Assembly (NCBI GenBank): GCA_903838355.1
Contig: CAILYC010000063.1
Location: forward strand, 1-64,000
Source: an uncultured Burkholderiales bacterium
GTDB lineage: Bacteria; Pseudomonadota; Gammaproteobacteria; Burkholderiales; Burkholderiaceae_C
DNA length: 64,000 bases
Reading direction: 5' to 3'
The notes under the pieces were generated by a model. It had not been told where the DNA came from. It was given only the letters and a program-made list of their open reading frames with translations, and did no database searches. The position numbers and the translations under genes are program-made. Positions within the stretch are counted from its first letter, which is position 1. Each line of letters starts with the position of its first letter. This document shows, one piece after another, positions 1 through 64,000 of the stretch.

Positions 1-107
1 GACAATTGAGATTGGACAATTGAGAAAATCCAATAGCTTGTGCAAATACTCAAGCACCAAGACCTTGTCCTCAACAGGAACAACCCATACCACACCGGAA
101 CACCACC

Positions 108-545
108 ATGCTCTCAAGATTATTGGGTAAAAAGGGTCTCTAAGTCTGTGAAATTTGCTTGGGCACCATGACTTCTGGAGCCCAAGGTTTTTGGGTCGTC
201 ATGGGAGGCGGGGGTCAAGACGAGGTGATCCGCTTGGTCAGGGCAGCATTTGATCAAGACGTCAATTTCATTGACACGGCCAACGTCTACTCTTTGGGAA
301 AATCGCAAGAATTGCTGGGTACGGCCATCAAAAAGCTGGGACAGCCTCGAGATGATTGGATCATTGCCACCAAGTCAACCGGCAACATGGATGAAAACAC
401 CCCCAACGCCCGAGGTCAACCCAGACACCACACTTTCAATTGCTACCAGAGCGACTGGTTTAGCCAATCATGTGTTAGCGCCTCTAAGACTTGCCAGCAT
501 GCCATGAACCTCGGGTTTACCCCTCAGATCGATGCCTATAAATAG
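108..545 (+). pseudogene. Aldo/keto reductase, N-terminal remnant with nonsense codon
   Basis: Reading from ATG 108 gives a typical aldo/keto reductase start (LGKKGL, then stop TAA at 141-143, then VCEICLGTMTSG), followed by NFIDTANVYS and IIATKS, which carry the Asp, Tyr and Lys of the catalytic tetrad. The stop replaces the residue that in relatives is Gln or Lys before the Val-Ser/Cys pair. After about 410 the reading frame no longer resembles the family and it closes at 545, so the C-terminal two thirds of the barrel, with the catalytic His and the NADP site, are missing. The Tas-like gene at 20957 is an intact relative for comparison. The first 107 bases contain a short direct repeat (ACAATTGAG at 2 and 16) and nothing I can name. 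Confidence 0.75.
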
Positions 546-606
546 GCACTGGCAAACTAAAATGAGTCAAAGATAGATTTTGATTTTCACTAAATGGGGA
601 AGCTTC

Positions 607-1389
607 ATGCGTTGGATTCGGTATACCTTTGACCAAAAAACCCACTACGGACTTCTAGACGGAGAGCAAATTCAGCAAGTCGAGGGCAACCCCTTTGATG
701 TTTATGAGAAGACTGACATTTTTCGGTCTTTCAAAGAGGTCAAGCTTGAGATCCCTGTTGTGCCCCGCACCTTTTACTGCGCTGGGCTCAATTACTCCGA
801 GCACGTGATTGAGTCGGCCAAAAAGCAAGGCATCGATCCGGTCTTGCCCACCAAGGCCGACATTGGCTACCGAGCCAACAACGCCTTGATCGCCCACCTT
901 GAACATGTGGTGATCCCCAAAGACGCGACAGAAAAGATTCACTACGAAGGCGAACTCGTGGTCGTGATTGGCAAAAAAGCCAAGCACTTGACGCTCGACA
1001 ATGCCCTCTCCTGCGTCCTGGGCTACACCATTGGCAACGATGTGAGTGAGCGCAATTGGCAGCGCAGCGACAGAACCTTTTGGAGAAGCAAGAACACCGA
1101 CACCTTCAAACCGATGGGTCCTTGGATCGACACCAACTTCACGCCCAACCAAGCCACCACCACCGTCAAGGTCAATGGTGTCGCCTCAACGGTTTACAAA
1201 ACCAACTCCATGATTTTTGATGTGCCCACCTTTTTGGTCGAAATCACCAAATACCTCACCTTATGGCCTGGGGACGTGATGTGGATGGGCACCGACGGGT
1301 CATCTCCGAATTTGGTCTCGGGCGATGTGGTGGACATTGAAATCAGTGGTCTCGGGCATTTGACCAACACCTTCGTGAAAGAAACTTGA
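607..1389 (+). CDS. Fumarylacetoacetate hydrolase family protein
   Basis: The 260-residue product has the FAH/HpcE fold signatures: FYCAGLNYSEH early, HYEGELVVVIG with the Glu pair that binds the divalent metal, GYTIGNDVSERNWQ with the metal-binding Asp, and a final GDVVDIEISGLG strand. The family cleaves or decarboxylates acylpyruvate-like ring-fission products in the cytosol. The ATG at 607 was chosen over an in-frame TTG at 580 because GGGGA at 596-600 is well placed. An NTF2-like gene follows 5 bases downstream, suggesting co-translation. The exact substrate cannot be read from sequence; degradation of aromatic or branched acids fits the neighbourhood. Confidence 0.88.
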   Translation: MRWIRYTFDQKTHYGLLDGEQIQQVEGNPFDVYEKTDIFRSFKEVKLEIPVVPRTFYCAGLNYSEHVIESAKKQGIDPVLPTKADIGYRANNALIAHLEHVVIPKDATEKIHYEGELVVVIGKKAKHLTLDNALSCVLGYTIGNDVSERNWQRSDRTFWRSKNTDTFKPMGPWIDTNFTPNQATTTVKVNGVASTVYKTNSMIFDVPTFLVEITKYLTLWPGDVMWMGTDGSSPNLVSGDVVDIEISGLGHLTNTFVKET

Positions 1390-1394
1390 ACACC

Positions 1395-1820
1395 ATGAAC
1401 TACCAGCAAAAAACCATGTCCATCGTTGACTGCCAACAAGCGGTCTATACTTTTTATCTGTCCCTTGATGCCGGTGAAATACAAACGGTGGCAAGCCTCG
1501 TGGCAAGCGAGGGTGTGTGGCAGCGTCAAGGCAAAGCGCTCAAAGGTCCTGATGAGGTGTTAAACGCCTTAAAGGAAAGGCCCCATGGCCGAGTGACCGC
1601 ACACATGGTGCAAAACTTGGTCGTGAACATCCACAACGAATCCGAGGCCAGTGCCAGCTACTTGTGCTTGGTCTACCGTTGTGATATGAAGGATCCCCAT
1701 ACCTTACCCGCGCCCATGCAACCCCTGTCGATTTTGCGCTATGAGGACACCTTTGTCAGCAACTCATCGGGTCAATGGTTACTCAGGTCCAAAGAGTCTA
1801 AGCGCATCTTTGAGGCTTGA
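1395..1820 (+). CDS. NTF2-like (SnoaL-type) protein
   Basis: This 141-residue protein looks like a single cone-shaped NTF2/SnoaL domain: an N-terminal helix (QQAVYTFYLSLDAGEIQTVASLVASEGVWQ split over residues 14-44), then alternating strands ending in LLRSKESKRIFEA. Such domains act as isomerases, dehydratases or small-ligand binders. It starts 5 bases after the FAH-family stop, so the two genes are probably one operon; an in-frame TTG at 1386 overlaps that stop but ATG 1395 is preferred. No catalytic residues can be assigned with certainty. After its stop there are about 75 bases before the convergent GNAT gene. Confidence 0.65.
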   Translation: MNYQQKTMSIVDCQQAVYTFYLSLDAGEIQTVASLVASEGVWQRQGKALKGPDEVLNALKERPHGRVTAHMVQNLVVNIHNESEASASYLCLVYRCDMKDPHTLPAPMQPLSILRYEDTFVSNSSGQWLLRSKESKRIFEA

Positions 1821-1895
1821 TAGCTTGATCTGACCCTGACGCCAGTAGGCCTTTGAAAAACGGTCCACATCAAGCCCAGGGTGCAGTCGGGAGAC

Positions 1896-2624
1896 TTATT
1901 TCAGCAACCGTTCCATGAGTCGATGGTTTGCCTTTGAATCAACCTCCGAGGCCAGCAAGCCCGTTTGGATCAGATTGACATAACGACCTGTGGCCGGGTC
2001 CATGATGTGCTCTCTTAGAACCCCCTCTTGCTGGAAGCCCAGGTGCAAAGTTCCTTTCAGCGAGTGGGGATTGTCTTCATAGACAAAAGAATAGAGTTTG
2101 TGAAAGCCCATGGCTTTGAAGAAAAACTGAAAACAAATGAGCATTGCCGCCGTGGCCAAGCCCATGGGCGCTAGGGGCAACACACCGAGCAAGACCTCTG
2201 CACTTTTGTTTTGTGTGGAAATGTTGGTGAGACTCAAAAGCCCAAAGGCTTGCCCCCTGCGGTCTCGCACAATCCAATGCAATTGATTGATTTCGGTGAG
2301 AATGGAGATGTACTCTTGATTCAAGGTCATGGCCAGGAGCACAGGATCCGCAGTCAAATCCTTGGCGTGGCGATGAAAATCGTAAACAAAGTCTTTGTTT
2401 TTCCAAATTTCAACCATGAAGTTGGTGTCTTCTTTTTTGCGCCGTGTCAACTGACAAACACCGGCACGGATATCTGACCACAAGATGGGTTGATGCGCCC
2501 AAACATAATCATGGGGCAAAGCTTGGGTGCGAGCGGCCTCTTGCACGCGCTCGTGCGCCGTTTGAAATTGATAGCCCGCGCGAAGTTGCTGAGAGACCTG
2601 AAAGAGGTTTTGAGCGCCGCTCAT
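1896..2624 (-). CDS. GNAT family N-acetyltransferase (RimJ/RimL-like)
   Basis: The C-terminal two thirds of this 242-residue protein match the GNAT fold: HWIVRDRRGQAFGLLSLTNIS, a hydrophobic strand, a helix (MGLATAAMLICFQFFF), then GFHKLYSFVYEDNPHSLKGTLHLGFQQEGVLREHI, the arrangement seen in RimJ/RimL-type enzymes that move an acetyl group from acetyl-CoA to an amine. The first 70 residues are extra and may be a partner-binding region. The gene starts 6 bases after the stop of the large RTX-like gene, so both are one transcript; glycan or nucleotide-sugar linked GNATs are often placed beside surface protein genes, but the substrate here is unknown. Confidence 0.75.
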   Translation of the reverse strand: MSGAQNLFQVSQQLRAGYQFQTAHERVQEAARTQALPHDYVWAHQPILWSDIRAGVCQLTRRKKEDTNFMVEIWKNKDFVYDFHRHAKDLTADPVLLAMTLNQEYISILTEINQLHWIVRDRRGQAFGLLSLTNISTQNKSAEVLLGVLPLAPMGLATAAMLICFQFFFKAMGFHKLYSFVYEDNPHSLKGTLHLGFQQEGVLREHIMDPATGRYVNLIQTGLLASEVDSKANHRLMERLLK

Positions 2625-2630
2625 GAAGGA

Positions 2631-5216
2631 TCAAAATGCGGTTTTAAAAAGCAAGCCATTGGCTTGAAGTCCGGTCAGATTGATTTGAGTGGACAAAGGA
2701 AATGCGCCCGAATCCGCCGCATTGATGGCCAAGGTGAGAACTTGATCTCGGCTATAGGTTCCATTGGCCAAACCGCTGACATAAATTGCTTCAGAGAGCG
2801 CATCAGGCAAAGCACCCACCACGTTTTTATAGACAAAGTCCACCCAGGCCTTGTTGCTGGCCGGGGTGTTGGTGTTGGCAATGCCGAGTTGGCTCTCGAT
2901 CAAAGAATTTTGCTCGATCAACAAGGCCACTTTCGCGTTCGATTGGCCTTGATCGACCAAAGACACCGCTGCTGAGAAATACGTGGGCACCAAACTTGCC
3001 CCAAATGCGGCGCCCGCCAAAATGGCGGCTTTAAAGCTGTTTTGGCCGACTTGAAAGTCCAGCGCCAACACACTCCCATCGGAGAACTTGACGCGCTGTA
3101 TGCTGTTCAAAGTTTCATTGCCCAGAGTCCCCACCTTGTCTTTTAAGGTGACCGTGCTGCCCGAGACCGTCACCGTGAAATTTGCATAGGGCTCGATGAG
3201 GGTCACCGTGTTCAAGCCTGACACCCCATTGATAACCTGGTTGGCGAGTGCGCTATAGACCTGCCCCGGGGTGAGTGTGACCGTGGTCGGGGTGATGGTG
3301 TAGCCGCCTGAGATTTTCAAGAGCAAGGCGGCATCGGTCACTTGCTGTGCGGGCGTGATCGAGAGCACGCTGCTGTCGGTCAAGGTGATGGTGGAAATTT
3401 TATTGACACTTGCATTGAGCAGGGACAAATTGGCCACAAAATTGGCGTCGGTGTCTCGAATGGCCACCGAACTCACGTTGGGCAAGGCCAAGGTGGTGGC
3501 AAAAGACGAGACCGGCACAGACGAGACACTCAAAGCATAAGTTCCAGTGATCAAGGCAAGCGCTTTGGCATCATTGGTCAACTGTGTGGCGCTCACACTG
3601 ATGAGCGCTGGCGAATCCGATTGCGCAATGGCGCTGACTTTGCCCACTTGGGACTGAATGCTGTCGAGGTAGGTGGAAATGTTGGTTGAACTGTCCGTCA
3701 CGCTCAACGATGTGACCTTGGCGTTTTGTGCCAGTGTCGTGAGGCTCGAGAGCGGGACGGCAGACAAGGCGATGCTGTAGGTGTTGCCAATGAGGGCCAA
3801 GACGGCGGCATCGTTGGTGAACTGGGCGTTAGAGATGGATAAAGTCGATGACGCCGAAGTAAGATTGATGGTTTTGAGCTTGGAGATGTTTTGCTGCAAA
3901 CTGTCGATGCCAGACGCGACATTGGTATTGGTGTCGTTGATGGTAAAGGACGAAGCTGCAATCGAGGCCAGGTTGGTGGTGAAAGTGAGCACTGCGCCTT
4001 GTGTGGTGGAGGACACCGCAGCAGAACCACCGACCGTGAAACTGCCATTCGAGCCCAAGGTGAGCAAGGTCGCCCCACTGCCCGCCCCCCCAAAACTCAA
4101 GTACTTGACCGCGGCGTCAATCTTGGTCACACCCAAACTGCCAGCATTGTCCGTCACCGCGAAACCAGAGAATGCGCCGTTTTTGCCCGCGTAAAGCGGG
4201 GTGATTTGAAAGTTGGTGTAAGGAGAGACGAAGGCAACGGTGGTCGTTCCTTTCCCTCCATAGATCGTGTCATTGGGGCCGCCAAACACCACATCGTTGC
4301 CACTGCCCCCGGTGATGGAGGCATTGGCGGTGGGGTCGATCGCCACAACATTGGCGTCACCCGACAAGGTGGTCGAGACCAAGGTCAGGTTTTGAACCGT
4401 GACCGAGGTCTGCCCAGCATTGAAGGTCAAAAACTGCACCGTTGATGCAACCGAGGATGTGCCCGTGCTACCGACATTGTCTTTGACATTAAGACCATTG
4501 TAGGTGTTGCTTGCACCCGTGTACAAAGGGGTAAGGAGGTAATTGCTGTACTGCCCGCCAAAAGTGGTGGTGCCAAAAGGTGCGGTTGCAGATGTGGGCG
4601 TAGGGGTTGGAGTTGGGGTGGGCGTTGCGCCGCTCACGGTGAAGGAGCCGGTGCCGCTCAAGGTGAGCAAAGTCGCACCATTGCCGACGCCACCAAAACT
4701 CAAAAACTTGACCGATGTATCGATGGCCGTGACACCCAGACCGCCCGTTTTGGTGCTGTCCGTGATGGAGTAGCCTGAAAACGCCCCATTTTTACCGTCA
4801 TACAAGGCCGTGACTATGAAGTTGCTGTAGGCTGCAGAAAAAGCAACCGTGGTGCTGCCTTTGCCCCCATAGATGGTGTCATTGGCGCCGCCAAAAATAA
4901 TATCGTTGCCGCCTCCCGCCGTAATGGCCGCATTGGCCAGGGGGTCGACCGCGATCACGTTGGAGTCGCCAGACAAGGTCACCGCAGTTGAGGTCAAATT
5001 CTGCAGCGTGTAAGTGCTGGTGCTGGATCCTGAACCAAAGCTCAGGTACTGAACACTCGAATTGATGGTCTGCGTGCCGGTGTTGCCCACATTGTCTTGA
5101 ATAGACAAGCCAGCAGGGGTGTTGCCGTTGACCACGGGGGTGATCAAATAGTTGGCGTATTGACCGCTCAACGCTGTGGTGTTGGACGCCGTGACAGAAA
5201 GTGATGTTGCGGTCAT
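2631..5216 (-). CDS. Large RTX-like secreted protein with DUF4214-type C-terminus
   Basis: The 861-residue product is rich in Ser, Thr, Ala, Gly and Val and has no Cys and no N-terminal signal peptide, as expected for type I secretion substrates. Residues 18-196 and 221-398 are two copies of one domain, each with RTX-like calcium turns (GGGNDIIFGG, GGSGNDVVFGG, NDTIYGGKG), joined by a PTPTPTPTPT linker. Residues about 410-640 hold four shorter repeats of the LTNDAKALALITG type. A strand-rich RVKFSDGSVLALD segment follows, then a DUF4214-like end (VDFVYKNVVGALPDALSEA). It may be an S-layer, adhesin or exopolymer-binding protein. No secretion ATPase or membrane fusion gene lies in the window. 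The GNAT gene follows in the same operon. Confidence 0.8.
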   Translation of the reverse strand: MTATSLSVTASNTTALSGQYANYLITPVVNGNTPAGLSIQDNVGNTGTQTINSSVQYLSFGSGSSTSTYTLQNLTSTAVTLSGDSNVIAVDPLANAAITAGGGNDIIFGGANDTIYGGKGSTTVAFSAAYSNFIVTALYDGKNGAFSGYSITDSTKTGGLGVTAIDTSVKFLSFGGVGNGATLLTLSGTGSFTVSGATPTPTPTPTPTSATAPFGTTTFGGQYSNYLLTPLYTGASNTYNGLNVKDNVGSTGTSSVASTVQFLTFNAGQTSVTVQNLTLVSTTLSGDANVVAIDPTANASITGGSGNDVVFGGPNDTIYGGKGTTTVAFVSPYTNFQITPLYAGKNGAFSGFAVTDNAGSLGVTKIDAAVKYLSFGGAGSGATLLTLGSNGSFTVGGSAAVSSTTQGAVLTFTTNLASIAASSFTINDTNTNVASGIDSLQQNISKLKTINLTSASSTLSISNAQFTNDAAVLALIGNTYSIALSAVPLSSLTTLAQNAKVTSLSVTDSSTNISTYLDSIQSQVGKVSAIAQSDSPALISVSATQLTNDAKALALITGTYALSVSSVPVSSFATTLALPNVSSVAIRDTDANFVANLSLLNASVNKISTITLTDSSVLSITPAQQVTDAALLLKISGGYTITPTTVTLTPGQVYSALANQVINGVSGLNTVTLIEPYANFTVTVSGSTVTLKDKVGTLGNETLNSIQRVKFSDGSVLALDFQVGQNSFKAAILAGAAFGASLVPTYFSAAVSLVDQGQSNAKVALLIEQNSLIESQLGIANTNTPASNKAWVDFVYKNVVGALPDALSEAIYVSGLANGTYSRDQVLTLAINAADSGAFPLSTQINLTGLQANGLLFKTAF
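4023..5165 (-). repeat. Two tandem RTX-containing domain repeats inside the secreted protein
   Basis: Residues 18-196 and 221-398 align along their whole length: GQY(A/S)NYL start, DNVG(N/S)TGT, LSGD(S/A)NV, the ND(I/V)(I/V)FGG calcium turn, YGGKG(S/T)TTVAF, GKNGAFSG and LSFGG.G.GATLLTL end. The linker between them (residues 198-208) is a Pro-Thr repeat coded by a 6-base tandem near 4590-4625. This is an internal duplication of about 180 codons. Confidence 0.8.
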
Positions 5217-5678
5217 AAAGTGAGGTGGTTGATGGGATAAATTTCACCAGGCGACAAACCCACTTTAGCAGACTTAGGCCTCCAGGCCCCATGTTACAAG
5301 GGGTGTCGTAGGGGTGATGGTAAGGGTGATGGTGGGGTAATAAAAGCGAATGAAGAGATCATTGATCGGCATCAAGCTGCAACCAAGAGCTTCACCGCAT
5401 GAGATCGCTGTCTTTGATCCAGATTTTTGCGTAAATCAGTAACAACTGGAAACAAGCGTAAAGTCGATTTAAAAAAGGTCTGCCGTTGTTTTTTGCCCTC
5501 ACTCAAAGCCTGGCAGGACAATCAAGACCGTGAACTGTGGGCAAGACTGTCCGTGGGCTAAACTTGGTCGCTCTTCGCAGTCGGGAAGAACCAAGGCGTA
5601 CCCATCATGGATAACCAGCGCTTGTAAACGACAATCGTTCTGATACAGTAAAACCTCTGCACGTGAGGGCACGTCGGA
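5217..5678. other. Long intergenic region between divergent genes
   Basis: These 462 bases separate the RTX-like gene (leftward) from the cNMP-binding gene (rightward). They hold imperfect direct repeats of GGGTGATGGT near 5310-5340 and one perfect FNR/CRP-type palindrome at 5362-5375. I see no convincing reading frame and no structured RNA. Confidence 0.6.
5362..5375. promoter_or_regulatory. FNR/CRP-type palindrome TTGAT-CGGC-ATCAA
   Basis: The sequence is an exact match to the FNR/Anr half-site consensus TTGAT-N4-ATCAA. It lies about 150 bases upstream of the RTX-like start and about 305 bases upstream of the first cNMP-binding gene. Which direction it serves cannot be told; an oxygen-responsive regulator is the likeliest reader. 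Confidence 0.5.
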
Positions 5679-6188
5679 TTGATTGACAAACCGCCAGCTA
5701 GTTACTTATTGGATAGATTCCTTTTGGCCCAAATCAACGCCTCATTTCAAATTGAAATCGATCACCTGCACAAGCTGGGTGTCTTGGACGCGACCTCTTA
5801 TAAAAGCATGGAGATATACGAGTCCGGCAAATTGAGCAGCAACGAGCGCCTTTATTTCAGCCTATGGGCCTGCCAGGATTTGAATTCTGTGGCGTTTGAG
5901 GCCAAGAAAAAGATTTTACAAAAGGGTGACCCCATCACCTCTGCTTATTTCATTGTCTCGGGCACCTTGATCACGGTGGATGGCGACCACATCGAACACT
6001 TGGGGCCAGGCGCCGTCATCGGGTTGGCCGAAGGCATCAAGGGCTTGCCCTACCCCAAAACCTTGATCAGTGCCTGCGCAGTTCAAGCCCGGGTTTTGCC
6101 GCTGAGCAAAATTGTGCACCTCAAGTCCAAGCTCCCCACCGTGATGCAAAAAATTCTGAACAACATGGTGGAGAGATCCCTCACATGA
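5679..6188 (+). CDS. Cyclic nucleotide-binding domain protein, degenerate cassette
   Basis: The 169-residue product has an N-terminal helical part of about 65 residues and one CNB beta-barrel (KKILQKGDPITSAYFIVSGTLI, then HLGPGAVIGLAEGI). The phosphate-binding cassette keeps the Glu of FGE (GLAEGI) but the Arg that grips the cyclic phosphate is replaced by the segment LPYPKTL, so ligand binding may be weak or lost. There is no helix-turn-helix, so it is not a CRP-type regulator. The only start available near the domain is TTG 5679; an upstream GTG at 5663 is out of frame. It overlaps the next CNB gene by ATGA, implying coupled translation and probably a two-protein complex. Confidence 0.78.
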   Translation: MIDKPPASYLLDRFLLAQINASFQIEIDHLHKLGVLDATSYKSMEIYESGKLSSNERLYFSLWACQDLNSVAFEAKKKILQKGDPITSAYFIVSGTLITVDGDHIEHLGPGAVIGLAEGIKGLPYPKTLISACAVQARVLPLSKIVHLKSKLPTVMQKILNNMVERSLT

Positions 6189-6553
6189 GTCAATTCAGAG
6201 ACATCAGCTTCAAACCGGGTGAGCTTATTTTTACGTCGGGCGACTTGGCCGACAAGGTTTACTTCATCAAAAGTGGCACTGTCGAAGTGCTCACAGATTT
6301 AGGAGTCCCAATTGCGAAAGTCAGCACCGGCCAGTCCTTTGGGGAACAAGCTTTTTTAAAGGGCGGCGTTCGCGGCGCCACCGTCAAAGCTTTGGATGGT
6401 GTGGACTGCGTGGTGATCACCACCGAAGAAGCCAACGCCTTGCTCTACGGCGCCTCCCCGCTCTTGGTCCCGGTGTTTGAAGCCTTGCTGCTGCAGCAAA
6501 ACATGAGCAATGAGCTTAAAAAAAGCCGCGCCGCTGGCCCCGAGGCCCAGTGA
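6185..6553 (+). CDS. Stand-alone cyclic nucleotide-binding domain protein
   Basis: The 122 residues are almost entirely one CNB domain: FKPGELIFTSGDLADKVYFIKSGTVEV, then a canonical phosphate-binding cassette with F52-G53-E54 and R63 followed by GATV. These are the residues that hold the ribose and cyclic phosphate in CRP and PKA regulatory subunits, so cAMP or cGMP binding is expected. It ends in a short C-helix without a DNA-binding or enzymatic domain. It starts inside the stop codon of the preceding CNB gene, and the phosphodiesterase gene starts 8 bases after its stop. Together the two CNB proteins could act like the tandem CNB pair of a PKA regulatory chain. Confidence 0.88.
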   Translation: MSQFRDISFKPGELIFTSGDLADKVYFIKSGTVEVLTDLGVPIAKVSTGQSFGEQAFLKGGVRGATVKALDGVDCVVITTEEANALLYGASPLLVPVFEALLLQQNMSNELKKSRAAGPEAQ

Positions 6554-6561
6554 GGACCCCC

Positions 6562-7425
6562 ATGAACAACGGGCTTGATCGCGCCCAATACTTGAATTTA
6601 TCGGGCATCCAAGACTGGCAGACCTTGCTCGACTCTTCCCTGACTTTTTTGCGAAAGTCTTGGCAACATCATTGGCTTGGACTGCCCGCGTTGCTGGACG
6701 TTTGCATCGAGACTCTCATCCCTTTGGAGTGGCGTTATGAGCCTCGGATCGCAGCTCACCTCCACTGCGCTCGGCTCGTCGCACAGGAAACAGAAAGGCT
6801 CGCACCACTGTCCTGGGAGCCCAACTACCACAACAGACTGCACTTTGCCGACGCACTGACCTCCATGACCATCTTGTTGGCCATGGAGCGTGAACGCAGC
6901 GGTCACCTGGATGCTTACTGGGCGAGCTTGCTGCTATTGACGGTGACGGCGCACGACTACCTGCACCCTGGAGGGAACAATCAAAATAAATTCGAAATTG
7001 AAAACAAAACGATAGAAGCCCTGCGAGAGGTCTGGCGTACCGAGGCGATTGACACTGAGAGTCAAAGCCGGGTTGAATACATGATTCAGCACACCGACCC
7101 CCAAACGATCGCCCACAACCACGTGTTGGCAAGCCAACACCCCTTCGAATTGAATTTGCACTGGTCGACCGTTTTGATGAACGAGGCCGACATTTTGGCC
7201 AGTTGCACACAACACCACGGCTCGCAACTGGGCTTTCAATTGGCCCAGGAGTGGCGGGCAAAAGACGTTGACTTGCACGACTTCATTGCAACTCCCCAGG
7301 GACGGATCAACTTCCTGCGCTCAGCCCTGTTCACTTCTGCGCCCAGCAAGATTTTAAAAATCAACCTGGCCATTGAGGCAGAAATCACAGGCCTGCAATG
7401 CCAAGATCCAAGCCTGAGTTCTTGA
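6562..7425 (+). CDS. Class I-type 3',5'-cyclic nucleotide phosphodiesterase
   Basis: The 287-residue protein carries the class I PDE catalytic set: YHNRLHFAD at residues 89-97 (general-acid His and first metal His), HDYLHPGGNN at 131-140 (HD pair plus His), NEADIL with a third metal Asp near 210, and PQGRINFL with a purine-clamp-like Gln near 246. It is close to the PROSITE class I signature, missing only its last hydrophobic position. It should hydrolyse cAMP or cGMP to the 5'-nucleotide in the cytosol. ATG 6562 is preferred (GAGGA at 6552-6556); a GTG at 6550 overlapping the upstream stop is an alternative. The two CNB genes upstream and the cyclase across the IS relic make a signalling role very likely. 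Bacterial PDEs are more often class II or III. Confidence 0.82.
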   Translation: MNNGLDRAQYLNLSGIQDWQTLLDSSLTFLRKSWQHHWLGLPALLDVCIETLIPLEWRYEPRIAAHLHCARLVAQETERLAPLSWEPNYHNRLHFADALTSMTILLAMERERSGHLDAYWASLLLLTVTAHDYLHPGGNNQNKFEIENKTIEALREVWRTEAIDTESQSRVEYMIQHTDPQTIAHNHVLASQHPFELNLHWSTVLMNEADILASCTQHHGSQLGFQLAQEWRAKDVDLHDFIATPQGRINFLRSALFTSAPSKILKINLAIEAEITGLQCQDPSLSS

Positions 7426-7440
7426 ACTGCCTGAATTTAA

Positions 7441-7678
7441 GAGGGTGCGCGGAAATCATCTCCGTTAAGGGGGAGGATGAAGAGCGCGGACACCGAAGGT
7501 GTTTCGGGTTGTCGGCTGTTTGGGTGTTTGCTGTTGTTCGATGTTGTTCGATGTCTTGGCGAATGATCGCTACCTGAGCGCCACCACACGAGGCTGCAAA
7601 ATAAGATGGCGACCCTAGCGCGTTGCCCCACAGCTTTTTAGCAACGCTTGGATATTGCTTTTGGCGAATCATCAACAC
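7441..7678 (-). pseudogene. tnpA (Y1 transposase) C-terminal remnant
   Basis: The leftward frame reads RQKQYPSVAKKLWG, then SPSYFAASCGGA and IIRQDIEQH, the C-terminal part of the REP/IS200 Y1 transposase. In active enzymes the residue in IIRQ-Y-IEQ is the catalytic tyrosine; here it is Asp (codon complement at 7553-7555). The N-terminal two thirds, with the HUH metal-binding motif, are gone. A small indel in an ATCGAACAAC repeat shifts the frame before the end, so the last residues differ from relic C. Confidence 0.8.
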
Positions 7679-7736
7679 AGTGTCCTCCTTGGCGAATCTC
7701 GTTGTTATTTCTCATAGACCACAGCACAACTGAGGC

Positions 7737-7988
7737 ATGAAACGCTTACAAGCCTACCAATTTCTGATGGAGCCCAATGGAGAACAGCAGCGTGCAATGC
7801 GTCGTATCGCTGGTTCTTGCGGGTACGTCTGGAACAAAGCGCTGGCACTGCAGATTGAAAATCACAAAGCCGGTGAGAAATTCATTCACCATTTTGCAAT
7901 GTGCAAATGGCTTCCTGTTTGGAAAAAAGAGCCTGATACTTGGTGGCTCAAGGACACCCCTTCACAGCTATTTCAGGGGGTGCTTTAA
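7737..7988 (+). pseudogene. tnpB N-terminal remnant
   Basis: The frame starts MKRLQAYQFLMEPNGEQQ and continues through CGYVWNKAL, which is the helix-turn-helix start of IS605 OrfB/TnpB. It stops at TAA 7986-7988; the expected continuation ELVRAYKKFFDA is still visible just after the stop, then the sequence jumps to the right-end hairpin. The RuvC nuclease domain and zinc finger are deleted, so there is no active RNA-guided nuclease here. Confidence 0.85.
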
Positions 7989-8071
7989 GAGCTGGTACGC
8001 GCATACAAAAAATTCTTTGATGCGTAGCACCGTAGGAATCCCGGTCTCTTCAGGGCCGGGAGGATGTCAAA

Positions 8072-10009
8072 TCAAATGGGCAGACCGGCTTTGCGATAGA
8101 GCGGCAGAAATTTTTGCTCATACCAGTCTTTATAGGCTGGCAAACTGTCGGGCAAAGGTTTGATGAAAAAGGTCAAGGTGGCTTCATTGGAATTGGGATT
8201 CAAGGTCTTCACCTGGGCCAGTGCCATGGCAGCTTTGTCGGAGTCGCCTTTCATCGTGTAGGCAATGGCCAAGTAGGCCCAAATCTGAGCCACTTTGGCG
8301 TTGACTTGGTTGGCCTTGGTGAGCCACTCGATGGCTTGATCGGTGTGGCCCAAGATGATGTTGGCACGCCCCAGCGCCGATAAATTGTTGTCTGTGGGGT
8401 TCAGCGGATCCAAGTTCAGGCCTTGAGTGAGAACGTCAATCGCCTTTTGGGGCTCGCCGCTTTGGTTCAAAATATTGCCCAGTGTAATGTAGGGCGACTT
8501 GGATTTGGGGTTGAGTTGAAGATTTTTTTCTGCATTTTGCTTGGCCCCGATCAAATCGCCTTTTTCGCGATCATAAAAAATCAAGGCTGAATAAATATCT
8601 CGGTTGGCGGGATCAAGTTCCTTGACCTTTAGCGCGAGTTGGTGCAACTCCTCGAATCGCTTGGCACGCTGGTCTTGCTCGGGAGAGCGTGGCGCCAACA
8701 TCCCCAAGGCCTGTGCCAAGCCGCTCATGGCTTCAAGGTTGTCGGGTTCAATCACCAAGGCTTTGCGGTACAAGGCCACCCTTTGATCCAAGGTCTCGAC
8801 ATCAAAGCCTTTTTCCAACAACACCCGGGAGCGCAAAATCAAGTCCGAGGCTTGCGGATTGCTTTTTCTCTTTTCCGTTTCGCTGGCCGCCACAATGAGC
8901 ATGCGAGGCCCCAAACTGCCGCTGATTCGGTTGGTCACTTGGTCTTGCAATTCAAAGAGATTGGACATGTCACCGATAAAGCTCTGCGTCCACAGTTGTT
9001 GATTGGCACTGGCGTCCGAGAGCTGGGCATTGATTTGTAGGGTGTTGCCACTTTTTTTGACTTCACCTTGCAAAACAAAACGCACCCCCAACTCTCGCGC
9101 GATTTGCACCACTGGCGTGGGTTTGTCTTTGTAGGGCAAGGCCCTGACGGCATCGAGCACCACGGCGTCGCGAATGCGCAAAAGGTCTCTGGCAACTTGG
9201 CTTGTCATTCCATCGGCCACATAGGCATCGTTGGGGTCGCCCGTCAAATTGGCAAACGGCATCACCACAATTGAAAATGGGTTGATATTGGGTTTGGGGC
9301 TGCGGTGCAGCGCCAAGTACCCCCCCGCACCAACGAACAGCACCATCACGCCAACACCAACCCCCCTGGCCAAGGGAGACGCCAACAGTCTTAAAAAAAG
9401 ATGGGCGGCGGGCTCAGGCCGAGACGCCGATTCTGCGCGATCGTGCTGGCGATCGTGCTGGCGATAGGGCTTGACCGCCTCCCCTTCAAAAATCACCCTG
9501 AAGGTGGCAATGGGTTCAACAATGTTTTTAAACTGTTGCTCACCCAGACTTTCAAAATCCACGGCAATTTTGCGCCTGACCTCGTCATGAAACTTGGCCG
9601 AGACATGGATTCCGCCAGGCTTGGCACTCGACTCAATTCGGGCCGCCACATTGACACCGTCCCCCAACAGGTTGTCCCCTTCAACGATCACGTCCCCCAA
9701 GTTCAAGCCCACCCGCAACACCATGCGGTCGACTTCATCACAACTGGCGTTGCGAGCAAGCAGGCTCTTTTGAAACCCGAGCGCCGCCTCGATCGCGTCA
9801 ACCGGACTGGCAAACTCGGCAATCACCGAGTCGCCAGCGGTGGTGAAAATTCGGCCGTGGTGGGCCCGAATAAACTCGTCGGTGATGGCTCGACAGGCGC
9901 GCAGATTTTTAAGCGTGCGGTCTTCGTTTTCGCCCATCTTGAGGCTAAATCCCACCACATCGGCCGCCAAAATGGCAGCGAGCTTTCGACGAGGTGCTGG
10001 GTCAGTCAT
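8072..10009 (-). CDS. Class III adenylate/guanylate cyclase with TPR domain
   Basis: The 645-residue protein begins with a class III cyclase catalytic domain: metal Asp17 in AADVVGFS, metal Asp60 in TTAGDSVIAEF, and the transition-state pair Asn120/Arg124 in GDGVNVAARIE. A linker with a 12-base-coded RQHD repeat (9433-9460) leads to one membrane helix (about 214-235). Then comes a TolB/FlgO-like region (IVVMPFANLTGDPNDAYVADG) and several TPR repeats to the C-terminus, probably periplasmic. This layout is common in proteobacteria and makes a cyclic nucleotide in response to an outside signal. GAAGG lies 9 bases before the ATG. The usual substrate Lys is not obvious (RIFTTAGD), so cAMP versus cGMP is open. 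Confidence 0.88.
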   Translation of the reverse strand: MTDPAPRRKLAAILAADVVGFSLKMGENEDRTLKNLRACRAITDEFIRAHHGRIFTTAGDSVIAEFASPVDAIEAALGFQKSLLARNASCDEVDRMVLRVGLNLGDVIVEGDNLLGDGVNVAARIESSAKPGGIHVSAKFHDEVRRKIAVDFESLGEQQFKNIVEPIATFRVIFEGEAVKPYRQHDRQHDRAESASRPEPAAHLFLRLLASPLARGVGVGVMVLFVGAGGYLALHRSPKPNINPFSIVVMPFANLTGDPNDAYVADGMTSQVARDLLRIRDAVVLDAVRALPYKDKPTPVVQIARELGVRFVLQGEVKKSGNTLQINAQLSDASANQQLWTQSFIGDMSNLFELQDQVTNRISGSLGPRMLIVAASETEKRKSNPQASDLILRSRVLLEKGFDVETLDQRVALYRKALVIEPDNLEAMSGLAQALGMLAPRSPEQDQRAKRFEELHQLALKVKELDPANRDIYSALIFYDREKGDLIGAKQNAEKNLQLNPKSKSPYITLGNILNQSGEPQKAIDVLTQGLNLDPLNPTDNNLSALGRANIILGHTDQAIEWLTKANQVNAKVAQIWAYLAIAYTMKGDSDKAAMALAQVKTLNPNSNEATLTFFIKPLPDSLPAYKDWYEQKFLPLYRKAGLPI

Positions 10010-10219
10010 GAATTACCTTCAAGAGTGGGGGACATGGGGCATATTTCACCGCAAGGAAAGGGGTCTGAATGAAAAGTCCCTCTTCATTTTGGCTCTCCAT
10101 GCATAGACCAGTATAGCCAGATCGTTTGGGGACTGAAAACCAAAAGTCTAATGGTAAATCATAGATCCAAGGCCCACCAATGCACAGTATATTGCCCCCA
10201 TCACCCAGGGAGATCAAAA

Positions 10220-11917
10220 TTGAAAATCAAAAATATCGCTCAACTCATCTTGTCCATCAGCAGTGGTCTTTTGAGCCAAGGGAGTTGGGCGCAAACCGAC
10301 GCAGACTTGCTCAATGACGCCACCACACCCAAAGACGTCTTGGTCTATGGCATGGGTTATCAGGGACAACGCTTTAGTCCGCTCAAACAGATCAACAAAT
10401 CCAATGTCAAAAAATTGGTCCCCCTGTGGTCTTATTCTATGAATGACAGCCGGGGGTCGGAGTCCTTTCCCCTGGTCAAAGACGGTGTGATTTACGTCAC
10501 CTCCCACAACGCCACCGTCGCCGTCAATGCCCTGACAGGCAAACAAATTTGGAAGGTCGCCCACGACTATCCCCCTGAGACCTTGCGCGTGGTTTGCTGC
10601 GGCATTGTGAACCGCGGAGCAGCACTTTATGAAGGCAAAATCATCCGCGCCTTGATGGACAACCACATCATTGCATTGGACATGAAAACCGGTCAAGAGG
10701 TCTGGCGCACAGCCTCCCCCGATCCTGTCAAACCCGAGAACGGTTACGCCATGACCGGCGCCCCCCTGGTGGTGGGTGGGGTGGTGGTGGTCGGTGTCGC
10801 CGGCGCCGAATATGGACACCGCGGCTTCATTGAAGCCTATGACGCCAACAGTGGCAAACACCTCTGGCGCCACTACAACGTGCCTGCTGCGGGCGAGCCT
10901 GGGGTCGAGACCTGGGCTGACAAGTCCTATGAAACAGGGGGTGGGAGTTCCTGGATCACGGGCACGTATGACAAAGACCTCGATTTGGTTTATTGGGGGG
11001 TGGGCAACCCGTCGCCATGGAACCCACGCTCGAGGGCAGGTGACAATCTCTACACCAACTCCATTGTGGCATTGCGCCCCAAGACCGGCGAGATGGTGTG
11101 GCATTACCAGGTCTCTCCTGGCGATCCGTTTGACTATGATGCGGTGCAAACGCCTGTGATTGCCAATCTCAAAATCGCTGGCAAAACTCAAAAAGTGGTG
11201 ATGCAAGCCAACCGCGGTGGTTTTTTATACGTTTTGGATGCGGCCAGTGGCAAACTTTTAGCCGCCAACCCCTTTGAGAAAGTCAATTGGGCCGATTCCG
11301 TCGATTTGAGCACTGGTAAACTCAACTACACCGATGCCTACAAAGAGGCGCTGCAGGGTAAAAAAGTTGATATCTGGCCCTCTTCGAGTGGCGGCACCAA
11401 TTGGCAGCACTTGTCGTTTAGCCCGATCACGCAAAAACTCTACATCAACACCTTGCACATCGGCATGAGCTATGAAGCCCCCCCTGAGACTGAGCCCTAT
11501 AAAGCAGGCAAACCCTCTGGACCCGGAACCGTGAAAAGAAAACCCCTCTTTGACGACCCCAATGTCAGGGGTTATTTGAAAGCGGTTGACCCCATGACGG
11601 GCAAGGCATCCTGGGCCACGCCGTTTCAGTCTCCCAACTGGTCTTCGACCATGGTGACCGCCAGCAATTTGGTCTTCACTGGGGTGATGACTGGAGAGTT
11701 CCAAGCGTTGGATGCGGACACGGGCAAACTGCTGTGGAGTTTTCAGACACCATCGGGCATTTTGGCCCAACCCGTCACTTGGGAAAAGGATGGCAAGCAG
11801 TACGTGACCATCATGAGCGGTATTGGAGGGGTTTATGCCCTGTTTGCGGGCGACCCCAATTTGAAAAACGTTCCCAGTGGCGCGAGCTTGTGGACTTTCG
11901 GTTTGTTTGACAAATAA
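10220..11917 (+). CDS. PQQ-dependent alcohol dehydrogenase, lanthanide-type active site
   Basis: This is a type I quinoprotein dehydrogenase (565 residues) with an eight-blade propeller. Starting at TTG 10220 (AGGGAG at 10207-10212) gives a clean signal peptide ending SQGSWAQ; an upstream in-frame ATG at 10151 would add 23 non-signal residues. Visible ligands are the vicinal disulfide C126-C127, Glu197 in AGAEYG, Asn263 in GNPSPWNP and Asp305-Tyr306-Asp307. The extra Asp two residues after the catalytic Asp is the mark of lanthanide-dependent XoxF/ExaF/PedH enzymes. It should oxidise primary alcohols in the periplasm and pass electrons to a cytochrome c, such as the one at 12298. Confidence 0.88.
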   Translation: MKIKNIAQLILSISSGLLSQGSWAQTDADLLNDATTPKDVLVYGMGYQGQRFSPLKQINKSNVKKLVPLWSYSMNDSRGSESFPLVKDGVIYVTSHNATVAVNALTGKQIWKVAHDYPPETLRVVCCGIVNRGAALYEGKIIRALMDNHIIALDMKTGQEVWRTASPDPVKPENGYAMTGAPLVVGGVVVVGVAGAEYGHRGFIEAYDANSGKHLWRHYNVPAAGEPGVETWADKSYETGGGSSWITGTYDKDLDLVYWGVGNPSPWNPRSRAGDNLYTNSIVALRPKTGEMVWHYQVSPGDPFDYDAVQTPVIANLKIAGKTQKVVMQANRGGFLYVLDAASGKLLAANPFEKVNWADSVDLSTGKLNYTDAYKEALQGKKVDIWPSSSGGTNWQHLSFSPITQKLYINTLHIGMSYEAPPETEPYKAGKPSGPGTVKRKPLFDDPNVRGYLKAVDPMTGKASWATPFQSPNWSSTMVTASNLVFTGVMTGEFQALDADTGKLLWSFQTPSGILAQPVTWEKDGKQYVTIMSGIGGVYALFAGDPNLKNVPSGASLWTFGLFDK

Positions 11918-11950
11918 ACACTGGATTATTCCACAACGGGGTCCAGGGAC

Positions 11951-12289
11951 ATGGCGCCTTGGACCCATTTTTCATTGACCATGGTGCTTCAAATTTCATC
12001 CTGTAGCGTCGCTACAAATCCATTCTTGCTCGGTTTGTTATGGGCCTTGGTACTGATCCTTGGCAGTGCTCAAGCTTGTGAATTTACCAAGGTCAAATCG
12101 GCGATCGACCAAGTGACCAACCCCAAGGAAGACGTGGGAAAGCGCTTCAAAGCCCTGGTGGAGGATGGCTGGAACTCCGAACGTGTGCTCTTTGACTTGA
12201 CCGACAAAGATCTTCACCCCCTGATGGATGACTGCCGCCCCGAGGTAGAAGCCTACCTCAACCAACTGGGCTACCCCTCCGTTCATTGA
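11951..12289 (+). CDS. Small secreted protein of unknown function in PQQ cluster
   Basis: The 112-residue product has a long hydrophobic N-terminus (NPFLLGLLWALVLILGSAQA) ending in a signal-peptidase-like AQA-C site, then about 70 mature residues with two Cys (CEF... and DDCR), which could pair in the periplasm. ATG 11951 and ATG 11981 are both possible starts. The mature part is rich in acidic and helical segments (FKALVEDGWN, LFDLTDKDLHPLMDD). I do not recognise the family. Its place between a quinoprotein dehydrogenase and its likely cytochrome, 8 bases before the cytochrome start, suggests a role in assembly or electron transfer. Confidence 0.6.
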   Translation: MAPWTHFSLTMVLQISSCSVATNPFLLGLLWALVLILGSAQACEFTKVKSAIDQVTNPKEDVGKRFKALVEDGWNSERVLFDLTDKDLHPLMDDCRPEVEAYLNQLGYPSVH

Positions 12290-12297
12290 AACTTGCC

Positions 12298-12663
12298 ATG
12301 ACCCAGACCCCTTCCTCATTCAGATGCGTTTTGCGCAACGTTGCGTTTGCTCTTGCTGCTTTCTTCACCCTTGTGACTGGCCCCAGTGCGTTGGCCCAAA
12401 CCAATGACATGGCCGACAAGGGTGAACGAATCTACAACAATTATTGTCAGACCTGCCACGGTGAGAGTTTGATCAACTCGGGACAAAGCTTTGACTTGAG
12501 AAAACTCAAAGTGAGCGAAAAATCTCGCTTTGAAAACTCTGTGCAAAATGGCAAAAACCAAATGCCCCCTTGGAAGGGAGTGATCTCACCCTCGGACATG
12601 GAGTTCATCTGGGCCTACATCCGCACCCTGGCCAATGACAAAGAGATCAATGTTGCGCCATAA
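12298..12663 (+). CDS. Periplasmic class I cytochrome c
   Basis: A signal peptide (FALAAFFTLVTGPSALAQ) precedes a single-heme domain with CQTCH and a downstream Met in QMPPWKG as the likely sixth ligand. The mature size of about 85 residues is that of a small cytochrome c that accepts electrons from quinoprotein dehydrogenases. ATG 12298 was chosen over TTG 12286, which would overlap the upstream stop. It lies between two PQQ dehydrogenase genes, so it is the natural electron acceptor for one or both. Confidence 0.88.
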   Translation: MTQTPSSFRCVLRNVAFALAAFFTLVTGPSALAQTNDMADKGERIYNNYCQTCHGESLINSGQSFDLRKLKVSEKSRFENSVQNGKNQMPPWKGVISPSDMEFIWAYIRTLANDKEINVAP

Positions 12664-12777
12664 ATCACCGTGCGCTTTGACCTTCTTTTTTCAAAGCCGA
12701 TTAAAAAGTTTTTTTACTCTGGCTTTTGACTCAGAACTATGCCTTGAACGTCATTGCCCCTTCTTTGGAGATTTGCC

Positions 12778-14622
12778 ATGCACCGCCTCCTGTCATTGAC
12801 CCTGCTCACAGGCCTCACCCTCTTGTCACTGCCCACTTCTTGGGCCCAGGACGGGCCCAAACTCTTCAACACCTTTTGCGCATCTTGCCATGAAGGAAAC
12901 GCCAACGACAAAGCACCTGGGCGCGAGGTTTTGAAGCTATTGACCCCCGAGCATGTGCTGGCCACCCTCGAGAAAGGTGCCATGTCCAAGGTGGGAGCGG
13001 AGAGAAGCCGTTTGGAGCGAGTCGCCATTGCCCAGTACGTCACGCAAAAAATCTTGGGGCCAGAGGGTCAGTTCAGCTACCCAGCCAGGGCATTTTGTAC
13101 CAAGACCGCAAGTCCAGCGATGCTTGCAGCGGCAAGCTTGAGCCCAGCTTGGCTGGCCTGGGGCGGGGATTTGTCCAACTCGCGCTACCAAAACGCCGCC
13201 AACACGCTGGTGAGTGATCAAAACGTGGGGCAACTGAAGTTGAAATGGGCCTTTGGTTTTCCAGGCGCGGCCAGCGCCAGTGCCCAGCCCTTGGTCTACA
13301 AAGAGCGAGTCTATGTCTCGAGCTGGGAAGGCGATGTGTTTGCCTTGGACGCCAAAACAGGCTGCATCGCCTGGCACATGGAGGCTGAAGCCGGCGTGAG
13401 AGCCGCCATGTTCATCGCCCCCAAGGACCATGGAGACGCCACACTTTATGTAGCCGATCTCGCGGCCAACGTCTACGCCGTCAACGCCACAAATGGCGCA
13501 TTGCTTTGGAAAAAGAAAATTGACACCCACCCCTTGGCCCGCGTGAGCGGCTCGCCCAAGCTCTACAAGGACACGCTCTACATTCCAGTGTCCTCTCGCG
13601 AGGAGTCGATGGCAGGTGACCCAAAATACCCTTGCTGCACCTTCAGGGGCAGTGTCGTCGCCTTGAACGCACAAACCGGAGACCTGGGCTGGAAAACCTA
13701 TCTCATCGACACCCCCGCCGAGCCCAAAGGCGTGAGCAGCAATGGCACTCCCAGCTTCGGGCCCGCAGGCGTTGCCGTTTGGAACTCGCCGAGCATCGAT
13801 GTCAAACGCCAAGTGCTCTACATCGGCACGGGCAACTCCTACACCTCACCCAACGCGAGCCGCTCGGACTCGGTGGTGGCGCTCAAACTCGCCAGTGGCG
13901 AGATCGTCTGGTCTCGGCAAGTGACCCCCAACGACATGTGGAATGGCAGTTGCCCTGAGACGACCAAAGATCACACCAATTGCGCAAAACTGGATGCCCC
14001 AGACTTTGATTTTGCCGCCCCACCCATTTTGATTTCCAATGCCAAGTCGGATTTACTGATCGCCAGCCAAAAGTCTGGATTGATTTACGCGCTTGACCCT
14101 GACCATGAGGGCAAGACCGTTTGGGAAAAGCGCGTGAGCCCTGGCGGCACCTCGGGCGGGATCATGTTTGGCTCCGCCGTGGACGACACCCACATCTACG
14201 CCGGCTTGTCGGACGCCCAACGTGTGAACAACGTCACCGACCCGAACTCTGGGGGCGGTTTGGTGGCCTTGAGTCGAGACACTGGGGAGCTGCAATGGAA
14301 GACCCCTCACCCGGGCTGTGGCGACAAACGCCCTTGCGGTCAAGTGCAAACGTCTTCTGTCACGAGTGCACCAGGTTTGGTGTTCTCTGGCGCGATCGAC
14401 GGCACGCTCAGGGCCTACTCCGCCAAAACCGGTGCCATTCTTTGGAGTTATGACAGCGCCAAGCCTTTTGACACCGTCAATGGGGTCAAGGCCAATGGTG
14501 GTTCCATGAGCGACGGTGGAGTCGCCATCGCCGGCCCCATGGTCTTTACCAACTCAGGCTACTCCCACCACTCGGGCATCATCCCCGGCAATGTGTTTTT
14601 GGCATTCAGCATCGAACCTTGA
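12778..14622 (+). CDS. PQQ dehydrogenase with N-terminal heme c, polyvinyl-alcohol-dehydrogenase type
   Basis: After a signal peptide (LTGLTLLSLPTSWAQ) the mature protein begins with a cytochrome c domain (C34-A-S-C37-H38) and then a PQQ beta-propeller (614 residues in all) with repeated blades such as VFALDAKTGCIAWHM and VYAVNATNGALLWK, and a Cys pair in YPCCTFRG. Heme first, propeller second is the order of polyvinyl alcohol dehydrogenase (cytochrome), the reverse of common quinohemoprotein alcohol dehydrogenases. It should oxidise secondary or polymeric alcohols in the periplasm. GGAG at 12766-12769 supports ATG 12778. It has no DYD motif, so a calcium cofactor is more likely. Confidence 0.85.
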   Translation: MHRLLSLTLLTGLTLLSLPTSWAQDGPKLFNTFCASCHEGNANDKAPGREVLKLLTPEHVLATLEKGAMSKVGAERSRLERVAIAQYVTQKILGPEGQFSYPARAFCTKTASPAMLAAASLSPAWLAWGGDLSNSRYQNAANTLVSDQNVGQLKLKWAFGFPGAASASAQPLVYKERVYVSSWEGDVFALDAKTGCIAWHMEAEAGVRAAMFIAPKDHGDATLYVADLAANVYAVNATNGALLWKKKIDTHPLARVSGSPKLYKDTLYIPVSSREESMAGDPKYPCCTFRGSVVALNAQTGDLGWKTYLIDTPAEPKGVSSNGTPSFGPAGVAVWNSPSIDVKRQVLYIGTGNSYTSPNASRSDSVVALKLASGEIVWSRQVTPNDMWNGSCPETTKDHTNCAKLDAPDFDFAAPPILISNAKSDLLIASQKSGLIYALDPDHEGKTVWEKRVSPGGTSGGIMFGSAVDDTHIYAGLSDAQRVNNVTDPNSGGGLVALSRDTGELQWKTPHPGCGDKRPCGQVQTSSVTSAPGLVFSGAIDGTLRAYSAKTGAILWSYDSAKPFDTVNGVKANGGSMSDGGVAIAGPMVFTNSGYSHHSGIIPGNVFLAFSIEP

Positions 14623-14681
14623 CGAACACTAAAATAGACTCTTGAGCGGAGTTCCAATCCTTACTTGTCTCAAAACCCACC

Positions 14682-16832
14682 ATGACCTCACGTTTGTGCA
14701 CGCCGCCTTTGCGCTTTAAACCAGCGCTCACGCTGCTTTATTTGGCCAGCACCCTGCTGACTCCCCTGCTTTGCCTGGGCCAAGAAGGGGCCACTTTGCC
14801 TGCGGTGGAAGTCACAGCGGGTCGACTCCAAGTCAAACAGTTCGACACACCGGCCGCGACATACCTCGTCGATCAAAACTTCATCGCCAACACCGGCAAT
14901 CAGGTCAATCTCTCCGACGCCTTGAGCTTGGCGCCGGGCGTCGTCTCTTTGAACCGCAACAACTATGCCCAGGACGTGCAAATCTCCATCCGCGGCTTTG
15001 GTTCTCGCACAGCCTTTGGTCTGAGGGGCATCCGGCTCATTGCCGACGACATCCCCTTGACCACACCCGACGGCCAAGGCCAGGCGTCTTCCATCAGCTT
15101 GCCCTCTGTGGGGCAACTCGAAGTCTTGAGTGGCCCCTTGGCGCAGCTTTATGGCAATTCTTCTGGCGGTGTGATCCAAACCCACTCCCGCGAGGCTGGA
15201 ACAACACCCGAAGGCTCCATCCAAACCTATGGGGGTTCTTTTGGCATGGTGCGCACCGACTGGCAAGCCAGCGAGAGGTTGAACAAGGTCGGGGTCGTGG
15301 CCGATCTGAGCACCTTCAAGATCAACGGTTACCGACAAAACAGTGGCGCGGAGAGAAATCAACTCAATAGCGTCATCACCTACGACCCCCAAGTGGACAC
15401 CCGTTGGAAATTGGTCCTCAATTCGTTCAACATGCCCAATGCCCAAGACCCCTTGGGACTCACGCAAGCGCAACTCAAGACCAACCCGCAACAAGCGGGC
15501 AGCAATGCGCTTCTTGACCAAACGCAAAAAAGCATCACACAAAACCAAATGGGTTTGGTGCTGCAGCAAACCTTGAGCCCGAATTTGCGATTTCAAGCTC
15601 GCCTTTACGTTGGCAACCGAGGAAACACCCAAACCCAGGCCTCTTCGAGCACCACAGCACCCCAAAGCGGCACCTTTGTGGGGCTGCAACGCAGCTATAA
15701 CGGCATTGGCCTGCAACTGACCGGCAAAGACACAAGCGGCACGGTGCCTTGGAACTGGACGATGGGTTTTGATTACGACAGCGCCAACGAAAACCGCCAG
15801 TCGGGGTCCACCAGTTATGGCGTCATAACGCCAGCACCCACGACCATCAAAAATGTGGCCACCAACAACGACTTCTTTGCGCAAGCCAACATTTTGCTCC
15901 ATGACGACTGGACGCTCACCGCTGGAGCGCGTCGAGACCAGGTTCAAATCAGCAACACCAACCTCCTCACTGCCCCCTATGGGGGTGCGTCCACCTTTAC
16001 CAACACCACGCCCGTGGTGGGACTCACCTGGCACTTGGCGGATGACTTGAATGTCTATGGCAATGCCGGTCTTGGATTTGAAACCCCCACCACGGCCGAG
16101 ACCGCTTATTCGGTGGCGGGCTCCAGCGTGGTGGCCAACTTCAATGCTGGATTGAAAGCCGCTCAAAGTCACAACTACGAGCTGGGCACAAAATGGATGC
16201 CCTCACCCCGTCAATCGTTCAACGCCGCGGCGTTTTACATCAACACCAGCAACGACATAGTGGCCACTGTGAATTCGTCTGGAAAAAGCGTCTACCAAAA
16301 CGTCGGCCAAACCAGCCGGCAAGGCTTTGAGCTTGCGATGAAGGATTTGTCCCATGCGCACCTCAAGGCGCAAGCATCGCTCACCCTCATCAAAGCCCAG
16401 TACAACAGCAACTTCACCTCAAGTGCTGGCCTCATCAGTACTGGCAACGCCATGCCCGCTGTTCCCAACCAGACACTCTACACCTCACTGGCCTGGTCAG
16501 AAAAAGGGTATTCTCAAAAAACCACCCAGTCGCCCAGTGGCACCGAGGTCGAACTTGATTTGAGTGGGAGGTCTTGCCTATGGGGCAATGACGGCAACAC
16601 CACGACCACCACCAACAATGCCTATGCGAGTGGCTACGCCACGATGGACCTTAAAGTCCACGAGCGCTTTGACGTGGGATCGAACAGCATTCAAGCCTTC
16701 GTGTCGGTCAACAACTTGACCAACAAGTCCTATGTGGGCTCGGTCATTGTCAACTCGTCGAGCTTTGGGTATTTTGAGCCCGGCTTGCCGCGCAACTGGG
16801 TGCTCGGCATAAAGCTCAGCAGAAACTTGTAA
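14682..16832 (+). CDS. TonB-dependent outer membrane receptor
   Basis: The 716-residue protein has a signal peptide (ending near LCLGQEG), a TonB-box-like LPAVEVTA, a plug domain (QVNLSDALSLAPGVV, QISIRGFGSR, VEVLSGP-type LEVLSGPLAQLYGNSSGGVI) and a 22-strand barrel ending in NWVLGIKLSRNL with an aromatic-poor end. It imports a ligand too large or scarce for porins. Placed 59 bases after the PQQ dehydrogenase, it could take up PQQ, a lanthanide carrier or the alcohol substrate itself; the sequence does not decide. The gene ends in a perfect hairpin shared with the convergent Bug gene. Confidence 0.9.
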   Translation: MTSRLCTPPLRFKPALTLLYLASTLLTPLLCLGQEGATLPAVEVTAGRLQVKQFDTPAATYLVDQNFIANTGNQVNLSDALSLAPGVVSLNRNNYAQDVQISIRGFGSRTAFGLRGIRLIADDIPLTTPDGQGQASSISLPSVGQLEVLSGPLAQLYGNSSGGVIQTHSREAGTTPEGSIQTYGGSFGMVRTDWQASERLNKVGVVADLSTFKINGYRQNSGAERNQLNSVITYDPQVDTRWKLVLNSFNMPNAQDPLGLTQAQLKTNPQQAGSNALLDQTQKSITQNQMGLVLQQTLSPNLRFQARLYVGNRGNTQTQASSSTTAPQSGTFVGLQRSYNGIGLQLTGKDTSGTVPWNWTMGFDYDSANENRQSGSTSYGVITPAPTTIKNVATNNDFFAQANILLHDDWTLTAGARRDQVQISNTNLLTAPYGGASTFTNTTPVVGLTWHLADDLNVYGNAGLGFETPTTAETAYSVAGSSVVANFNAGLKAAQSHNYELGTKWMPSPRQSFNAAAFYINTSNDIVATVNSSGKSVYQNVGQTSRQGFELAMKDLSHAHLKAQASLTLIKAQYNSNFTSSAGLISTGNAMPAVPNQTLYTSLAWSEKGYSQKTTQSPSGTEVELDLSGRSCLWGNDGNTTTTTNNAYASGYATMDLKVHERFDVGSNSIQAFVSVNNLTNKSYVGSVIVNSSSFGYFEPGLPRNWVLGIKLSRNL

Positions 16833-16850
16833 TGGCGCACTTTGCGCCAT
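16832..16850. terminator. Bidirectional hairpin between convergent genes
   Basis: ATGGCGCA-CTT-TGCGCCAT is a perfect 8-base-pair stem with a 3-base loop that spans exactly from the last base of the TonB receptor stop to the first base of the convergent Bug stop. It lacks a long T run on the right side, but its position strongly suggests a transcription end signal for both genes. Confidence 0.65.
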
Positions 16851-17875
16851 CAGTCGGCAACAATTTTTCTCTCTCGGATCAATTGCCCCCATTTCTTTGA
16901 CTCGCTTTCGATGAAGCGGGCGAGCTCTTCGCGAGTACTCGGCTCGGGCGTCAAGCCGTGTTTGATCAAATTTTCTTTCACATCGGGGGACTGCAAGACA
17001 CGCACAATCTCTGTGTTCCAACGCTGAAGCACCTTCGGGTTCATTTGCGCCGAACCCACAAACGCATACCAATTCACGGCATTGAAGCCTTTGAAACCCG
17101 ACTCAGCAACCGTTGGGAGATTGGGCAAAGCAGGGGAGCGCGTGAGGCCAGTGCTCGCCAAGGGAATCACCTTGTCGCTTTCAATATAAGGCGCCGCCGA
17201 GGAAGGTGTTGAAAAGTAAGCGGCAACACGTCCCCCCAACAAATCGGTCAAAGCGGGCGCACCGCCTTTGTAGGGAATGTGCGTGATGTCAATGCCCGCT
17301 TCCTGGTTAAAGAGCTCACCAGCCAAGTGCGAGGCCGAACCCGAACCTGTGGAGGCGTAATTGAGGACACCGGGTTTGGCCTTGGCCAAGGCAATGTATT
17401 GCGCCAAGGTTTTAACACCCAGGCTTGGGCTCACCACCAAAACGTTTGGAAAAAGCAGACCCATGGTGATGGGCGCCAAGTCCTTTTGCGGGTCGTAGCC
17501 CACTTTCATCATGTGCGGGGCAATCGACAAAGGACCAATGGAGCCGAGCAAAATGACCGAACCATCGGACTCGCCGCGAGCAATGGCTTGATGGGCAATG
17601 TTGCCTCCAGCACCTGGCCTGTTGTCCACCAACACCGAGCGGTCTAAATTTTCGCTGAGTTTTTTAGCAATCAAGCGCGCTGCCGTGTCCGAACCTCCAC
17701 CAGCTGCAAAGCCCACCACCATGGTGATGGGCTTGTTGGGGATATCTTGGGCGTGCAAGACCAGCGCAGTCAAACCCCAAACAAGCAGCAAGGCAGTGTG
17801 CTTGAAGTCTTGGCGCAACCGGTGCTGTTGGAGACGATCGGCTCGGGCGGGTGTGGGAAAGAAATTCAAATTCAT
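16850..17875 (-). CDS. Bug-family (TctC) periplasmic solute-binding protein
   Basis: Bug proteins are two-lobed periplasmic receptors of tripartite tricarboxylate transporters that usually bind small carboxylates. This 341-residue copy has a long N-terminus before the signal helix (HTALLLVWGLTALVLHAQ), the PNKPITMVVGFAAGGGSDTAAR opening, VDNRPGAGGNI and HIPYKGGAPALTDLLGG hinge motif. It stands alone inside the PQQ region, between the TonB receptor and cytochrome b561, so it may bring in a carboxylate product linked to alcohol oxidation. No TctA or TctB genes are near. The start at 17875 lacks a strong ribosome site. Confidence 0.9.
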   Translation of the reverse strand: MNLNFFPTPARADRLQQHRLRQDFKHTALLLVWGLTALVLHAQDIPNKPITMVVGFAAGGGSDTAARLIAKKLSENLDRSVLVDNRPGAGGNIAHQAIARGESDGSVILLGSIGPLSIAPHMMKVGYDPQKDLAPITMGLLFPNVLVVSPSLGVKTLAQYIALAKAKPGVLNYASTGSGSASHLAGELFNQEAGIDITHIPYKGGAPALTDLLGGRVAAYFSTPSSAAPYIESDKVIPLASTGLTRSPALPNLPTVAESGFKGFNAVNWYAFVGSAQMNPKVLQRWNTEIVRVLQSPDVKENLIKHGLTPEPSTREELARFIESESKKWGQLIRERKIVAD

Positions 17876-17950
17876 GGGCTAGAGCCTGGTGGATGGGAAA
17901 ATTAAAAGGATGTCAATGCAATGGTGGATGCGTTTGAAGAAAAAATGGGC

Positions 17951-18523
17951 TCAAGGCGTGTTTTCAAGTGGTGTTGGCGCCTTGGGTTGAAAAGAAAACC
18001 ACATCCTTTGCGCCACGCCGTCTTTTTGGTATGCATGGGCTAGAGCGGCCACAATGTGGATCACCACAATACCGACAATCCCCAACGCGGTGCTCGCATG
18101 CACCACCGCCAAGAATTCTTTCATCTCTGGCATCGGCCCCCAAAACCGGGGTAAAGGAGTGCCAAAGAATTTGATGGGGTAAGGCGTGAAGCTTGACCCC
18201 AAAAAACCACTCAACGGCATGATGAGCATGCAGGCATAAAGCAGCCTGTGGTTCCATTGGGCCAGCGTTTTTTTCAATGGCGTTAAAACATCGGGCAATT
18301 CGGGTGGCCGGTGGGTCAAGCGCCAAACGACGCGGCACAAAATCAAGATCGCCAAAATCATACCTGTCGATTTGTGAAAATTAAACCACCCAGCCCTCAG
18401 TCCCGGTGGCGCCTTGGGCACACCCTCCATCCAAAAGCCCAGAGACAATTGGGCGAGGACTGCCAAGCCCACCATCCAATGCAAGAAAATAGAGATGTTA
18501 TGGTATTTGGAGTCGTTGTTCAT
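17951..18523 (-). CDS. Cytochrome b561 family protein
   Basis: The 190-residue protein has four membrane helices and the His ligands of the bacterial b561 family: ISIFLHWMVGL in helix 1, WFNFHKSTGMILA in helix 2, NHRLLYACMLIMPLSGF in helix 3 and a last helix with AVVHASTALGIVGIVVIHIV. It moves electrons between quinone and periplasmic partners. ATG 18523 was chosen because it starts 14 bases after the stop of the beta-propeller gene; an ORF extension to 18559 would overlap that gene. With the propeller gene it forms a two-gene leftward operon tied to PQQ metabolism. Confidence 0.88.
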   Translation of the reverse strand: MNNDSKYHNISIFLHWMVGLAVLAQLSLGFWMEGVPKAPPGLRAGWFNFHKSTGMILAILILCRVVWRLTHRPPELPDVLTPLKKTLAQWNHRLLYACMLIMPLSGFLGSSFTPYPIKFFGTPLPRFWGPMPEMKEFLAVVHASTALGIVGIVVIHIVAALAHAYQKDGVAQRMWFSFQPKAPTPLENTP

Positions 18524-18537
18524 GTCATTCTTGCGCT

Positions 18538-19491
18538 CTAATTCGCAGCGGTGCCCCAAGGTAAGAGACCCACGGGGATGGATTTGATAAGGGTGTAGTG
18601 GACGGCATCGATCACCGTAACGGCGTTGCTGCGCCCAGCAGCCACATAGAGTTTGCTGCCATCACGGTTGATGGACATATTCCAAGGTCGCTGACCCACC
18701 GCAATGCGGGCCAAGACTTCCAGCGTATTGGTGTCCACCACCGCCACGTTGGCGTCTCCACCATTGGTGACAAACAAAACTTCGCCACTCGGGTGCATGA
18801 GAACTCCATTGGTGCGATTGCCCACTTTCAGCTTTTGCAGAACTTTGCGCGCCTTCATGTCAATCACCACGAGCATGCTCTCACTCTCAACGCCCACGAA
18901 GGCCATCTCGCCATTGGGCGTGAAGGCAATGCCGCGGGGGCGCTCACCCACCACAATGGAGTCGACTTGCGTTTTGGCCTTGAGGTCAATGAGATCCACC
19001 CGATCCGACTCCTCAGCGGAGACCAGCATCCATTGTCCATCGGGCGAGAAGACGGCGTGTTCTGGGTTTTTGCCTTTGACCGCCACGGAGAACAAGAGCT
19101 TCGCCTCTTGGGTGGAAATGAAGCTGATGGCGTTGCTCTCCTCGTTCGCCACAGCCACCCAATGACCATCAGGGGAGCAATAGGCGCCCTCGGGTGAGCG
19201 GCCAAGTCCAATTCGGTTCTTCACCTGAAGTGTGCCCACATCGATGACCAAGAGTTGTTCGTTTTTTTGATCGGCGACGTACAAGTTCGGGTCATGGGCG
19301 CAAAGGGTCAAGCCCCTTGGTTTGCCCACGTCTTGAATCGTGGTCACGACTTCGTCTTTGACCCCGTCGATGACCGAAATCGATTGACTGCCTTCGTTGC
19401 TGGTGAATACCAAGGGATTGGCGTGGGTTGGCACGGCCACGCAGGCCAATACCCAAAAGCACAAAACCCAGTGTCCATTGATCTGTCGCAT
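18538..19491 (-). CDS. YVTN-type beta-propeller protein linked to PQQ catabolism
   Basis: After a signal peptide (WVLCFWVLACVAVPTHA) the 317-residue protein consists of seven repeats of the form VVTTI.DVGKPRGL, LYVADQKNEQLLVIDVGT and ISFISTQEAK, the YVTN propeller seen in the PQQ-dependent catabolism-associated family. The role in that family is not settled; a redox or scaffold role next to quinoprotein dehydrogenases is likely. Met20 of the longest frame (19491) was chosen because it fits the signal peptide. It precedes cytochrome b561 in one operon. About 90 bases upstream lies a perfect GCCCT-AG-AGGGC inverted repeat (19569-19580). Confidence 0.85.
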   Translation of the reverse strand: MRQINGHWVLCFWVLACVAVPTHANPLVFTSNEGSQSISVIDGVKDEVVTTIQDVGKPRGLTLCAHDPNLYVADQKNEQLLVIDVGTLQVKNRIGLGRSPEGAYCSPDGHWVAVANEESNAISFISTQEAKLLFSVAVKGKNPEHAVFSPDGQWMLVSAEESDRVDLIDLKAKTQVDSIVVGERPRGIAFTPNGEMAFVGVESESMLVVIDMKARKVLQKLKVGNRTNGVLMHPSGEVLFVTNGGDANVAVVDTNTLEVLARIAVGQRPWNMSINRDGSKLYVAAGRSNAVTVIDAVHYTLIKSIPVGLLPWGTAAN

Positions 19492-19831
19492 AGAGGTCTT
19501 TCTTCTAATTTCAAGTCGCCCAGCGTGGGCGGCGGGCTTGCACATCAAGTCCCGAGGAGACTAAAGCCGCCCTAGAGGGCCCTCAGAATTTAAGAGTTTA
19601 TCCCAAGGCTTGGCACACGAACAAGACCCACAATTTTCCCCGCTCAAGTGCTCCTAGCATTAAGGATATATACCTATCAGAAAACGTGCACAAGACAGGA
19701 CAATGGGGTGAAGCGCCCTCCATCTTGTTTAATTGAACACGGCCAGTTGATCGCTTTTCTTCAAATGTTAAAAGCCGCATGAGCATTGTCTGTAAGCTTT
19801 GCAAATGAAGACCACCCTCAAAAGGTTATTT
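19492..19831. other. Divergent intergenic region
   Basis: These 340 bases separate the leftward propeller gene from a rightward Bug gene. They contain the inverted repeat GCCCT-AG-AGGGC at 19569-19580, a TTTATCCC segment at 19597-19604 and an A/T-rich stretch near 19665 (GGATATATACC) that could be a promoter core. No gene is visible. Confidence 0.5.
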
Positions 19832-20806
19832 ATGTTTAAAAAATTCATTCTTCATTTTGTGACTTTGCTGGTCTTGCTCGCTTGGGGGCACCACTCTTTC
19901 GCCCAAAGTTGGCCTATCCGCCCGATCAAATGGGTCATCCCTTACCCACCTGGGGGCATCACCGATAGCGCAACACGCATGGTTGTACAAAAGGTGCAAG
20001 AGCAAAGCGCTTGGACGATCGTCATTGACAACAAGCCCGGTGCCAACTCCATCTTGGGTGCCGATGTGGTGGCGCGAGCCAACCCCGACGGCTACACCTT
20101 TTTGACCGTCATTGGGGCGCATGCGGCCAATGCGACTCTCTATTCGGGCCGACTGCCCTTTGATGTGGTGAAGAGTTTTGCGCCGGTCTCCTTGGTGGGC
20201 ATTGCCCCCTTGCTCATGACCGTGAACAACGACTTGCCCGTGAAAGATGTCAAAGACCTCATTGCTTATGCCAAGGCCAACCCAGGAAAACTCTCCTTTG
20301 GGTCTTCTGGCGTGGGGGCTGCAGCGCACTTGACCCAAGAACTCTTGAAACAAGTCAGTGGCATCGACATGGTGCATGTGCCCTACAAGGGCACGGCCCC
20401 GGCCTTGAGCGATTTGATGTCTGGCAGCATCCAAATTTTGACCGACACACCGAGTGCGTTGATGCCCCAAGTGCGTGCTGGAAAAATCAAAGCCTTGGCG
20501 GTGTTTTCTGCCAAGCGAGTTCCCGGCACCTTGGAAGTGCCCACCATCACCGAGGCGGGTGGACCGGCGATTGATGGTTCGACCTGGGTGCTTTTCTTGG
20601 CCCCTGCTGGTACACCCAAAGACATCGTGAACAAAATGTCCGTGGAAGTGGCCAAAGCGGTCAAGAGCAGTGAGATGCTCGCCAGATTTGAAAACCTGGG
20701 GATCGAATCCGTGGGCAGCTCACCTGAAGAAGCGGGTAAATTCCTGGGTGACGAAATCGTCAAATGGGCCAAGGTGATCTCTGCCGCCAACGTCAAAGCC
20801 GAGTGA
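19832..20806 (+). CDS. Bug-family solute-binding protein
   Basis: The 324-residue product starts MFKKFILHFVTLLVLLAWGHHSFAQ, a good signal peptide, when read from ATG 19832 (AAAGG 10 bases before); the longest frame begins 33 bases earlier. Motifs include WPIRPIKWVIPYPPGG, IDNKPGANSILG, NPDGYTFLTV and HVPYKGTAPALSDLMSG. The next rightward gene, 150 bases on, is the Tas-like reductase, which may act on the imported compound. Confidence 0.9.
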   Translation: MFKKFILHFVTLLVLLAWGHHSFAQSWPIRPIKWVIPYPPGGITDSATRMVVQKVQEQSAWTIVIDNKPGANSILGADVVARANPDGYTFLTVIGAHAANATLYSGRLPFDVVKSFAPVSLVGIAPLLMTVNNDLPVKDVKDLIAYAKANPGKLSFGSSGVGAAAHLTQELLKQVSGIDMVHVPYKGTAPALSDLMSGSIQILTDTPSALMPQVRAGKIKALAVFSAKRVPGTLEVPTITEAGGPAIDGSTWVLFLAPAGTPKDIVNKMSVEVAKAVKSSEMLARFENLGIESVGSSPEEAGKFLGDEIVKWAKVISAANVKAE

Positions 20807-20956
20807 TTTACCCGTTCACCGATAAAAAGGCCTGCGAACGCAACTGTCTTTGAACGCCCTAGAGATTGTCGCTCACAGCGGTCTGCTAAAGTGTGTTTTT
20901 GCGCGCCATGACCCAGGGGTCATGGTTAGCCCTTTGGCATTCAACATAAGACCCCC

Positions 20957-22024
20957 ATGAAAACAGTTCAACTCGGCAGCTCTGACCTCCAAGTCTCCCC
21001 CATTTGTTTGGGCACCATGACCTTTGGTGAACAGGTGAGCGAAGCCGACTCGCACGCGATTTTGGACCACGCCATCGAGCGAGGGATCAACTTCATCGAC
21101 ACGGCGGAGATGTATTCGGTGCCGCCAAAGGCCGAGACCTTCAACCTCACCGAAAAAATCATCGGCCACTGGCTGCACGCCAAGCCGAGCCAACGCGACA
21201 AAATCCTCATTGCCACCAAAGTCGCGGGCCCCTCTCGCGGCATGCCCTGGGTGCGCGGTGGCAGTCCCAACCTGACGGCCGGGGACATTGAAGAGGCTTG
21301 CCACGGGAGCTTAAAGCGCCTGAACATCGACTGCATTGATTTGTACCAAATTCACTGGCCCGTGCGCCATGTCCCAGCCTTTGGCATTCGGGACTTTGAC
21401 CCGAAGATGCTTGACGCCTGCGCTGCCTCCATTCACGAGCAGCTCGAGGGCTTGGGCAAATTGGTCAAGGCTGGCAAAGTGCGCGCTGTGGGTCTTTCCA
21501 ATGAAACGCCCTATGGACTGGGTGAGTTCATCAAATTGTCAGAGCAGCATGGATTGCCCAAAGTGGCGAGCGTGCAAAACCCTTACTGCTTGGTCAACCG
21601 CTTGGTGGAGAATGCGCTCGACGAGAGTCTTCACCACTACCAAGTGGCCCTGCTCGCTTATTCCCCCTTGGCCTTTGGACTGCTCACCGGAAAATATGAC
21701 GCATCAGGGACGGTTGGACCCACCGCACCGCAAAATGCTCGCATTGCCAAATTCGAATCGGTTCGCAAGCAGCGGTGGGGTCGCGAGTCTGCATGGGTCG
21801 CCGCGAGGCTTTACAACGCACTGGCAAGGGACCAAGGTTTGACGCCCACCCAAATGGCTTTGGCGTTTTGTTACACCAAGTGGCAAGTCACCAGCACCAT
21901 CATTGGGGTCACCACGGTGGCGCAACTCGATGAAAACTGTGACGCTTGGGGCACAACACTGACCCCAGGAACGCTTGACGCGATCGATGCCATTCGAGCG
22001 GCGCACAAAGACCCCGCTTACTAA
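20957..22024 (+). CDS. tas: NADP(H)-dependent aldo/keto reductase, Tas-like
   Basis: The 355-residue TIM barrel has the reductase tetrad Asp48, Tyr53, Lys88 and His133 and follows the E. coli Tas pattern closely: SPICLGTMTFGEQ, INFIDTAEMYSVPPKAET, KVAGPSRG, LDLYQIHWPVR-like DLYQIHWP, and SNETPYGLGEF. Tas-type enzymes reduce aldehydes or ketones with NADPH; the natural substrate is not known. ATG 20957 follows AAGACCCCC, a weak site. It lies behind a Bug gene and faces the hydrolase at 22085. The decayed reductase at 108-545 belongs to the same superfamily. Confidence 0.88.
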   Translation: MKTVQLGSSDLQVSPICLGTMTFGEQVSEADSHAILDHAIERGINFIDTAEMYSVPPKAETFNLTEKIIGHWLHAKPSQRDKILIATKVAGPSRGMPWVRGGSPNLTAGDIEEACHGSLKRLNIDCIDLYQIHWPVRHVPAFGIRDFDPKMLDACAASIHEQLEGLGKLVKAGKVRAVGLSNETPYGLGEFIKLSEQHGLPKVASVQNPYCLVNRLVENALDESLHHYQVALLAYSPLAFGLLTGKYDASGTVGPTAPQNARIAKFESVRKQRWGRESAWVAARLYNALARDQGLTPTQMALAFCYTKWQVTSTIIGVTTVAQLDENCDAWGTTLTPGTLDAIDAIRAAHKDPAY

Positions 22025-22084
22025 AATAGGGCCCCCAGGGGTGCATTTCGCCTTGGCCCTTGCGCGCCTTCAAGGATGATCGAC

Positions 22085-23533
22085 TCAGGCCAGGTCCACT
22101 GTTTTCAAGTAAGCGGCCATGTCGGTTTTTTCAATCCGCCCACTCGCATCGATGAACCATCGCTCACTGCTGGTCATGGGCTTGCCGCTCAGCCTGGCCA
22201 ACATCCACTGCGCGGTGTAGCCCCCTGGGTTGGGCCCCAAATTGGCACTGGGCACAAGACCCACCGAATGCCTCGAGTCTTGGTAGACCATGAGCTGTTT
22301 GGACCCTGGCAGCGTCTTCATCAAACGCTCGGTAAAGATCATGGGGCTGAGCTCATCGGAGCCTCCCGCCACACAGAGATAAGGCACCTTGATTTTGTCG
22401 GCATGGCCCACCCAGGTGAGCGTTTGCCTGAACTGATCAAACTCCTTTTCATCGGTCATGCCGGACATGTACATGAAGCGCATCTTGAATGTGGGCGACG
22501 CTTCTTCAAAAATGGTGTGGCAGCCAGGCTCCAAACAGGTCGACCCCACCGCCACCGCTTTGATACGGGGCTCATAAGCAGCGGCGATGGTGGCAAAGAA
22601 AGATCCAAACGAAGACCCGGTGATCCCGACCCGCTCGAGGTCAACCTCGGGCTGCTGTGCCAGCCACGCCATGGCCGCACGTCCCGTCTCCTTCCAGGCT
22701 TGCATACTGACATGCACCCCAAGGACCGCGCTTTCATACTGACCTGGCCCTTCCAGCACCAAGACGGCAATGCCGCGCTCCATGTAGCGATCGCCATAAA
22801 GTGCGATCCCCGTTTCCTTGAAACCATCCATACCAGGAATGGCAATGATGCAAGGCACCTTGCCCGCTGCGGCATGCTTGGGCACATGAAACCACCCGGC
22901 CAACTTTTGACCATTCGGCAGAGGTACCCAAGCCGCCACCACTTTGTGCTCGGCGTATTGCGCGTACTTTAAATAGCAAGCGCGCTTTCGTTCATTGTTT
23001 TTGACGTTGTGCTCGCTGTTGGTGTCGAAGGTCCACTGGGAAGCCGCCCAGTGCACCGCGGCGATGTAGTAATGTTGGCGTGCTGCGATCCAGTCGCCTT
23101 CAAGCTCACTTTCTTTGCCCAGGACTTCGCGCCGTTTGGCCTGCGCTTCAAAAGCGGGATTGATGTCGGCGTATTTAGTCACTCTGGCGCGCACCGCAGC
23201 AAAATCAGAATTGGACTCGGGTCCACAAGGCCCGTTGTAGAGAATGGAACGGGGCTGATCCCAATCGATGCCATTGGCGCGGATGATGTTGTCGAGCACC
23301 CATCGCTGCTCGATCCAGCGCCGTGTCATGGGGCCTTCGTGCTTGGGACCCGCCAAGTGCTCTGCGTGAGCGGTCATCATGGCGCCTGAAGTGCTCTTGT
23401 CCGCCGCTTGCGCCATGGCGACGTTGGACCCTGCACCCACACCCGCGACCGAGGCAATCAAGCCCGCCGATTTTAAAAAGCTTCTGCGCTCTGTCCCGTC
23501 TTGCGCAAAGGGGGCACTGTTGTCTAGACTCAT
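22085..23533 (-). CDS. Tat-exported alpha/beta hydrolase (FrsA/DUF1100-like)
   Basis: The 482-residue protein opens with a twin-arginine signal (ERRSFLKSAGLIASVAGVG) and has a helical cap region (about 110-200, with DWIAARQHYYIAAVHW) before an alpha/beta hydrolase core. The nucleophile is Ser308 in ITGSSFGS, the acid is in AGGSDELSP and the His in QDSRHSVG. This layout is that of FrsA or dihydropseudooxynicotine hydrolase-like enzymes, which cleave C-C or ester bonds. It is divergent from a Bug gene at 23815. The partial gene at 63637 belongs to the same family. Confidence 0.82.
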   Translation of the reverse strand: MSLDNSAPFAQDGTERRSFLKSAGLIASVAGVGAGSNVAMAQAADKSTSGAMMTAHAEHLAGPKHEGPMTRRWIEQRWVLDNIIRANGIDWDQPRSILYNGPCGPESNSDFAAVRARVTKYADINPAFEAQAKRREVLGKESELEGDWIAARQHYYIAAVHWAASQWTFDTNSEHNVKNNERKRACYLKYAQYAEHKVVAAWVPLPNGQKLAGWFHVPKHAAAGKVPCIIAIPGMDGFKETGIALYGDRYMERGIAVLVLEGPGQYESAVLGVHVSMQAWKETGRAAMAWLAQQPEVDLERVGITGSSFGSFFATIAAAYEPRIKAVAVGSTCLEPGCHTIFEEASPTFKMRFMYMSGMTDEKEFDQFRQTLTWVGHADKIKVPYLCVAGGSDELSPMIFTERLMKTLPGSKQLMVYQDSRHSVGLVPSANLGPNPGGYTAQWMLARLSGKPMTSSERWFIDASGRIEKTDMAAYLKTVDLA

Positions 23534-23641
23534 GAAAAACTCCTGCTTGAATTAAGATCGAGGGCCACCAAGGACGGTGCGCGATGTAGCCACTTTAAGC
23601 ACTGGATAGAATCGAGCGATAGTAAAATCCCTAATTCACAA

Positions 23642-23653
23642 GGTTAACCCTAG
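23642..23653. promoter_or_regulatory. TTAnCCCTAg-like motif, site 1
   Basis: GGTTAACCCTAG lies between the divergent hydrolase (22085-23533) and Bug (23815) genes. The same core occurs in six other catabolic intergenic regions of the window. A few bases on is GTCC-TGGA-GGAC, a short inverted repeat (23653-23664). Function unknown. Confidence 0.3.
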
Positions 23654-23814
23654 TCCTGGAGGACCCTCCTGGTTTTAAATTCTTGAAAAAGTCCAAGATA
23701 ATCACCCTGAACCCTTCAAAAGCCTCGATTTGGGATGGCGCTGTACTCCCCTCAACCCATCCCTGCCCTTGGCGCCGCTCAAGGGTGTCATCCCCACAGA
23801 CAATTCCACCACCG

Positions 23815-24807
23815 ATGCACATCAACGTTCAACAAGCCACACGCCTCTTGCCCCATTGGGTGCTGGGTTGGGTGCTGGCGCTTCACACGCTCTGCTCTTT
23901 TGCGGCGCCCGCCTTGGACTTCCCCCACTCACCTGTCAAAATGATCGTGCCTTTCCCTCCCGGCGGTCCCACCGACACTTTGGGGCGCCTGATCGGCATG
24001 AAGCTGCAAGAGATCTGGGGGCAGCCCGTGATCATTGACTACAAAGCTGGCGCAGGCACGGTCATTGGCGTGGACTATGTGGCCAAGTCCAGCCCTGACG
24101 GCTACACCATCGGCATGATCAACTCGGCCTTCGCGGTCAATCCCTCTTTGTACAAAGCCCTGCCCTACGACTCGATCAAGGACATCGAGCCCATTACTTT
24201 GGTGGCCAATTTGCAACTCGCCATCGTTGCCCAACCCAATGCCCCGTTTGATACCTTGGCCGAGATGATTGCTTATGCCAAGAAAAATCCCGACAAGCTG
24301 AGCTACGGCACACCTGGAACGGGCAGCACCACCCACTTGGGCACCGAGTTGCTGAAAAAAACCGCCAGTTTTCAAATCGCCCACATCCCCTACAAAGGCA
24401 GTGCACAAGCCCATGGTGAGTTGTTGGGCGGTCGCCTGGACGTGGTGGTGGATCCTTTCTTGTCGGTGATGCCTTACGTGAAGGCTGGCAAAATGAAGGT
24501 GATTGCAACCTTGGGTGACAAAAAACTGAAGGGTTACAACTACCCCCTTGTGCAAGAGGTGGTACCAGGATTCAATGTGAATGCCTTGCTCGGCTTCATC
24601 GCCCCCAAGGGCACGCCGATCGCTATTGTGCAAAAAATTCAAAGTGATATCGCCAAGGTCATGACCATGCCCGATCTGCAAAAAAGAAGCGATGAGTTTG
24701 CCATGGACATCGTTGCCTCCAAGCCCGAAGAGTTCAATGCTTTTTTACTCGCTGAAATGAAAAAATGGTCCAAAGTCGTGATCGAATCCAAAATCACGGC
24801 AGATTAG
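23815..24807 (+). CDS. Bug-family solute-binding protein
   Basis: ATG 23815 gives a 330-residue protein with the signal helix LPHWVLGWVLALHTLCSFAAPA; the open frame reaches back to 23683 but that extension is Pro- and Arg-rich and not signal-like. Motifs are VKMIVPFPPGGPTDTLGRL, IDYKAGAGTVIG, SPDGYTIGM and HIPYKGSAQAHGELLGG. A TauD-type dioxygenase gene follows 48 bases downstream, so the two likely handle the same compound. Confidence 0.9.
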   Translation: MHINVQQATRLLPHWVLGWVLALHTLCSFAAPALDFPHSPVKMIVPFPPGGPTDTLGRLIGMKLQEIWGQPVIIDYKAGAGTVIGVDYVAKSSPDGYTIGMINSAFAVNPSLYKALPYDSIKDIEPITLVANLQLAIVAQPNAPFDTLAEMIAYAKKNPDKLSYGTPGTGSTTHLGTELLKKTASFQIAHIPYKGSAQAHGELLGGRLDVVVDPFLSVMPYVKAGKMKVIATLGDKKLKGYNYPLVQEVVPGFNVNALLGFIAPKGTPIAIVQKIQSDIAKVMTMPDLQKRSDEFAMDIVASKPEEFNAFLLAEMKKWSKVVIESKITAD

Positions 24808-24855
24808 ACACGACAGCGACACCCTATAGATTCCCCCCCGCGGCGAAAGCAAACC

Positions 24856-25734
24856 ATGACGTTAGAACTCAAACCCCTGCACCCCTTGTTTGTGGCCCAA
24901 GCCAGCGGGGTGGATTTGACCCAACCCCTCAAAGACCAAGACCGCAAAGCCATCAATGCTGCCATGAACGAGTATGGCGTCTTGGTCTGGCGCGGCCTAC
25001 ATTTGAGTGGAGACGAGCAAATCGCGTTTTCTGAATCCTTTGGCCCCTTGGACATTGGACTCAAGCGGGTGTTCAAACGCAAAGAGCGCCTGAGCGACGA
25101 GCGACTCATCGACATCTCCAATGTCGACCTTCATGGCCAAGTCAACCAACGCGACTCCCCCAAAAATTTATCGAGTTTTGCCAATCAACTCTGGCACTCC
25201 GACAGCTCATTTATGTCGCCCAAGGCGGCCTACTCCATGCTCCACGCCTTGATCATTCCGGCTGAAGGCGGTAACACCGAGTTCACCGATTTGAGAGCGG
25301 CCTATGATGCCCTCTCTCCTGAGCTCCAGCGTGAGGTCGAGGGCTTGTCAGCCGAACACTACGCACTGCACACGCGTCAATTGCTTGGAGACGACGCCTA
25401 CACCGATGAGCAAAAGAAAGCCATTGCACCGGCCATCTGGCCCTTGGTTCAAACCCACCCAGGATCTGGCAGAAAGCTCCTCTTTGTCGGGGTGCATGCA
25501 CACCGCATCATCGATTGGCCCGTGGCCGAGGCGCGCATCTTCTTGCTTGACTTGCTCGAGCATGCAACCCAAGCGCCCTTCGTCTACACCCATCGGTGGC
25601 GTGTGGGTGACATGCTCATGTGGGACAACCGCAGCACCTTGCACCGGGGCCGTCGCTACAACTTGAGCGAGCGCCGTGAGCTGAGAAGAACCACGCTCAA
25701 CGACACACCCGAGGCCAACTTGGCAGCGTTTTAA
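24856..25734 (+). CDS. TauD/TfdA family alpha-ketoglutarate dioxygenase
   Basis: The 292-residue enzyme has the iron triad His114-x-Asp116 (LWHSDSSF) and His263 (STLHRGRRYN), plus the alpha-ketoglutarate-binding Arg in RRELRRTTL near the C-terminus. The start LKPLHPLFVAQASGVDLTQPL and the segment PGSGRKLLFVG-type THPGSGRKLL fit the TfdA branch (2,4-D dioxygenase and relatives), which cleaves ether or C-S bonds through hydroxylation. The native substrate is unknown. It is translated after a Bug gene; a small secreted protein gene follows 23 bases later. Confidence 0.9.
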   Translation: MTLELKPLHPLFVAQASGVDLTQPLKDQDRKAINAAMNEYGVLVWRGLHLSGDEQIAFSESFGPLDIGLKRVFKRKERLSDERLIDISNVDLHGQVNQRDSPKNLSSFANQLWHSDSSFMSPKAAYSMLHALIIPAEGGNTEFTDLRAAYDALSPELQREVEGLSAEHYALHTRQLLGDDAYTDEQKKAIAPAIWPLVQTHPGSGRKLLFVGVHAHRIIDWPVAEARIFLLDLLEHATQAPFVYTHRWRVGDMLMWDNRSTLHRGRRYNLSERRELRRTTLNDTPEANLAAF

Positions 25735-25757
25735 AAAAAAGCATTTTTGACTCAGGC

Positions 25758-26105
25758 ATGAAGACACCGAAACGCCTTGTTTTCTTCAGTGTCACAGCTT
25801 TGATGGCCCTGCCTTCTATGGCCTATGAGAACCTCAGCATGAAGATGCTCTTCACCGACGCCCTCGATTGCACCAACTCGAAGGCGGTGCACAATGGTGC
25901 GCAGGCCCACCAAAGCTTACTGAAAGCGAGCGCCTTGGACAAAAGCAAAATGTCGCTTGTCGGTCCAGACCTCAATGCAGAGAAATATTTGAACGATGCT
26001 GCGAAGGCTTTGGAGGGCTTGTCCACCCGTGACAATCCCAACGCCCACTGCTACCAATCTGTCTTGACGCTGTTGACCTGCTATCACCAGGACAATTGCA
26101 AATAA
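25758..26105 (+). CDS. Small secreted protein of unknown function
   Basis: The 115-residue product has a signal peptide (LVFFSVTALMALPSMAYE) and a mature helical part with four Cys (DCTNSK, HCYQS, LTCYHQDNC), suggesting disulfides in the periplasm. I do not recognise the family. It follows the TauD-type gene and precedes the broken metallo-beta-lactamase-fold gene in the same direction, with 3 bases between its stop and that frame. Confidence 0.55.
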   Translation: MKTPKRLVFFSVTALMALPSMAYENLSMKMLFTDALDCTNSKAVHNGAQAHQSLLKASALDKSKMSLVGPDLNAEKYLNDAAKALEGLSTRDNPNAHCYQSVLTLLTCYHQDNCK

Positions 26106-26108
26106 TCC

Positions 26109-26735
26109 TTGCCGCAAAAAAACCTGCCGACAAAAACGTATGACGGCGGGAGCAAAACCGTGGAAGTTGGCGGCAGAAAAGCGGTCTTGACGCATGTCTA
26201 CAACGCCTACACGGACGGGGACACCTATGTTTACTTTGCCGACGCCAATGTGCTTTGCACCGGAGATGTCTTTAACAACAACAAGAAGTACCAAACCATC
26301 GACTTTGCCAATGGAGGCGACGTGCGCGGTATGGAGCGCGCCAACCAAACCTTTTTGACATCCTCCCGGCCCTGAAGAGACCGGGATTCCTACGGTGCTG
26401 CGCATGAGAAACCTCATGCTTAGTCACTTCAGTGGGTTCTTGCTTCACTGAGGCTGGTTTCGTCGTGGTCTTACGACCCCGGCCAGAGCCTTCCTCTGCA
26501 CAGGCCAACAAGCGCTGCCCGCGCTCTAAAATATTGATCGCGCCGACCACATCAGCGTTTCTTCATGCTCACGACCGCCAGAACGCGCATCGAGAAACTC
26601 TACAACGACGGCTCGACCGAGGCCGAGGTGCTGGCCTAGAAACCTTTGGCCGACCTCGATGCCACCTGGGCGGACAATCCCAAAATGGCTGAGAATTTCA
26701 CGAAAATGGTTTACAACTCTTTTAAGAGATCCTAA
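26109..26735 (+). pseudogene. Metallo-beta-lactamase-fold hydrolase, split by IS relic
   Basis: From 26109 to about 26354 the frame reads LPTKTYDGGSKTVEV, THVYNAYTDGDTYVYFADANVLCTGDVF and IDFANGGDVRGMERA, the second half of an MBL-fold enzyme (HxxxAHTDGD-like His and the GDVF Asp). Relic B then interrupts it. From about 26561 the same gene resumes as RTRIEKLYNDGSTEAEVLA, an in-frame TAG at 26637-26639, then KPLADLDATWADNP and FTKMVYNSFKRS to TAA 26735. The N-terminal half with the HxHxDH zinc motif is also missing, so the gene is dead three ways. Confidence 0.8.
26355..26560 (-). mobile_element. IS200/IS605-type element relic B (right end only)
   Basis: This 206-base piece begins at the shared right-end terminus (complement of AGGATGTCAA at 26355-26364), includes the right-end hairpin and the last codons of tnpB (VVGAINILERGQRLLACAEEG), and is about 90 percent like relic C by eye. 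Everything to the left end is lost together with part of the host gene, so this is the product of a deletion after insertion. Confidence 0.82.
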
Positions 26736-26776
26736 AGACTGGATTGGGCCAAGGTAGCCCAAGCGGTATCACATCT

Positions 26777-27979
26777 TTAGTGGTTCGCCAGCACGTGTTC
26801 TGCGTTTGCGTGGCGAATTTGTTCAACGATCTCTGCGCTCAGTCCCAATTGCGTCAAAGCCTTGGCTTGGGTATCCATGGCCACATAAGGGTAGTCGCTG
26901 CCGTAGAGGACTTGGGAGCTGGGCACGAGTTTCATCAACGCGGCCATGGTCGCAGGATGGGTCGCATTGGCCGTGTCGTAGTACAAGCGCTTGAATTCCG
27001 CTTCAATGCCATTGGGGGCAAAATCAGCGACATTTTTGGCCGTTCCATGGAAGTAATTGATCCGACCGGCAAGCATCGGAATGGTGCCACCCGCATGCGA
27101 GAAGATCCACTTGATGTCACGCAATTTGACAAAACTCCCAGTGAGCAACAAGTTCACCACTGCACGCGTCGTGTCGTGAGGCACTTCAATCACTCCCCCA
27201 AAGGTGCCGGTGTTGAGCCGTCCACAGCAAGCCGCGACCAAGGGATGGAAATAGACCACGGCTTTTCTGCGGTTGAGTTCCGCAAAAATCGGTGCAAAGT
27301 CAGGATGTCCAGGCCACTTGTCGCCATAGTTGGTTTGCAGCCCCACCCCGTCAGCGCCCAAGACATCAAAGGCATACTCAATTTCCTTTAACGTGCTGGG
27401 CACATCGAGCATGGTCAAGGCGGCAAAGAGCCCCAAACGCTTGGGGTTCTCTTTGACCATGCGCGCACCATAGTCATTGACCAGTTTGACCATTTTGTTG
27501 ATCTCAGGGACTGGCAAATCAAACCAAAGTCCAGGGGTTGAGGCCAAGGACAAAATTGCTTTGCTCACCCCCGCTTGGTCCATCTGCTTGAAAGCAGAGG
27601 CCATGGTCCAGTTTTCGACCTGTGGAAAATGGGGAATCTTGCGTTGGTTTTCATAATCCATCCAAGCCTTCAAGTACTCGGGTGGATAAAAGTGATGGTG
27701 GGTATCGATCAAGGGGCCCAGGAAGGGTTGGGTGGGTTGGGTGGGTTGGGTGGGTTGCGTAGTTTGCGCAAAACTCTCCACACTGCCCAATGCGGACAAT
27801 GCAGACAATGCGCCCAACGAGCCCGCGCGTGAGCCCAAAGCCAGGGTCGCCGACTTCAACAGGTTGCGCCGGCTCGGGCGCAGCCATTGCCCGCCGTGCA
27901 CGACCAGGTCCTGCGTGTCACATTCGCCACAGCTTTGTAGACCATGTGAGCAGCCCAAGGGAGAGAATTTTTTGTACAT
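26777..27979 (-). CDS. Tat-exported amidohydrolase (ACMSD/amidohydrolase-2 family)
   Basis: The 400-residue protein has a twin-arginine motif ([15 protein letters not shown], Arg37-Arg38) after an unusually long 36-residue N-terminus, then a TQP repeat linker, then a TIM-barrel amidohydrolase with D92-T-H94-x-H96, [19 protein letters not shown] and YGSDYPY. These are the zinc ligands and acid of aminocarboxymuconate-semialdehyde decarboxylase-type enzymes, which decarboxylate or hydrolyse aromatic acids. A GTG start nearer the RR motif is possible. It is the last gene of a leftward group with two Bug genes and an esterase. Confidence 0.85.
27727..27760. repeat. 9-base tandem repeat coding Thr-Gln-Pro
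   Basis: TTGGGTGGG is repeated almost four times inside the amidohydrolase gene and codes a (Thr-Gln-Pro) linker between the Tat signal and the catalytic domain. Length changes in multiples of 9 would keep the frame, so this is a likely polymorphic site. Confidence 0.7.
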
Positions 27980-28078
27980 GAAAGTCCTCGAATCAAAATG
28001 CCAAGATCATCAAAAAAAATGACCCTCGAGAGAGTCAAAGCGATTCAATGTAGCACCCCTAGAAGCTCAGGAATAAGC

Positions 28079-28092
28079 GGTTATACCCTAGG
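28079..28092. promoter_or_regulatory. TTAnCCCTAg-like motif, site 2
   Basis: GGTTATACCCTAGG lies 100 bases upstream of the amidohydrolase start. A weaker ACCCCTAGA copy is at 28056-28064. The right half CCCTAGGG is palindromic. Confidence 0.3.
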
Positions 28093-28224
28093 GATCAGCC
28101 AGAGGAAATAAAAAAACCGCATTCTTCTCACGGTTGAGCGCTGGCAAAAAATTATGGATCTCAAAGGCATCGAAAAACAATGATCAGGCCAGTATCAAAA
28201 TGACCTTGTTTTGATGCACCGAGC

Positions 28225-29115
28225 TTATTGACCGCCAGCAGGCACGAAGGGGTGACTCAAATAATCCAACTGACGGGCAATGTAGGACTTCAAGGCCGAG
28301 AGACCTCGCTGCATGTTTTCGCTAGGGTCCACAAGACCTGGGTTGATGAAAATGTGGGGGGCTTGGGGCATCACAATCATTTCGACTTGTCCACCTTTGT
28401 CCGTGTAAGCTTGCAAGAATTCACTCGCGCGCTCATTGGTAAACCCGGGGAGCACATCGCCTCCGGCTTGGATCAAGAGCAAGGCGGGTTGGTGAGTCTC
28501 TTCCGCGCTTTGGAGGACATGGATGGGGCTTTCTTCTTTAACGCCAGCAATACCACCAAAATAATTCACCAAATCAAAGGCGTCAACAGTGTTGCCGTGG
28601 CTGGGCGAAGCGTGGCAAACGGTGTAGAGCAAGTCGTAACCGCAGCCACTACAAATCACGTAGTCGAGCTTGGCGTCGACTTGGAACGCATCCATCTCCG
28701 TCAAGTACTCGGGGTGATGGGGTCGCATGCCAGCGAGCAACATTTGATGGCCGCCGCTTGAAAACCCAAGTCCGCCCATCCCCATCGGTGTGGCATTGAA
28801 GTCCGCGGCATGCGTTTTGAACCAGCGAATGCCGTAGTTGATGTCTTGCATGGCCGCGGGATGCTCGGCCTGTCCTTTGAGCCGAAAATCCAAGGATGCC
28901 ACAAAAAGACCATGTCGGGCCAACTCCAAATCAACGGCCCGGTTGCGCATACGGTCGAATCGGTTCCAGCCTCCGCCGTGCAAATCGATGAGCATGGGGA
29001 ACGGCCCCTTGCCTTGCGGTTCATAGACATGACTGAGGACCGCGTGGCCATCCACGTCTCGATATTGCACATCGCGCTCGACGACTTCGTAATTGGAAGC
29101 CAAATCGTAATTCAT
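28225..29115 (-). CDS. Alpha/beta hydrolase (HSL-like esterase)
   Basis: The 296-residue enzyme has the oxyanion-hole motif HGGGW (residues 46-50), the nucleophile Ser119 in GFSSGG, and later D in IQAGGDVLPGFT and His in MPQAPHIFI. This is the hormone-sensitive lipase or carboxylesterase layout, acting on small esters or lactones in the cytosol. ATG 29115 was chosen because AGAAGGA precedes it closely; the frame extends to 29142. Upstream in the same direction are two Bug genes, so it probably acts on an imported ester or acid. Confidence 0.85.
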   Translation of the reverse strand: MNYDLASNYEVVERDVQYRDVDGHAVLSHVYEPQGKGPFPMLIDLHGGGWNRFDRMRNRAVDLELARHGLFVASLDFRLKGQAEHPAAMQDINYGIRWFKTHAADFNATPMGMGGLGFSSGGHQMLLAGMRPHHPEYLTEMDAFQVDAKLDYVICSGCGYDLLYTVCHASPSHGNTVDAFDLVNYFGGIAGVKEESPIHVLQSAEETHQPALLLIQAGGDVLPGFTNERASEFLQAYTDKGGQVEMIVMPQAPHIFINPGLVDPSENMQRGLSALKSYIARQLDYLSHPFVPAGGQ

Positions 29116-29197
29116 GGTTTTTCCTTCTCCAGTTTTTTTCAACAGGGTCCATCACAGGCTTGGGTCAACGGTGAGACGACCCAATCGCGACATTGAT

Positions 29198-30175
29198 TCA
29201 CTTGTCTTTTCTAAAATCAATTTTCCGCACAACATCAAGCCACTGTTTCTTCTCCAATGCAAGCAACTTGGCAAAATCTTCTGGAGAACTCACCTGGGCG
29301 TCAATGCCACTGGCTTGCATCGAGTCTTGAATCGATTTGGCTTGGCTTGCCTGAGAAATGGCGAGGGATATCTTTTTCACAAGCTCGGCGTTCATATTGG
29401 CCGGTCCAATCAAACCATACCAAGTGGAAATCACCACGCCCGGCACACCTTCTTCCGCCACGGTAGGAACCTCGGGCATCAAAGCGGATCTCGATAGGGT
29501 CGCCAGGCCCAGGGCCCGCAAGTGATCCACCTTGATGTGCTGCATCACCCCAGGCGGCGTGGAGAATGTCAACTGGACCCGTTCAGCCAAGAGGTCGACC
29601 AGGGCTGGGCCACTGCCCTTGTAAGGGATGTGGGTGGCTTTGATACCCGCTTGGGCAAGAAAAACTTCCATGGCCAAGTGGGTGAGCCCGCCGCTGCCCC
29701 CCGAGGAATAACTGATCTCACCGGGATGGGCTTTGGCAAAAACGATCAAATCACGAAGGCTCTTGAAGCTCGAGTTGCTGTTGGCGACAATCACCAAGGG
29801 GGTCGAGGCCAAGATGGAGATCGGGGTGAAATCTTTGCTGGCATCAAAGATAAATTTTTGCATCAAGAGGGCATCGATGAACTGCGAGACACTGATGAAT
29901 CCAAGGGTGTAGCCGTCCGCTGGTGCACTGGCAATGAGGTCCAAACCAATCATGCCCGATCCTCCCGAGCGGTTGTCGACAATCACCGGTTGGGCAAGCG
30001 CATCGCCGGCAATAAGGGCAAATTTTCTGGCGGTGAAGTCGGTTCCGGCACCCGGGGCGGTCGGAATAATCCACCGCATCGGTTTATTGGGATAGTCGAG
30101 TGATTGGGCTGCACCCCAACTCATCGCGGGGACACCCAGGATCAATGCAAAGAGGCGCAGAAAGCGCAAGCACAT
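29198..30175 (-). CDS. Bug-family solute-binding protein
   Basis: Read from ATG 30175 the product is 325 residues with the signal helix FLRLFALILGVPAMSWGAAQ. The frame is open back to 30298 with a Lys/Arg-rich extension that does not resemble a signal. Motifs: NKPMRWIIPTAPGAGTD, VDNRSGGSGMIGLDL, APADGYTLGF and HIPYKGSGPALVDLLAE. It stands 82 bases before the esterase gene and 195 after another Bug gene; the two share only family-level similarity, so they likely bind different ligands. Confidence 0.88.
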   Translation of the reverse strand: MCLRFLRLFALILGVPAMSWGAAQSLDYPNKPMRWIIPTAPGAGTDFTARKFALIAGDALAQPVIVDNRSGGSGMIGLDLIASAPADGYTLGFISVSQFIDALLMQKFIFDASKDFTPISILASTPLVIVANSNSSFKSLRDLIVFAKAHPGEISYSSGGSGGLTHLAMEVFLAQAGIKATHIPYKGSGPALVDLLAERVQLTFSTPPGVMQHIKVDHLRALGLATLSRSALMPEVPTVAEEGVPGVVISTWYGLIGPANMNAELVKKISLAISQASQAKSIQDSMQASGIDAQVSSPEDFAKLLALEKKQWLDVVRKIDFRKDK

Positions 30176-30369
30176 GTTGAAAAAAGCAGGAAATTCTTGG
30201 CGATTGAACCTCCGTTTTGAAATGAGATTCTTGCCAAGCCTCTTGTTTTTAAAAAGAAATTTCAGTCTGTTGCCCATGATTTGCTGTGTTGATATCAATG
30301 GTGTTGGTGGTCGTGGTTGTGGTCATGCCTGAGCGAGGTAAACGCTACAGCCTCAAGGCCTCCCCCTCC

Positions 30370-31380
30370 TCACTCCACTTTGATATTGTTTTTTTGAACC
30401 AAACCCACCCACTTGACAATTTCATCTTTTAAAAACTGTTGCTGCTCGTTGACGGGAACGTTGATGATCCTGCCGCCATCTTTTTCAACCTGGGCGATGA
30501 ATTCCGGCTCTTTATTGATCACCACCATGGCTTGGCGCAACTTACTCACTGCAGCGACTGGCGTTTTGCTGGGCGCAAAGATACCGAACCAGCTCTCACC
30601 GGTAAATTTAGTCATGCCCGTCTCGTTGATGGTGGGCACCAAGGGCAAGACGGGGGAGCGCTCTTGGGCAGAAAGGGCCAAGCCCTTTAACTTGCCGTTG
30701 AGGATGTATTGTTTGGACGCAGACATGTTGTCAAACATCACATCAACGCGGTCTCCCATCATTTCCTGGTAACCCATGGCCGCCCCCTTGAAGGGGACAT
30801 GGATGGACTCAATGCCAAGGGCATTGAGCAAGATCTCCCCCCAGACGTGCTGCAGTGTGCCGATTCCAGCCGAACCGAACAGAATTGGTTTGTTTTGTTG
30901 CTTGGCAAATTTAACGAATTCAGCCAGTGAATTGACTGGCATTTCGGGGCGAGTCAAAAATACAAACGAGTAACCGGAGATATACCCCAGCGGCACAAAA
31001 TCACGGTCGGGGTCGTAGCTCAAGTTTTTGATCAAGGCCTTGTTCATCACCATATTGGCCAAGCCACCAATCATGAGCGTGTACCCATCCGCTGGCGCAT
31101 TGGCCACGAACTCTGTGCCAATCAAAGAGCCAGCCCCGCTTTTGTTCTCCACGACAGTGCCGATTTTGAATTGCTCACTGAGTTTTTGAGCGATTCGGCG
31201 ACCAATCAAATCGGTCCCACCCCCAGCGGCTTGGGGGACAATCACTTTAATGGGATGGTTGGGGTAGTCGTTGGTGGGTGTTTGGGCAAACACCAACCCC
31301 GAACTCAGCAAGGCAGCGATCCCCATCTTGAGCACCGCAGTGCGTCTAGACAACAAGAGTTCAATGGTAAGGGTGGTCAT
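30370..31380 (-). CDS. Bug-family solute-binding protein with Tat-like signal
   Basis: The 336-residue product begins with LLSRRTAVLKMGIAALLSSGLVFAQ, which has an Arg pair and may use Tat rather than Sec export, an uncommon feature among the Bug genes here. Motifs: NHPIKVIVPQAAGGGTD, VENKSGAGSLIGTE, APADGYTLMIGG and HVPFKGAAMGYQEMMGD. It is the first gene of the leftward group 31380 to 26777 and faces the VOC gene across a 156-base divergent region. Confidence 0.88.
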   Translation of the reverse strand: MTTLTIELLLSRRTAVLKMGIAALLSSGLVFAQTPTNDYPNHPIKVIVPQAAGGGTDLIGRRIAQKLSEQFKIGTVVENKSGAGSLIGTEFVANAPADGYTLMIGGLANMVMNKALIKNLSYDPDRDFVPLGYISGYSFVFLTRPEMPVNSLAEFVKFAKQQNKPILFGSAGIGTLQHVWGEILLNALGIESIHVPFKGAAMGYQEMMGDRVDVMFDNMSASKQYILNGKLKGLALSAQERSPVLPLVPTINETGMTKFTGESWFGIFAPSKTPVAAVSKLRQAMVVINKEPEFIAQVEKDGGRIINVPVNEQQQFLKDEIVKWVGLVQKNNIKVE

Positions 31381-31427
31381 CGTGCAGGCACTCCAGGGTG
31401 GGGTTTAAAAAAATCTCAATATTGGCC

Positions 31428-31436
31428 TTATCCTAG
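31428..31436. promoter_or_regulatory. TTAnCCCTAg-like motif, site 3
   Basis: TTATCCTAG lies in the 156-base gap between the divergent Bug (31380) and VOC (31537) genes. It differs from the longer form by one missing C. Confidence 0.3.
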
Positions 31437-31536
31437 TGATATTTTTCCACGGTTGCTTCGGTATTTGTCTTCTAGATGAAAGATGCTCTTTATGTTAGAT
31501 TCAAGTCTCTAACCTTGGCCCTTGATGCTTTTGAAT

Positions 31537-32082
31537 ATGACCCACCTACCCCACTTGACCCTGCGCCACCTTGGCATGTTTGTTCGTGACATTGAGAGGA
31601 TGTCGGGCTTTTACAAAGAGGTCCTGGGTTTCACCCAAACCGATTCGGGTCACGTTCGTGGACACGATGTGGTGTTTTTGACCCGAGATGAGAAATCCCA
31701 CCATCAACTCGTCATGGAAACCGGGCGCTCCGAGCACACCGGCCCAGGCTTTGGCTTGCAGCAAATTTCCTTTCAAGTGAGCGCACTAGAGGATCTGCGC
31801 GTCATGCACGCCCTGGTCAAAGCCAGAAGCGATGTTGGCTTGATTCAAACGATCGACCACGGAAACGCCTGGTCACTCTACTTCAGAGACCCCGAGGACA
31901 ACCGCGTTGAAATCTACCTCGACTCCCCTTGGTATATCCCACAACCCTATGGCGAAGTTTTCAATTTGGACAGTACTGACGCCGAAATTCACGCCTGTAC
32001 TTTTCAAAAAGTCCAAGCCATTGCCGGCTACCAAACCATGGGCCATTGGCAAGAGCAACTCGCCCAACAAATCAAGCCCTGA
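31537..32082 (+). CDS. VOC family (glyoxalase/extradiol dioxygenase-like) protein
   Basis: The 181-residue protein has two VOC beta-alpha-beta-beta-beta units. LRHLGMFVRDIERMSGFYKEVLGF gives the first metal His, and DPEDNRVEIYLDSPW gives the metal Glu, as in biphenyl-diol or catechol 2,3-dioxygenase relatives. The usual middle His (NHIAF) is replaced by Gln (QQISF), so the metal site may be altered. ATGs at 31525 and 31537 are both possible; 31537 gives MTHLPHLTLRHLG. It precedes the Rieske oxygenase gene, and may cleave or rearrange the diol made by it. Confidence 0.8.
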   Translation: MTHLPHLTLRHLGMFVRDIERMSGFYKEVLGFTQTDSGHVRGHDVVFLTRDEKSHHQLVMETGRSEHTGPGFGLQQISFQVSALEDLRVMHALVKARSDVGLIQTIDHGNAWSLYFRDPEDNRVEIYLDSPWYIPQPYGEVFNLDSTDAEIHACTFQKVQAIAGYQTMGHWQEQLAQQIKP

Positions 32083-32174
32083 AACGCCAATCTTGAGTGC
32101 TCAAGTCTATTGGCCTTCGCATTTTTTTAGAGCCACATAAAAGCCAGGGCTTTCTTCTGCCAATCACTGTGCAA

Positions 32175-32204
32175 TTCTGCTGGTCTTCATAAAATTCAGC
32201 AGAA
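32175..32204. promoter_or_regulatory. Perfect inverted repeat TTCTGCTG-N14-CAGCAGAA
   Basis: Two 8-base arms at 32175-32182 and 32197-32204 are exact complements, 82 bases upstream of the Rieske oxygenase start and 92 bases after the VOC stop. It could be an operator for a dimeric regulator (LysR, MarR or GntR type) or a weak terminator; the 14-base spacing and lack of a T run favour an operator. Confidence 0.5.
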
Positions 32205-32285
32205 CTTGTCGGTTAAAATGCCTTTTCTTATAGAGCTCGTTTTGAGTCCTCACATTTCTATTTTTTCCAATTACATTGCGAACCC

Positions 32286-33578
32286 ATGTCTATCTCTCCA
32301 GATGTCAACGAAACCCTTTGCCGCACGGGCCCCAACACCGCCATGGGCCGTCTATTCAGACGCTATTGGATTCCTTTGCTTATTTCCAGTGAGTTGCCAG
32401 ACAATGATGGTGCGCCCCTAAGGGTCACGGTTTTGTCAGAAAAGCTCTTGGCGTTTCGCAGTACCGATGGCGGCGTTGGACTCATTGACGAGTTTTGTGC
32501 CCACCGCGGTGTGTCCTTGTGGTTTGGTCGCAATGAAGAACACGGCATACGCTGTCCCTACCATGGCTGGAAATACAACGTTAACGGTCAATGCGTGGAT
32601 GTTCCCTCGGAAGCGGCCGACAGTGGCTACAGTGAACGCATCAAGCTCACAGCCTATCCTTGCGTTGAGCAAGGCGGTGTGATTTGGGCCTATATGGGAG
32701 AACCAAGCGAGCAACCCCCTTTACCCAAATTCGAATGGAATTTGGTGCCACACGCCAACCGCTATGTCTCTAAGCGGCTGCAGGAGTCAAACTACTTGCA
32801 AGCCATGGAAGGCGGCATCGATTCGAGCCACGTGTCTTTTTTGCACAGTGGTGAGCTGCACACCGACCCCTTGCACAAAGGCACCAAAGGCGCCAAATTC
32901 CAAGGCGACAAAAAACCCATCTTTGAGGTCCAAGAGTCCAGCGGCGGTCTTCTCATTGGCGCGAGAAGAAATGCAGAAGCGGGCTCCTATTATTGGAGAA
33001 TTTCGCAATGGATCATGCCCTGGTACACCATGATTCCGCCTTACGGCGAGAACGCGCTCAATGGACACGCCTTTGTGCCCATCGACGATGAGAACTGCTG
33101 GGTTTGGAGCATGACGCACAAACCGGCAGTGGCTTTGACGCAGGAAGAAATTCACTCCATGGACAACGGCGAAGGCATGTACGCCGAATTAATCCCCGGC
33201 ACCTACCAAGCCGTGGCCAACAAACGCAACGATTACTTGATCGACCGTGACTTGCAAAAATCGGGACGCTTCTACAGCGGCGTCAAAGGCATCGGTATGC
33301 AAGACGGCTCCTTGCAAGAGAGCATGGGCACGATTCAAGACCGAAGCCTGGAGAATTTGGTCTCAACCGACAACGCCATCATCATGGCGCGCAACCGTTT
33401 ATTAAAGGCCGCCAAGAACTTGGACAAAGGCTTGCCTCCTCCAGGACTCGATCAAGAGTCGCATTTTGTGCGCTCGGCGTCGGTCGAGTTGCCAGTGGGT
33501 GTCCCCTTCAAGGAAGCGGCTGCAGAAAACTTAAAAGCCTCTTTGGGCAAATCACACGTCTCCGTGATCTCGGTTTAA
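32286..33578 (+). CDS. Rieske non-heme iron oxygenase, phthalate-dioxygenase type (copy 1)
   Basis: The 430-residue protein has a Rieske cluster site C71-x-H73 and C90-x2-H93 (FCAHRGVSLWFG, CPYHGWKY) and a mononuclear iron site with bridging Asp179, His182 and His187 (GGIDSSHVSFLH). The alpha-only phthalate 4,5-dioxygenase type needs no beta subunit but does need a reductase, absent here. It shares the RRYWIP, SEKLLAFR and DEFCAHRGVSLWFGRNE blocks with the copies at 55073 and 61890. It is followed by a Bug gene (13-base gap) and a Zn dehydrogenase, a likely uptake, hydroxylate, oxidise operon. Confidence 0.92.
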   Translation: MSISPDVNETLCRTGPNTAMGRLFRRYWIPLLISSELPDNDGAPLRVTVLSEKLLAFRSTDGGVGLIDEFCAHRGVSLWFGRNEEHGIRCPYHGWKYNVNGQCVDVPSEAADSGYSERIKLTAYPCVEQGGVIWAYMGEPSEQPPLPKFEWNLVPHANRYVSKRLQESNYLQAMEGGIDSSHVSFLHSGELHTDPLHKGTKGAKFQGDKKPIFEVQESSGGLLIGARRNAEAGSYYWRISQWIMPWYTMIPPYGENALNGHAFVPIDDENCWVWSMTHKPAVALTQEEIHSMDNGEGMYAELIPGTYQAVANKRNDYLIDRDLQKSGRFYSGVKGIGMQDGSLQESMGTIQDRSLENLVSTDNAIIMARNRLLKAAKNLDKGLPPPGLDQESHFVRSASVELPVGVPFKEAAAENLKASLGKSHVSVISV

Positions 33579-33591
33579 TGAGGCCCCCTGC

Positions 33592-34593
33592 ATGAAAAGC
33601 ACTTTTCTTGGGGCTGTCGCCCTCACGGCCTTCATCGTTACGAGCCCTTTGTTTACCGCATCCACAGGGTTTGCACAAACCACTGCCCCACTTCCACCAA
33701 CAACTGCCCCACTTCAGTTCGTCGTGCCCTCCTCTCCAGGCACCACCGGGGACCAATTGGCCCGCTTGATCGGTGCCAAGATTACCCAGCGCACAGGCAC
33801 CCCGGTCATGGTGGACAACCGATTGGGCGCGGGGGGCTTGATTGGCATCGATGCTGTTGCCAAGGCGACTCCTGACGGCAAAACCTTTTTGTTTTCTGCC
33901 ACCGCTTTCAGCACCTTGGCAGCACTCAGAAACGATTTGCCTTACGACCCGATCAAAAATTTCTCTCCTGTGATCTTGCTCGGAACGAGCCCCTTGGTTT
34001 TTGTCGTCAACAATGCTGTTCCCGCGCAAAATATGAAAGAGTTTGTCGACTATGTCGGTAAACAACGCCCCAATACAGTCAACTATGCCTCTCCTGGAGT
34101 TGGTAGCGTTCACCACTTGACCATGGAGATGTTTTTGCAGTACACGGGCTTGCAAATGACCCACGTGCCCTACAAAGCCAGCGCCAACTCATTGACTGAC
34201 ATTGTGGCCGGACACGTCCAATCGGGCTTTGTGGTCCTGCAAACCGCCACTCAACTCGTGCAAAGCGGCAAAATGCGCATGCTCGCCATCATGGGCACGG
34301 GCCACGCCGCACAGTTCCCCACCACCCCCACCTTCATCGAATCGGGCTACTCGATGCCCGTGATCAACGCTTGGTTTGGAATTTCAGCCCCCGCCAATGT
34401 GCCGCCCAATGCGCTCAATGCCTTCAATGCCGAGATCAATCAAATTCTTAAGCTGCCCGAGGTTCAACTCGGCATGCAAAAAATGGGCGTCACCCCGTCT
34501 GGGGGCCCCCCCGAAAAGCTCGAAACTTTGGTGAAAAATGAAATCAAAATTTGGAGCCAAGTGGTCAAGAAAGCCGACATCACACTCGAATGA
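33592..34593 (+). CDS. Bug-family solute-binding protein
   Basis: The 333-residue product has a signal peptide (VALTAFIVTSPLFTASTGFAQ) and then a duplicated TTAPLPPT-TTAPL stretch before the core. Motifs: FVVPSSPGTTGDQLARL, VDNRLGAGGLIGIDA, TPDGKTFLFS (K in place of the usual Y) and HVPYKASANSLTDIVAG. It is co-transcribed with Rieske copy 1, so its ligand is probably the oxygenase substrate or a precursor acid. Confidence 0.9.
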   Translation: MKSTFLGAVALTAFIVTSPLFTASTGFAQTTAPLPPTTAPLQFVVPSSPGTTGDQLARLIGAKITQRTGTPVMVDNRLGAGGLIGIDAVAKATPDGKTFLFSATAFSTLAALRNDLPYDPIKNFSPVILLGTSPLVFVVNNAVPAQNMKEFVDYVGKQRPNTVNYASPGVGSVHHLTMEMFLQYTGLQMTHVPYKASANSLTDIVAGHVQSGFVVLQTATQLVQSGKMRMLAIMGTGHAAQFPTTPTFIESGYSMPVINAWFGISAPANVPPNALNAFNAEINQILKLPEVQLGMQKMGVTPSGGPPEKLETLVKNEIKIWSQVVKKADITLE

Positions 34594-34609
34594 TTTTTAG
34601 AAAGCTTTT

Positions 34610-35722
34610 ATGACCCAACCCCAACAGGTGCTGGCCGCGGTCGCCTACCCCGATTTGACGATAGAGTTGAAAGAGTTCATTGCGCCAGAAGTCACCGAAT
34701 CAACGGGCTTACTGAAGGTTGACAAGACGGGTATTTGCGGCAGCGATTGGCCCTACTTTAAAACTTACCCCAGCAGCAAAGGCCCGATGATTTTGGGCCA
34801 CGAAACCGTGGGCACCATCACTGCGCAGGGCCAAGAAGCATCCTCTAGATGGGGTGTTAAAGAGGGCGACCGGGTAGCACTCGAAGAGTATTTGCCCTGT
34901 GGACACTGTCACTACTGCAGAACGGGGGACTTTCGGCTTTGCGATGAAACGGACACTTTGCTTGGCAACGGGGTGCGATATGGCTCAACCCCGACGGCCC
35001 TTGAACCCTCGCTTTGGGGTGGCTATGCCCAGTACCAGTATCTGCACGCCAAAACCGTGTTTCACAAAGTCCCCTCCAACATTTCTTCCGACTTGGCGAC
35101 ATTGGCCCTACCCCTGGGCAATGGGGTCGAGTGGGCCGTCTTACAGGGCAAAGCAACACTGGGCAAATGCATGGTGATCCAAGGCCCCGGACAACAAGGC
35201 TTGGCCTGCGTGGTCGCGGCCAAACAAGCCGGGGCCTCCTTGATCATCGTCACGGGTTTGAAGCGCGACGCTCACCGCTTGGCCTTGGCCAGGGAACTGG
35301 GCGCGCATCACACCTTGTGTGTTGATGAAGTGGACTTATTGGAAACGGTGGGTGAGTTGACCGGTGGCTTTATGGCCGATGTGGTGATTGATTGCGCCTC
35401 GGGCGGGGCCGACACCATTGTCTCGGCCATTCAAATCGCCAGAAAAGGCGGCCTAGTGATGCTGTGCGGCAGAAAAGGCGTCCCCGTCGAGCAGTTTCAT
35501 AGCGATCAACTCTTTAGGAAACACCTCACCTTGCGCGGCATGAGAGGACACAGTTACCAAGCGGTGGAGATGGCGCTAGAGATCATTGCCTCCAAAGGAT
35601 TTGCCCTGGACAAACTCTGCACCCACCATTTCGGTTTGGGTGAACTCAAAGACGCACTCATGACCGTTGGCGGACTAGGTCAATCGGGCGCCATCCATTG
35701 CGTCGTCGATCCTTGGCAGTGA
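34610..35722 (+). CDS. Zinc-dependent alcohol dehydrogenase (MDR superfamily)
   Basis: The 370-residue enzyme has catalytic zinc ligands C43 (GICGSD) and H64-E65 (ILGHETVG), the structural zinc loop C97-x2-C100-x2-C103-x7-C111, and a Rossmann segment with GPGQQGLACVVAA. It oxidises an alcohol or diol with NAD(P)+ in the cytosol. It begins 16 bases after the Bug stop, in the operon led by Rieske copy 1, and could oxidise the cis-diol or hydroxylated product. The QG pair in place of the common VG in GPGQQG is a small departure from the usual motif. Confidence 0.9.
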   Translation: MTQPQQVLAAVAYPDLTIELKEFIAPEVTESTGLLKVDKTGICGSDWPYFKTYPSSKGPMILGHETVGTITAQGQEASSRWGVKEGDRVALEEYLPCGHCHYCRTGDFRLCDETDTLLGNGVRYGSTPTALEPSLWGGYAQYQYLHAKTVFHKVPSNISSDLATLALPLGNGVEWAVLQGKATLGKCMVIQGPGQQGLACVVAAKQAGASLIIVTGLKRDAHRLALARELGAHHTLCVDEVDLLETVGELTGGFMADVVIDCASGGADTIVSAIQIARKGGLVMLCGRKGVPVEQFHSDQLFRKHLTLRGMRGHSYQAVEMALEIIASKGFALDKLCTHHFGLGELKDALMTVGGLGQSGAIHCVVDPWQ

Positions 35723-35763
35723 AATACCGCGCATTGAAAAACCCGCTTGCTCCCGCCTTTCCC

Positions 35764-35795
35764 GCCACGCCCCCCTAACAAGACAAGGGGGTGGC
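35764..35795. terminator. GC-rich hairpin between convergent genes
   Basis: GCCACGCCCCCC (35764-35775) can pair with GGGGGTGGC (35787-35795) with one bulged base and an 11-base loop. It sits between the convergent stops of the dehydrogenase and the next Bug gene. There is no clear T run. Confidence 0.45.
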
Positions 35796-36773
35796 TTACT
35801 CTGGCTCAATGCCGGCTTGCTTGATGACCTTGCCCCAACGCACCGACTCGTTGGCTTGAAATTGCGCCAGGCCTTCAGGCGAGGACAAAGACAGCTCGCT
35901 GCTGGTGGAGCGCAAATAATTTTGCACGGGCTCCGAGGTTGAGGCCCGAGCCAGCATCTCATTGAATTTATTCACAATCGCCAGCGGTGTGCCGGCCGGC
36001 AGGAACACCGCATTCCAATACGACATGTCGTAACCTTTGATGCCCGCCTCTTCCATGGTGGGGACGCTTGCAATGGCCGCCAGTCGTTTAAGGCCGCTCA
36101 CCGCCAAGGCCCTCAATTTGTTGGATTGGATTTGCGGTACACCGGTCGCCGCATCGGTGAACATGAAATCAATTTGACCGCCCATCAAATCGGTGATGGA
36201 CATGGGGTTGCTCTTATAGGGAATGCTTTTAACGTCGATGCCGGCCAATTGCTTGAACATTTCGCTGGCCACGCGGCTCGATGAACTGCCACTGCCAAAA
36301 TTGAGTTCACCCGGTCTTTTTCTGGCTTCCAAAACGATGTCCTCCACGCTTTTGTACTTGGAGTTGACATTTACCACCAAAGACATGTGGCCCATGGAGA
36401 GCAAAGCCACGGGTGCAAAATCTTTGACGGGGTCGTAGGGCAAGTTCTTGTACAAATGCGCATTGGCCGCGTGCGTGGTGTTGGTGGTGTAGAGTGCAGT
36501 GTAACCATCGGGCTGCGCTTTGGCGACGTTTTGAACCGCAATGAAGCCGTTGCCTCCGGGCTTGGGGTCGACCAAAACAGGCACACCGTAAAGCGACGAA
36601 ATCACTTGAGCATAAGTTCTGGCCGCCTGGTCACTGCCAGAGCCTGCCGCAAAAGGCACGATGAACTTGATGGGCTTGATTGGAAAGTCCTGCGCGAGCG
36701 CGTTTGCCAAGAAAAGGCCAAGAGCCCCAACGCAACCATACTCAACGAGCGCTACCCAAGGTTTGGTTTTCAT
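35796..36773 (-). CDS. Bug-family solute-binding protein next to IS relic
   Basis: The 325-residue product starts at ATG 36773 with signal peptide VGALGLFLANALAQ. The open frame actually continues upstream without a stop through the tnpB remnant of relic C, to 37055, so a tnpB-Bug fusion of 419 residues could be read; the fusion is an artefact of insertion rather than the true start. Motifs: IKPIKFIVPFAAGSGSDQAA, VDPKPGGNGFIA, QPDGYTALYT and SIPYKSNPMSITDLMGG. The IS relic begins 51 bases upstream and may have removed or changed its promoter. Confidence 0.88.
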   Translation of the reverse strand: MKTKPWVALVEYGCVGALGLFLANALAQDFPIKPIKFIVPFAAGSGSDQAARTYAQVISSLYGVPVLVDPKPGGNGFIAVQNVAKAQPDGYTALYTTNTTHAANAHLYKNLPYDPVKDFAPVALLSMGHMSLVVNVNSKYKSVEDIVLEARKRPGELNFGSGSSSSRVASEMFKQLAGIDVKSIPYKSNPMSITDLMGGQIDFMFTDAATGVPQIQSNKLRALAVSGLKRLAAIASVPTMEEAGIKGYDMSYWNAVFLPAGTPLAIVNKFNEMLARASTSEPVQNYLRSTSSELSLSSPEGLAQFQANESVRWGKVIKQAGIEPE

Positions 36774-36823
36774 CACGATTTCTTTGTGGAGGGTTGAAGT
36801 GGGCTCACTCACCCACTGATAGC

Positions 36824-37113
36824 TTGACATCCTCCCAGCCCTGAAGAGACCGGGATTCCTACGGTGCTGCGCTTGAGAAACTTCATGCGCAGTCACTTCA
36901 GTGGGTTCTTGCTTCACTGAGGCTGGTTTCGTCATGGTCTGACGACCCCGGCCAGAGCCTTCCTCTGCACAGGCCAACAAGCGCTGCCCGCGCTCTAAAA
37001 TATTGATCGCGCCCACCACATCAGCATTTTCAGCGTAGCCACAAGCGACACACAAGAACTCCGCTTGTTTGAGCCGGTTTTATCAGAAATTTGTTGGCTT
37101 GCAAGCGTTTCAT
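36824..37113 (-). pseudogene. tnpB remnant, first 13 and last codons joined
   Basis: The start MKRLQANKFLIKP (from 37113) is joined by a large deletion, out of frame, to the zinc-finger and RuvC-III end: FLCVACGYAENADVVGAINILERG. The Asn-Ala-Asp and second CxxC half are visible. Its final frame has no stop and runs on into the Bug gene. Confidence 0.82.
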
Positions 37114-37419
37114 GCCTGAATTATGCCTTGGTCCATGAGAAATAACAACGAGATTCGCCAAGGAAGACACTGTGTTAATGATTCGCCAAAAGCAATATCC
37201 AAGCGTTGCTAAAAAGCTGTGAGGCAACGCGCTAGGGTCGCCATCTTATTTTGCAGCCTCGTGTGGTGGCGCTCCGGTAGCGATCATTCGCCAAGACATC
37301 GAACAGCATCGAACAACATCGAACAACAGCAAACACCCCAACAGCCGACAACCCGAAACACCTTCGGTGTCCGCGCTATTCATCCTCCCCCTTAACGCAG
37401 AGGATTTCCGCGCACCCTG
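36824..37419 (-). mobile_element. IS200/IS605-type element relic C
   Basis: This 596-base relic has the same right-end terminus (complement of AGGATGTCAA at 36824-36833) and left end (complement of CAGGGTGCGCGG) as relic A, in the opposite orientation. The left end abuts TTTAA on its own strand (37420-37424), the same flank as in relic A, which fits the target (TAM-like) sequence of this family. Most of tnpB is deleted. It separates two leftward genes, CaiB-type 37451-38605 and Bug 35796-36773, and may have split an operon. Confidence 0.85.
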
Positions 37420-37423
37420 TTAA
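37178..37423 (+). pseudogene. tnpA (Y1 transposase) C-terminal remnant with nonsense codon
   Basis: From 37178 the frame reads MIRQKQYPSVAKKL, then TGA at 37220-37222 in place of the Trp codon of relic A, then GNALGSPSYFAASCGGAPVAIIRQDIEQH. The catalytic Tyr position is Asp (GAC 37295-37297), as in relic A. The C-terminus keeps frame to TAA 37421-37423, a stop supplied by the TTTAA target. Confidence 0.8.
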
Positions 37424-37450
37424 AGGATCTAGGCAAACAACACCCGTGTC

Positions 37451-38605
37451 TCAAGACTGGCAGAGGTCATTGTGCTCTCCGAGTGCTGGAGCGCCCGCCG
37501 AAATGGCCGGTCTCACGCCATCAAATGACAGCGGCAGCCCGGTGAGCGAGAAGTCTTCCCCCGGCACAGCTTGCCTGAGCCCCAAGGCCTCGACCTGCGG
37601 GTGTGCCAAGGTCTCGGGCAGCGAATAGATGGGGGAACAAGGAACGCCCGCGGCTTCGAACACCTCTTCCCAGCGAAGTCGCGACTGGGTGAGCAAGATG
37701 GGACACAATTCTTTGAGCAACGCATCCTTGTTCAAAATGCGTTGTCGGTTGCCCGCAAATCGGGGATCTGCGGGCCACTGGTGTTGCCCTAGCACAGCAC
37801 TCAATTTGGCGAACAAACGGTCGTTGCCACAACAAATGAGCAATGGACCATCTAGGGTATCAAACGCCTCGTAGGGCACAAAATTGGGGTGACCCGAAGC
37901 ATGCCGCACGGGCAGCTGCTGCTGGTTCAAATAGGCCTCGCTCTTTTGCCCATTCCAAACCAAGGCGGTCTCCAAAAGGGATGCATTGACCACCCCTCCA
38001 AGACCCGTGTGACGGCGTTTTTCCAGCATGGACAAGACGCCGATCACCGCCCACATGCCGGTGCCTTGGTCGCACACCGAAGCACCGATGCGAATAGGCG
38101 GATCCTTGGGGCCCCCATTGGTGCTCGACAAGCCACTGAAGGCCTGGATCAAGGGCTCGTAGCCGGGCCTCATGCTCATGGGACCGGTGTGGCCAAAGGC
38201 CGAAATCTCACAGTAAATCAAGCGGGGGAAGTGCACGCACAAGGTCTTGCCGTCAATTCCCAAATCCTGGGTGACACCGGGTCTCAAGTTATGGATCAGG
38301 ATGTCGGTGTCCTTCAGGAGCAGATCCAAGTCTTTGAGCCCTTCTGGGCTTTTAAGGTCGAGGGCAATGGATTTTTTACCGCGATTGAAGAGGTGAAAAT
38401 TAAGCGCATCGCCGCGACGAAATGCGGGACCCATGTGGCGCGCATCATCACCGCCTTCGCACTTTTCAATCTTCAACACCTCAGCGCCCAGGTCACTCAA
38501 GATGGAACCAGCAAAGGGGGCAGACAAGACTTGACCGAGTTCCATCACCCGTATGCCATTCAAGGGCAAGGGGCTCAGATTTTCATGGGTGGGCTTAAGC
38601 GGCAT
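37451..38605 (-). CDS. CaiB/BaiF family III CoA-transferase (copy 1)
   Basis: The 384-residue enzyme begins PLNGIRVMELGQVLSAPFAGSILSDLGAEVLKIE, the family III nucleotide-binding opening, and has the FNRGKKSIALDLKSPEG and LIHNLRPGVTQDLGID blocks. The usual catalytic Asp is in the region IRIGASVCDQGTGMWA. It moves CoA between acids, activating one for breakdown. ATG 38605 fits the domain start; an ATG or TTG at 38689 would add 28 weakly conserved residues. It is divergent from the EthD-Bug operon. Confidence 0.9.
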   Translation of the reverse strand: MPLKPTHENLSPLPLNGIRVMELGQVLSAPFAGSILSDLGAEVLKIEKCEGGDDARHMGPAFRRGDALNFHLFNRGKKSIALDLKSPEGLKDLDLLLKDTDILIHNLRPGVTQDLGIDGKTLCVHFPRLIYCEISAFGHTGPMSMRPGYEPLIQAFSGLSSTNGGPKDPPIRIGASVCDQGTGMWAVIGVLSMLEKRRHTGLGGVVNASLLETALVWNGQKSEAYLNQQQLPVRHASGHPNFVPYEAFDTLDGPLLICCGNDRLFAKLSAVLGQHQWPADPRFAGNRQRILNKDALLKELCPILLTQSRLRWEEVFEAAGVPCSPIYSLPETLAHPQVEALGLRQAVPGEDFSLTGLPLSFDGVRPAISAGAPALGEHNDLCQS

Positions 38606-38709
38606 GTTGAAATCTAAAAAAGAACCTCTCAAAACTGCCCCCTGGTGATTTGGGTCAACAAGCTGAGAGCAACTTATTTTATCTTGCAAACTGAGTCTTC
38701 AAAGTAGTA

Positions 38710-38718
38710 TTAACCTAG
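38710..38718. promoter_or_regulatory. TTAnCCCTAg-like motif, site 4
   Basis: TTAACCTAG lies between the divergent CoA-transferase and EthD genes. It has one C fewer than the longest form. Confidence 0.3.
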
Positions 38719-38853
38719 ATGTTCAAGGTCTCAGCTTTGCGCTAAAGTAAGACCCAGCAGCAAGACAAATTCATCGGTTCAAATCCATTTTTAAAGCTTG
38801 GTGAAAGTCTACTGTCTTCACTGCGTTCTCTGTCATTTCTTCTCATCCCTTGC

Positions 38854-39261
38854 ATGATCAAGAGTCTTTCTATTTTGAGTCGCCATTCTCATTTGAGCCA
38901 TGCGGAATTTTTACACCGCTGGGAACACGAGCACGCGCCCTTGGCGCTAGGCGTGCCGCATCTCTTGCGCTACGTCCTCTCACCCGTTCACGCCCAGTTT
39001 GATAGACCCGACGTCACGTCTCACGGCATTGAGGTCGACGGCATTGCTGAACTTTGGTATGAAAGTCACGAATCCATGCAGCAAGCTTTGCAGTCGACCG
39101 AGATGAAGGCATTGAGAGCGCACGGGGCTCAAATCATTGGGAGCATCACCAATTGCTTGACCCAAGAGATCGACATCATCCCTCCCCCTAAACGCCAGAC
39201 ACAACGCCAGACACAACCCCAGACGCAAGCCCAGGTCTCACCTCCCAAACCTCAGCCATGA
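38854..39261 (+). CDS. EthD domain protein
   Basis: The 135-residue protein has an EthD/dimeric alpha-beta barrel: KSLSILSRHSHLSHAEFLHRWEHEHAPLA, then LRYVLSPVHA and IAELWYESHESMQQALQS. EthD proteins act in ether and polyketide-like compound breakdown, some as decarboxylases or dehydratases. The C-terminus is a low-complexity tail (RQTQRQTQPQTQAQ) coded by 12-base repeats at about 39195-39235, outside the domain. The stop overlaps the Bug start by ATGA. Confidence 0.82.
   Translation: MIKSLSILSRHSHLSHAEFLHRWEHEHAPLALGVPHLLRYVLSPVHAQFDRPDVTSHGIEVDGIAELWYESHESMQQALQSTEMKALRAHGAQIIGSITNCLTQEIDIIPPPKRQTQRQTQPQTQAQVSPPKPQP
39195..39235. repeat. 12-base tandem repeat at the EthD 3' end
   Basis: CGCCAGACACAA occurs twice exactly and once as CCCCAGACGCAA. 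It codes the Gln/Thr/Arg tail of the EthD protein just before the overlapping Bug start. It may be unstable in copy number. Confidence 0.6.
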
Positions 39262-40259
39262 AAACCTCTGCACAAAAACGCTGGATTCTTGCCTGCTTCA
39301 GTCTTGGGCTGATACTGCCCATGACCTTGCAGGCCCAAACGAGCCCAACAACTCTGCCCGATTGGCCACAAAAAACCGTGCGCTTGATTTCTCCCTTTTC
39401 AGCCGGTAGTTCGGTCGACATCATGGCCAGACTTCTGGCCGCACCGTTGAGCAAAATGCTCGGCCAAGCCGTGGTGGTGGACAACAAGGTGGGCGCAGGT
39501 GGCAATTTGGGGGCGGACGCGGTGGCCAAAGCCACACCCGACGGCTACACCTTGGGCATTGTGACCACCGGACCCATGGCCATCAACCCGAGCCTCATGG
39601 CCCACGTGCCCTACAACCCCACCCAGGATTTTGCGCCGATTGTGCTCTTGGCCGCCGGCCCCAATGTCTTGGTGGTGAACGCAAATATGGGCGTCAACAA
39701 TGTGGAGGATTTGATCAAGTTATTAAAGACCAGTCCCGGTAAATATTCCTATGGCTCCTCAGGCGTGGGGAGCACCAACCATTTGGCCGGTGAGCTTTTT
39801 GCCTTTAAGACCAATACCAAGATGATCCACATCCCTTACAAGGGCAATCAAGACGCGCTCAACGACGTTTTGAGCGGTCAAATCACGATGACGTTTTCAG
39901 GACTTCAGCCCTTGCTCTCCAACATCCAGGCCAGCAAGATCAAAGCCTTGGTGGTGGCCGGTGACAAACGCATGGCGGCCATTCCCGATGTACCCACCGT
40001 CGCCGAGGTCGGCCTCAAAGGCGCCGAAGTGATGCCTTGGTATGGTGTTGTCGCACCTGCTGGCACCCGAGACGCCGTGATCAATCTCCTGAACAAAGAC
40101 ATCGCCGAGATCATGTCGCGCCCTGAGATTTACAAGCAATTCAAGGACAACGGCTCAGAGCCCAGTACAGGCTCACCAACTCAGTTTGCCAACTTGATCG
40201 CCAGCGACGTCGAGCGTTGGGGCGAAGTGATCAAGCGCGCTGGCATTCAAAGTCCGTGA
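39258..40259 (+). CDS. Bug-family solute-binding protein
   Basis: Starting inside the EthD stop (ATGA), this 333-residue protein has a signal peptide (ILACFSLGLILPMTLQAQ). Motifs: KTVRLISPFSAGSSVDIMAR, VDNKVGAGGNLGADA, TPDGYTLGIV and HIPYKGNQDALNDVLSG. Coupled translation with EthD and a following SMP-30 gene make a three-gene group of uptake and early metabolism. Confidence 0.9.
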   Translation: MKTSAQKRWILACFSLGLILPMTLQAQTSPTTLPDWPQKTVRLISPFSAGSSVDIMARLLAAPLSKMLGQAVVVDNKVGAGGNLGADAVAKATPDGYTLGIVTTGPMAINPSLMAHVPYNPTQDFAPIVLLAAGPNVLVVNANMGVNNVEDLIKLLKTSPGKYSYGSSGVGSTNHLAGELFAFKTNTKMIHIPYKGNQDALNDVLSGQITMTFSGLQPLLSNIQASKIKALVVAGDKRMAAIPDVPTVAEVGLKGAEVMPWYGVVAPAGTRDAVINLLNKDIAEIMSRPEIYKQFKDNGSEPSTGSPTQFANLIASDVERWGEVIKRAGIQSP

Positions 40260-40300
40260 AACGCACGACTTCAAAGCTCGCCTTTGGCCATTGAAACTTT

Positions 40301-40321
40301 ATTCAATCAACTTTATTGAAT
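40301..40321. promoter_or_regulatory. Inverted repeat ATTCAAT-N7-ATTGAAT
   Basis: Perfect 7-base arms at 40301-40307 and 40315-40321 lie 31 bases upstream of the SMP-30 gene start; GAAACTTT repeats overlap them. It could be an operator for the SMP-30 gene. Confidence 0.4.
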
Positions 40322-40351
40322 CGAAACTTTTTTTATCAAAAGGAGTTTTTC

Positions 40352-41269
40352 ATGTACGCAGCACCCCCCGTGATTGAGACCGAAGTCTTCACCCGAATGC
40401 CCGATAAATTCAGAAGAATGGGACACCCCTCGCATTGGGTGGACAAACGCGGCGCTGGCCCCGTTCACTCATTTTTGGAAGGCCCTTCCTTTGACCGAGA
40501 AGGCAATTTGTATTGCGTGGATATTCCTTACGGCCGGATTTTTAAAATCAACCCCAAAGGCGAGTGGTCGGAATTTGCCGAGTTCGACGGTGAGCCCAAC
40601 GGCTTAAAAATCCACCAAGATGGTCGACTCTTTGTCGCCGACCATAAATTGGGGCTTCTTTCATTTGACCCCAACACTGCCCACATGACAGTTGTTGAAA
40701 ACCGCCCCAATCACGAAGGCTTCAAGGGCCTCAATGATTTGATCTTTGGCGCCAATGGTGACTTGTTCTTCACCGATCAAGGCCAAAGCGCCATGAACGA
40801 CCCGACAGGCCGCGCTTATCGCCTGCGCAGCACAGGAGAACTCGATTTGCTCTTCAATGGCTTTGCCGGCCCAAACGGTCTGGTCTTGAACAAAGAGGAG
40901 AACCTCCTGTGGGTCGCGGCCACACGCACCAACAACATCATTTGTATTCCCCTATTGCCCCATCACTCTGGCGTGGGCAAGGTGGGCATGTTTATTCAAC
41001 TCTCGGGCAGCCCAACGGGACCCGACGGCATGGCGCTGGGTGAGAATGGCAACTTGGTCATCGTTCATGCAGGCTTTGGCACGGTGTGGGTGTTCAGTCC
41101 ACTGGGCGAACCGCTATACCGCATCAAGTCGTGTGCTGGCATGAGAACCACCAATGTGGCCTTTGGCGGCGAGGACATGAAAACCTTGTTCATCACCGAG
41201 GCCCATGATGGCGTGATCCTCAAAGCCAAACTGCCCTTTGCCGGCAAGACCATGTTTTCACACACATGA
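40352..41269 (+). CDS. SMP-30/gluconolactonase family protein
   Basis: The 305-residue protein is a six-blade propeller of the SMP-30/LRE type: FLEGPSFDREGNLYCVDIPYGRI with the metal Glu, EPNGLKIHQDGRLFVADH, GLNDLIFGANGDLFFTDQG and TGPDGMALGENGNLVI with metal Asn and Asp residues. It opens lactones with a divalent metal. ATG 40352 follows AAGGAG ideally; an in-frame TTG/ATG at 40316 would add 12 residues. It may hydrolyse a lactone formed after ring cleavage by neighbouring pathways. Confidence 0.9.
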   Translation: MYAAPPVIETEVFTRMPDKFRRMGHPSHWVDKRGAGPVHSFLEGPSFDREGNLYCVDIPYGRIFKINPKGEWSEFAEFDGEPNGLKIHQDGRLFVADHKLGLLSFDPNTAHMTVVENRPNHEGFKGLNDLIFGANGDLFFTDQGQSAMNDPTGRAYRLRSTGELDLLFNGFAGPNGLVLNKEENLLWVAATRTNNIICIPLLPHHSGVGKVGMFIQLSGSPTGPDGMALGENGNLVIVHAGFGTVWVFSPLGEPLYRIKSCAGMRTTNVAFGGEDMKTLFITEAHDGVILKAKLPFAGKTMFSHT

Positions 41270-41324
41270 AACCATGGCACTCGTGCTGGATACAACCGCC
41301 TGCATTTGAAGGACACACCGGACC

Positions 41325-42287
41325 ATGAAATTCAATCTTCTTGTCACGACTCTCGCCTTCATGGTCTGCACTGCATTCAGTCATGCCGATCCGTTTCCGA
41401 ACAAACCCATCCGCTTGGTGGTGCCCTATCCCCCAGGGGGTGGCACCGATGTGGTGGCAAGGTTGATCGCCGAGCCCTTGACCCAGGCCCTCAATCAATC
41501 GGTCTACATTGACAACAAGGGCGGGGCCAATGGCATCATTGGCTGTAATTTTGTTGCCAACGCCCAGGCCGATGGCTACACCATCCTCTTGGTGCTGCCT
41601 TCCCAGATGTCGGTGAACCCAGCGCTTTACAAAAAAGCATCTTACGACCCGATCCAAGACTTTGCCCCCATCATCCAGTTGACATCGTTTGAGGTGGCCT
41701 TGGTGATTTACCCCTCACTTGAAGTGAACAGCGTCACCGAGCTCATCCAGTATGCCAAATCCAAGCCCGGTAGCTTGAGTCTGGCATCTGCGGGCACGGG
41801 CAGCTCGGGTCACATGGCCGCCGTTTGGTTTGCCATGAAAACTGGCATTGACTGGGTGCATATTCCTTTTAAAGGCGCGGGACCGGCGTTTGCAGACTTG
41901 CTTGCGGGCAGTGAACAAGTCATGTTTGCCACCACTTTATCCACCCTGCCCTATGTGAGAAGTGGAAAACTCAAAGCCCTGGGGGTCACGGGAGCAACCC
42001 GCTCAGCCGCCGCCCCTGAAATCCCCGCCATTGCCGAGTCGGTCCCGGGGTATGAGTTCACTCAGTGGCATGGCTTGGTGGCCCCGGCCAAAACACCAGC
42101 GGAGGTGATTGCCAAACTCAACAGTGAAATTGCCAAGATCCTCAAAACCCCAAAAATGAGAGAACGGTTTGCGTCCTTGGGCTCTGAGGTGGTGGCAGGC
42201 TCACCTCAAGACTTTGACAAACTCATCAAAAATGAATTGACGCGTTATGCCGATATTGTGAAGATCACGGGCATGAAGGCAGAATAG
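41325..42287 (+). CDS. Bug-family solute-binding protein
   Basis: The 320-residue product has a short signal (LLVTTLAFMVCTAFSHA). Motifs: NKPIRLVVPYPPGGGTDVVARL, IDNKGGANGIIGC, QADGYTILLV and HIPFKGAGPAFADLLAG. GAAGGAC lies 11 bases before the ATG. It continues the rightward group from SMP-30 and precedes mmsB by 116 bases. Confidence 0.9.
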   Translation: MKFNLLVTTLAFMVCTAFSHADPFPNKPIRLVVPYPPGGGTDVVARLIAEPLTQALNQSVYIDNKGGANGIIGCNFVANAQADGYTILLVLPSQMSVNPALYKKASYDPIQDFAPIIQLTSFEVALVIYPSLEVNSVTELIQYAKSKPGSLSLASAGTGSSGHMAAVWFAMKTGIDWVHIPFKGAGPAFADLLAGSEQVMFATTLSTLPYVRSGKLKALGVTGATRSAAAPEIPAIAESVPGYEFTQWHGLVAPAKTPAEVIAKLNSEIAKILKTPKMRERFASLGSEVVAGSPQDFDKLIKNELTRYADIVKITGMKAE

Positions 42288-42317
42288 TTGAGCCATCATT
42301 GGTCAATATGGGCAATG

Positions 42318-42349
42318 ATGCCACTAAGGCCACTAAGGCCACTGAGGCC
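42318..42349. repeat. 9-base tandem repeat GCCACTAAG upstream of mmsB
   Basis: Three copies (two exact, one with G for A) plus a partial fourth lie 55-86 bases before the mmsB ATG, in the untranslated leader. An upstream in-frame start would translate it as ATKATKATEA, which I judge unlikely. Confidence 0.55.
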
Positions 42350-42403
42350 ATTGCAGGTTTGATTCCAAAGACAACGCTGAGCAAATCAGTTGAAAGGTTT
42401 CCC

Positions 42404-43309
42404 ATGAACATCGGCATGATTGGCCTGGGCAACATGGGCGAGCCCATGGCCATGAATCTCCTCAAGGCAGGACACGCCTTGTGGGTTTATGACATCGTCC
42501 AAGCCAACTGTGCTCGTGTGGCCGAGGTTTCAGGATCCGCTTGCACCGTTTCCCAAAGCGTCAAGGCCCTTGCCGAGTCAGGCCTTGACATCATCTTGAC
42601 GATGCTGCCCGCGGCCCAGCACGTGAAAGCGGTCTATCTTGGACCCAACGGTGTTTTAGAAAATGTGATCCCAGGCACCCTCTTGATCGACTGCTCCACC
42701 ATCGATCCCCAAAGCGCCAAAGAGGTGCAAGCGAGCGCCCAATCCAGGGGCTGCACACTGCTGGACGCCCCGGTTTCCGGCGGAACTGCAGGTGCAAAGG
42801 CGGGGAGCTTGACTTTTATGGTGGGCGGCAATGAGGCAGCCTTTCTCAAACACAAGGCATTTTTTGAGCACATGGGCAAAAACATCTTTTACTGCGGAGC
42901 CAGTGGCAACGGCCAAGTGGCCAAGGTCGCCAACAACATGCTGCTGGGCATTTCCATGATCGCCGCAAGCGAGGCCCTCTCCTTGGGCGTTGAACTGGGC
43001 ATGGACCCCAAGGTGCTCTCCAACATCATCAACACCTCGAGTGGGCGCTGCTGGAGCACCGACACCTACAATCCATATCCGGGGGTGATGGACAACACAC
43101 CGGCGAGCCGGGGCTACAGTGGCGGGTTTGGCACGGATTTGATGCTCAAGGACTTGGGGCTGGCCTGCGAAGCGGCCAAAACGGTAAAGCAGCCCATCGT
43201 GCTCGGCGCCTTGGCCCACCAACTCTACCAAAGCTTCAGTGCCCAGGGCCACGGCCAACTCGATTTCTCGGCCATCATTCGCATGGTCAATCCCTCCAAG
43301 TCCCTTTGA
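42404..43309 (+). CDS. mmsB: 3-hydroxyisobutyrate dehydrogenase
   Basis: The 301-residue enzyme has the NAD-binding NIGMIGLGNMGEPMAMNLLKAG, the substrate loop LDAPVSGGTAGAKAGSLTFMVGG, and the catalytic Lys in NGQVAKVANNMLLG. It oxidises 3-hydroxyisobutyrate to methylmalonate semialdehyde in valine breakdown. ATG 42404 (GAAAGG 8 bases before) was chosen; the frame runs back to 42299 over a repeat. The next gene, 34 bases on, codes the enzyme that makes its substrate, which supports the pathway call. Confidence 0.9.
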   Translation: MNIGMIGLGNMGEPMAMNLLKAGHALWVYDIVQANCARVAEVSGSACTVSQSVKALAESGLDIILTMLPAAQHVKAVYLGPNGVLENVIPGTLLIDCSTIDPQSAKEVQASAQSRGCTLLDAPVSGGTAGAKAGSLTFMVGGNEAAFLKHKAFFEHMGKNIFYCGASGNGQVAKVANNMLLGISMIAASEALSLGVELGMDPKVLSNIINTSSGRCWSTDTYNPYPGVMDNTPASRGYSGGFGTDLMLKDLGLACEAAKTVKQPIVLGALAHQLYQSFSAQGHGQLDFSAIIRMVNPSKSL

Positions 43310-43343
43310 GCAAGGCCCTGAAGTCTTTTCATTTGAGCGCAGC

Positions 43344-44447
43344 ATGAGTGAGCCTGAATTCCCCCTGTGCGTCCCCGAACCCGAGCTCCTCGTTGAGGTG
43401 CGCCATTCGGTGGGCTTCATCACCTTGAATCGGCCCAAGGCCTTGAACACCTTGAACCTCCCCATGGTCCGCGCCCTGCAAGCCACGCTCAACGAATGGG
43501 CAAGAAGCGATGCCGTCCAAGCCGTGGTGGTTCAAGGCCGCGGCGACAAAGCGTTTTGTGCCGGTGGTGACGTGCGCACAGTCCACGGCTATGTCACCCA
43601 AAACCATCCCGACTACGAGGTGTTTTTTGAAGAAGAATATGCGCTCAACGAATACATCTACCATTACCCCAAACCTTACATCGCTGCCTTGAATGGCATC
43701 GTGATGGGCGGTGGCATGGGTATATCGCAAGGTGCCTCTCATCGACTGGTGAACGAGTACACCCGCATGGCGATGCCCGAGAACGCCATTGGACTCTTTC
43801 CCGATGTGGGAGCGAGTTATTTTTTAACTCGGCACAGCAAGGCCTTGGCGCTCTACCTGGGGATGGTGGGCAAGGTGCTCAATGCCCAGGATGCATTGTT
43901 TTGCCATTTGGCCGACTGGTCTTTGCCCTTGGCGCAGTGGCCGATATTTTTTCAAGGGCTGGAAACGCTGGCCGTGGCAAACACATCCCATCGCGCCAAT
44001 GAATCAAGAGGCGATCTATCAGCCCAAATCGACAAACTCTTGACCGATCTCAAGGCCACCCAAACGGGTCTGCCCTCCTTTGTTGCTGATCACATCGAAG
44101 ACATCAACACGGTCTTCTCCCAACCTTCGGTGTCCGAGATTTTTTCAGTGCTTAAACAAAGCGCGACCAGCACCTGGGGGAGTGAGGCCTTGCAAATCCT
44201 GCAAAAAAACTCCCCCTTGGCCATTCAGGCCACTTGGGCCTTGCTCCAGCGCGGACACACACTGGGCTTGTCCGATTGCTTCAAGCTCGAACTCGAACTC
44301 ATTAAACTTTGGAAGCACAAGGGCGAATTCACCGAAGGGGTGCGCGCCGCCCTCATTGACAAAGACAAGAAACCGAAATGGAACTTCAGCCTAGGAGAGC
44401 TCGACACCGCACGGCTGCGCGCTGAGCTGCCGCCTCTTTTTGGCTAA
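43344..44447 (+). CDS. 3-hydroxyisobutyryl-CoA hydrolase
   Basis: This 367-residue crotonase-superfamily enzyme has KAFCAGGDVRTVH and YIAALNGIVMGGGMGISQGASHRLV, then MPENAIGLFPDVGASYFLTR, the Glu and Asp that mark HIBYL-CoA hydrolases rather than hydratases. It splits 3-hydroxyisobutyryl-CoA (or 3-hydroxypropionyl-CoA) to the free acid. ATG 43344 was chosen; earlier frame overlaps mmsB. With mmsB it forms a valine degradation pair. The stop is inside a perfect hairpin. Confidence 0.9.
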   Translation: MSEPEFPLCVPEPELLVEVRHSVGFITLNRPKALNTLNLPMVRALQATLNEWARSDAVQAVVVQGRGDKAFCAGGDVRTVHGYVTQNHPDYEVFFEEEYALNEYIYHYPKPYIAALNGIVMGGGMGISQGASHRLVNEYTRMAMPENAIGLFPDVGASYFLTRHSKALALYLGMVGKVLNAQDALFCHLADWSLPLAQWPIFFQGLETLAVANTSHRANESRGDLSAQIDKLLTDLKATQTGLPSFVADHIEDINTVFSQPSVSEIFSVLKQSATSTWGSEALQILQKNSPLAIQATWALLQRGHTLGLSDCFKLELELIKLWKHKGEFTEGVRAALIDKDKKPKWNFSLGELDTARLRAELPPLFG

Positions 44448-44454
44448 AGAGGCG
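44431..44454. terminator. Perfect hairpin at the end of the valine pair
   Basis: CGCCTCTTT-TTGGCT-AAAGAGGCG gives a 9-base-pair perfect stem and a 6-base loop that includes the stop of the hydrolase gene. The convergent CaiB-type gene ends 26 bases further. Read leftward the stem is followed by GCAGCT rather than a T run. Confidence 0.6.
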
Positions 44455-44479
44455 CCAAACCGTTTGATGACCCCCTAGA

Positions 44480-45661
44480 TCAAACCGCGGAGGATTTTCG
44501 CAAAGCCACAATGTCACTTTCACCCATGCCGAGCTCACGCAAAATGGCCTGGGTGTGCTCACCCACACTCGGCACAGGGTCCATGCGGTAGTCAAAACCA
44601 CTGTGGACCCCAGGCGGCAACATCGCGGACAACTCACCCACGGGGGAATCAATGGTCTTAAATCGCTCTCGCGCCAAAAGTTGCGGGTGCTGCCACAAGT
44701 CGGCCACATTGTTCACATGGGCATTGGCAATTTGTGCGTCGTTTAAGCGGGCAATGATCTGCTCAGCATTCAAGGATTTGAACACCTCATCAATCATGCC
44801 TTTGAGTTCTTCGCGGTGCTCACTGCGTTTGGCGTTGATCTCAAAGCGCGGGTCGCTTGCCAGACGGGCATCGAGTAGCACTTTCTCGCAAAACTGCTTC
44901 CACTCCCGCTCGTTTTGTAAACCGAGCATCACCGTCTTGCCGTCGCCCGCTTCAAAAGGGCCATAAGGATAGATGGTCGCATGCGAGGCGCCTTGACGAG
45001 TGGGCTGTGTTTGTCCCTCGTAGGCGTAGTACATCGGGAAACCCATCCACTCGCTCAAGGACTCGAGCATCGAGACATCGATGTGCGAACCCACACCCGT
45101 ATTTTTGCGCTGCAGCAACGCGGCCAGTATGCTGCTGTAGGCATACATGCCCGCAGCGATGTCGGCAATCGAGTTCCCCGCCTTGCAAGGCGCCTCAGCC
45201 GTGCCGGTGACCGATAGAAACGCAGCCTCACTTTGGATCAACAAATCGTAGGCCTTTTTATCGCGATAAGGGCCATTGTCTCCATAGCCGGAAATATCAC
45301 AGACAATGAGCTCAGGGTGATTGACGCTGAGCGTCTCGTAATTGAGGCCCATGCGGGCACTGGCCCCAGGCGCCAAGTTTTGAACCAAGACATCGGCTTT
45401 GGCGATGAGTTTTTTGAGCAAGTCCAGCGCCTGCGGCTGCTTCAAGTCCAAACTCAGACTCTCCTTGGAGCGGTTGGTCCAGACAAAGTGAGACGACAAG
45501 CCGTGGACTCGGTCATCGTAGTCGCGGGCAAAGTCCCCCTTAGTGGTTCGCTCAACTTTGATGACCCTTGCTCCCAAGTCGGCCAACTGCCGTGTACAAA
45601 ACGGTGCAGCAATGGCGTGCTCCAAGGACACCACCGTAACACCATCAAGAGGTCGTGACAT
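44480..45661 (-). CDS. CaiB/BaiF family III CoA-transferase (copy 2)
   Basis: The 393-residue enzyme starts PLDGVTVVSLEHAIAAPFCTRQLADLGARVIKVE and has DYDDRVHGLSSHFVWTNRSKESLSLDLKQP and LVQNLAPGASARMGLN, with the probable catalytic Asp in NSIADIAAGMYAY. The family transfers CoA between carboxylic acids. It is the last gene of a leftward group with an alpha/beta hydrolase and a Bug gene; it shares the fold but little detail with the copy at 37451, so a different acid is expected. Confidence 0.9.
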   Translation of the reverse strand: MSRPLDGVTVVSLEHAIAAPFCTRQLADLGARVIKVERTTKGDFARDYDDRVHGLSSHFVWTNRSKESLSLDLKQPQALDLLKKLIAKADVLVQNLAPGASARMGLNYETLSVNHPELIVCDISGYGDNGPYRDKKAYDLLIQSEAAFLSVTGTAEAPCKAGNSIADIAAGMYAYSSILAALLQRKNTGVGSHIDVSMLESLSEWMGFPMYYAYEGQTQPTRQGASHATIYPYGPFEAGDGKTVMLGLQNEREWKQFCEKVLLDARLASDPRFEINAKRSEHREELKGMIDEVFKSLNAEQIIARLNDAQIANAHVNNVADLWQHPQLLARERFKTIDSPVGELSAMLPPGVHSGFDYRMDPVPSVGEHTQAILRELGMGESDIVALRKSSAV

Positions 45662-45765
45662 CGGTCTCTCCTAGGAAGAAATATTGAAAGATTTCAAGCG
45701 TCTGCGCAGGAGACCTTGTCGTGGAGCCATAGAATCAGCATTCATTGAGCTTGGATCGTCTGACG

Positions 45766-46746
45766 CTAATCATCGGTGATGTGAGCTCGCTTGATGGTGT
45801 CTGACCACTTCACCATCTCAGCGAGATAATAGCGCTTGAACACCGCGCTGCTGGCCACCACCGGCTCGAGGCCATCGCTTCGCAAGGCCGCATCAACCTC
45901 GGGTAAAAGGGTCACCTCATTGATCAACGCATTGAGATTGACAAGCGTTTTGGAATCGGTGTTTTTATTGACAAAAAATCCATACCAACCGATGGCCTCA
46001 TAGTTGGGTAAAAATTCTGAAATACTGGGGATGTCTGGCGCCAAGGTCAGGCGCTTCTTGCCCGTGACACCCAGGGCCACCAAGCGCTTGGACTTGATGT
46101 AGGGCAGCGCCGAGACCAAGCTGTCAAACATCAGGTTGACTTGACCGGCCAACAAATCGCTGGTGGCGGGTGCCGCACCTTTGTAGGGAATGTGGACCAT
46201 GTTAAGACCGGCCATTGCATTGAAAATTTCACCGGCCAAATGCGGAATACCGCCAACGCTTGCCGATGCAAAGTTAACCTCAACGCCTGGCGTATTTGCG
46301 CGCGCAATCAGCTCAGACACGCTATTGACCCCCAAACTGGGACTGGCCACCAAGACAAATGGGGCATTCGCAATCCAGGCCAAGGGCACGATGTCGAGCT
46401 CGGGGTCGAAAGGCAAGTGTTTTTTAAGACCGGCAATGATGGCCAAGGTCACAGGCGCCAACAAGAGTGGGTAGCCGTCGGCGGAAGACTTGACCAACAA
46501 GTCGGCCGCGATGACACCGCTCGCGCCAGCGTGGTTGTCGACCATGACGACTCGTCCGGTTTTCTGGGCAAGCCGTGGCGCATAGCGTCTTGCCAAAGTG
46601 TCGACTGGCCCGCCTGCTGGGTAGCCGACCAAGACCTTGAGGGTTCGGTTGCTAGAGTCGAGCGCGCCCACTTGGGCATGGAGTGACAGACTTGACACCC
46701 AAAGAGCAACTGCAACGGCGAAGCTCACCACGCCTCCTCCCCTCAT
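45766..46746 (-). CDS. Bug-family solute-binding protein
   Basis: Read from ATG 46746 the product is 326 residues with signal MRGGGVVSFAVAVALWVSSLSLHAQ. The open frame goes back to 46842, overlapping the hydrolase gene, so the internal ATG is preferred. Motifs: LKVLVGYPAGGPVDTLARR, VDNHAGASGVIAAD, SADGYPLLLA and HIPYKGAAPATSDLLAG. It lies between the hydrolase and the CoA-transferase in the same direction. Confidence 0.88.
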   Translation of the reverse strand: MRGGGVVSFAVAVALWVSSLSLHAQVGALDSSNRTLKVLVGYPAGGPVDTLARRYAPRLAQKTGRVVMVDNHAGASGVIAADLLVKSSADGYPLLLAPVTLAIIAGLKKHLPFDPELDIVPLAWIANAPFVLVASPSLGVNSVSELIARANTPGVEVNFASASVGGIPHLAGEIFNAMAGLNMVHIPYKGAAPATSDLLAGQVNLMFDSLVSALPYIKSKRLVALGVTGKKRLTLAPDIPSISEFLPNYEAIGWYGFFVNKNTDSKTLVNLNALINEVTLLPEVDAALRSDGLEPVVASSAVFKRYYLAEMVKWSDTIKRAHITDD

Positions 46747-46787
46747 TGCAGGCGTCAAAGTTAACACAGGTGTCACACTCTTCGCCC

Positions 46788-47600
46788 TCACATTTGCACT
46801 TTCAAATGGGGGAGCAAAAAGTTTTTCACAATTCGTGAGCACTCATCAGGGTAAGCGCCTGCGGCGTGCCAAGCATCGCCCTCGATGACATGCAATTGAG
46901 ACTCGGGTATGGTTGCATGCCAAGCACGCACGCTATCGACTGTTCTCAAGCCACTGCCCGTGGTGGTGATGACCAAGGAGGGGCAGCGAATGAGGGGAAG
47001 ACTTGCACGAATGTCCAAGCCAGGAATCCAAGACAAGTAACCCAGGAGCGAAGGCTCTGAGGTTTTGCCTTGAACGTCATTGACCCACCAGTCCACCTCT
47101 GCGTCACTGACCTGGGAGCCCAAGCGACCTTTCATGGTGGATCGAGCCCAGGCGAGAACACCACCGCTTTTGATCTCAAGAATCCACTGGTCCACCCCCT
47201 GGGCCGCAATGACTGGTGGGGTCACCCCCACCACGGTTTGAACAAGCTCAGGATGCTGGGCGGCAAATTCGAGTGCAAAGGTGCCCCCACTTTTGGCGCC
47301 CAACAAGTGAACCGGCGTCTGGCAAAACGTCTTCAAGACCGCCTCAATGTCTTTCATGACCACATCCATTGTCCAGGGAAAATCTTGGGGCATGGCCGAT
47401 GATTCTCCAAAACCTCGCAAGTCCAAGCGCAATACTTTGTAGTCTCGCGCAAAGTGAGGCACCCAAGCACGCCATGCTTGGCGACTTTCGGCAAAGCCAT
47501 GGACCATGACAAGCCATGGGGAGTCCTGCCAAGGATTGGTGAAGTCATCGATTTCAATCAGCAAGTCGCAGGCGTTTGATCGATGTAGGGTTTGGAGCAT
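46788..47600 (-). CDS. Alpha/beta hydrolase
   Basis: The 270-residue enzyme has the oxyanion HG at 34-35 (VMVHGFAESRQAW), RLDLRGFGES, the nucleophile elbow with Ser104 (LGAKSGGTF) and the His in EGDAWHAAGAYP. The elbow is A-K-S-G-G, not the classic GxSxG, but fits the small-x-nucleophile-x-small rule. It resembles lactonase and C-C bond hydrolases of aromatic meta-cleavage. First gene of a leftward operon with Bug and CoA-transferase. Confidence 0.85.
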   Translation of the reverse strand: MLQTLHRSNACDLLIEIDDFTNPWQDSPWLVMVHGFAESRQAWRAWVPHFARDYKVLRLDLRGFGESSAMPQDFPWTMDVVMKDIEAVLKTFCQTPVHLLGAKSGGTFALEFAAQHPELVQTVVGVTPPVIAAQGVDQWILEIKSGGVLAWARSTMKGRLGSQVSDAEVDWWVNDVQGKTSEPSLLGYLSWIPGLDIRASLPLIRCPSLVITTTGSGLRTVDSVRAWHATIPESQLHVIEGDAWHAAGAYPDECSRIVKNFLLPHLKVQM

Positions 47601-47930
47601 GGAAAATCAAACGTGACTCTTGAAGTCTGAGCTTCAAAATGTGGGCAAATGCTATACTTGATTTCAAGCATTTTAATTCCTTCCTGCAAGCCAAGGGTTA
47701 TCCCTAGACGTCGGTGATGGATCATGTCGAGTCTGCTCCATCAACTTTTTTTCTCTAGCTGACTCGTGCGCAGTTTGTTGATCTCCAAGACCTTGGAGAG
47801 CAAACCGACCTAGAAGCAACAATCCAATTTTGCGCGAGTTGACTCGCGCATCGCAAAAAAGTGTTGAGACCAACACCAGGACTCATCGCCAAAACCTCTG
47901 TATGTTGATAGCATCCTCCTGGAGAATGTA
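47601..47930. other. Divergent intergenic region
   Basis: These 330 bases separate the leftward hydrolase from the rightward Bug-Rieske operon. They hold a TTAnCCCTAg-type site (47697-47706), a TATACT promoter-like hexamer at 47653-47658 and a GGAGA ribosome site at 47921. No further gene is visible. Confidence 0.5.
47695..47706. promoter_or_regulatory. TTAnCCCTAg-like motif, site 5
   Basis: GGGTTATCCCTAG lies 95 bases upstream of the leftward hydrolase start and 225 upstream of the Bug start, in a divergent gap. It is among the best matches to the shared core. Confidence 0.3.
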
Positions 47931-48902
47931 TTGAAATCTTTTCCTTTCGTGAAAAAAGTGTTCGCCCTCGCGATGACGCTCTTGCTCGCACCCAGCAGCT
48001 TTGCGCAAAGTTGGCCCGACAAGCCCCTGCATTTGGTGGTGGCCTTTGCAGCCGGTGGTTTGGCCGACACCATCGCGAGAACGCTGCAGCCCAAGCTCAG
48101 CGAGTCCTTTGGTCAACCCGTGTTGATTGAGAACAAAGGCGGAGCCGGTGGGTCACTTGCTGAGGCCTACTTGGCCAAATCAGCGCCCGATGGCTACACC
48201 CTGATGATGGGGGTGGACAGCCTGCCCGTCAATCCTTTGTTGATCAAGGGTTTGAGCTATGACACCTTCAAAGACCTGCAACCGGTGTCTATGCTCGCGC
48301 GCGTGCCATTGGTTCTGATCACTCCAAGCACCTCTCAGATCAACAACCTCAGCGACTTGATCAAAGCGGCCCGTGCCCAGCCTGATCGCCTGTCGTATGC
48401 CAGCCCTGGCAGTGGAACGAGCAACCATCTCTACATGGAACTCTTGAACACCAAGTCTGGCAATGAAATGATCCACATCCCCTACAAAGGAGGGGGCCCG
48501 GCCATCACCGACTTGATGGGCGGGCAAGTCGACACCATGCTCATTTCTGTGACCTTGGCCGCACCCCAATTGAGAGCGGGCAAACTCAAAGCCTTGGCCG
48601 TGACGGGTGAGACTCGATCGGTGCTGCTGCCCGACGTCAAAACCTTCCCCGAGTTGGGCTACGCCGACATGGTCACCTACACCTGGGGCGGATTGTTTTT
48701 GCCAGCCGGCACCCCTCAAACCATCTCACAGCGCATTTTCAATGACTTCTCGAAGTCGATCCACCAGCCCGAGATTGTCGCGCGGTTTCGCGACCTGGGT
48801 GCGGAGGTGGTCATGAACAGTCCGAGCGAATTCACCGCCCTCTTGCAGACCACCCGAGACAAAATGGCCGAGCTCATTGCGTCAAAGAAAATCTCCTTTT
48901 GA
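47931..48902 (+). CDS. Bug-family solute-binding protein
   Basis: The start is TTG 47931, supported by GGAGA at 47921-47925 and a full signal peptide (FALAMTLLLAPSSFAQ); a GTG at 47949 is the alternative. The 323-residue product has DKPLHLVVAFAAGGLADTIAR, IENKGGAGGSLAEA, APDGYTLMMG and HIPYKGGGPAITDLMGG. It leads an operon with the benzoate-type Rieske subunits, 16 bases downstream. Confidence 0.9.
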   Translation: MKSFPFVKKVFALAMTLLLAPSSFAQSWPDKPLHLVVAFAAGGLADTIARTLQPKLSESFGQPVLIENKGGAGGSLAEAYLAKSAPDGYTLMMGVDSLPVNPLLIKGLSYDTFKDLQPVSMLARVPLVLITPSTSQINNLSDLIKAARAQPDRLSYASPGSGTSNHLYMELLNTKSGNEMIHIPYKGGGPAITDLMGGQVDTMLISVTLAAPQLRAGKLKALAVTGETRSVLLPDVKTFPELGYADMVTYTWGGLFLPAGTPQTISQRIFNDFSKSIHQPEIVARFRDLGAEVVMNSPSEFTALLQTTRDKMAELIASKKISF

Positions 48903-48918
48903 ACACCCCAGACAAAAA

Positions 48919-50241
48919 ATGATGAATTCTTCCACCGACTTCAAGCATTGGATCGTTGATGAACCCCATCAGTTCAAAGTCAACCGCGCCATTTACACAG
49001 ATGAAGCCGTATTCAATTTGGAGATGGAGCATATTTTTGAGAAAAGCTGGACTTATGTCGCCCACGAGTCTCAAATCAAATCGCACGGCGACTACGTGAG
49101 CACGCGAATCGGCAGACAACCGGTGTTTGTGATTCGACTGGGCGACGGCTCGATTGCCGCTCACCTCAACTCGTGCTCACACCGCGGCGCCACCCTCATG
49201 CCGCATGAGAGCGGGAACGCCAAAGCCATTCGTTGTCGCTTTCATGGCTGGACCTTCAGCCCCAATGGCCAATGCCTGGTGGTCAAAAACGAGGACTCCG
49301 GCGCCTACCCTGACGAGTCGTTTAAGAAACACCAGGCCTTGACATCGGTCGCCCGGCTAGAGACCTATCGCGGCTTTGTCTTTGCCAGTCTCTCAGGCAA
49401 TGTCCCGCCCTTAAAGGATTGGCTCAAAGGCAGCAAAGACTGGATCGATTGTTTGGTCGATCAGTCCCCTGAGGGTTTAGAAATTGTCAAAGGCGCGTCG
49501 ACCTACACTTTGTATGGCAACTGGAAACTCCAAGCGGAGAACGGTGTCGATGGCTACCACGTCTCCACCGTTCACCGCGTGTTTGCCACCACGATTGCCA
49601 ACCGCGAAGGCAAGAACCCGCTCAAAGACCTCAAGCAAACCGAGGCGGGTCGAATCACTGGGCAAGTGCCCTCGGGCTCCTATGATTTTGGCAATGGTCA
49701 CATGGGCATTTGGACCGAGAGGAGTAAGCCACAAGTTCACCCCCTTTGGATACAAAAAGAGCGTTTGGAAAAAGAGTTCAGCGCTGAAAAAGTGGAATGG
49801 ATGCTCTACCGTACGCGCAATCTCTTCTTGTTCCCCAATGCCTTTCTCATGGACAACCCGTCCACCCAAATCAGAACCATGCAGCCCATCTCGGCCAATG
49901 TCTGCGAGGTGACCGTGCGTTGCATCGCGCCGGTGGGCGAGTCGCTGCAAGCACGAGCGGCGCGCCTGAGAAAGTTTGAAGATTTCTATCTCACCACCGG
50001 CATGGCCACGTCCGACGACTTGGCTGCTCTAGAAGCCGTACATGAAGGCAGCCGAGCCGCCAATTCCCCTTGGAACACCTTTGCCCGAGGTGTGAAAGCG
50101 ATCCAGCACAGCGGAGAAGGAGAACTCAACATGTCCCAAGAACCCCCCGAGGTCTCCACCGCCAACTGGGACCACGAGGTCATTTACCATGGGTTTTATC
50201 GCGCCTGGAAGGCGTTGATTCAAAAGGGGCAAGCAGCATGA
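48919..50241 (+). CDS. Rieske dioxygenase alpha subunit, benzoate/anthranilate type
   Basis: The 440-residue subunit has the Rieske site C86-x-H88 and C106-x2-H109 (CSHRGATLMPHE, CRFHGWTFS) and the iron site Asp211, His214 and His219 (ENGVDGYHVSTVH). The N-terminus FKVNRAIYTDEAVFNLEMEHIFEKSW and the C-terminal EVIYHGFYRAW are those of BenA, AntA and XylX. It adds O2 to a benzoate-like ring. ATG 48919 or 48922 are both possible. The stop overlaps the beta subunit start by ATGA. No BenC-type reductase or BenD diol dehydrogenase is near. Confidence 0.92.
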   Translation: MMNSSTDFKHWIVDEPHQFKVNRAIYTDEAVFNLEMEHIFEKSWTYVAHESQIKSHGDYVSTRIGRQPVFVIRLGDGSIAAHLNSCSHRGATLMPHESGNAKAIRCRFHGWTFSPNGQCLVVKNEDSGAYPDESFKKHQALTSVARLETYRGFVFASLSGNVPPLKDWLKGSKDWIDCLVDQSPEGLEIVKGASTYTLYGNWKLQAENGVDGYHVSTVHRVFATTIANREGKNPLKDLKQTEAGRITGQVPSGSYDFGNGHMGIWTERSKPQVHPLWIQKERLEKEFSAEKVEWMLYRTRNLFLFPNAFLMDNPSTQIRTMQPISANVCEVTVRCIAPVGESLQARAARLRKFEDFYLTTGMATSDDLAALEAVHEGSRAANSPWNTFARGVKAIQHSGEGELNMSQEPPEVSTANWDHEVIYHGFYRAWKALIQKGQAA

Positions 50242-50735
50242 GCTCAATTGCAGAGGTCTTGGCTCAAGCACAGGAATTGCTTTATCTAGAGGCCCACCAC
50301 TTGGACCAAAAGCAATGGACCGAGTGGGTAGAGATGTACACCCAAGATGCCATCTTTTGGATGCCGAGTTGGATCAATGAAACCGAGACCACGTCTCATC
50401 CCGAGACCGAACTCAATTTGCTCTACTTGAATGGTCGCAGCCATCTGGAGGACCGCGTTTACCGACTTCAAACCGAAGATTCATTTGCCTCGGTGCCAAG
50501 CGCCAGGACCGTGCACCTTGTGAGCAATATTCGCTTGATCGAGGCCCACGACGAGCACACCGTCCTCAAGGCCACTTGGATGGTGCACTCCTACGGCTTG
50601 CACGGCCCACTCACGCGCGCAGGCTTCTACGACTACACCCTCAAACGCGTGGATGGGGCACTCAAAATCGCCTACAAAAAAGTCACCCTCATTGATGACA
50701 AACTCATCGGAGCGGTGGACATTTTTCACGTCTAA
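50238..50735 (+). CDS. Rieske dioxygenase beta subunit, benzoate/anthranilate type
   Basis: The 165-residue subunit has the cone-shaped NTF2-like fold of ring-hydroxylating beta subunits: LEAHHLDQKQWTEWVEMYTQDAIFWMP, then RSHLEDRVYRLQTEDSFASVPSARTVHLVSNI and YKKVTLIDDKLIGAVDIFHV. ATG 50238 overlaps the alpha stop. It forms the alpha3-beta3 oxygenase with the gene upstream; substrate specificity lies in the alpha chain. Confidence 0.9.
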   Translation: MSSIAEVLAQAQELLYLEAHHLDQKQWTEWVEMYTQDAIFWMPSWINETETTSHPETELNLLYLNGRSHLEDRVYRLQTEDSFASVPSARTVHLVSNIRLIEAHDEHTVLKATWMVHSYGLHGPLTRAGFYDYTLKRVDGALKIAYKKVTLIDDKLIGAVDIFHV

Positions 50736-50820
50736 GCAAGGCCAGGGGGTGTTTAGTCGCAAAGGACTTGCAGCGCTAATATCACTAACAGCACTCAACA
50801 TAAAGTCTACGCTCGTATCT

Positions 50821-51651
50821 TTAATGGCGCGGATGAACGCCTAAAAAATCCAATAATCGATCGATACAGTCTTCGTGATGCGTCAAATGAATCATGTGAA
50901 ACTTCGAATCAATGTTCTCAATCTGAATGTCTTTGATTTGGGTGCGCAACAATTCCTCTTGATCGGCATCGGTGATCTGTCCAAGAGTCGGCATGATGGC
51001 AAGTGTTGGACAAGTGATTTGGGGCAAATAGACACTTGCGTTGGCTGAATTGACCAATTCAGAATACCTCACCAGCACTTCAGGCCTTCCTTTGGCAAAC
51101 TCATCAACATACCAATTGAGCAAGGCTGGGTCACAATCGGGTGGGAAGCGGGTCAAGACACTGGTCTGCAGAACCCATTGCCGAATGCCCATGGTTTTCA
51201 TGGCCTCCAAACGTGAGCCGTGCCCCATGGCGTACCGAACCTTCATGGCCTCACTGATGAAGACTGGGGTGGCCACCAAGATCAACTTCTCAACCAGTTC
51301 AGGGTGTAGGGCCGCGAGCACGATGCCCAAAATTCCCCCCATGGATTCGCCACAATAATAGACAGGACGCTTGGACTCGGCTTTGATAATGGCCACCAAG
51401 TCACTCACACAATGTTCGATGGAGATGTCTTGGGTTTCATCGGCAGGGGCTATAGAGCGACCGACGCCTCGCATGTCGGGTCGAATGACCACAAAATGCT
51501 CAGAAAGTCTGGGCAGCCAGCGGTACCAAAACTCACCACTTCGTCCGTTGCCGTGCTGCAAAATCAAGACGGGTTTCTGGACCCAGGGATCCAGAAAGTC
51601 GGTCTTGTCATAAAAAACCTCAATGCTCGGTGTGACTTTCAGCAAGGGCAT
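50821..51651 (-). CDS. Alpha/beta hydrolase
   Basis: The 276-residue enzyme has LQHGNGRSG at the oxyanion site, RPDMRGVGRS, the nucleophile Ser103 in CGESMGG and the His in KFHMIHLTHH. It is close in layout to 3-oxoadipate enol-lactone hydrolase and related aromatic-pathway hydrolases. ATG 51651 lies 2 bases after the Bug stop, so translation is coupled. It could finish a pathway fed by the Bug protein upstream. It is convergent with the Rieske beta gene. Confidence 0.86.
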   Translation of the reverse strand: MPLLKVTPSIEVFYDKTDFLDPWVQKPVLILQHGNGRSGEFWYRWLPRLSEHFVVIRPDMRGVGRSIAPADETQDISIEHCVSDLVAIIKAESKRPVYYCGESMGGILGIVLAALHPELVEKLILVATPVFISEAMKVRYAMGHGSRLEAMKTMGIRQWVLQTSVLTRFPPDCDPALLNWYVDEFAKGRPEVLVRYSELVNSANASVYLPQITCPTLAIMPTLGQITDADQEELLRTQIKDIQIENIDSKFHMIHLTHHEDCIDRLLDFLGVHPRH

Positions 51652-51653
51652 GT

Positions 51654-52628
51654 TCAGTCCAAGGTGATGTTGAGTTTGCTCGCTACCTTTTGCCACTTGG
51701 CTTTATCGGCACTGAAAAATTCCGCAAATTCTTGTGGCGTGCTCCCGATGGCGGTGGCCCCATCCTTGCTTAAGCGCTGGAGCAACTCTTTGTCACTCAG
51801 AGACACGTGGATGGCACGGGACAACTGATTCACAACAGCTTCGGGTGTTTTTGCAGGCAAGAAAACACCATACCAACTCACCACTTCAAAGTTGGGAAAA
51901 CCGCTTTCGACCACCGTCGCAACGTTGGGCAGAGCCGCTGAACGCGTGAGACTCGTGACCGCCAAGACCTTGAGCTTATTGCCTTTGATCAGAGCACTGC
52001 CCGCCATCAAATTGTTGAGCATGGCCTGCACTTGCCCACCAATCAAATCGTTGTTCGCCGGCGCTGCGCCTTTATAGGGAATATGAACCATGATGATGCC
52101 AGCCGCATCTGCCAGCAACTCCATGCCCAAATGCGGGCCACTCCCTGTCCCAGAGGACGCAAAACTCACCGCTCCTGGATGGTGCTTGGCGTAGTCAATG
52201 AATTCTTTGAGAGTGTTCACGGGCAGTGACATGGGAACCGTGATCAGGTAAGGATACTTGGCGACCAAAGATACCGCCATAAAGTCCTTGTCCGTGTCGT
52301 AAGGCAATTGTTTGTAAATCGACGGGGCAATGGCATGGGATGCAATGGTCATGAGTACGGTGTAGCCGTCCGCTGGAGCAGTCGCCACGTATTGCGCTCC
52401 GATGAGTCCATTGGCCCCAGCGCGGTTGTCCACCACGACAGTTTGCTTCAAAATTTGGCCCAACTGGCTGGCCAAGGCCCTGGCGACTGCATCGGTCCCG
52501 CCGGCCGCAGGAAACGGCACCACCCATTTGATCGGTTTATTGGGCCAAGCTTGGGCAAATACAAGGCCATGTAAAAAGCACATTAGTGCGAATAGGCCAC
52601 CTCGAAGGGTTTTGGGGTACGATATCAT
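51654..52628 (-). CDS. Bug-family solute-binding protein
   Basis: From ATG 52628 the product is 324 residues with signal GLFALMCFLHGLVFAQ. Motifs: NKPIKWVVPFPAAGGTDAVARAL, VDNRAGANGLIGAQ, APADGYTVLMT and HIPYKGAAPANNDLIGG. Two bases separate its stop from the hydrolase start. Upstream it faces the guanine deaminase gene; a 40-codon frame in that gap is probably chance. Confidence 0.9.
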   Translation of the reverse strand: MISYPKTLRGGLFALMCFLHGLVFAQAWPNKPIKWVVPFPAAGGTDAVARALASQLGQILKQTVVVDNRAGANGLIGAQYVATAPADGYTVLMTIASHAIAPSIYKQLPYDTDKDFMAVSLVAKYPYLITVPMSLPVNTLKEFIDYAKHHPGAVSFASSGTGSGPHLGMELLADAAGIIMVHIPYKGAAPANNDLIGGQVQAMLNNLMAGSALIKGNKLKVLAVTSLTRSAALPNVATVVESGFPNFEVVSWYGVFLPAKTPEAVVNQLSRAIHVSLSDKELLQRLSKDGATAIGSTPQEFAEFFSADKAKWQKVASKLNITLD

Positions 52629-52806
52629 GAACACCACTGAACAGAAAGCCAAGTTTAAAATTCACAAAAAAAATCGCGCTCGCAAGTACCCCGCCATCCC
52701 TGAATCATCGCAAGAACTTGTTGCCCGATTATCCCACTTTCAGGGATGAAGACTTCCACTTCCACTTCCACTCCCACCTCAACAATATTGAGGCAACAGC
52801 CACCCC

Positions 52807-54132
52807 ATGAAAGCATACCGAGCATCGATCTTGTCCTTTTCTGGTCTTGGCGCTGAGCTTGAGGCACACTTGGAAGGCGACGGTCTGCTGGTGGTGGGTG
52901 CCGATGCGCACAATCCTTCACGGCAAGTGATCCTGGCCGCGGGAGACTACAACACCACCCTCTCCAATTGGACAAGACAACACCGAGAGGCACTTCGGGT
53001 TGAAGACATCGAGCAGTTGCCCGGCAAAATCTTGGCTCCCGGTTTTGTGGACCTGCACGTTCATTACCCGCAACTCGATGTCATTGGCTCCCCCGCAGAT
53101 GGGCTGCTGCCTTGGTTAGAGAACTATACCTTTGCGCAAGAGATGAAGTTTCAAGACTTCAACCATGCCGCTTCGGTTGCAGAACTTTTTTTGGATGAAT
53201 TGACAAACAACGGCGTGACCACGGCCCTCACCTTTGCCTCGTCCCACAAACATTCGGTAGAGGCTTTGTTTAAAGCCGCCCAAAAAAGACGCCTGCGACT
53301 CATCACGGGCCTTTGTTTGATGGACCAACACGCGCCGCAGGGCCTCCAACAGCAAACCGACACGAGTTTAGACGAGAGCGAAGCGCTCATACGCCATTGG
53401 CACGGTGTGGACCGCTTGGGCTACGCCATCACCCCCAGGTTTGTGCCGACCAGCTCACGCGCTCAACTCGAGGGGGCTGGAGAGCTTGCCAAGCAACACC
53501 CCAGCACCTGGATACAGTCCCATGTCTCAGAAAACACCGATGAAATCGCATGGGTACAAAGCCTCCATCCCGAGTCGAGAAGTTATCTGAGTGTTTATGA
53601 CAATTTTGGACTGCTTCGAGAGCGGTCGGTGTACGCGCATTGTATTTATTTAGACGACGAAGACAGAGCCCTGTTGAGGGAGCGAAAAGCAGCGGCGGCC
53701 TTGTGTCCAACCAGCAATTTATTCTTGGGCAGTGGCCACTTTGACTACGCCCGTGCAGAGCGCCATGGCTTCATGTATGGACTGGGCAGTGATGTGGGTG
53801 GCGGCACCTCCTTCTCCCCCTTCAAAACCATGCTTGGGGCCTTCTACACAGCCCAACAACAAAACTCACCCGGTGGGCACCCACCACAGTACGCCTCAAA
53901 AGCCCAGCACCTGTGGTGGCAACACACCGCGGGTGCTGCGCAGGCCTTGGGGCTCGAAGGCGTCATTGGCAATTTGAAAGTCGGCCACGAAGCGGACTTT
54001 TTGATTTTGAATCCAAAGGCCACCCCGCTCCTGGCCAGAAGAACTGCTCAGGCACAAAACACGCAAGAGCTGCTGTTTTCGATGATCGTGCTCGGCGACG
54101 ACCGCTTGGTTGAGCGCACGGTGATTTCCTGA
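52807..54132 (+). CDS. guaD: Guanine deaminase
   Basis: The 441-residue amidohydrolase has PGFVDLHVHYPQLDVIGSPADGLLPWLENYTFAQE, which includes the HxH zinc ligands and the guanine deaminase signature, then HVSENTDEI, YAHCIYL with the next metal His, and GLGSDVGGGTSFS with the metal Asp. It turns guanine into xanthine. It is slightly longer than many GuaD proteins at the N-terminus. It is not obviously linked to the catabolic neighbours. A TTCCAC repeat lies just upstream, at 52749-52770. Confidence 0.9.
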   Translation: MKAYRASILSFSGLGAELEAHLEGDGLLVVGADAHNPSRQVILAAGDYNTTLSNWTRQHREALRVEDIEQLPGKILAPGFVDLHVHYPQLDVIGSPADGLLPWLENYTFAQEMKFQDFNHAASVAELFLDELTNNGVTTALTFASSHKHSVEALFKAAQKRRLRLITGLCLMDQHAPQGLQQQTDTSLDESEALIRHWHGVDRLGYAITPRFVPTSSRAQLEGAGELAKQHPSTWIQSHVSENTDEIAWVQSLHPESRSYLSVYDNFGLLRERSVYAHCIYLDDEDRALLRERKAAAALCPTSNLFLGSGHFDYARAERHGFMYGLGSDVGGGTSFSPFKTMLGAFYTAQQQNSPGGHPPQYASKAQHLWWQHTAGAAQALGLEGVIGNLKVGHEADFLILNPKATPLLARRTAQAQNTQELLFSMIVLGDDRLVERTVIS

Positions 54133-54162
54133 ATTAAAGAAGACCATCCACTCACCTCCAAG

Positions 54163-54221
54163 CAGCTTGGAATTAAAACCATTGAACAAACCCATCGCTG
54201 CGCGTCAAGCTGTTTTTTTTT
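54163..54221 (+). terminator. Stem with long loop and T run after guaD
   Basis: CAGCTTG (54163-54169) pairs with CAAGCTG (54206-54212), followed directly by nine T residues (54213-54221). The loop of 36 bases is long, but the T run and place 30 bases after the guaD stop fit a rho-independent end. A tighter stem TCCAAGC-A-GCTTGGA overlaps it. Confidence 0.5.
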
Positions 54222-54232
54222 CGCACAATCAT

Positions 54233-55069
54233 TCAGATGCCATAGCGATCGAGGTCATAGCGTTTGGGCTTTAACGTCCGACACAACTCTCGCACGAGCC
54301 CCGATTGCGGCAAGGCGATGTTGGCATCTTTGGCCATTTCAGCAACTTTCTCCATGTCGTCCTCGGCCCAGGCCATGGACTGGTCTCCCCAATTGAGCAA
54401 GGGTGCGTTGGAGGCGGTGCTGCCCAAGAGAGCCTGGCGCAGTTGCTCGACATTCACACCATAACGCTTGGCCAACGCCAAGCCCTCGTGGTTGGCGACT
54501 AAACAAGCCCACATGATCAAATTGTTGGCCGCCTTGGCCGCTTGGGCTGTGCCTACACCGCCACTATGGACCACATCGCTGGAGTAGGCCCGGACAATGG
54601 GCTCCAAGCGATCAAAGATGGCCGACTCGCCACCGATAAAGCTGAGCAACTCTCCTTTGTCCGCGGCACGACCGCCGCGACACACGGTGGCATCCACAAT
54701 GTGCACGCGGTGATTTTTCGAATCAGCCACCATTTTCACCATGGAGCTCGGATGCAGGGTGCTCAAGACCGCAATGATGGCATCGGCTTGAAGTGAACCC
54801 AGCAACTCACCTTGGGGATGCACCAATTCTTGGACCTGGTGGTCAAAGCCCACACAGATGAGCACAAATTCGACGTCGCGGGCCATCTCTGGCAAGGTCG
54901 ACACTCGGGCGCCCAACTGAAGAATCTTTTCATGTTTGCTTGTGTCGAGCTCACACACCACGACTTCAAAGCCTTTGCCGCACAGGTGCCCGATCATGGG
55001 CATCCCCATTCGACCCGCCCCCACCAAGCCAACTTTAGGTGGGACTTTTTGATGATGAACTTCTGTCAT
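54233..55069 (-). CDS. Beta-hydroxyacid dehydrogenase family oxidoreductase
   Basis: The 278-residue enzyme belongs to the 3-hydroxyisobutyrate/6-phosphogluconate group: PKVGLVGAGRMGMPMIGHLCGKG for NAD(P), DATVCRGGRAADKGELLSFIGG in place of the DAPVSGG loop, and the catalytic Lys in GTAQAAKAANNLIMW. The changed substrate loop (Cys-Arg for Ser-Gly) suggests a substrate other than 3-hydroxyisobutyrate. It starts 3 bases after the Rieske copy 2 stop, in one leftward operon with the oxygenase and a binding protein. Confidence 0.86.
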   Translation of the reverse strand: MTEVHHQKVPPKVGLVGAGRMGMPMIGHLCGKGFEVVVCELDTSKHEKILQLGARVSTLPEMARDVEFVLICVGFDHQVQELVHPQGELLGSLQADAIIAVLSTLHPSSMVKMVADSKNHRVHIVDATVCRGGRAADKGELLSFIGGESAIFDRLEPIVRAYSSDVVHSGGVGTAQAAKAANNLIMWACLVANHEGLALAKRYGVNVEQLRQALLGSTASNAPLLNWGDQSMAWAEDDMEKVAEMAKDANIALPQSGLVRELCRTLKPKRYDLDRYGI

Positions 55070-55072
55070 GGC

Positions 55073-56311
55073 TCAGTTCTCTGGTTTTAGCGCTTCATGT
55101 CTGCCCAGCACTCTGGAGTAGGCGCGCACCGATTGAGAAGCAGCATCGAGGCCTGGGGGCTGGATGCCTTTGGTAAGACCCTGGGCCGCAAGCATCAGCT
55201 TTTTGCGCGTCATGATGATGCCGTTGTCCGTGCCCACCAAGTGTTCCCTCTCTCGGCGGGAAATACTACCCATGCTTTCTTGAACCGCGGCATCTTGTTC
55301 AGCTATGCCCATCACGCCGCTGAAGGTTTCTTTTCTCCTTTGGGCTTGCCGATCGATGAGGTAATCATTGGATGCATTGGCAACAGGCACGAAGGTGTTG
55401 GGGATGTTTTCACTGTGGATACCCATTCCCGCCGCCATGGCTTGAACCTCCTCTGAGGTCAGGGGCCGGTCGGGTCGGTAATCAATGCTAAAGGTCCACG
55501 ACTGGTGGTCATCGATCGGGACCCAAGCATGGGCACCATACGGATTGCCCTCATAGGGAGGGAACAAATTAAAGCAAGGCATTAACCAATGGGTCACGCG
55601 CCAGTAGTATGAATTGGGCTCCACATTTCTGCGTGTCGTGATGTAGAGCCCTGCTGGCGAGTCCATCGGCATGAATTGGGGATGGGGGTCGCCCTTCAAA
55701 AGTGCGGCACTGACGGGGTCGCGTTTCAGGAGAGGATCTTCGCCCACCGACATGCGGTGCAAAAAGCTCGAATGAAAGGAGTCCAATCCACCTTCCATGG
55801 CTTGGAGTGAATTGCAGGCCTGAAGTCGCTTGGAGATGTGGCGATGAGAGTCGGGCACCGTGGACCACTCATAGGCTGGCATGGCGGGCATTTGCTCAAT
55901 CGGCCCCATGTAGGCCCACAAGATGCCACCTTGCTCTCGCAAAGGATAGGACGTCAATTTGATTTTTTCTGCAAATCCACTGTCCTTCGATTCCGATGGC
56001 ACTTCAAGGCATTGGCCATTGGTGGCATAGTTCCAGCCGTGATAGGGGCAGCGTATTGCACCCTCCTCATTGCGACCAAACCAAAGAGAGACACCGCGGT
56101 GGGCACAAAACTCATCAATGAGACCGAGCTCGCCTTCAGAATTGCGAAAGGCCAGTAATTTTTCTGAAAGAAGCGTCACTCGCACAGGTGCACCGCCGGG
56201 TTCGGCGAGTTCGCTTGCGAGCAAGGCAGGCAACCAATACCGGCGGTACAACTGACCCATGGGGGTGTTGGGGCCAGTTTGGGACAATAAAAGATTTTCT
56301 TTTTCGGTCAT
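55073..56311 (-). CDS. Rieske non-heme iron oxygenase, phthalate-dioxygenase type (copy 2)
   Basis: The 412-residue protein has C69-x-H71 and C88-x2-H91 (FCAHRGVSLWFG, CPYHGWNY) and the iron site Asp177, His180, His185 (GGLDSFHSSFLH). It shares its whole layout with copies 1 and 3, but its active-site neighbourhood (SFHSSFLHRMS) is the most different, so substrate may differ. It lies 14 bases after an ABC-type binding protein gene and just before a beta-hydroxyacid dehydrogenase. Confidence 0.92.
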   Translation of the reverse strand: MTEKENLLLSQTGPNTPMGQLYRRYWLPALLASELAEPGGAPVRVTLLSEKLLAFRNSEGELGLIDEFCAHRGVSLWFGRNEEGAIRCPYHGWNYATNGQCLEVPSESKDSGFAEKIKLTSYPLREQGGILWAYMGPIEQMPAMPAYEWSTVPDSHRHISKRLQACNSLQAMEGGLDSFHSSFLHRMSVGEDPLLKRDPVSAALLKGDPHPQFMPMDSPAGLYITTRRNVEPNSYYWRVTHWLMPCFNLFPPYEGNPYGAHAWVPIDDHQSWTFSIDYRPDRPLTSEEVQAMAAGMGIHSENIPNTFVPVANASNDYLIDRQAQRRKETFSGVMGIAEQDAAVQESMGSISRREREHLVGTDNGIIMTRKKLMLAAQGLTKGIQPPGLDAASQSVRAYSRVLGRHEALKPEN

Positions 56312-56325
56312 GGTAAAAATAGCGC

Positions 56326-57390
56326 TTATTTAATCGCTTTGTTTTGCAAGGTGTCTTTGAAGATTTTGATCCACTTCTCATCGCTCTCCAAGACCTTGGC
56401 CGCGTCCATAAAAACCGGATTGAATTTGGCAAGCGTCGCCTCATCGCGCAGATTGGTTGAGATGGCCTTGTTTTCAGTCACGATCATTTGGCCTTGGGTC
56501 AACAAGAAATCATAAAACAGTGTGGCGGCATAAGGGTGCGGCGCCTTTTTGGTCACCGCAATGCCATCGGTATAGGCGATGCAAGGCGACAAGGTGATGA
56601 AATCTATGGGGGCGCCATTGGACTTGGCTTGTTCGGGCAAATAGGTGTAAACATTCATGGCCAATGGCACCTCGCCCGAGATGACCATGCCGTTGAGTGA
56701 AGAGTTGCCTGTTCTGAGGGAGACCGCCTGCGTTGCCATCAAATCCCTGAAAAACTTGAGTCCTTTGTCTTCTCCCATGGCCTGCACCAAGGTGTAGAAC
56801 CATTCTTGCTGCTTGACCTCGATGCCCAAACGTCCCCTCCACTTGGGGTCAAGCAAATCGGTGAAAGTTTTGGGCAACTCGTCTCTTGAGACCGACAGGG
56901 TATTGAACGATTGTGCGTAGACATAAACGCGCATGCCAGTCCACTCGCGGTGTGCGGGCAAAGCGACTGGGATCAATTCTTTTTGAACCGGAGAGACGAC
57001 ACGCTGGAGCAAATGCTCTTTGTGCAAGGCCTCCATTTCTGGTGAAGGATTCAAGACAAAGTCCACCTCATTGCGCCCAGCGCGGGCTTCTGCAATGGTG
57101 CGCTGGAGCACCTTGTCTTTGCCGGAGCGCCACACTTGAATCTTCACCCCATACTTCTTTTCAAAAGCAGAAGTCAATCGATCGGTGTCTTTTTCGGCCA
57201 TCGAGGTGTAAAACCTCAAAAAACCTTCTTTTTGCGCCCCAGCGATTAACTGCTGCGCGCGATCAGACCCTTCGTAGGTGAAGATTTGCGCGCCAATCGG
57301 ATTGCTCGTGAGAGCAATACCGCAAACAATAAAGTTCACCAAGCCCTTGTAAAGAGTAGACAACGCCAGAGGATAAGGTCGACCATGCAT
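56326..57390 (-). CDS. Periplasmic binding protein, ABC iron/extracellular family 1 type
   Basis: The 354-residue protein has a signal segment (GLVNFIVCGIALTSNPIGAQ) and the Fbp/extracellular solute-binding family pattern: QLIAGAQKEGFLRFYTSMAEKDTDRLTSAFEKKYGVKIQVWRSG, FVLNPSPEMEALHKE, and FTDLLDPKWRGRLGIE. Many relatives carry Fe(III), but others carry organic ligands; the tyrosines of the iron site are not clearly present. No permease or ATPase genes are near. It starts the operon with Rieske copy 2 and so probably binds its substrate. Confidence 0.85.
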   Translation of the reverse strand: MHGRPYPLALSTLYKGLVNFIVCGIALTSNPIGAQIFTYEGSDRAQQLIAGAQKEGFLRFYTSMAEKDTDRLTSAFEKKYGVKIQVWRSGKDKVLQRTIAEARAGRNEVDFVLNPSPEMEALHKEHLLQRVVSPVQKELIPVALPAHREWTGMRVYVYAQSFNTLSVSRDELPKTFTDLLDPKWRGRLGIEVKQQEWFYTLVQAMGEDKGLKFFRDLMATQAVSLRTGNSSLNGMVISGEVPLAMNVYTYLPEQAKSNGAPIDFITLSPCIAYTDGIAVTKKAPHPYAATLFYDFLLTQGQMIVTENKAISTNLRDEATLAKFNPVFMDAAKVLESDEKWIKIFKDTLQNKAIK

Positions 57391-57462
57391 GCGAATGACT
57401 GAAGGGAACTCGTCTCAAATGAAGAGATGACTTTACTGCACCGCGCCAATTGCGCACACCCC

Positions 57463-57476
57463 AATAACCCTATAAG
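57463..57476. promoter_or_regulatory. TTAnCCCTAg-like motif, site 6
   Basis: AATAACCCTATAAG lies in the divergent gap between the binding protein (57390) and the broken Bug gene (57637). The last position of the core is T instead of G. Confidence 0.25.
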
Positions 57477-57636
57477 TGCCAGCAAGATCAAAAGGCTAGT
57501 AAACGCACAGCCAACTCGGCACTGAAAAACAGGGGCCTTGCAACACCTCTTGGGCACTTCATCTTGGTGTTTAACAAGAGAGCGTGAGACGATTGTTTTG
57601 TTGGGATTTCTATTTTCAAGCCAAAGGCATCCACCC

Positions 57637-58621
57637 ATGGTAGATTTACAACAAAAATCCCGTTTTTTAAGGCTCTTGCTTTTGGGTGTTTTTTAATGCC
57701 TTTTGGATCCTGCCTGCCAAGGCTGCTTATCCCGGCAAACCCTTTCGAATAGTTGTGCCGCAAGCCGCCAGGAGTACTATAGATACGGCGGTGAGAATTT
57801 TGGCGTCAGAACTGGCCATTCAACTCGGACAATCCATCGTGATTAACAACAAAGCCGGCGGGGGATTTACCATTGGACTGGACTTGGTGGCCAAAGCCCC
57901 GCCAGACGGCTACACCTTGGGCTTAGGCCCCGTGGGTGCAATGGTGATCAGTCCCAACATGACGGCAAAATTGCCCTATGACATTTTGCGCGACTTCCAG
58001 CCCACCTCTTTGGTCACCCAAGGGCACCTCTTGTTGGCGGTGTCACCCAATTTAGCGGTCAATAAGATAGTGAAATTAATGGCGTATGCTAAAAAAATCC
58101 GGGTAAATTGACCAACGCACCCTCGGCGAAAGGCTCTCCTGGACACGTGGCAGGCGAGCTGTTCAAGATCATGAGCGGCACGGAGATCGTGCATGTGCCC
58201 TACAAAGCCGGTGCGATGGCGATCAATGACTTGATATCGGGACAAATTGACATGATGTTTGAGAGCCTCAATTCAATTGCGCCCCATGCACGCTCAGGCC
58301 AATCAAATCGCTGGGCGTGAGTGGGTCCCGACGCTCTTATGGATTTTCCAACCTGCCCGCCATCTCGAAGGCTGACCTACCGGGTTTTGATGCCCCCCCT
58401 GGACCGGTGTGATCGCTCCCATGGGCATGCCCAGACACATCATCGACAAGCTCAATGCGGCCATCAACCGCTCCATGGTGAGTCCGGTTTTTAAAGAACG
58501 GTTTGCGACCACAGGCAACGAGTCAGCAGGAGGCACGCCAGAGGAATTTGGCGAATGGATCAAAATCGAATTGATCAAATGGCGTGACGTGGTCCAGCGT
58601 ACAGGCGCAAAATTTGATTGA
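57637..58621 (+). pseudogene. Bug-family gene broken by four homopolymer indels
   Basis: The gene can be rebuilt from ATG 57637 (RFLRLLLLGVF signal start) through YPGKPFRIVVPQAA, INNKAGGGFTIG, PPDGYTLGLG, HVPYKAGAMAINDLISG and a C-terminal KRWRDVVQR-type end at 58621 if four single-base changes are undone: one T too many in the run near 57688-57693, one A too many in the run near 58091-58097, one A too few near 58301-58306, and one C too few in the run near 58391-58397. Each break lies in or beside a homopolymer. All other Bug motifs are kept, so decay is recent or the indels are errors. Confidence 0.85.
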
Positions 58622-58700
58622 CCCCAAAATTCCGTCCCTGTCGCCATGGGTTGCGTTGAGCCGCATCCAGACCCAGGCTTAACCATTGCTTTGAAAAGCG

Positions 58701-60539
58701 CTAGGCTAAAAATCCAGTCGACAACCAGGGTACAAAAGCCACGAGAAAAATGCCCAACAACAAAGCGAACAAATAGCCCAGGACGGGTTTGACACCCTCA
58801 TCGGGATTGACCTTGCCGATGGCACAAGCGGCGTAATAACCCACGCCAAGCGGAGGCGCGAAAAGGCCAATGCCCATGGACAAAATCACCACCATGGCAT
58901 AGTGAACTTCATTAACGCCCAACTGCTTGGCCACTGGAAATAGCAGGGGTCCAAAGAGGACGATGGCCGGGATACCTTCCAACACTGAGCCCAAGACAAC
59001 AAAGACGACGATCGAGACCAATAAAAAGATCGAGGCCCCCCCCTCTAAATTGCTCATGATTTGGGTGATTAGCAAAGAAAACCCCGATTGCGTCAAGGCC
59101 CAGGCCATGCCAGTGGCTGCCCCAATGATCAATAAAATGGCGCCTGAGAGCGACGCTGTGTCAATGAGCATGGGCAAGATGCGCTTGTGGTCAAATTGAT
59201 GGTAAACGAGTAGCCCACACAGCAAACTGTAGACCAAACCGATCGTTGAGACTTCCGTTGCAGTGGCCACCCCTTCCACGACGGCCGCCCTGATCACAAA
59301 AGGCAAGGCAATGGCAGGAGCGGCCAACACCAATGATTTCAAGATTTGATCCCAAGCTGGGCGTGTCGCGTTGTGAAGCGGTAAATTGCGGTTGCGCCAC
59401 CAAACGAGTGCGCACAGCATCAACCCCAAAATCAAGGCGGGCAGCATGCCTCCGGTAAACAAAGCCGATATCGAGACCCCGGTAACCGAGCCAATCGTGA
59501 TCAAAACCAAGCTCGGTGGGATGGTTTCGGTCTGAGCACCGGTAGCGGCCAAGAGCGCCACCAACTCACCGGGTGGTGTGCCGCGCTTTTTCATTTCCGG
59601 AAACAAGGCTGGGGCAATGGCCGCCATGTCTGCGGCCTTGGAGCCAGAAATGCCCGAGACCAAATACATGGCGCCCACCAGCACATAGGACAGTCCACCG
59701 CGCACATGACCCAAAAGAGACGATAAAAAAGCGATCATCGCACGCGCCATGCCGGTCATCTCCATTAAAAGACCCAGGAGCACAAACAAAGGCACGGCCA
59801 AGAGGACCATGTGGGACATGGCCTCATCCATTCGACCCACGACCACATTCAAAGGCATGTGGGTACTCAAGCCCAAATAAGAAACTGTCCCCAAACCAAA
59901 AGCGAAAGCGATGGGAACGCCGGCAAAAATTGAGAATCCTGAAACACCCAGGAAAAAAATGAGCAAATTCAATTTGCCCAAATGGAGGAAAAAAGGTGAT
60001 AGGGCCACCAAGGGGAGCGCAACCACGGCCAAAGCGATGCAAGCCACCAGTGTCAGCTTGAGTTGATCGCTCTTGAACAAACGAAATAGAGAGAAAATCA
60101 CCATGAGCGTGATCCCAACAGGAATCGCCCCAGCACGCCAAGCATTAGAAATCTCCAAAGCCGGGGTCGTTACGACCATTTCATCGAGCGCATACTTCCA
60201 AGCCGGCCTCAAGACCACGAGCAAATAAAGAAGTGAAGCGAGCACGCCCAGTTTTTCCAGTAAAACGCGTTGGTGGCCACTGAGCGCGCTCACCCAGGCC
60301 GTCATGCGCATGTGCTCGGCACGTCGAAGCGCAATGATGGAACCCAACATGGCCAGCCACAAAAACAAAATGGACGCCAATTCATCGGACCATACGATCG
60401 GTGAATTGAACATATAGCGCGCGACCACACCCGAAAACAAAATGGCGATGCAAGCCAAGAGTAACAAACTGGCGAGCCACTCGATGAGCGTGCCCATGAC
60501 CACCTCACCACGGGCCAACCAATTGCTCAAGGTCTTCAC
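58701..60539 (-). CDS. TRAP transporter, fused small and large permease (DctQM)
   Basis: The 612-residue protein joins a four-helix DctQ part (residues 1 to about 165, with ARYMFNSPIVWSDELASILFLWLAMLG) to a DctM part of about twelve helices (from 185, with LNLLIFFLGVSGFSIFAGVPIAFAFGLG, GSKAADMAAIAPALFPEM, ATGAQTETIPPSLVLI and FAPPLGVGYYAACAIG). It uses a sodium gradient to import an organic acid. The DctP receptor gene lies 30 bases upstream. The pair follows the broken Bug gene in convergent direction. Confidence 0.92.
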   Translation of the reverse strand: MKTLSNWLARGEVVMGTLIEWLASLLLLACIAILFSGVVARYMFNSPIVWSDELASILFLWLAMLGSIIALRRAEHMRMTAWVSALSGHQRVLLEKLGVLASLLYLLVVLRPAWKYALDEMVVTTPALEISNAWRAGAIPVGITLMVIFSLFRLFKSDQLKLTLVACIALAVVALPLVALSPFFLHLGKLNLLIFFLGVSGFSIFAGVPIAFAFGLGTVSYLGLSTHMPLNVVVGRMDEAMSHMVLLAVPLFVLLGLLMEMTGMARAMIAFLSSLLGHVRGGLSYVLVGAMYLVSGISGSKAADMAAIAPALFPEMKKRGTPPGELVALLAATGAQTETIPPSLVLITIGSVTGVSISALFTGGMLPALILGLMLCALVWWRNRNLPLHNATRPAWDQILKSLVLAAPAIALPFVIRAAVVEGVATATEVSTIGLVYSLLCGLLVYHQFDHKRILPMLIDTASLSGAILLIIGAATGMAWALTQSGFSLLITQIMSNLEGGASIFLLVSIVVFVVLGSVLEGIPAIVLFGPLLFPVAKQLGVNEVHYAMVVILSMGIGLFAPPLGVGYYAACAIGKVNPDEGVKPVLGYLFALLLGIFLVAFVPWLSTGFLA

Positions 60540-60569
60540 CAGGTCAGTGGGCGGGTTGAAGGGGTAGGT

Positions 60570-61583
60570 CTAAGCCAATTTACCAGTGTACTTTTCAAGC
60601 AAGGCCCAGGCCTCTTCACCAAACTTGTTGCGCCATTCGGCATAAAACCCAGCTTGGCGCAATTGGTTGCGAAACAAATCGGGGTTGGCCGTATTGAAGA
60701 CCATGCCTTTGGCATTCAAATCCGCTTGCAAACTGTCATTGAGCTGCCTGACTTCAGCGCGTTGGAGAACGGCTGCCTCGGCAACATTCCTGGTCACAAT
60801 CGTTTGCAAATCAGTGGGGAGTTGCTCAAACAAACTTTTGTTGCCCATGAACCAGTAGCCATCCCACATGTGATTGGTCATGGAGCAATATTTTTGCACT
60901 TCGAACAATTTTGCGGTGAAGATGATGGCCAAGGGATTTTCTTGCCCATCCACCACCTTGGACTGAAGCGAAGAATATACTTCGGCAAAATTGAGCGGTG
61001 TGGGAGCGGCACCCAGGCCTTTGAACAATGAGACCCAAATGGGTCCGGGTGGTGTGCGCAGTTTGATGCCCTTCAGATCCTCGGGCTTCACAATGGGTCG
61101 CACACTGTTGGTCACTTCACGATAACCATTGTCCCAAATTTTATCAAATGCAAAAATACTGCCTGTTGCTGCAATTTGACGTCGCACATGGGCACCCAAA
61201 TCACCGTCCATCGCGGCCCACACCTGGTTGTAGTCCTTGAAGGCAAAACCCACCCCATTGATTTGCGCAGCCGGCACCAAAGAGCCCAAAATCAAGGGTG
61301 ACAGGGTCATGAAATCCAAGGCGCCAGAACGCAACTGTGAAAGCATATCGGTGTCGTTGCCCAATTGGTTGTTGGGGTAGACCTGAATATCGACGCGGCC
61401 TTTGGTCTGCGCTTTGACCTTGGCCGCCATCTTGACCGCATGAAGATTCAAAGGATGGGTCGCAGGCAGATTGCTGCCAAATTTCATCGTGAATTCAGCG
61501 GTCTGCGCAAAGGCTCCACCAGCCAAGAAGGGCAAAGCCGCCACCGAACTGTTTTTAATCAAATCTCGTCTAGACAACTTCAT
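60570..61583 (-). CDS. TRAP transporter substrate-binding protein (DctP)
   Basis: The 337-residue receptor has a twin-arginine signal (LSRRDLIKNSSVAALPFLAGGAFAQ), unusual but known for TRAP receptors. It has the DctP core: THPLNLHAVKMAAKVKAQTKGRVDIQVYPNNQLG, ALDFMTLSPLILGSL, DLKGIKLRTPPGPIWVSLFKGLGAAPTPLNFAEVYSSLQSKVVDGQENP with the carboxylate-binding Arg. ATG 61583 follows GGGAG; the frame extends to 61616. It serves the fused permease next to it. Confidence 0.92.
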   Translation of the reverse strand: MKLSRRDLIKNSSVAALPFLAGGAFAQTAEFTMKFGSNLPATHPLNLHAVKMAAKVKAQTKGRVDIQVYPNNQLGNDTDMLSQLRSGALDFMTLSPLILGSLVPAAQINGVGFAFKDYNQVWAAMDGDLGAHVRRQIAATGSIFAFDKIWDNGYREVTNSVRPIVKPEDLKGIKLRTPPGPIWVSLFKGLGAAPTPLNFAEVYSSLQSKVVDGQENPLAIIFTAKLFEVQKYCSMTNHMWDGYWFMGNKSLFEQLPTDLQTIVTRNVAEAAVLQRAEVRQLNDSLQADLNAKGMVFNTANPDLFRNQLRQAGFYAEWRNKFGEEAWALLEKYTGKLA

Positions 61584-61889
61584 GGGGTCTCCCTTTTGGT
61601 TCATTGAACACAGCAAAGCACTTCAAGGTACCCCAGTAACAAGGTAGCTCAGCGCTTGATCAATGATTATCCCGTTTGAATCCCCGTCTGCTTTACCCAA
61701 TATTACTGAGGTTTACCCTAACTCCCGTTCGATGATGCGGGTAAGACAAGGGGTCTAAAGGCGCCTGCCCAATGCTTAGACTCGCCCAAAAGAGTGTCTG
61801 TCAAGACAAAAAATCAACCCTAAAAAGCATTGCGTCTGATGGCCCGAGTGTGATGAGCAAACAGGGCGCATCTTGCGTCTTGCTGTTGA
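61584..61889. other. Intergenic region upstream of the TRAP genes
   Basis: These 306 bases lie between the TRAP receptor start and the Rieske copy 3 stop, both leftward. They hold a TTTACCCTA motif (61712-61720) and a near copy TTTACCCAATA at 61692. No gene is visible, and no strong terminator follows Rieske copy 3. Confidence 0.5.
61710..61720. promoter_or_regulatory. TTAnCCCTAg-like motif, site 7
   Basis: GGTTTACCCTA lies 127 bases upstream of the DctP start. It lacks the final G of the longer form. Confidence 0.3.
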
Positions 61890-63176
61890 CTACACGCTGG
61901 CGTGCGGTTTACCTGCCTGGGCCTTCATATGCTCTTTGGCAGCATCCTTGTAAGCTTGATCTCGTTTGAGCAGCACCGCAACCGACCTCACCTTTTGGTC
62001 CTCAGGTTTGATGCCGGGTAACTCGAAATTCGGGTCGGCCTCGAGGGCTTTGGCAGACTTTATCAAAAGCTGGCGCGCCATAATGATGCCGTTGTCGGTG
62101 GAGACCAGGTTTTCTCGAGTGCGGTCTTGGATTGGTCCCATGCTCTCTTGCAAAGAGGCATCTTGCGTACCGATGCCTTTGATACCGCTGTAGTAGAGAT
62201 TGGCACGTTGTGCATCGCGGTCCATCAAGTAGTCGTTGTGTTTGTTTTGCAGTGGCACATAGTTCTTGTCCACCACCACGTGCACACCATTGCCCTCTTT
62301 CATGGCCAAAACTTCTGCTTTGGTCAAAGCGCGCGTGGGATGGTAGTCATAACTCCAAGCCCAGCAACGGTGATCATCGATCGGCACCCAAAAGTGTCCG
62401 TGCACAGGGTGATCCCCACGTGGTGGCACCATGGTGAATGTGGGCAAGATCCAAGGCGTGATGCGCCAGTAATACTGGTCGTCCTCGGCGTTTCTTCTGG
62501 CGCCCACGAAGAGTCCGCCCGGGGCCTGAACGACTTCAAAAACAGGTTTCAAATCGGTTTGGTTGTACTTGTTGCCGCCTGCCGAATTGAACAAAGGGTC
62601 ATGGAGCAAACTGCTGACATGAAGGAAAGAGACGTGGCTCGAATCAATACCGCCTTCCAACGATTGCAGCCAATTGCAGTCTTGAAATCGCTTAGACATG
62701 TAAGACTGTGCAGACGGTACGGTGGCAAACTCCCATTCTGGCAATGGCGGTGTGTGATCTGCTGGACCCATGTAAACCCAAATCACGCCTCCGCGCTCAA
62801 TGAGTGGGTAGCCTTTCAATTTGATCTTTTCTTTGTAACCGCTCTCATCGGCCTCGGAGGGCACATCAATGCACTGCCCCGTCACATCGAATTTCCAACC
62901 GTGGTAGGGACATCGCAAACCGTTGGCCTCGTTTCGACCGAACCAAAGGGACACGCCGCGGTGAGCACAAAACTCATCGATCAGGCCCAAACGGCCTGAG
63001 GTGTCGCGAAATGCAATCAACTTCTCAGACAAGATCGTAACCCTGACAGGCTCACCATCGGGTATGGGCAACTGTTCAGACAACAAGACTGGCAACCAAT
63101 AGCGGCGAAACAAGTTGCCCATCGCGGTCCCTGGACCGGTTTGTGTCACGAGATCATTTTGTTCTTTTTTAAGCAT
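61890..63176 (-). CDS. Rieske non-heme iron oxygenase, phthalate-dioxygenase type (copy 3)
   Basis: The 428-residue protein has C70-x-H72 and C89-x2-H92 (FCAHRGVSLWFG, CPYHGWKF) and the iron triad Asp178, His181, His186 (GGIDSSHVSFLH), identical in spacing to copy 1. It is read toward the TRAP genes, which may import its substrate. An FNR-type palindrome lies 137-150 bases upstream of its start. No reductase partner is visible. Confidence 0.92.
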   Translation of the reverse strand: MLKKEQNDLVTQTGPGTAMGNLFRRYWLPVLLSEQLPIPDGEPVRVTILSEKLIAFRDTSGRLGLIDEFCAHRGVSLWFGRNEANGLRCPYHGWKFDVTGQCIDVPSEADESGYKEKIKLKGYPLIERGGVIWVYMGPADHTPPLPEWEFATVPSAQSYMSKRFQDCNWLQSLEGGIDSSHVSFLHVSSLLHDPLFNSAGGNKYNQTDLKPVFEVVQAPGGLFVGARRNAEDDQYYWRITPWILPTFTMVPPRGDHPVHGHFWVPIDDHRCWAWSYDYHPTRALTKAEVLAMKEGNGVHVVVDKNYVPLQNKHNDYLMDRDAQRANLYYSGIKGIGTQDASLQESMGPIQDRTRENLVSTDNGIIMARQLLIKSAKALEADPNFELPGIKPEDQKVRSVAVLLKRDQAYKDAAKEHMKAQAGKPHASV

Positions 63177-63636
63177 TGAATGCGCTCCATGAGAAAGTTG
63201 AAAACATTGAAAAAAAGGGTCACTTGGATGAACTTCTAGATTGGTGCTTTCTCAGTGATTGATCTCGACAAAAACAGAAATTCGAGCGTATCGCATTGAA
63301 GTTTTCTGTCCATTGATGTAGATCAAGGGTCTTTTTTAAGAAGCATTTTTTCGACACTGATTTTTGGAGGTATTGGTCTACCCAAACGAAAGCCTTCGTT
63401 CACCACTCGAGCGACTGAGCCTTGTGAGGGACCACAGTCTCGAGCATCAGTTGCAGTGCGCAGGTAAACCCTTGGGACTCATTAATCCGGCTCCGGGTGT
63501 CGACCGCGACCCGTTAGCACCAATCACGCAAGTACTTGTTGAACTTGGCTAGACCGCTCAAGGGTTTCCCCGATCTGGATAAAGTGACGAGCACACGAAA
63601 ATGACAAGCTTTCGCACCCCTACGTTTTGATCGCCC
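63177..63636. other. Divergent intergenic region with FNR-type site
   Basis: These 460 bases separate Rieske copy 3 from the partial hydrolase at the window end. A perfect TTGAT-GTAG-ATCAA palindrome is at 63313-63326 and a weaker TTGAT-CTCG-ACAAA near 63259. A 62-codon frame at 63364 has no family likeness. Confidence 0.5.
63313..63326. promoter_or_regulatory. FNR/CRP-type palindrome TTGAT-GTAG-ATCAA
   Basis: The site is an exact match to the FNR/Anr consensus. It is in the divergent gap of the Rieske copy 3 and hydrolase genes. A class II FNR site would put a rightward start near 63361. Confidence 0.5.
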
Positions 63637-64000
63637 ATGTTTTATTATTTTCCCGACAATTACCGATGGTCATTGGCCGTTTTGAGGGCCATCGCGGCTG
63701 GCGGATTGTTTGGTGAAATTGATTGGGCTTGCGCTCAATTGAGAAAAGCCTCCCAAGTCAAACCCTCTGGTGACCTCGAGGCCTGGCATGCAAAGTGGAA
63801 AGAGTTGGGCCAACAACTCGAACACAAGGCCAAGGAGGCTTTGGCTGAGGGGTATACCACCACAGCGAGCGACTTCTCGCTGCGCGCGAGCATCTATTAC
63901 CAATGGGCCGAAGGCTTGCTTGATCCTGAGGACCCTCGCTCTCCCGCGATGTATCTAAAGCATTTGTCATGCTTTGAAACATTTGCAAGCAACAGTCAAC
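63637..64000 (+). CDS. Alpha/beta hydrolase, FrsA-like, N-terminal part (runs off window)
   Basis: From ATG 63637 the frame is open to the window end (121 codons): FYYFPDNYRWSLAVLRAIAAGGLFGEIDWACAQL, then WHAKWKELGQQLEHKAKEALAEGYTTTASDFSLRASIYYQWAEGLL. This is the helical cap that precedes the catalytic domain in dihydropseudooxynicotine hydrolase and FrsA-like enzymes; the gene at 22085 has a matching cap. The catalytic residues lie beyond the window. Only N-terminal likeness supports the call. Confidence 0.65.
   Translation, partial: MFYYFPDNYRWSLAVLRAIAAGGLFGEIDWACAQLRKASQVKPSGDLEAWHAKWKELGQQLEHKAKEALAEGYTTTASDFSLRASIYYQWAEGLLDPEDPRSPAMYLKHLSCFETFASNSQ

Follow-up and report, generated by a model that had tools for sequence, protein, structure and literature searches.

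Recurrent CNB–CNB–Phosphodiesterase Genes beside Exchangeable Class III Cyclases: A Putative CRP-Independent Cyclic-Nucleotide Module in Burkholderiales

Introduction

In bacteria, cAMP signaling is usually a matter of CRP, with phosphodiesterases of class III. The genes described here share with the cAMP–CRP/Vfr and CpdA system a cyclase, a CNB receptor, and a phosphodiesterase (PDE), but their receptor has no DNA-binding domain, their PDE is of class I type rather than class III, a class described as widely distributed in bacteria (PMC13087886), and they are clustered. The coupling of two CNB domains to a cyclic-nucleotide PDE recalls GbpA and GbpB of Dictyostelium, described as PDEs with two CNB domains through which cyclic nucleotides activate the enzyme (PMC11988041); these are, however, single polypeptides whose catalytic domain is of the metallo-beta-lactamase type (class IIb), whereas the trio consists of separate proteins with a class I-type enzyme, and one of its CNB domains looks unable to bind. 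PKA and PKG have CNB domains like that of CNB2, for which they are the best-scoring solved structures, and tandem CNB domains as in natural fusions of the trio's proteins, but the set has no kinase and one of its two CNB domains lacks the arginine. A further likeness is confined to relatives of the locus: SiaC of Pseudomonas aeruginosa activates the cyclase SiaD through direct binding (PMC8457831), and in these relatives Sia-like genes accompany a cyclase; SiaD is a diguanylate cyclase, whereas a class III cyclase takes its place in the relatives.

We analyzed a stretch of 64,000 nucleotides (the window) from an uncultured Burkholderiales bacterium that looks like a freshwater organism. With a probability of roughly 0.7, we read CNB1, CNB2, and the PDE as a self-contained, CRP-independent module that reads and erases a cyclic nucleotide, most likely cAMP, and that takes as its input whichever class III cyclase stands beside it. 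A weak literature search returned no paper on this gene set among its best-ranked open-licence PMC matches.

Gene Layout

All four genes of the original prediction have open reading frames. CNB1 (5679..6188, plus strand; PF00027, 33.1 bits) and CNB2 (6185..6553, plus strand; PF00027, 60.8 bits; cut-off 27.5) overlap by ATGA at 6185–6188, as had been claimed, and are followed by a class I-type 3',5'-cyclic nucleotide PDE consisting of the catalytic domain only (6550..7425, plus strand; PF00233). The likelier PDE start is the ATG at 6562, at the predicted distance of 8 bases past the CNB2 stop codon, with GTG at 6550 as the alternative; the start of CNB1 is ambiguous between TTG at 5679 and TTG at 5727, where its conserved part begins. 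The membrane-anchored nucleotide cyclase (8072..10009, minus strand) matches PF00211 with 37.1 bits (cut-off 21.9) and, in its C-terminal part, TPR families. It had been described as facing the other genes, and its opposite strand, class III type, and TPR repeats all hold, but it is not their immediate neighbor: 646 bases (7426–8071) lie between the stop codons of PDE and cyclase and contain an N-terminal fragment of TnpB (IS200/IS605 OrfB; 7737..7988, plus strand).

One Canonical and One Degenerate CNB Domain

The phosphate-binding cassette of ligand-binding CNB domains carries a Glu and an Arg. CNB2, a single CNB domain of 122 amino acids with a conserved C-terminal segment (VFEALLLQQNM), has a canonical cassette, FGEQAFLKGGVRGATVKA, whose Arg is present in 60 of 61 CNB2-type rows; these rows were sorted by their FGEQ/FGEA motif, so that the cassette Glu provides no independent count. 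Judged by its sequence, CNB2 is likely the cyclic-nucleotide sensor of the set. CNB1, a stand-alone protein of 169 amino acids with a conserved N-terminal segment, belongs to the CNB fold family by its Pfam match but lacks a normal ligand-binding cassette: its pocket loop, GPGAVIGLAEG, is devoid of the phosphate-binding arginine, and none of the 42 CNB1-type rows has Arg at the aligned position. We therefore reject the original reading of CNB1 as a second sensor, which it probably is not, and regard it as a likely nonbinding partner. A single search gave 39 homologues of CNB1 and a profile search 347, with 7994 candidates scored; the MAFFT alignments A3, A4, and A6, which overlaid the CNB types on each other, were left out, and A5 was kept.

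CRP/FNR transcription factors carry a helix-turn-helix behind the CNB domain; no helix-turn-helix family matched CNB1 or CNB2 at an E value of 0.1, in keeping with the predicted absence of a DNA-binding output. The two other CNB proteins found in the genome agree with this: read by eye, one is FNR-like and one lacks the pocket arginine. Natural fusions of CNB1 and CNB2 exist among the relatives, with the one at locus L057 weakened as evidence by its broken cyclase pieces. A structure model of the fused proteins, built from an alignment of only 15 rows, was poor (pLDDT 43.3, pTM 0.37) and lends no support to the predicted contact between CNB1 and CNB2.

A Class I-Type Phosphodiesterase

Hallmarks of class I PDEs are the metal site, the HD(x2)H(x4)N signature, the general-acid His, and the distal Asp. 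Although the PF00233 match is barely above the cut-off (25.0 vs. 24.8 bits) and covers 61 residues, the all-helical catalytic fold extends across the whole domain and all these hallmarks are present, with H94, H98, H135, D136, H139, N144, and D214 identical in each of the 28 aligned rows. The enzyme is predicted to hydrolyze cAMP or cGMP. The class I PDEs of eukaryotes have an invariant purine-binding glutamine; a counterpart was not recognized here, the nearest candidate, Q250, being a glutamine in 13 of the 28 rows. A search of 72,556 plasmid records gave no match to a plasmid-borne PDE.

That this glutamine was not recognized, together with the missing arginine of CNB1 and the two genomes that have a CNB pair and no class III cyclase match, would suit a reading in which the domain names are merely inherited: the CNB proteins would respond to a different ligand or to no ligand at all, and the PDE would act on a different substrate. 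The conservation, with hardly an exception, of the cassette in CNB2 and of the metal site in the PDE, and the recurrence of cyclases beside the trio, make this improbable.

The Cyclase of the Window

Class III cyclases use two metal-binding Asp, a transition-state Asn, and an Arg, all of which the cyclase of the window retains; read by eye, it has one hydrophobic stretch, at about residues 208–235. Selection of adenine in class III adenylyl cyclases depends on Lys plus Asp/Thr. These are K and T/D in those Sia-linked, CHASE2, and response-regulator cyclases of the 41 loci whose two motifs lie in one frame; in the cyclases of the window and of its relative L033 the two positions are T (in GRIFTTAGD) and N (in DNLLG/DNLYG), so that the latter two are of class III without the selectivity residues of adenylyl cyclases, and their product and activity are uncertain.

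Apart from the window, a single one of the 41 relatives, L033, has this TPR cyclase beside the trio, on which ground we reject a fixed four-gene cassette; what recurs is three genes and an exchangeable cyclase. The same rarity, the noncanonical purine-selecting residues, and the gap with its TnpB remnant could also mean that the trio is real and the TPR cyclase a chance neighbor serving something else. We consider this improbable: the 2.74-Mb genome (87.6% complete) has no PF00211 match besides this cyclase, the L033 genome likewise has no class III cyclase match besides its counterpart, the PDE and cyclase stop codons of L033 are 3 bases apart, and other cyclase types occupy the same neighborhood in relatives.

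Recurrence of the Trio

Of 41 relatives, 32 keep the collinear order CNB1–CNB2–PDE, a recurrence beyond chance, bearing in mind that the loci are related to one another and the counts not independent. Two of the loci, L062 and L064, come from records of the Limnohabitans isolates G3-2 and 15K. Among 299 genomes searched, CNB1 was found in seven, all of them among the eight with the PDE; the sole PDE genome yielding no CNB1 (G161) has its PDE at a contig end. A class III cyclase lies much closer to the trio than the genome-wide density of cyclases predicts. The claim of a recurrent gene set is borne out by these observations.

The original prediction had named relatives without a nearby cyclase as evidence against itself, and part of this was found: L038 has no cyclase in a stretch that extends from 10.0 kb ahead of the trio to 8.8 kb past it, and L072 none within about 10 kb on either side of the CNB pair. 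Fourteen of the 41 loci lack a cyclase in the examined stretch, which is incomplete for most of them, these two excepted. Of six genomes of another family, f18, that encode the CNB pair, none has the PDE and two (86 and 84% complete) have no PF00211 match; the pair can therefore exist without erasing or local making of the messenger. It also occurs without a PDE match in three further genomes (G584, G623, and G689).

These genomes bear on the strongest rival reading, in which CNB1–CNB2 would mainly be a regulatory subunit of the PDE: messenger bound to CNB2 would switch the PDE on or off, the feedback would shape cAMP pulses, and the downstream receptor would be elsewhere. Such a role would agree with the PDE being a bare catalytic domain directly behind the CNB pair in the collinear loci, with the near-complete co-occurrence of PDE and CNB1, and with the precedent of GbpA and GbpB, albeit with another catalytic fold (PMC11988041). 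However, since genomes of f18 and others encode the pair and show no PDE match, it must have another capability, and no CNB–PDE fusion was seen among proteins of up to 1.75 times the query length; we hold this reading to be unlikely, though the most probable of the rivals.

A link to motility was considered, given that the trio lies near FliD, FlgK, and chemoreceptor genes at five loci (L062, L064, L065, L066, and L067), with FliD and FlgK also at L069 and L070; it was rejected, as flagellin is found in 18 of 19 module genomes and in 235 of 299 genomes family-wide, which gives no separation. PilT-type ATPases give no clear picture, exceeding the cut-off in 5 of 19 module genomes and falling below it in the genome of the window.

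Sia-Linked Relatives

Thirteen of the 41 relatives have one or more genes resembling SiaA, SiaB, or SiaC together with the cyclase and CNB genes, mostly directly before the cyclase; none was found in the window. The relatives encode a SiaB-family kinase (L052; NF038262, 134.3 bits vs. a cut-off of 85) and a SiaC phosphoprotein (L056; PF09345, 113.7 vs. 24.5 bits) in a row. The SiaA-like protein of L052, which bears SpoIIE and 7TMR-DISM domains, falls short of the SiaA phosphatase equivalog (NF038263, E value 2.9e-53; 181.4 bits vs. a cut-off of 700). With a class III cyclase in place of the diguanylate cyclase, the messenger of these relatives would be cAMP.

We tentatively suggest, at somewhat less than even odds, that freshwater Burkholderiales possess a portable receiver for cAMP that combines a binding CNB, a pseudo-CNB, and a dedicated class I PDE, replaces the CRP output, and stands behind at least four different cyclases, including a SiaABC-governed adenylyl cyclase with cAMP instead of c-di-GMP as the switch messenger. 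The relatives offer a testable case of an adenylyl cyclase under a SiaABC-type switch.

Proposed Working of the Module

Under the read-and-erase reading, the cyclase would produce the messenger once its own sensor part is stimulated. In the window this part would be TPR; relatives would use SiaC, CHASE2, or a receiver in its phosphorylated state. CNB2 would bind the messenger through its intact cassette; CNB2 and CNB1, fused in some relatives, may form one complex, in which CNB1 would hand the change on to a protein partner. The output would pass through protein contact instead of DNA binding, with the coencoded PDE as the first candidate partner. The PDE, whose fold and catalytic residues are in place, would remove the messenger, reset the switch, and keep the signal local. 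Of the make-sense-erase circuit originally proposed, a recurrent sense-erase trio remains; the cyclase is exchangeable and CNB1 probably no sensor. If correct, a small circuit would make, sense, and erase its messenger completely on its own, with exchangeable input and no transcription factor, with a PDE of a class known in eukaryotes at work in a bacterial cAMP circuit, and CNB1 and CNB2 are concrete candidates for nontranscriptional cAMP receptors.

Surroundings of the Locus

No RNA element reached the Rfam gathering scores in 5200–10400, promoter and terminator patterns at the locus did not exceed those of shuffled sequence, and 7420–8080 contained no inverted repeats. The TnpB fragment, of 83 amino acids, matches PF12323 with 52.2 bits and NF040570 below the cut-off; its DNA is similar to IS200/IS605 transposase regions on plasmids, and it is the leftover of an insertion, outside the module.

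Distribution of the CNB1–CNB2–PDE Trio

The conserved unit in this region is a trio of genes, which encode two stand-alone CNB proteins, CNB1 and CNB2, and a class I-type phosphodiesterase (PDE). The original prediction had joined these with a facing membrane class III cyclase with TPR repeats (8072..10009, reverse strand) into one make-sense-erase cyclic-nucleotide cassette at 5362..10009, and all four genes are indeed present in the window at these positions. CNB1 (5679–6188) and CNB2 (6185–6553) match PF00027 with 33.1 and 60.8 bits, respectively, and the cyclase matches PF00211 with 37.1 bits, all over the Pfam cut-offs; the PDE match to PF00233 (class I PDE; 61 residues matched) is barely over, with 25.0 bits against a cut-off of 24.8. 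The 646 bases from the PDE stop to the cyclase stop contain an 83-residue N-terminal piece of TnpB (7737–7988), a decayed IS200/IS605-type insertion, whereas in the relative L033 the two stop codons are 3 bases apart. Upstream of CNB1 and in the opposite direction (2631–5216, reverse strand) lies the gene for a putative surface or secreted protein of 861 aa, which has RTX calcium-binding repeats and a DUF4214 domain. By visual count of the ORFs, twelve solute receptors, presumably Bug/TctC-like, are encoded within 16850–52652.

The module is rare and patchy across the family: of 299 genomes surveyed (including that of the window), 8 encode relatives of the PDE (E up to 1e-5) and 7 relatives of CNB1 (E up to 1e-8), and all 7 fall within the 8 (hypergeometric 2e-13, kinship ignored). 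The eighth, G161, has no CNB1 match, and its PDE lies at a contig end. G080 and G184, which are also from the window's own genus, matched neither the PDE nor CNB1 in these searches, and an order-wide draw found CNB1 in 11 of 399 genomes.

When species-genome contigs were scanned for two short peptide patterns derived from the CNB1 alignment, which are biased towards close relatives, 80 stretches matched, 41 of which were confirmed as loci. Judged by their titles, these are from Burkholderiales, Limnohabitans, or MAGs, and we take their habitat to be mostly freshwater. CNB1, CNB2, and PDE recur together, in a row and on the same strand, in 32 of the 41, which bears out this part of the predicted cassette, but a TPR cyclase stands beside the trio only in the window and L033. 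In eight loci the CNB pair is not directly followed by a PDE, and L073 is truncated; the PDE of L044 is incomplete, at a contig end, and that of L058, L059, L060, and L073 is nearby on the opposite strand. The L068 and L071 genomes encode the PDE some 0.3 kb away from a class III cyclase domain, on what appears to be a different contig from the locus (G720:C7 and G723:C40). One MAG (Kiruna bin-05775) has two trio copies on separate contigs, L035 and L038.

Against the proposed circuit, the CNB pair itself is older or more widespread than the make-sense-erase set: in another family (f18), six genomes encode CNB1-like pairs, none of the six has a PDE match, and two (86 and 84% complete) lack a class III cyclase match. 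The component families of the trio and the cyclases are already known. Among the top-ranked open-licence papers there was no report of a binding and a nonbinding CNB protein paired with a bare class I-type PDE, nor of an exchange of cyclases around a CNB–PDE trio. Class I and II PDEs have a narrower distribution in bacteria than class III, as stated in the introduction of PMC13087886.

Class III Cyclases near the Trio

A class III cyclase is found near the trio far more commonly than by chance: in 23 of the 41 loci one lies no more than 5 kb from the CNB1/PDE span, against 0.19 expected from genome-wide density and available flank, though the loci are mutually related and the counts are not independent events. 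Among the 23, L057 has only broken cyclase pieces, and contig ends truncate the cyclases of L040 and L043. The fetched stretches (up to 10 kb) contain a cyclase in 27 loci, and many of the 14 cyclase-less loci are short contigs; with at least 8 kb on either side, 8 of 10 loci have one, the misses being L038 and L072. L038, which also speaks against the circuit, has a trio and no cyclase in its 20-kb stretch, though its genome encodes four class III cyclases elsewhere and the second trio copy at L035.

PF00211 was counted genome-wide in 41 genomes (40 with loci, and the window's own). There is exactly one match in 21, and in 17 of these it falls inside the locus. The other four are the genomes of L057 (match on another contig), L041 (a 3.2-kb contig), L068 (G720), and L072 (G724); in the last two, the sole cyclase is 0.3 kb (L068) and 9.6 kb (L072) away from the PDE. 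The TPR cyclase is the sole class III cyclase found in the window genome (2.74 Mb, 87.6% complete); a search of this and 18 other genomes for class I cyclases gave no match.

The trio is constant while the type of the nearby cyclase varies. The types comprise a soluble cyclase with SiaA-, SiaB-, or SiaC-like genes (e.g., L052, L045, and L055); a response-regulator cyclase with a histidine kinase and often chemoreceptor genes (near in L037 and L039, at 2.9 kb in L073, and at 6.6 to 8.6 kb in L062, L064, L066, and L067); a CHASE2 cyclase immediately after CNB2 (L058 and L059); and the TPR cyclase of the window and L033. An alpha/beta-hydrolase cyclase, 3.7 kb off in L049, is a fifth architecture. 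On the CNB1 tree (43 rows, 28 labelled), the four types require at least 4 changes, the minimum possible being 3; without doubtful labels and L091 (42 rows, 24 labelled), there are still 4. Well-supported branches force at least 2 gains or losses of the response-regulator type, and a single origin of the Sia type is possible. The Bordetella parapertussis label of the L045 and L068 contigs looks doubtful, as in this tree L045 falls among Comamonadaceae MAGs and L068 next to an uncultured lake-bin contig. L091, a locus from outside the family (G623 C17:1-20000), likewise has CNB1–CNB2 with a SiaABC-like set and cyclase, in divergent orientation; G623, of the same order, has an extreme density of class III cyclases, with 35 matches, including the one at L091, in a 1.7-Mb, 81% complete genome.

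CNB2 as the Likely Sensor

Splitting the CNB rows by the FGEQ/FGEA motif gave 61 CNB2-type and 42 CNB1-type rows, including duplicates (L032 is the window; L027 and L072 are one place). The phosphate-binding cassette arginine is present in 60 of 61 CNB2-type rows and, at the aligned position, in 0 of 42 CNB1-type rows, which keep a GPG[SA]hhxLAEG-like loop in its stead. Judged by these residues, CNB2 is likely the sensor and CNB1 its partner. Natural fusions occur in both orders, CNB1–CNB2 (L057, the nearly identical P0174 with 9 member sequences, and P0205) and CNB2–CNB1 (L024, L030, and L097), which supports a joint complex; the predicted structure of a CNB1–CNB2 fusion gives no usable model (pLDDT only 43.3). 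Four CNB proteins were found in the incomplete window genome and read by eye: CNB1, CNB2, an FNR-like protein with N-terminal cysteines, and a CRP/FNR-like protein without the cassette arginine; CNB2 is therefore likely its sole CNB-type cyclic-nucleotide receptor.

Messenger and Proposed Mechanism

Among the 41 loci, the Sia-linked, CHASE2, and response-regulator cyclases that show both motifs in one frame have the combination expected of adenylyl cyclases, Lys plus Thr or Asp, and their messenger is thus expected to be cAMP. Outside these, the Lys place is taken by R in L092 and by H in a second cyclase of L028. In the TPR cyclases of the window and L033, both metal Asp residues are retained, as are the Asn and Arg, but T and N occupy the two purine-selecting positions, and the sequence therefore does not reveal their product.

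Gene set, order, neighbours, fusions, residues, and the predicted PDE fold suggest a mechanism in which the cyclase would make the messenger upon its own stimulus, CNB2 would bind it within a CNB1–CNB2 complex, CNB1 would relay the change to a partner protein, and the PDE would terminate the signal. The partner may plausibly be the PDE itself, for which Dictyostelium GbpA and GbpB, activated via two CNB domains according to the cited part of PMC11988041, are a precedent. In the Sia-linked version, the cyclase is likely under SiaC control, since, in the cited part of PMC8457831, SiaC activates SiaD directly and the authors suggest that such domains modulate adjacent proteins.
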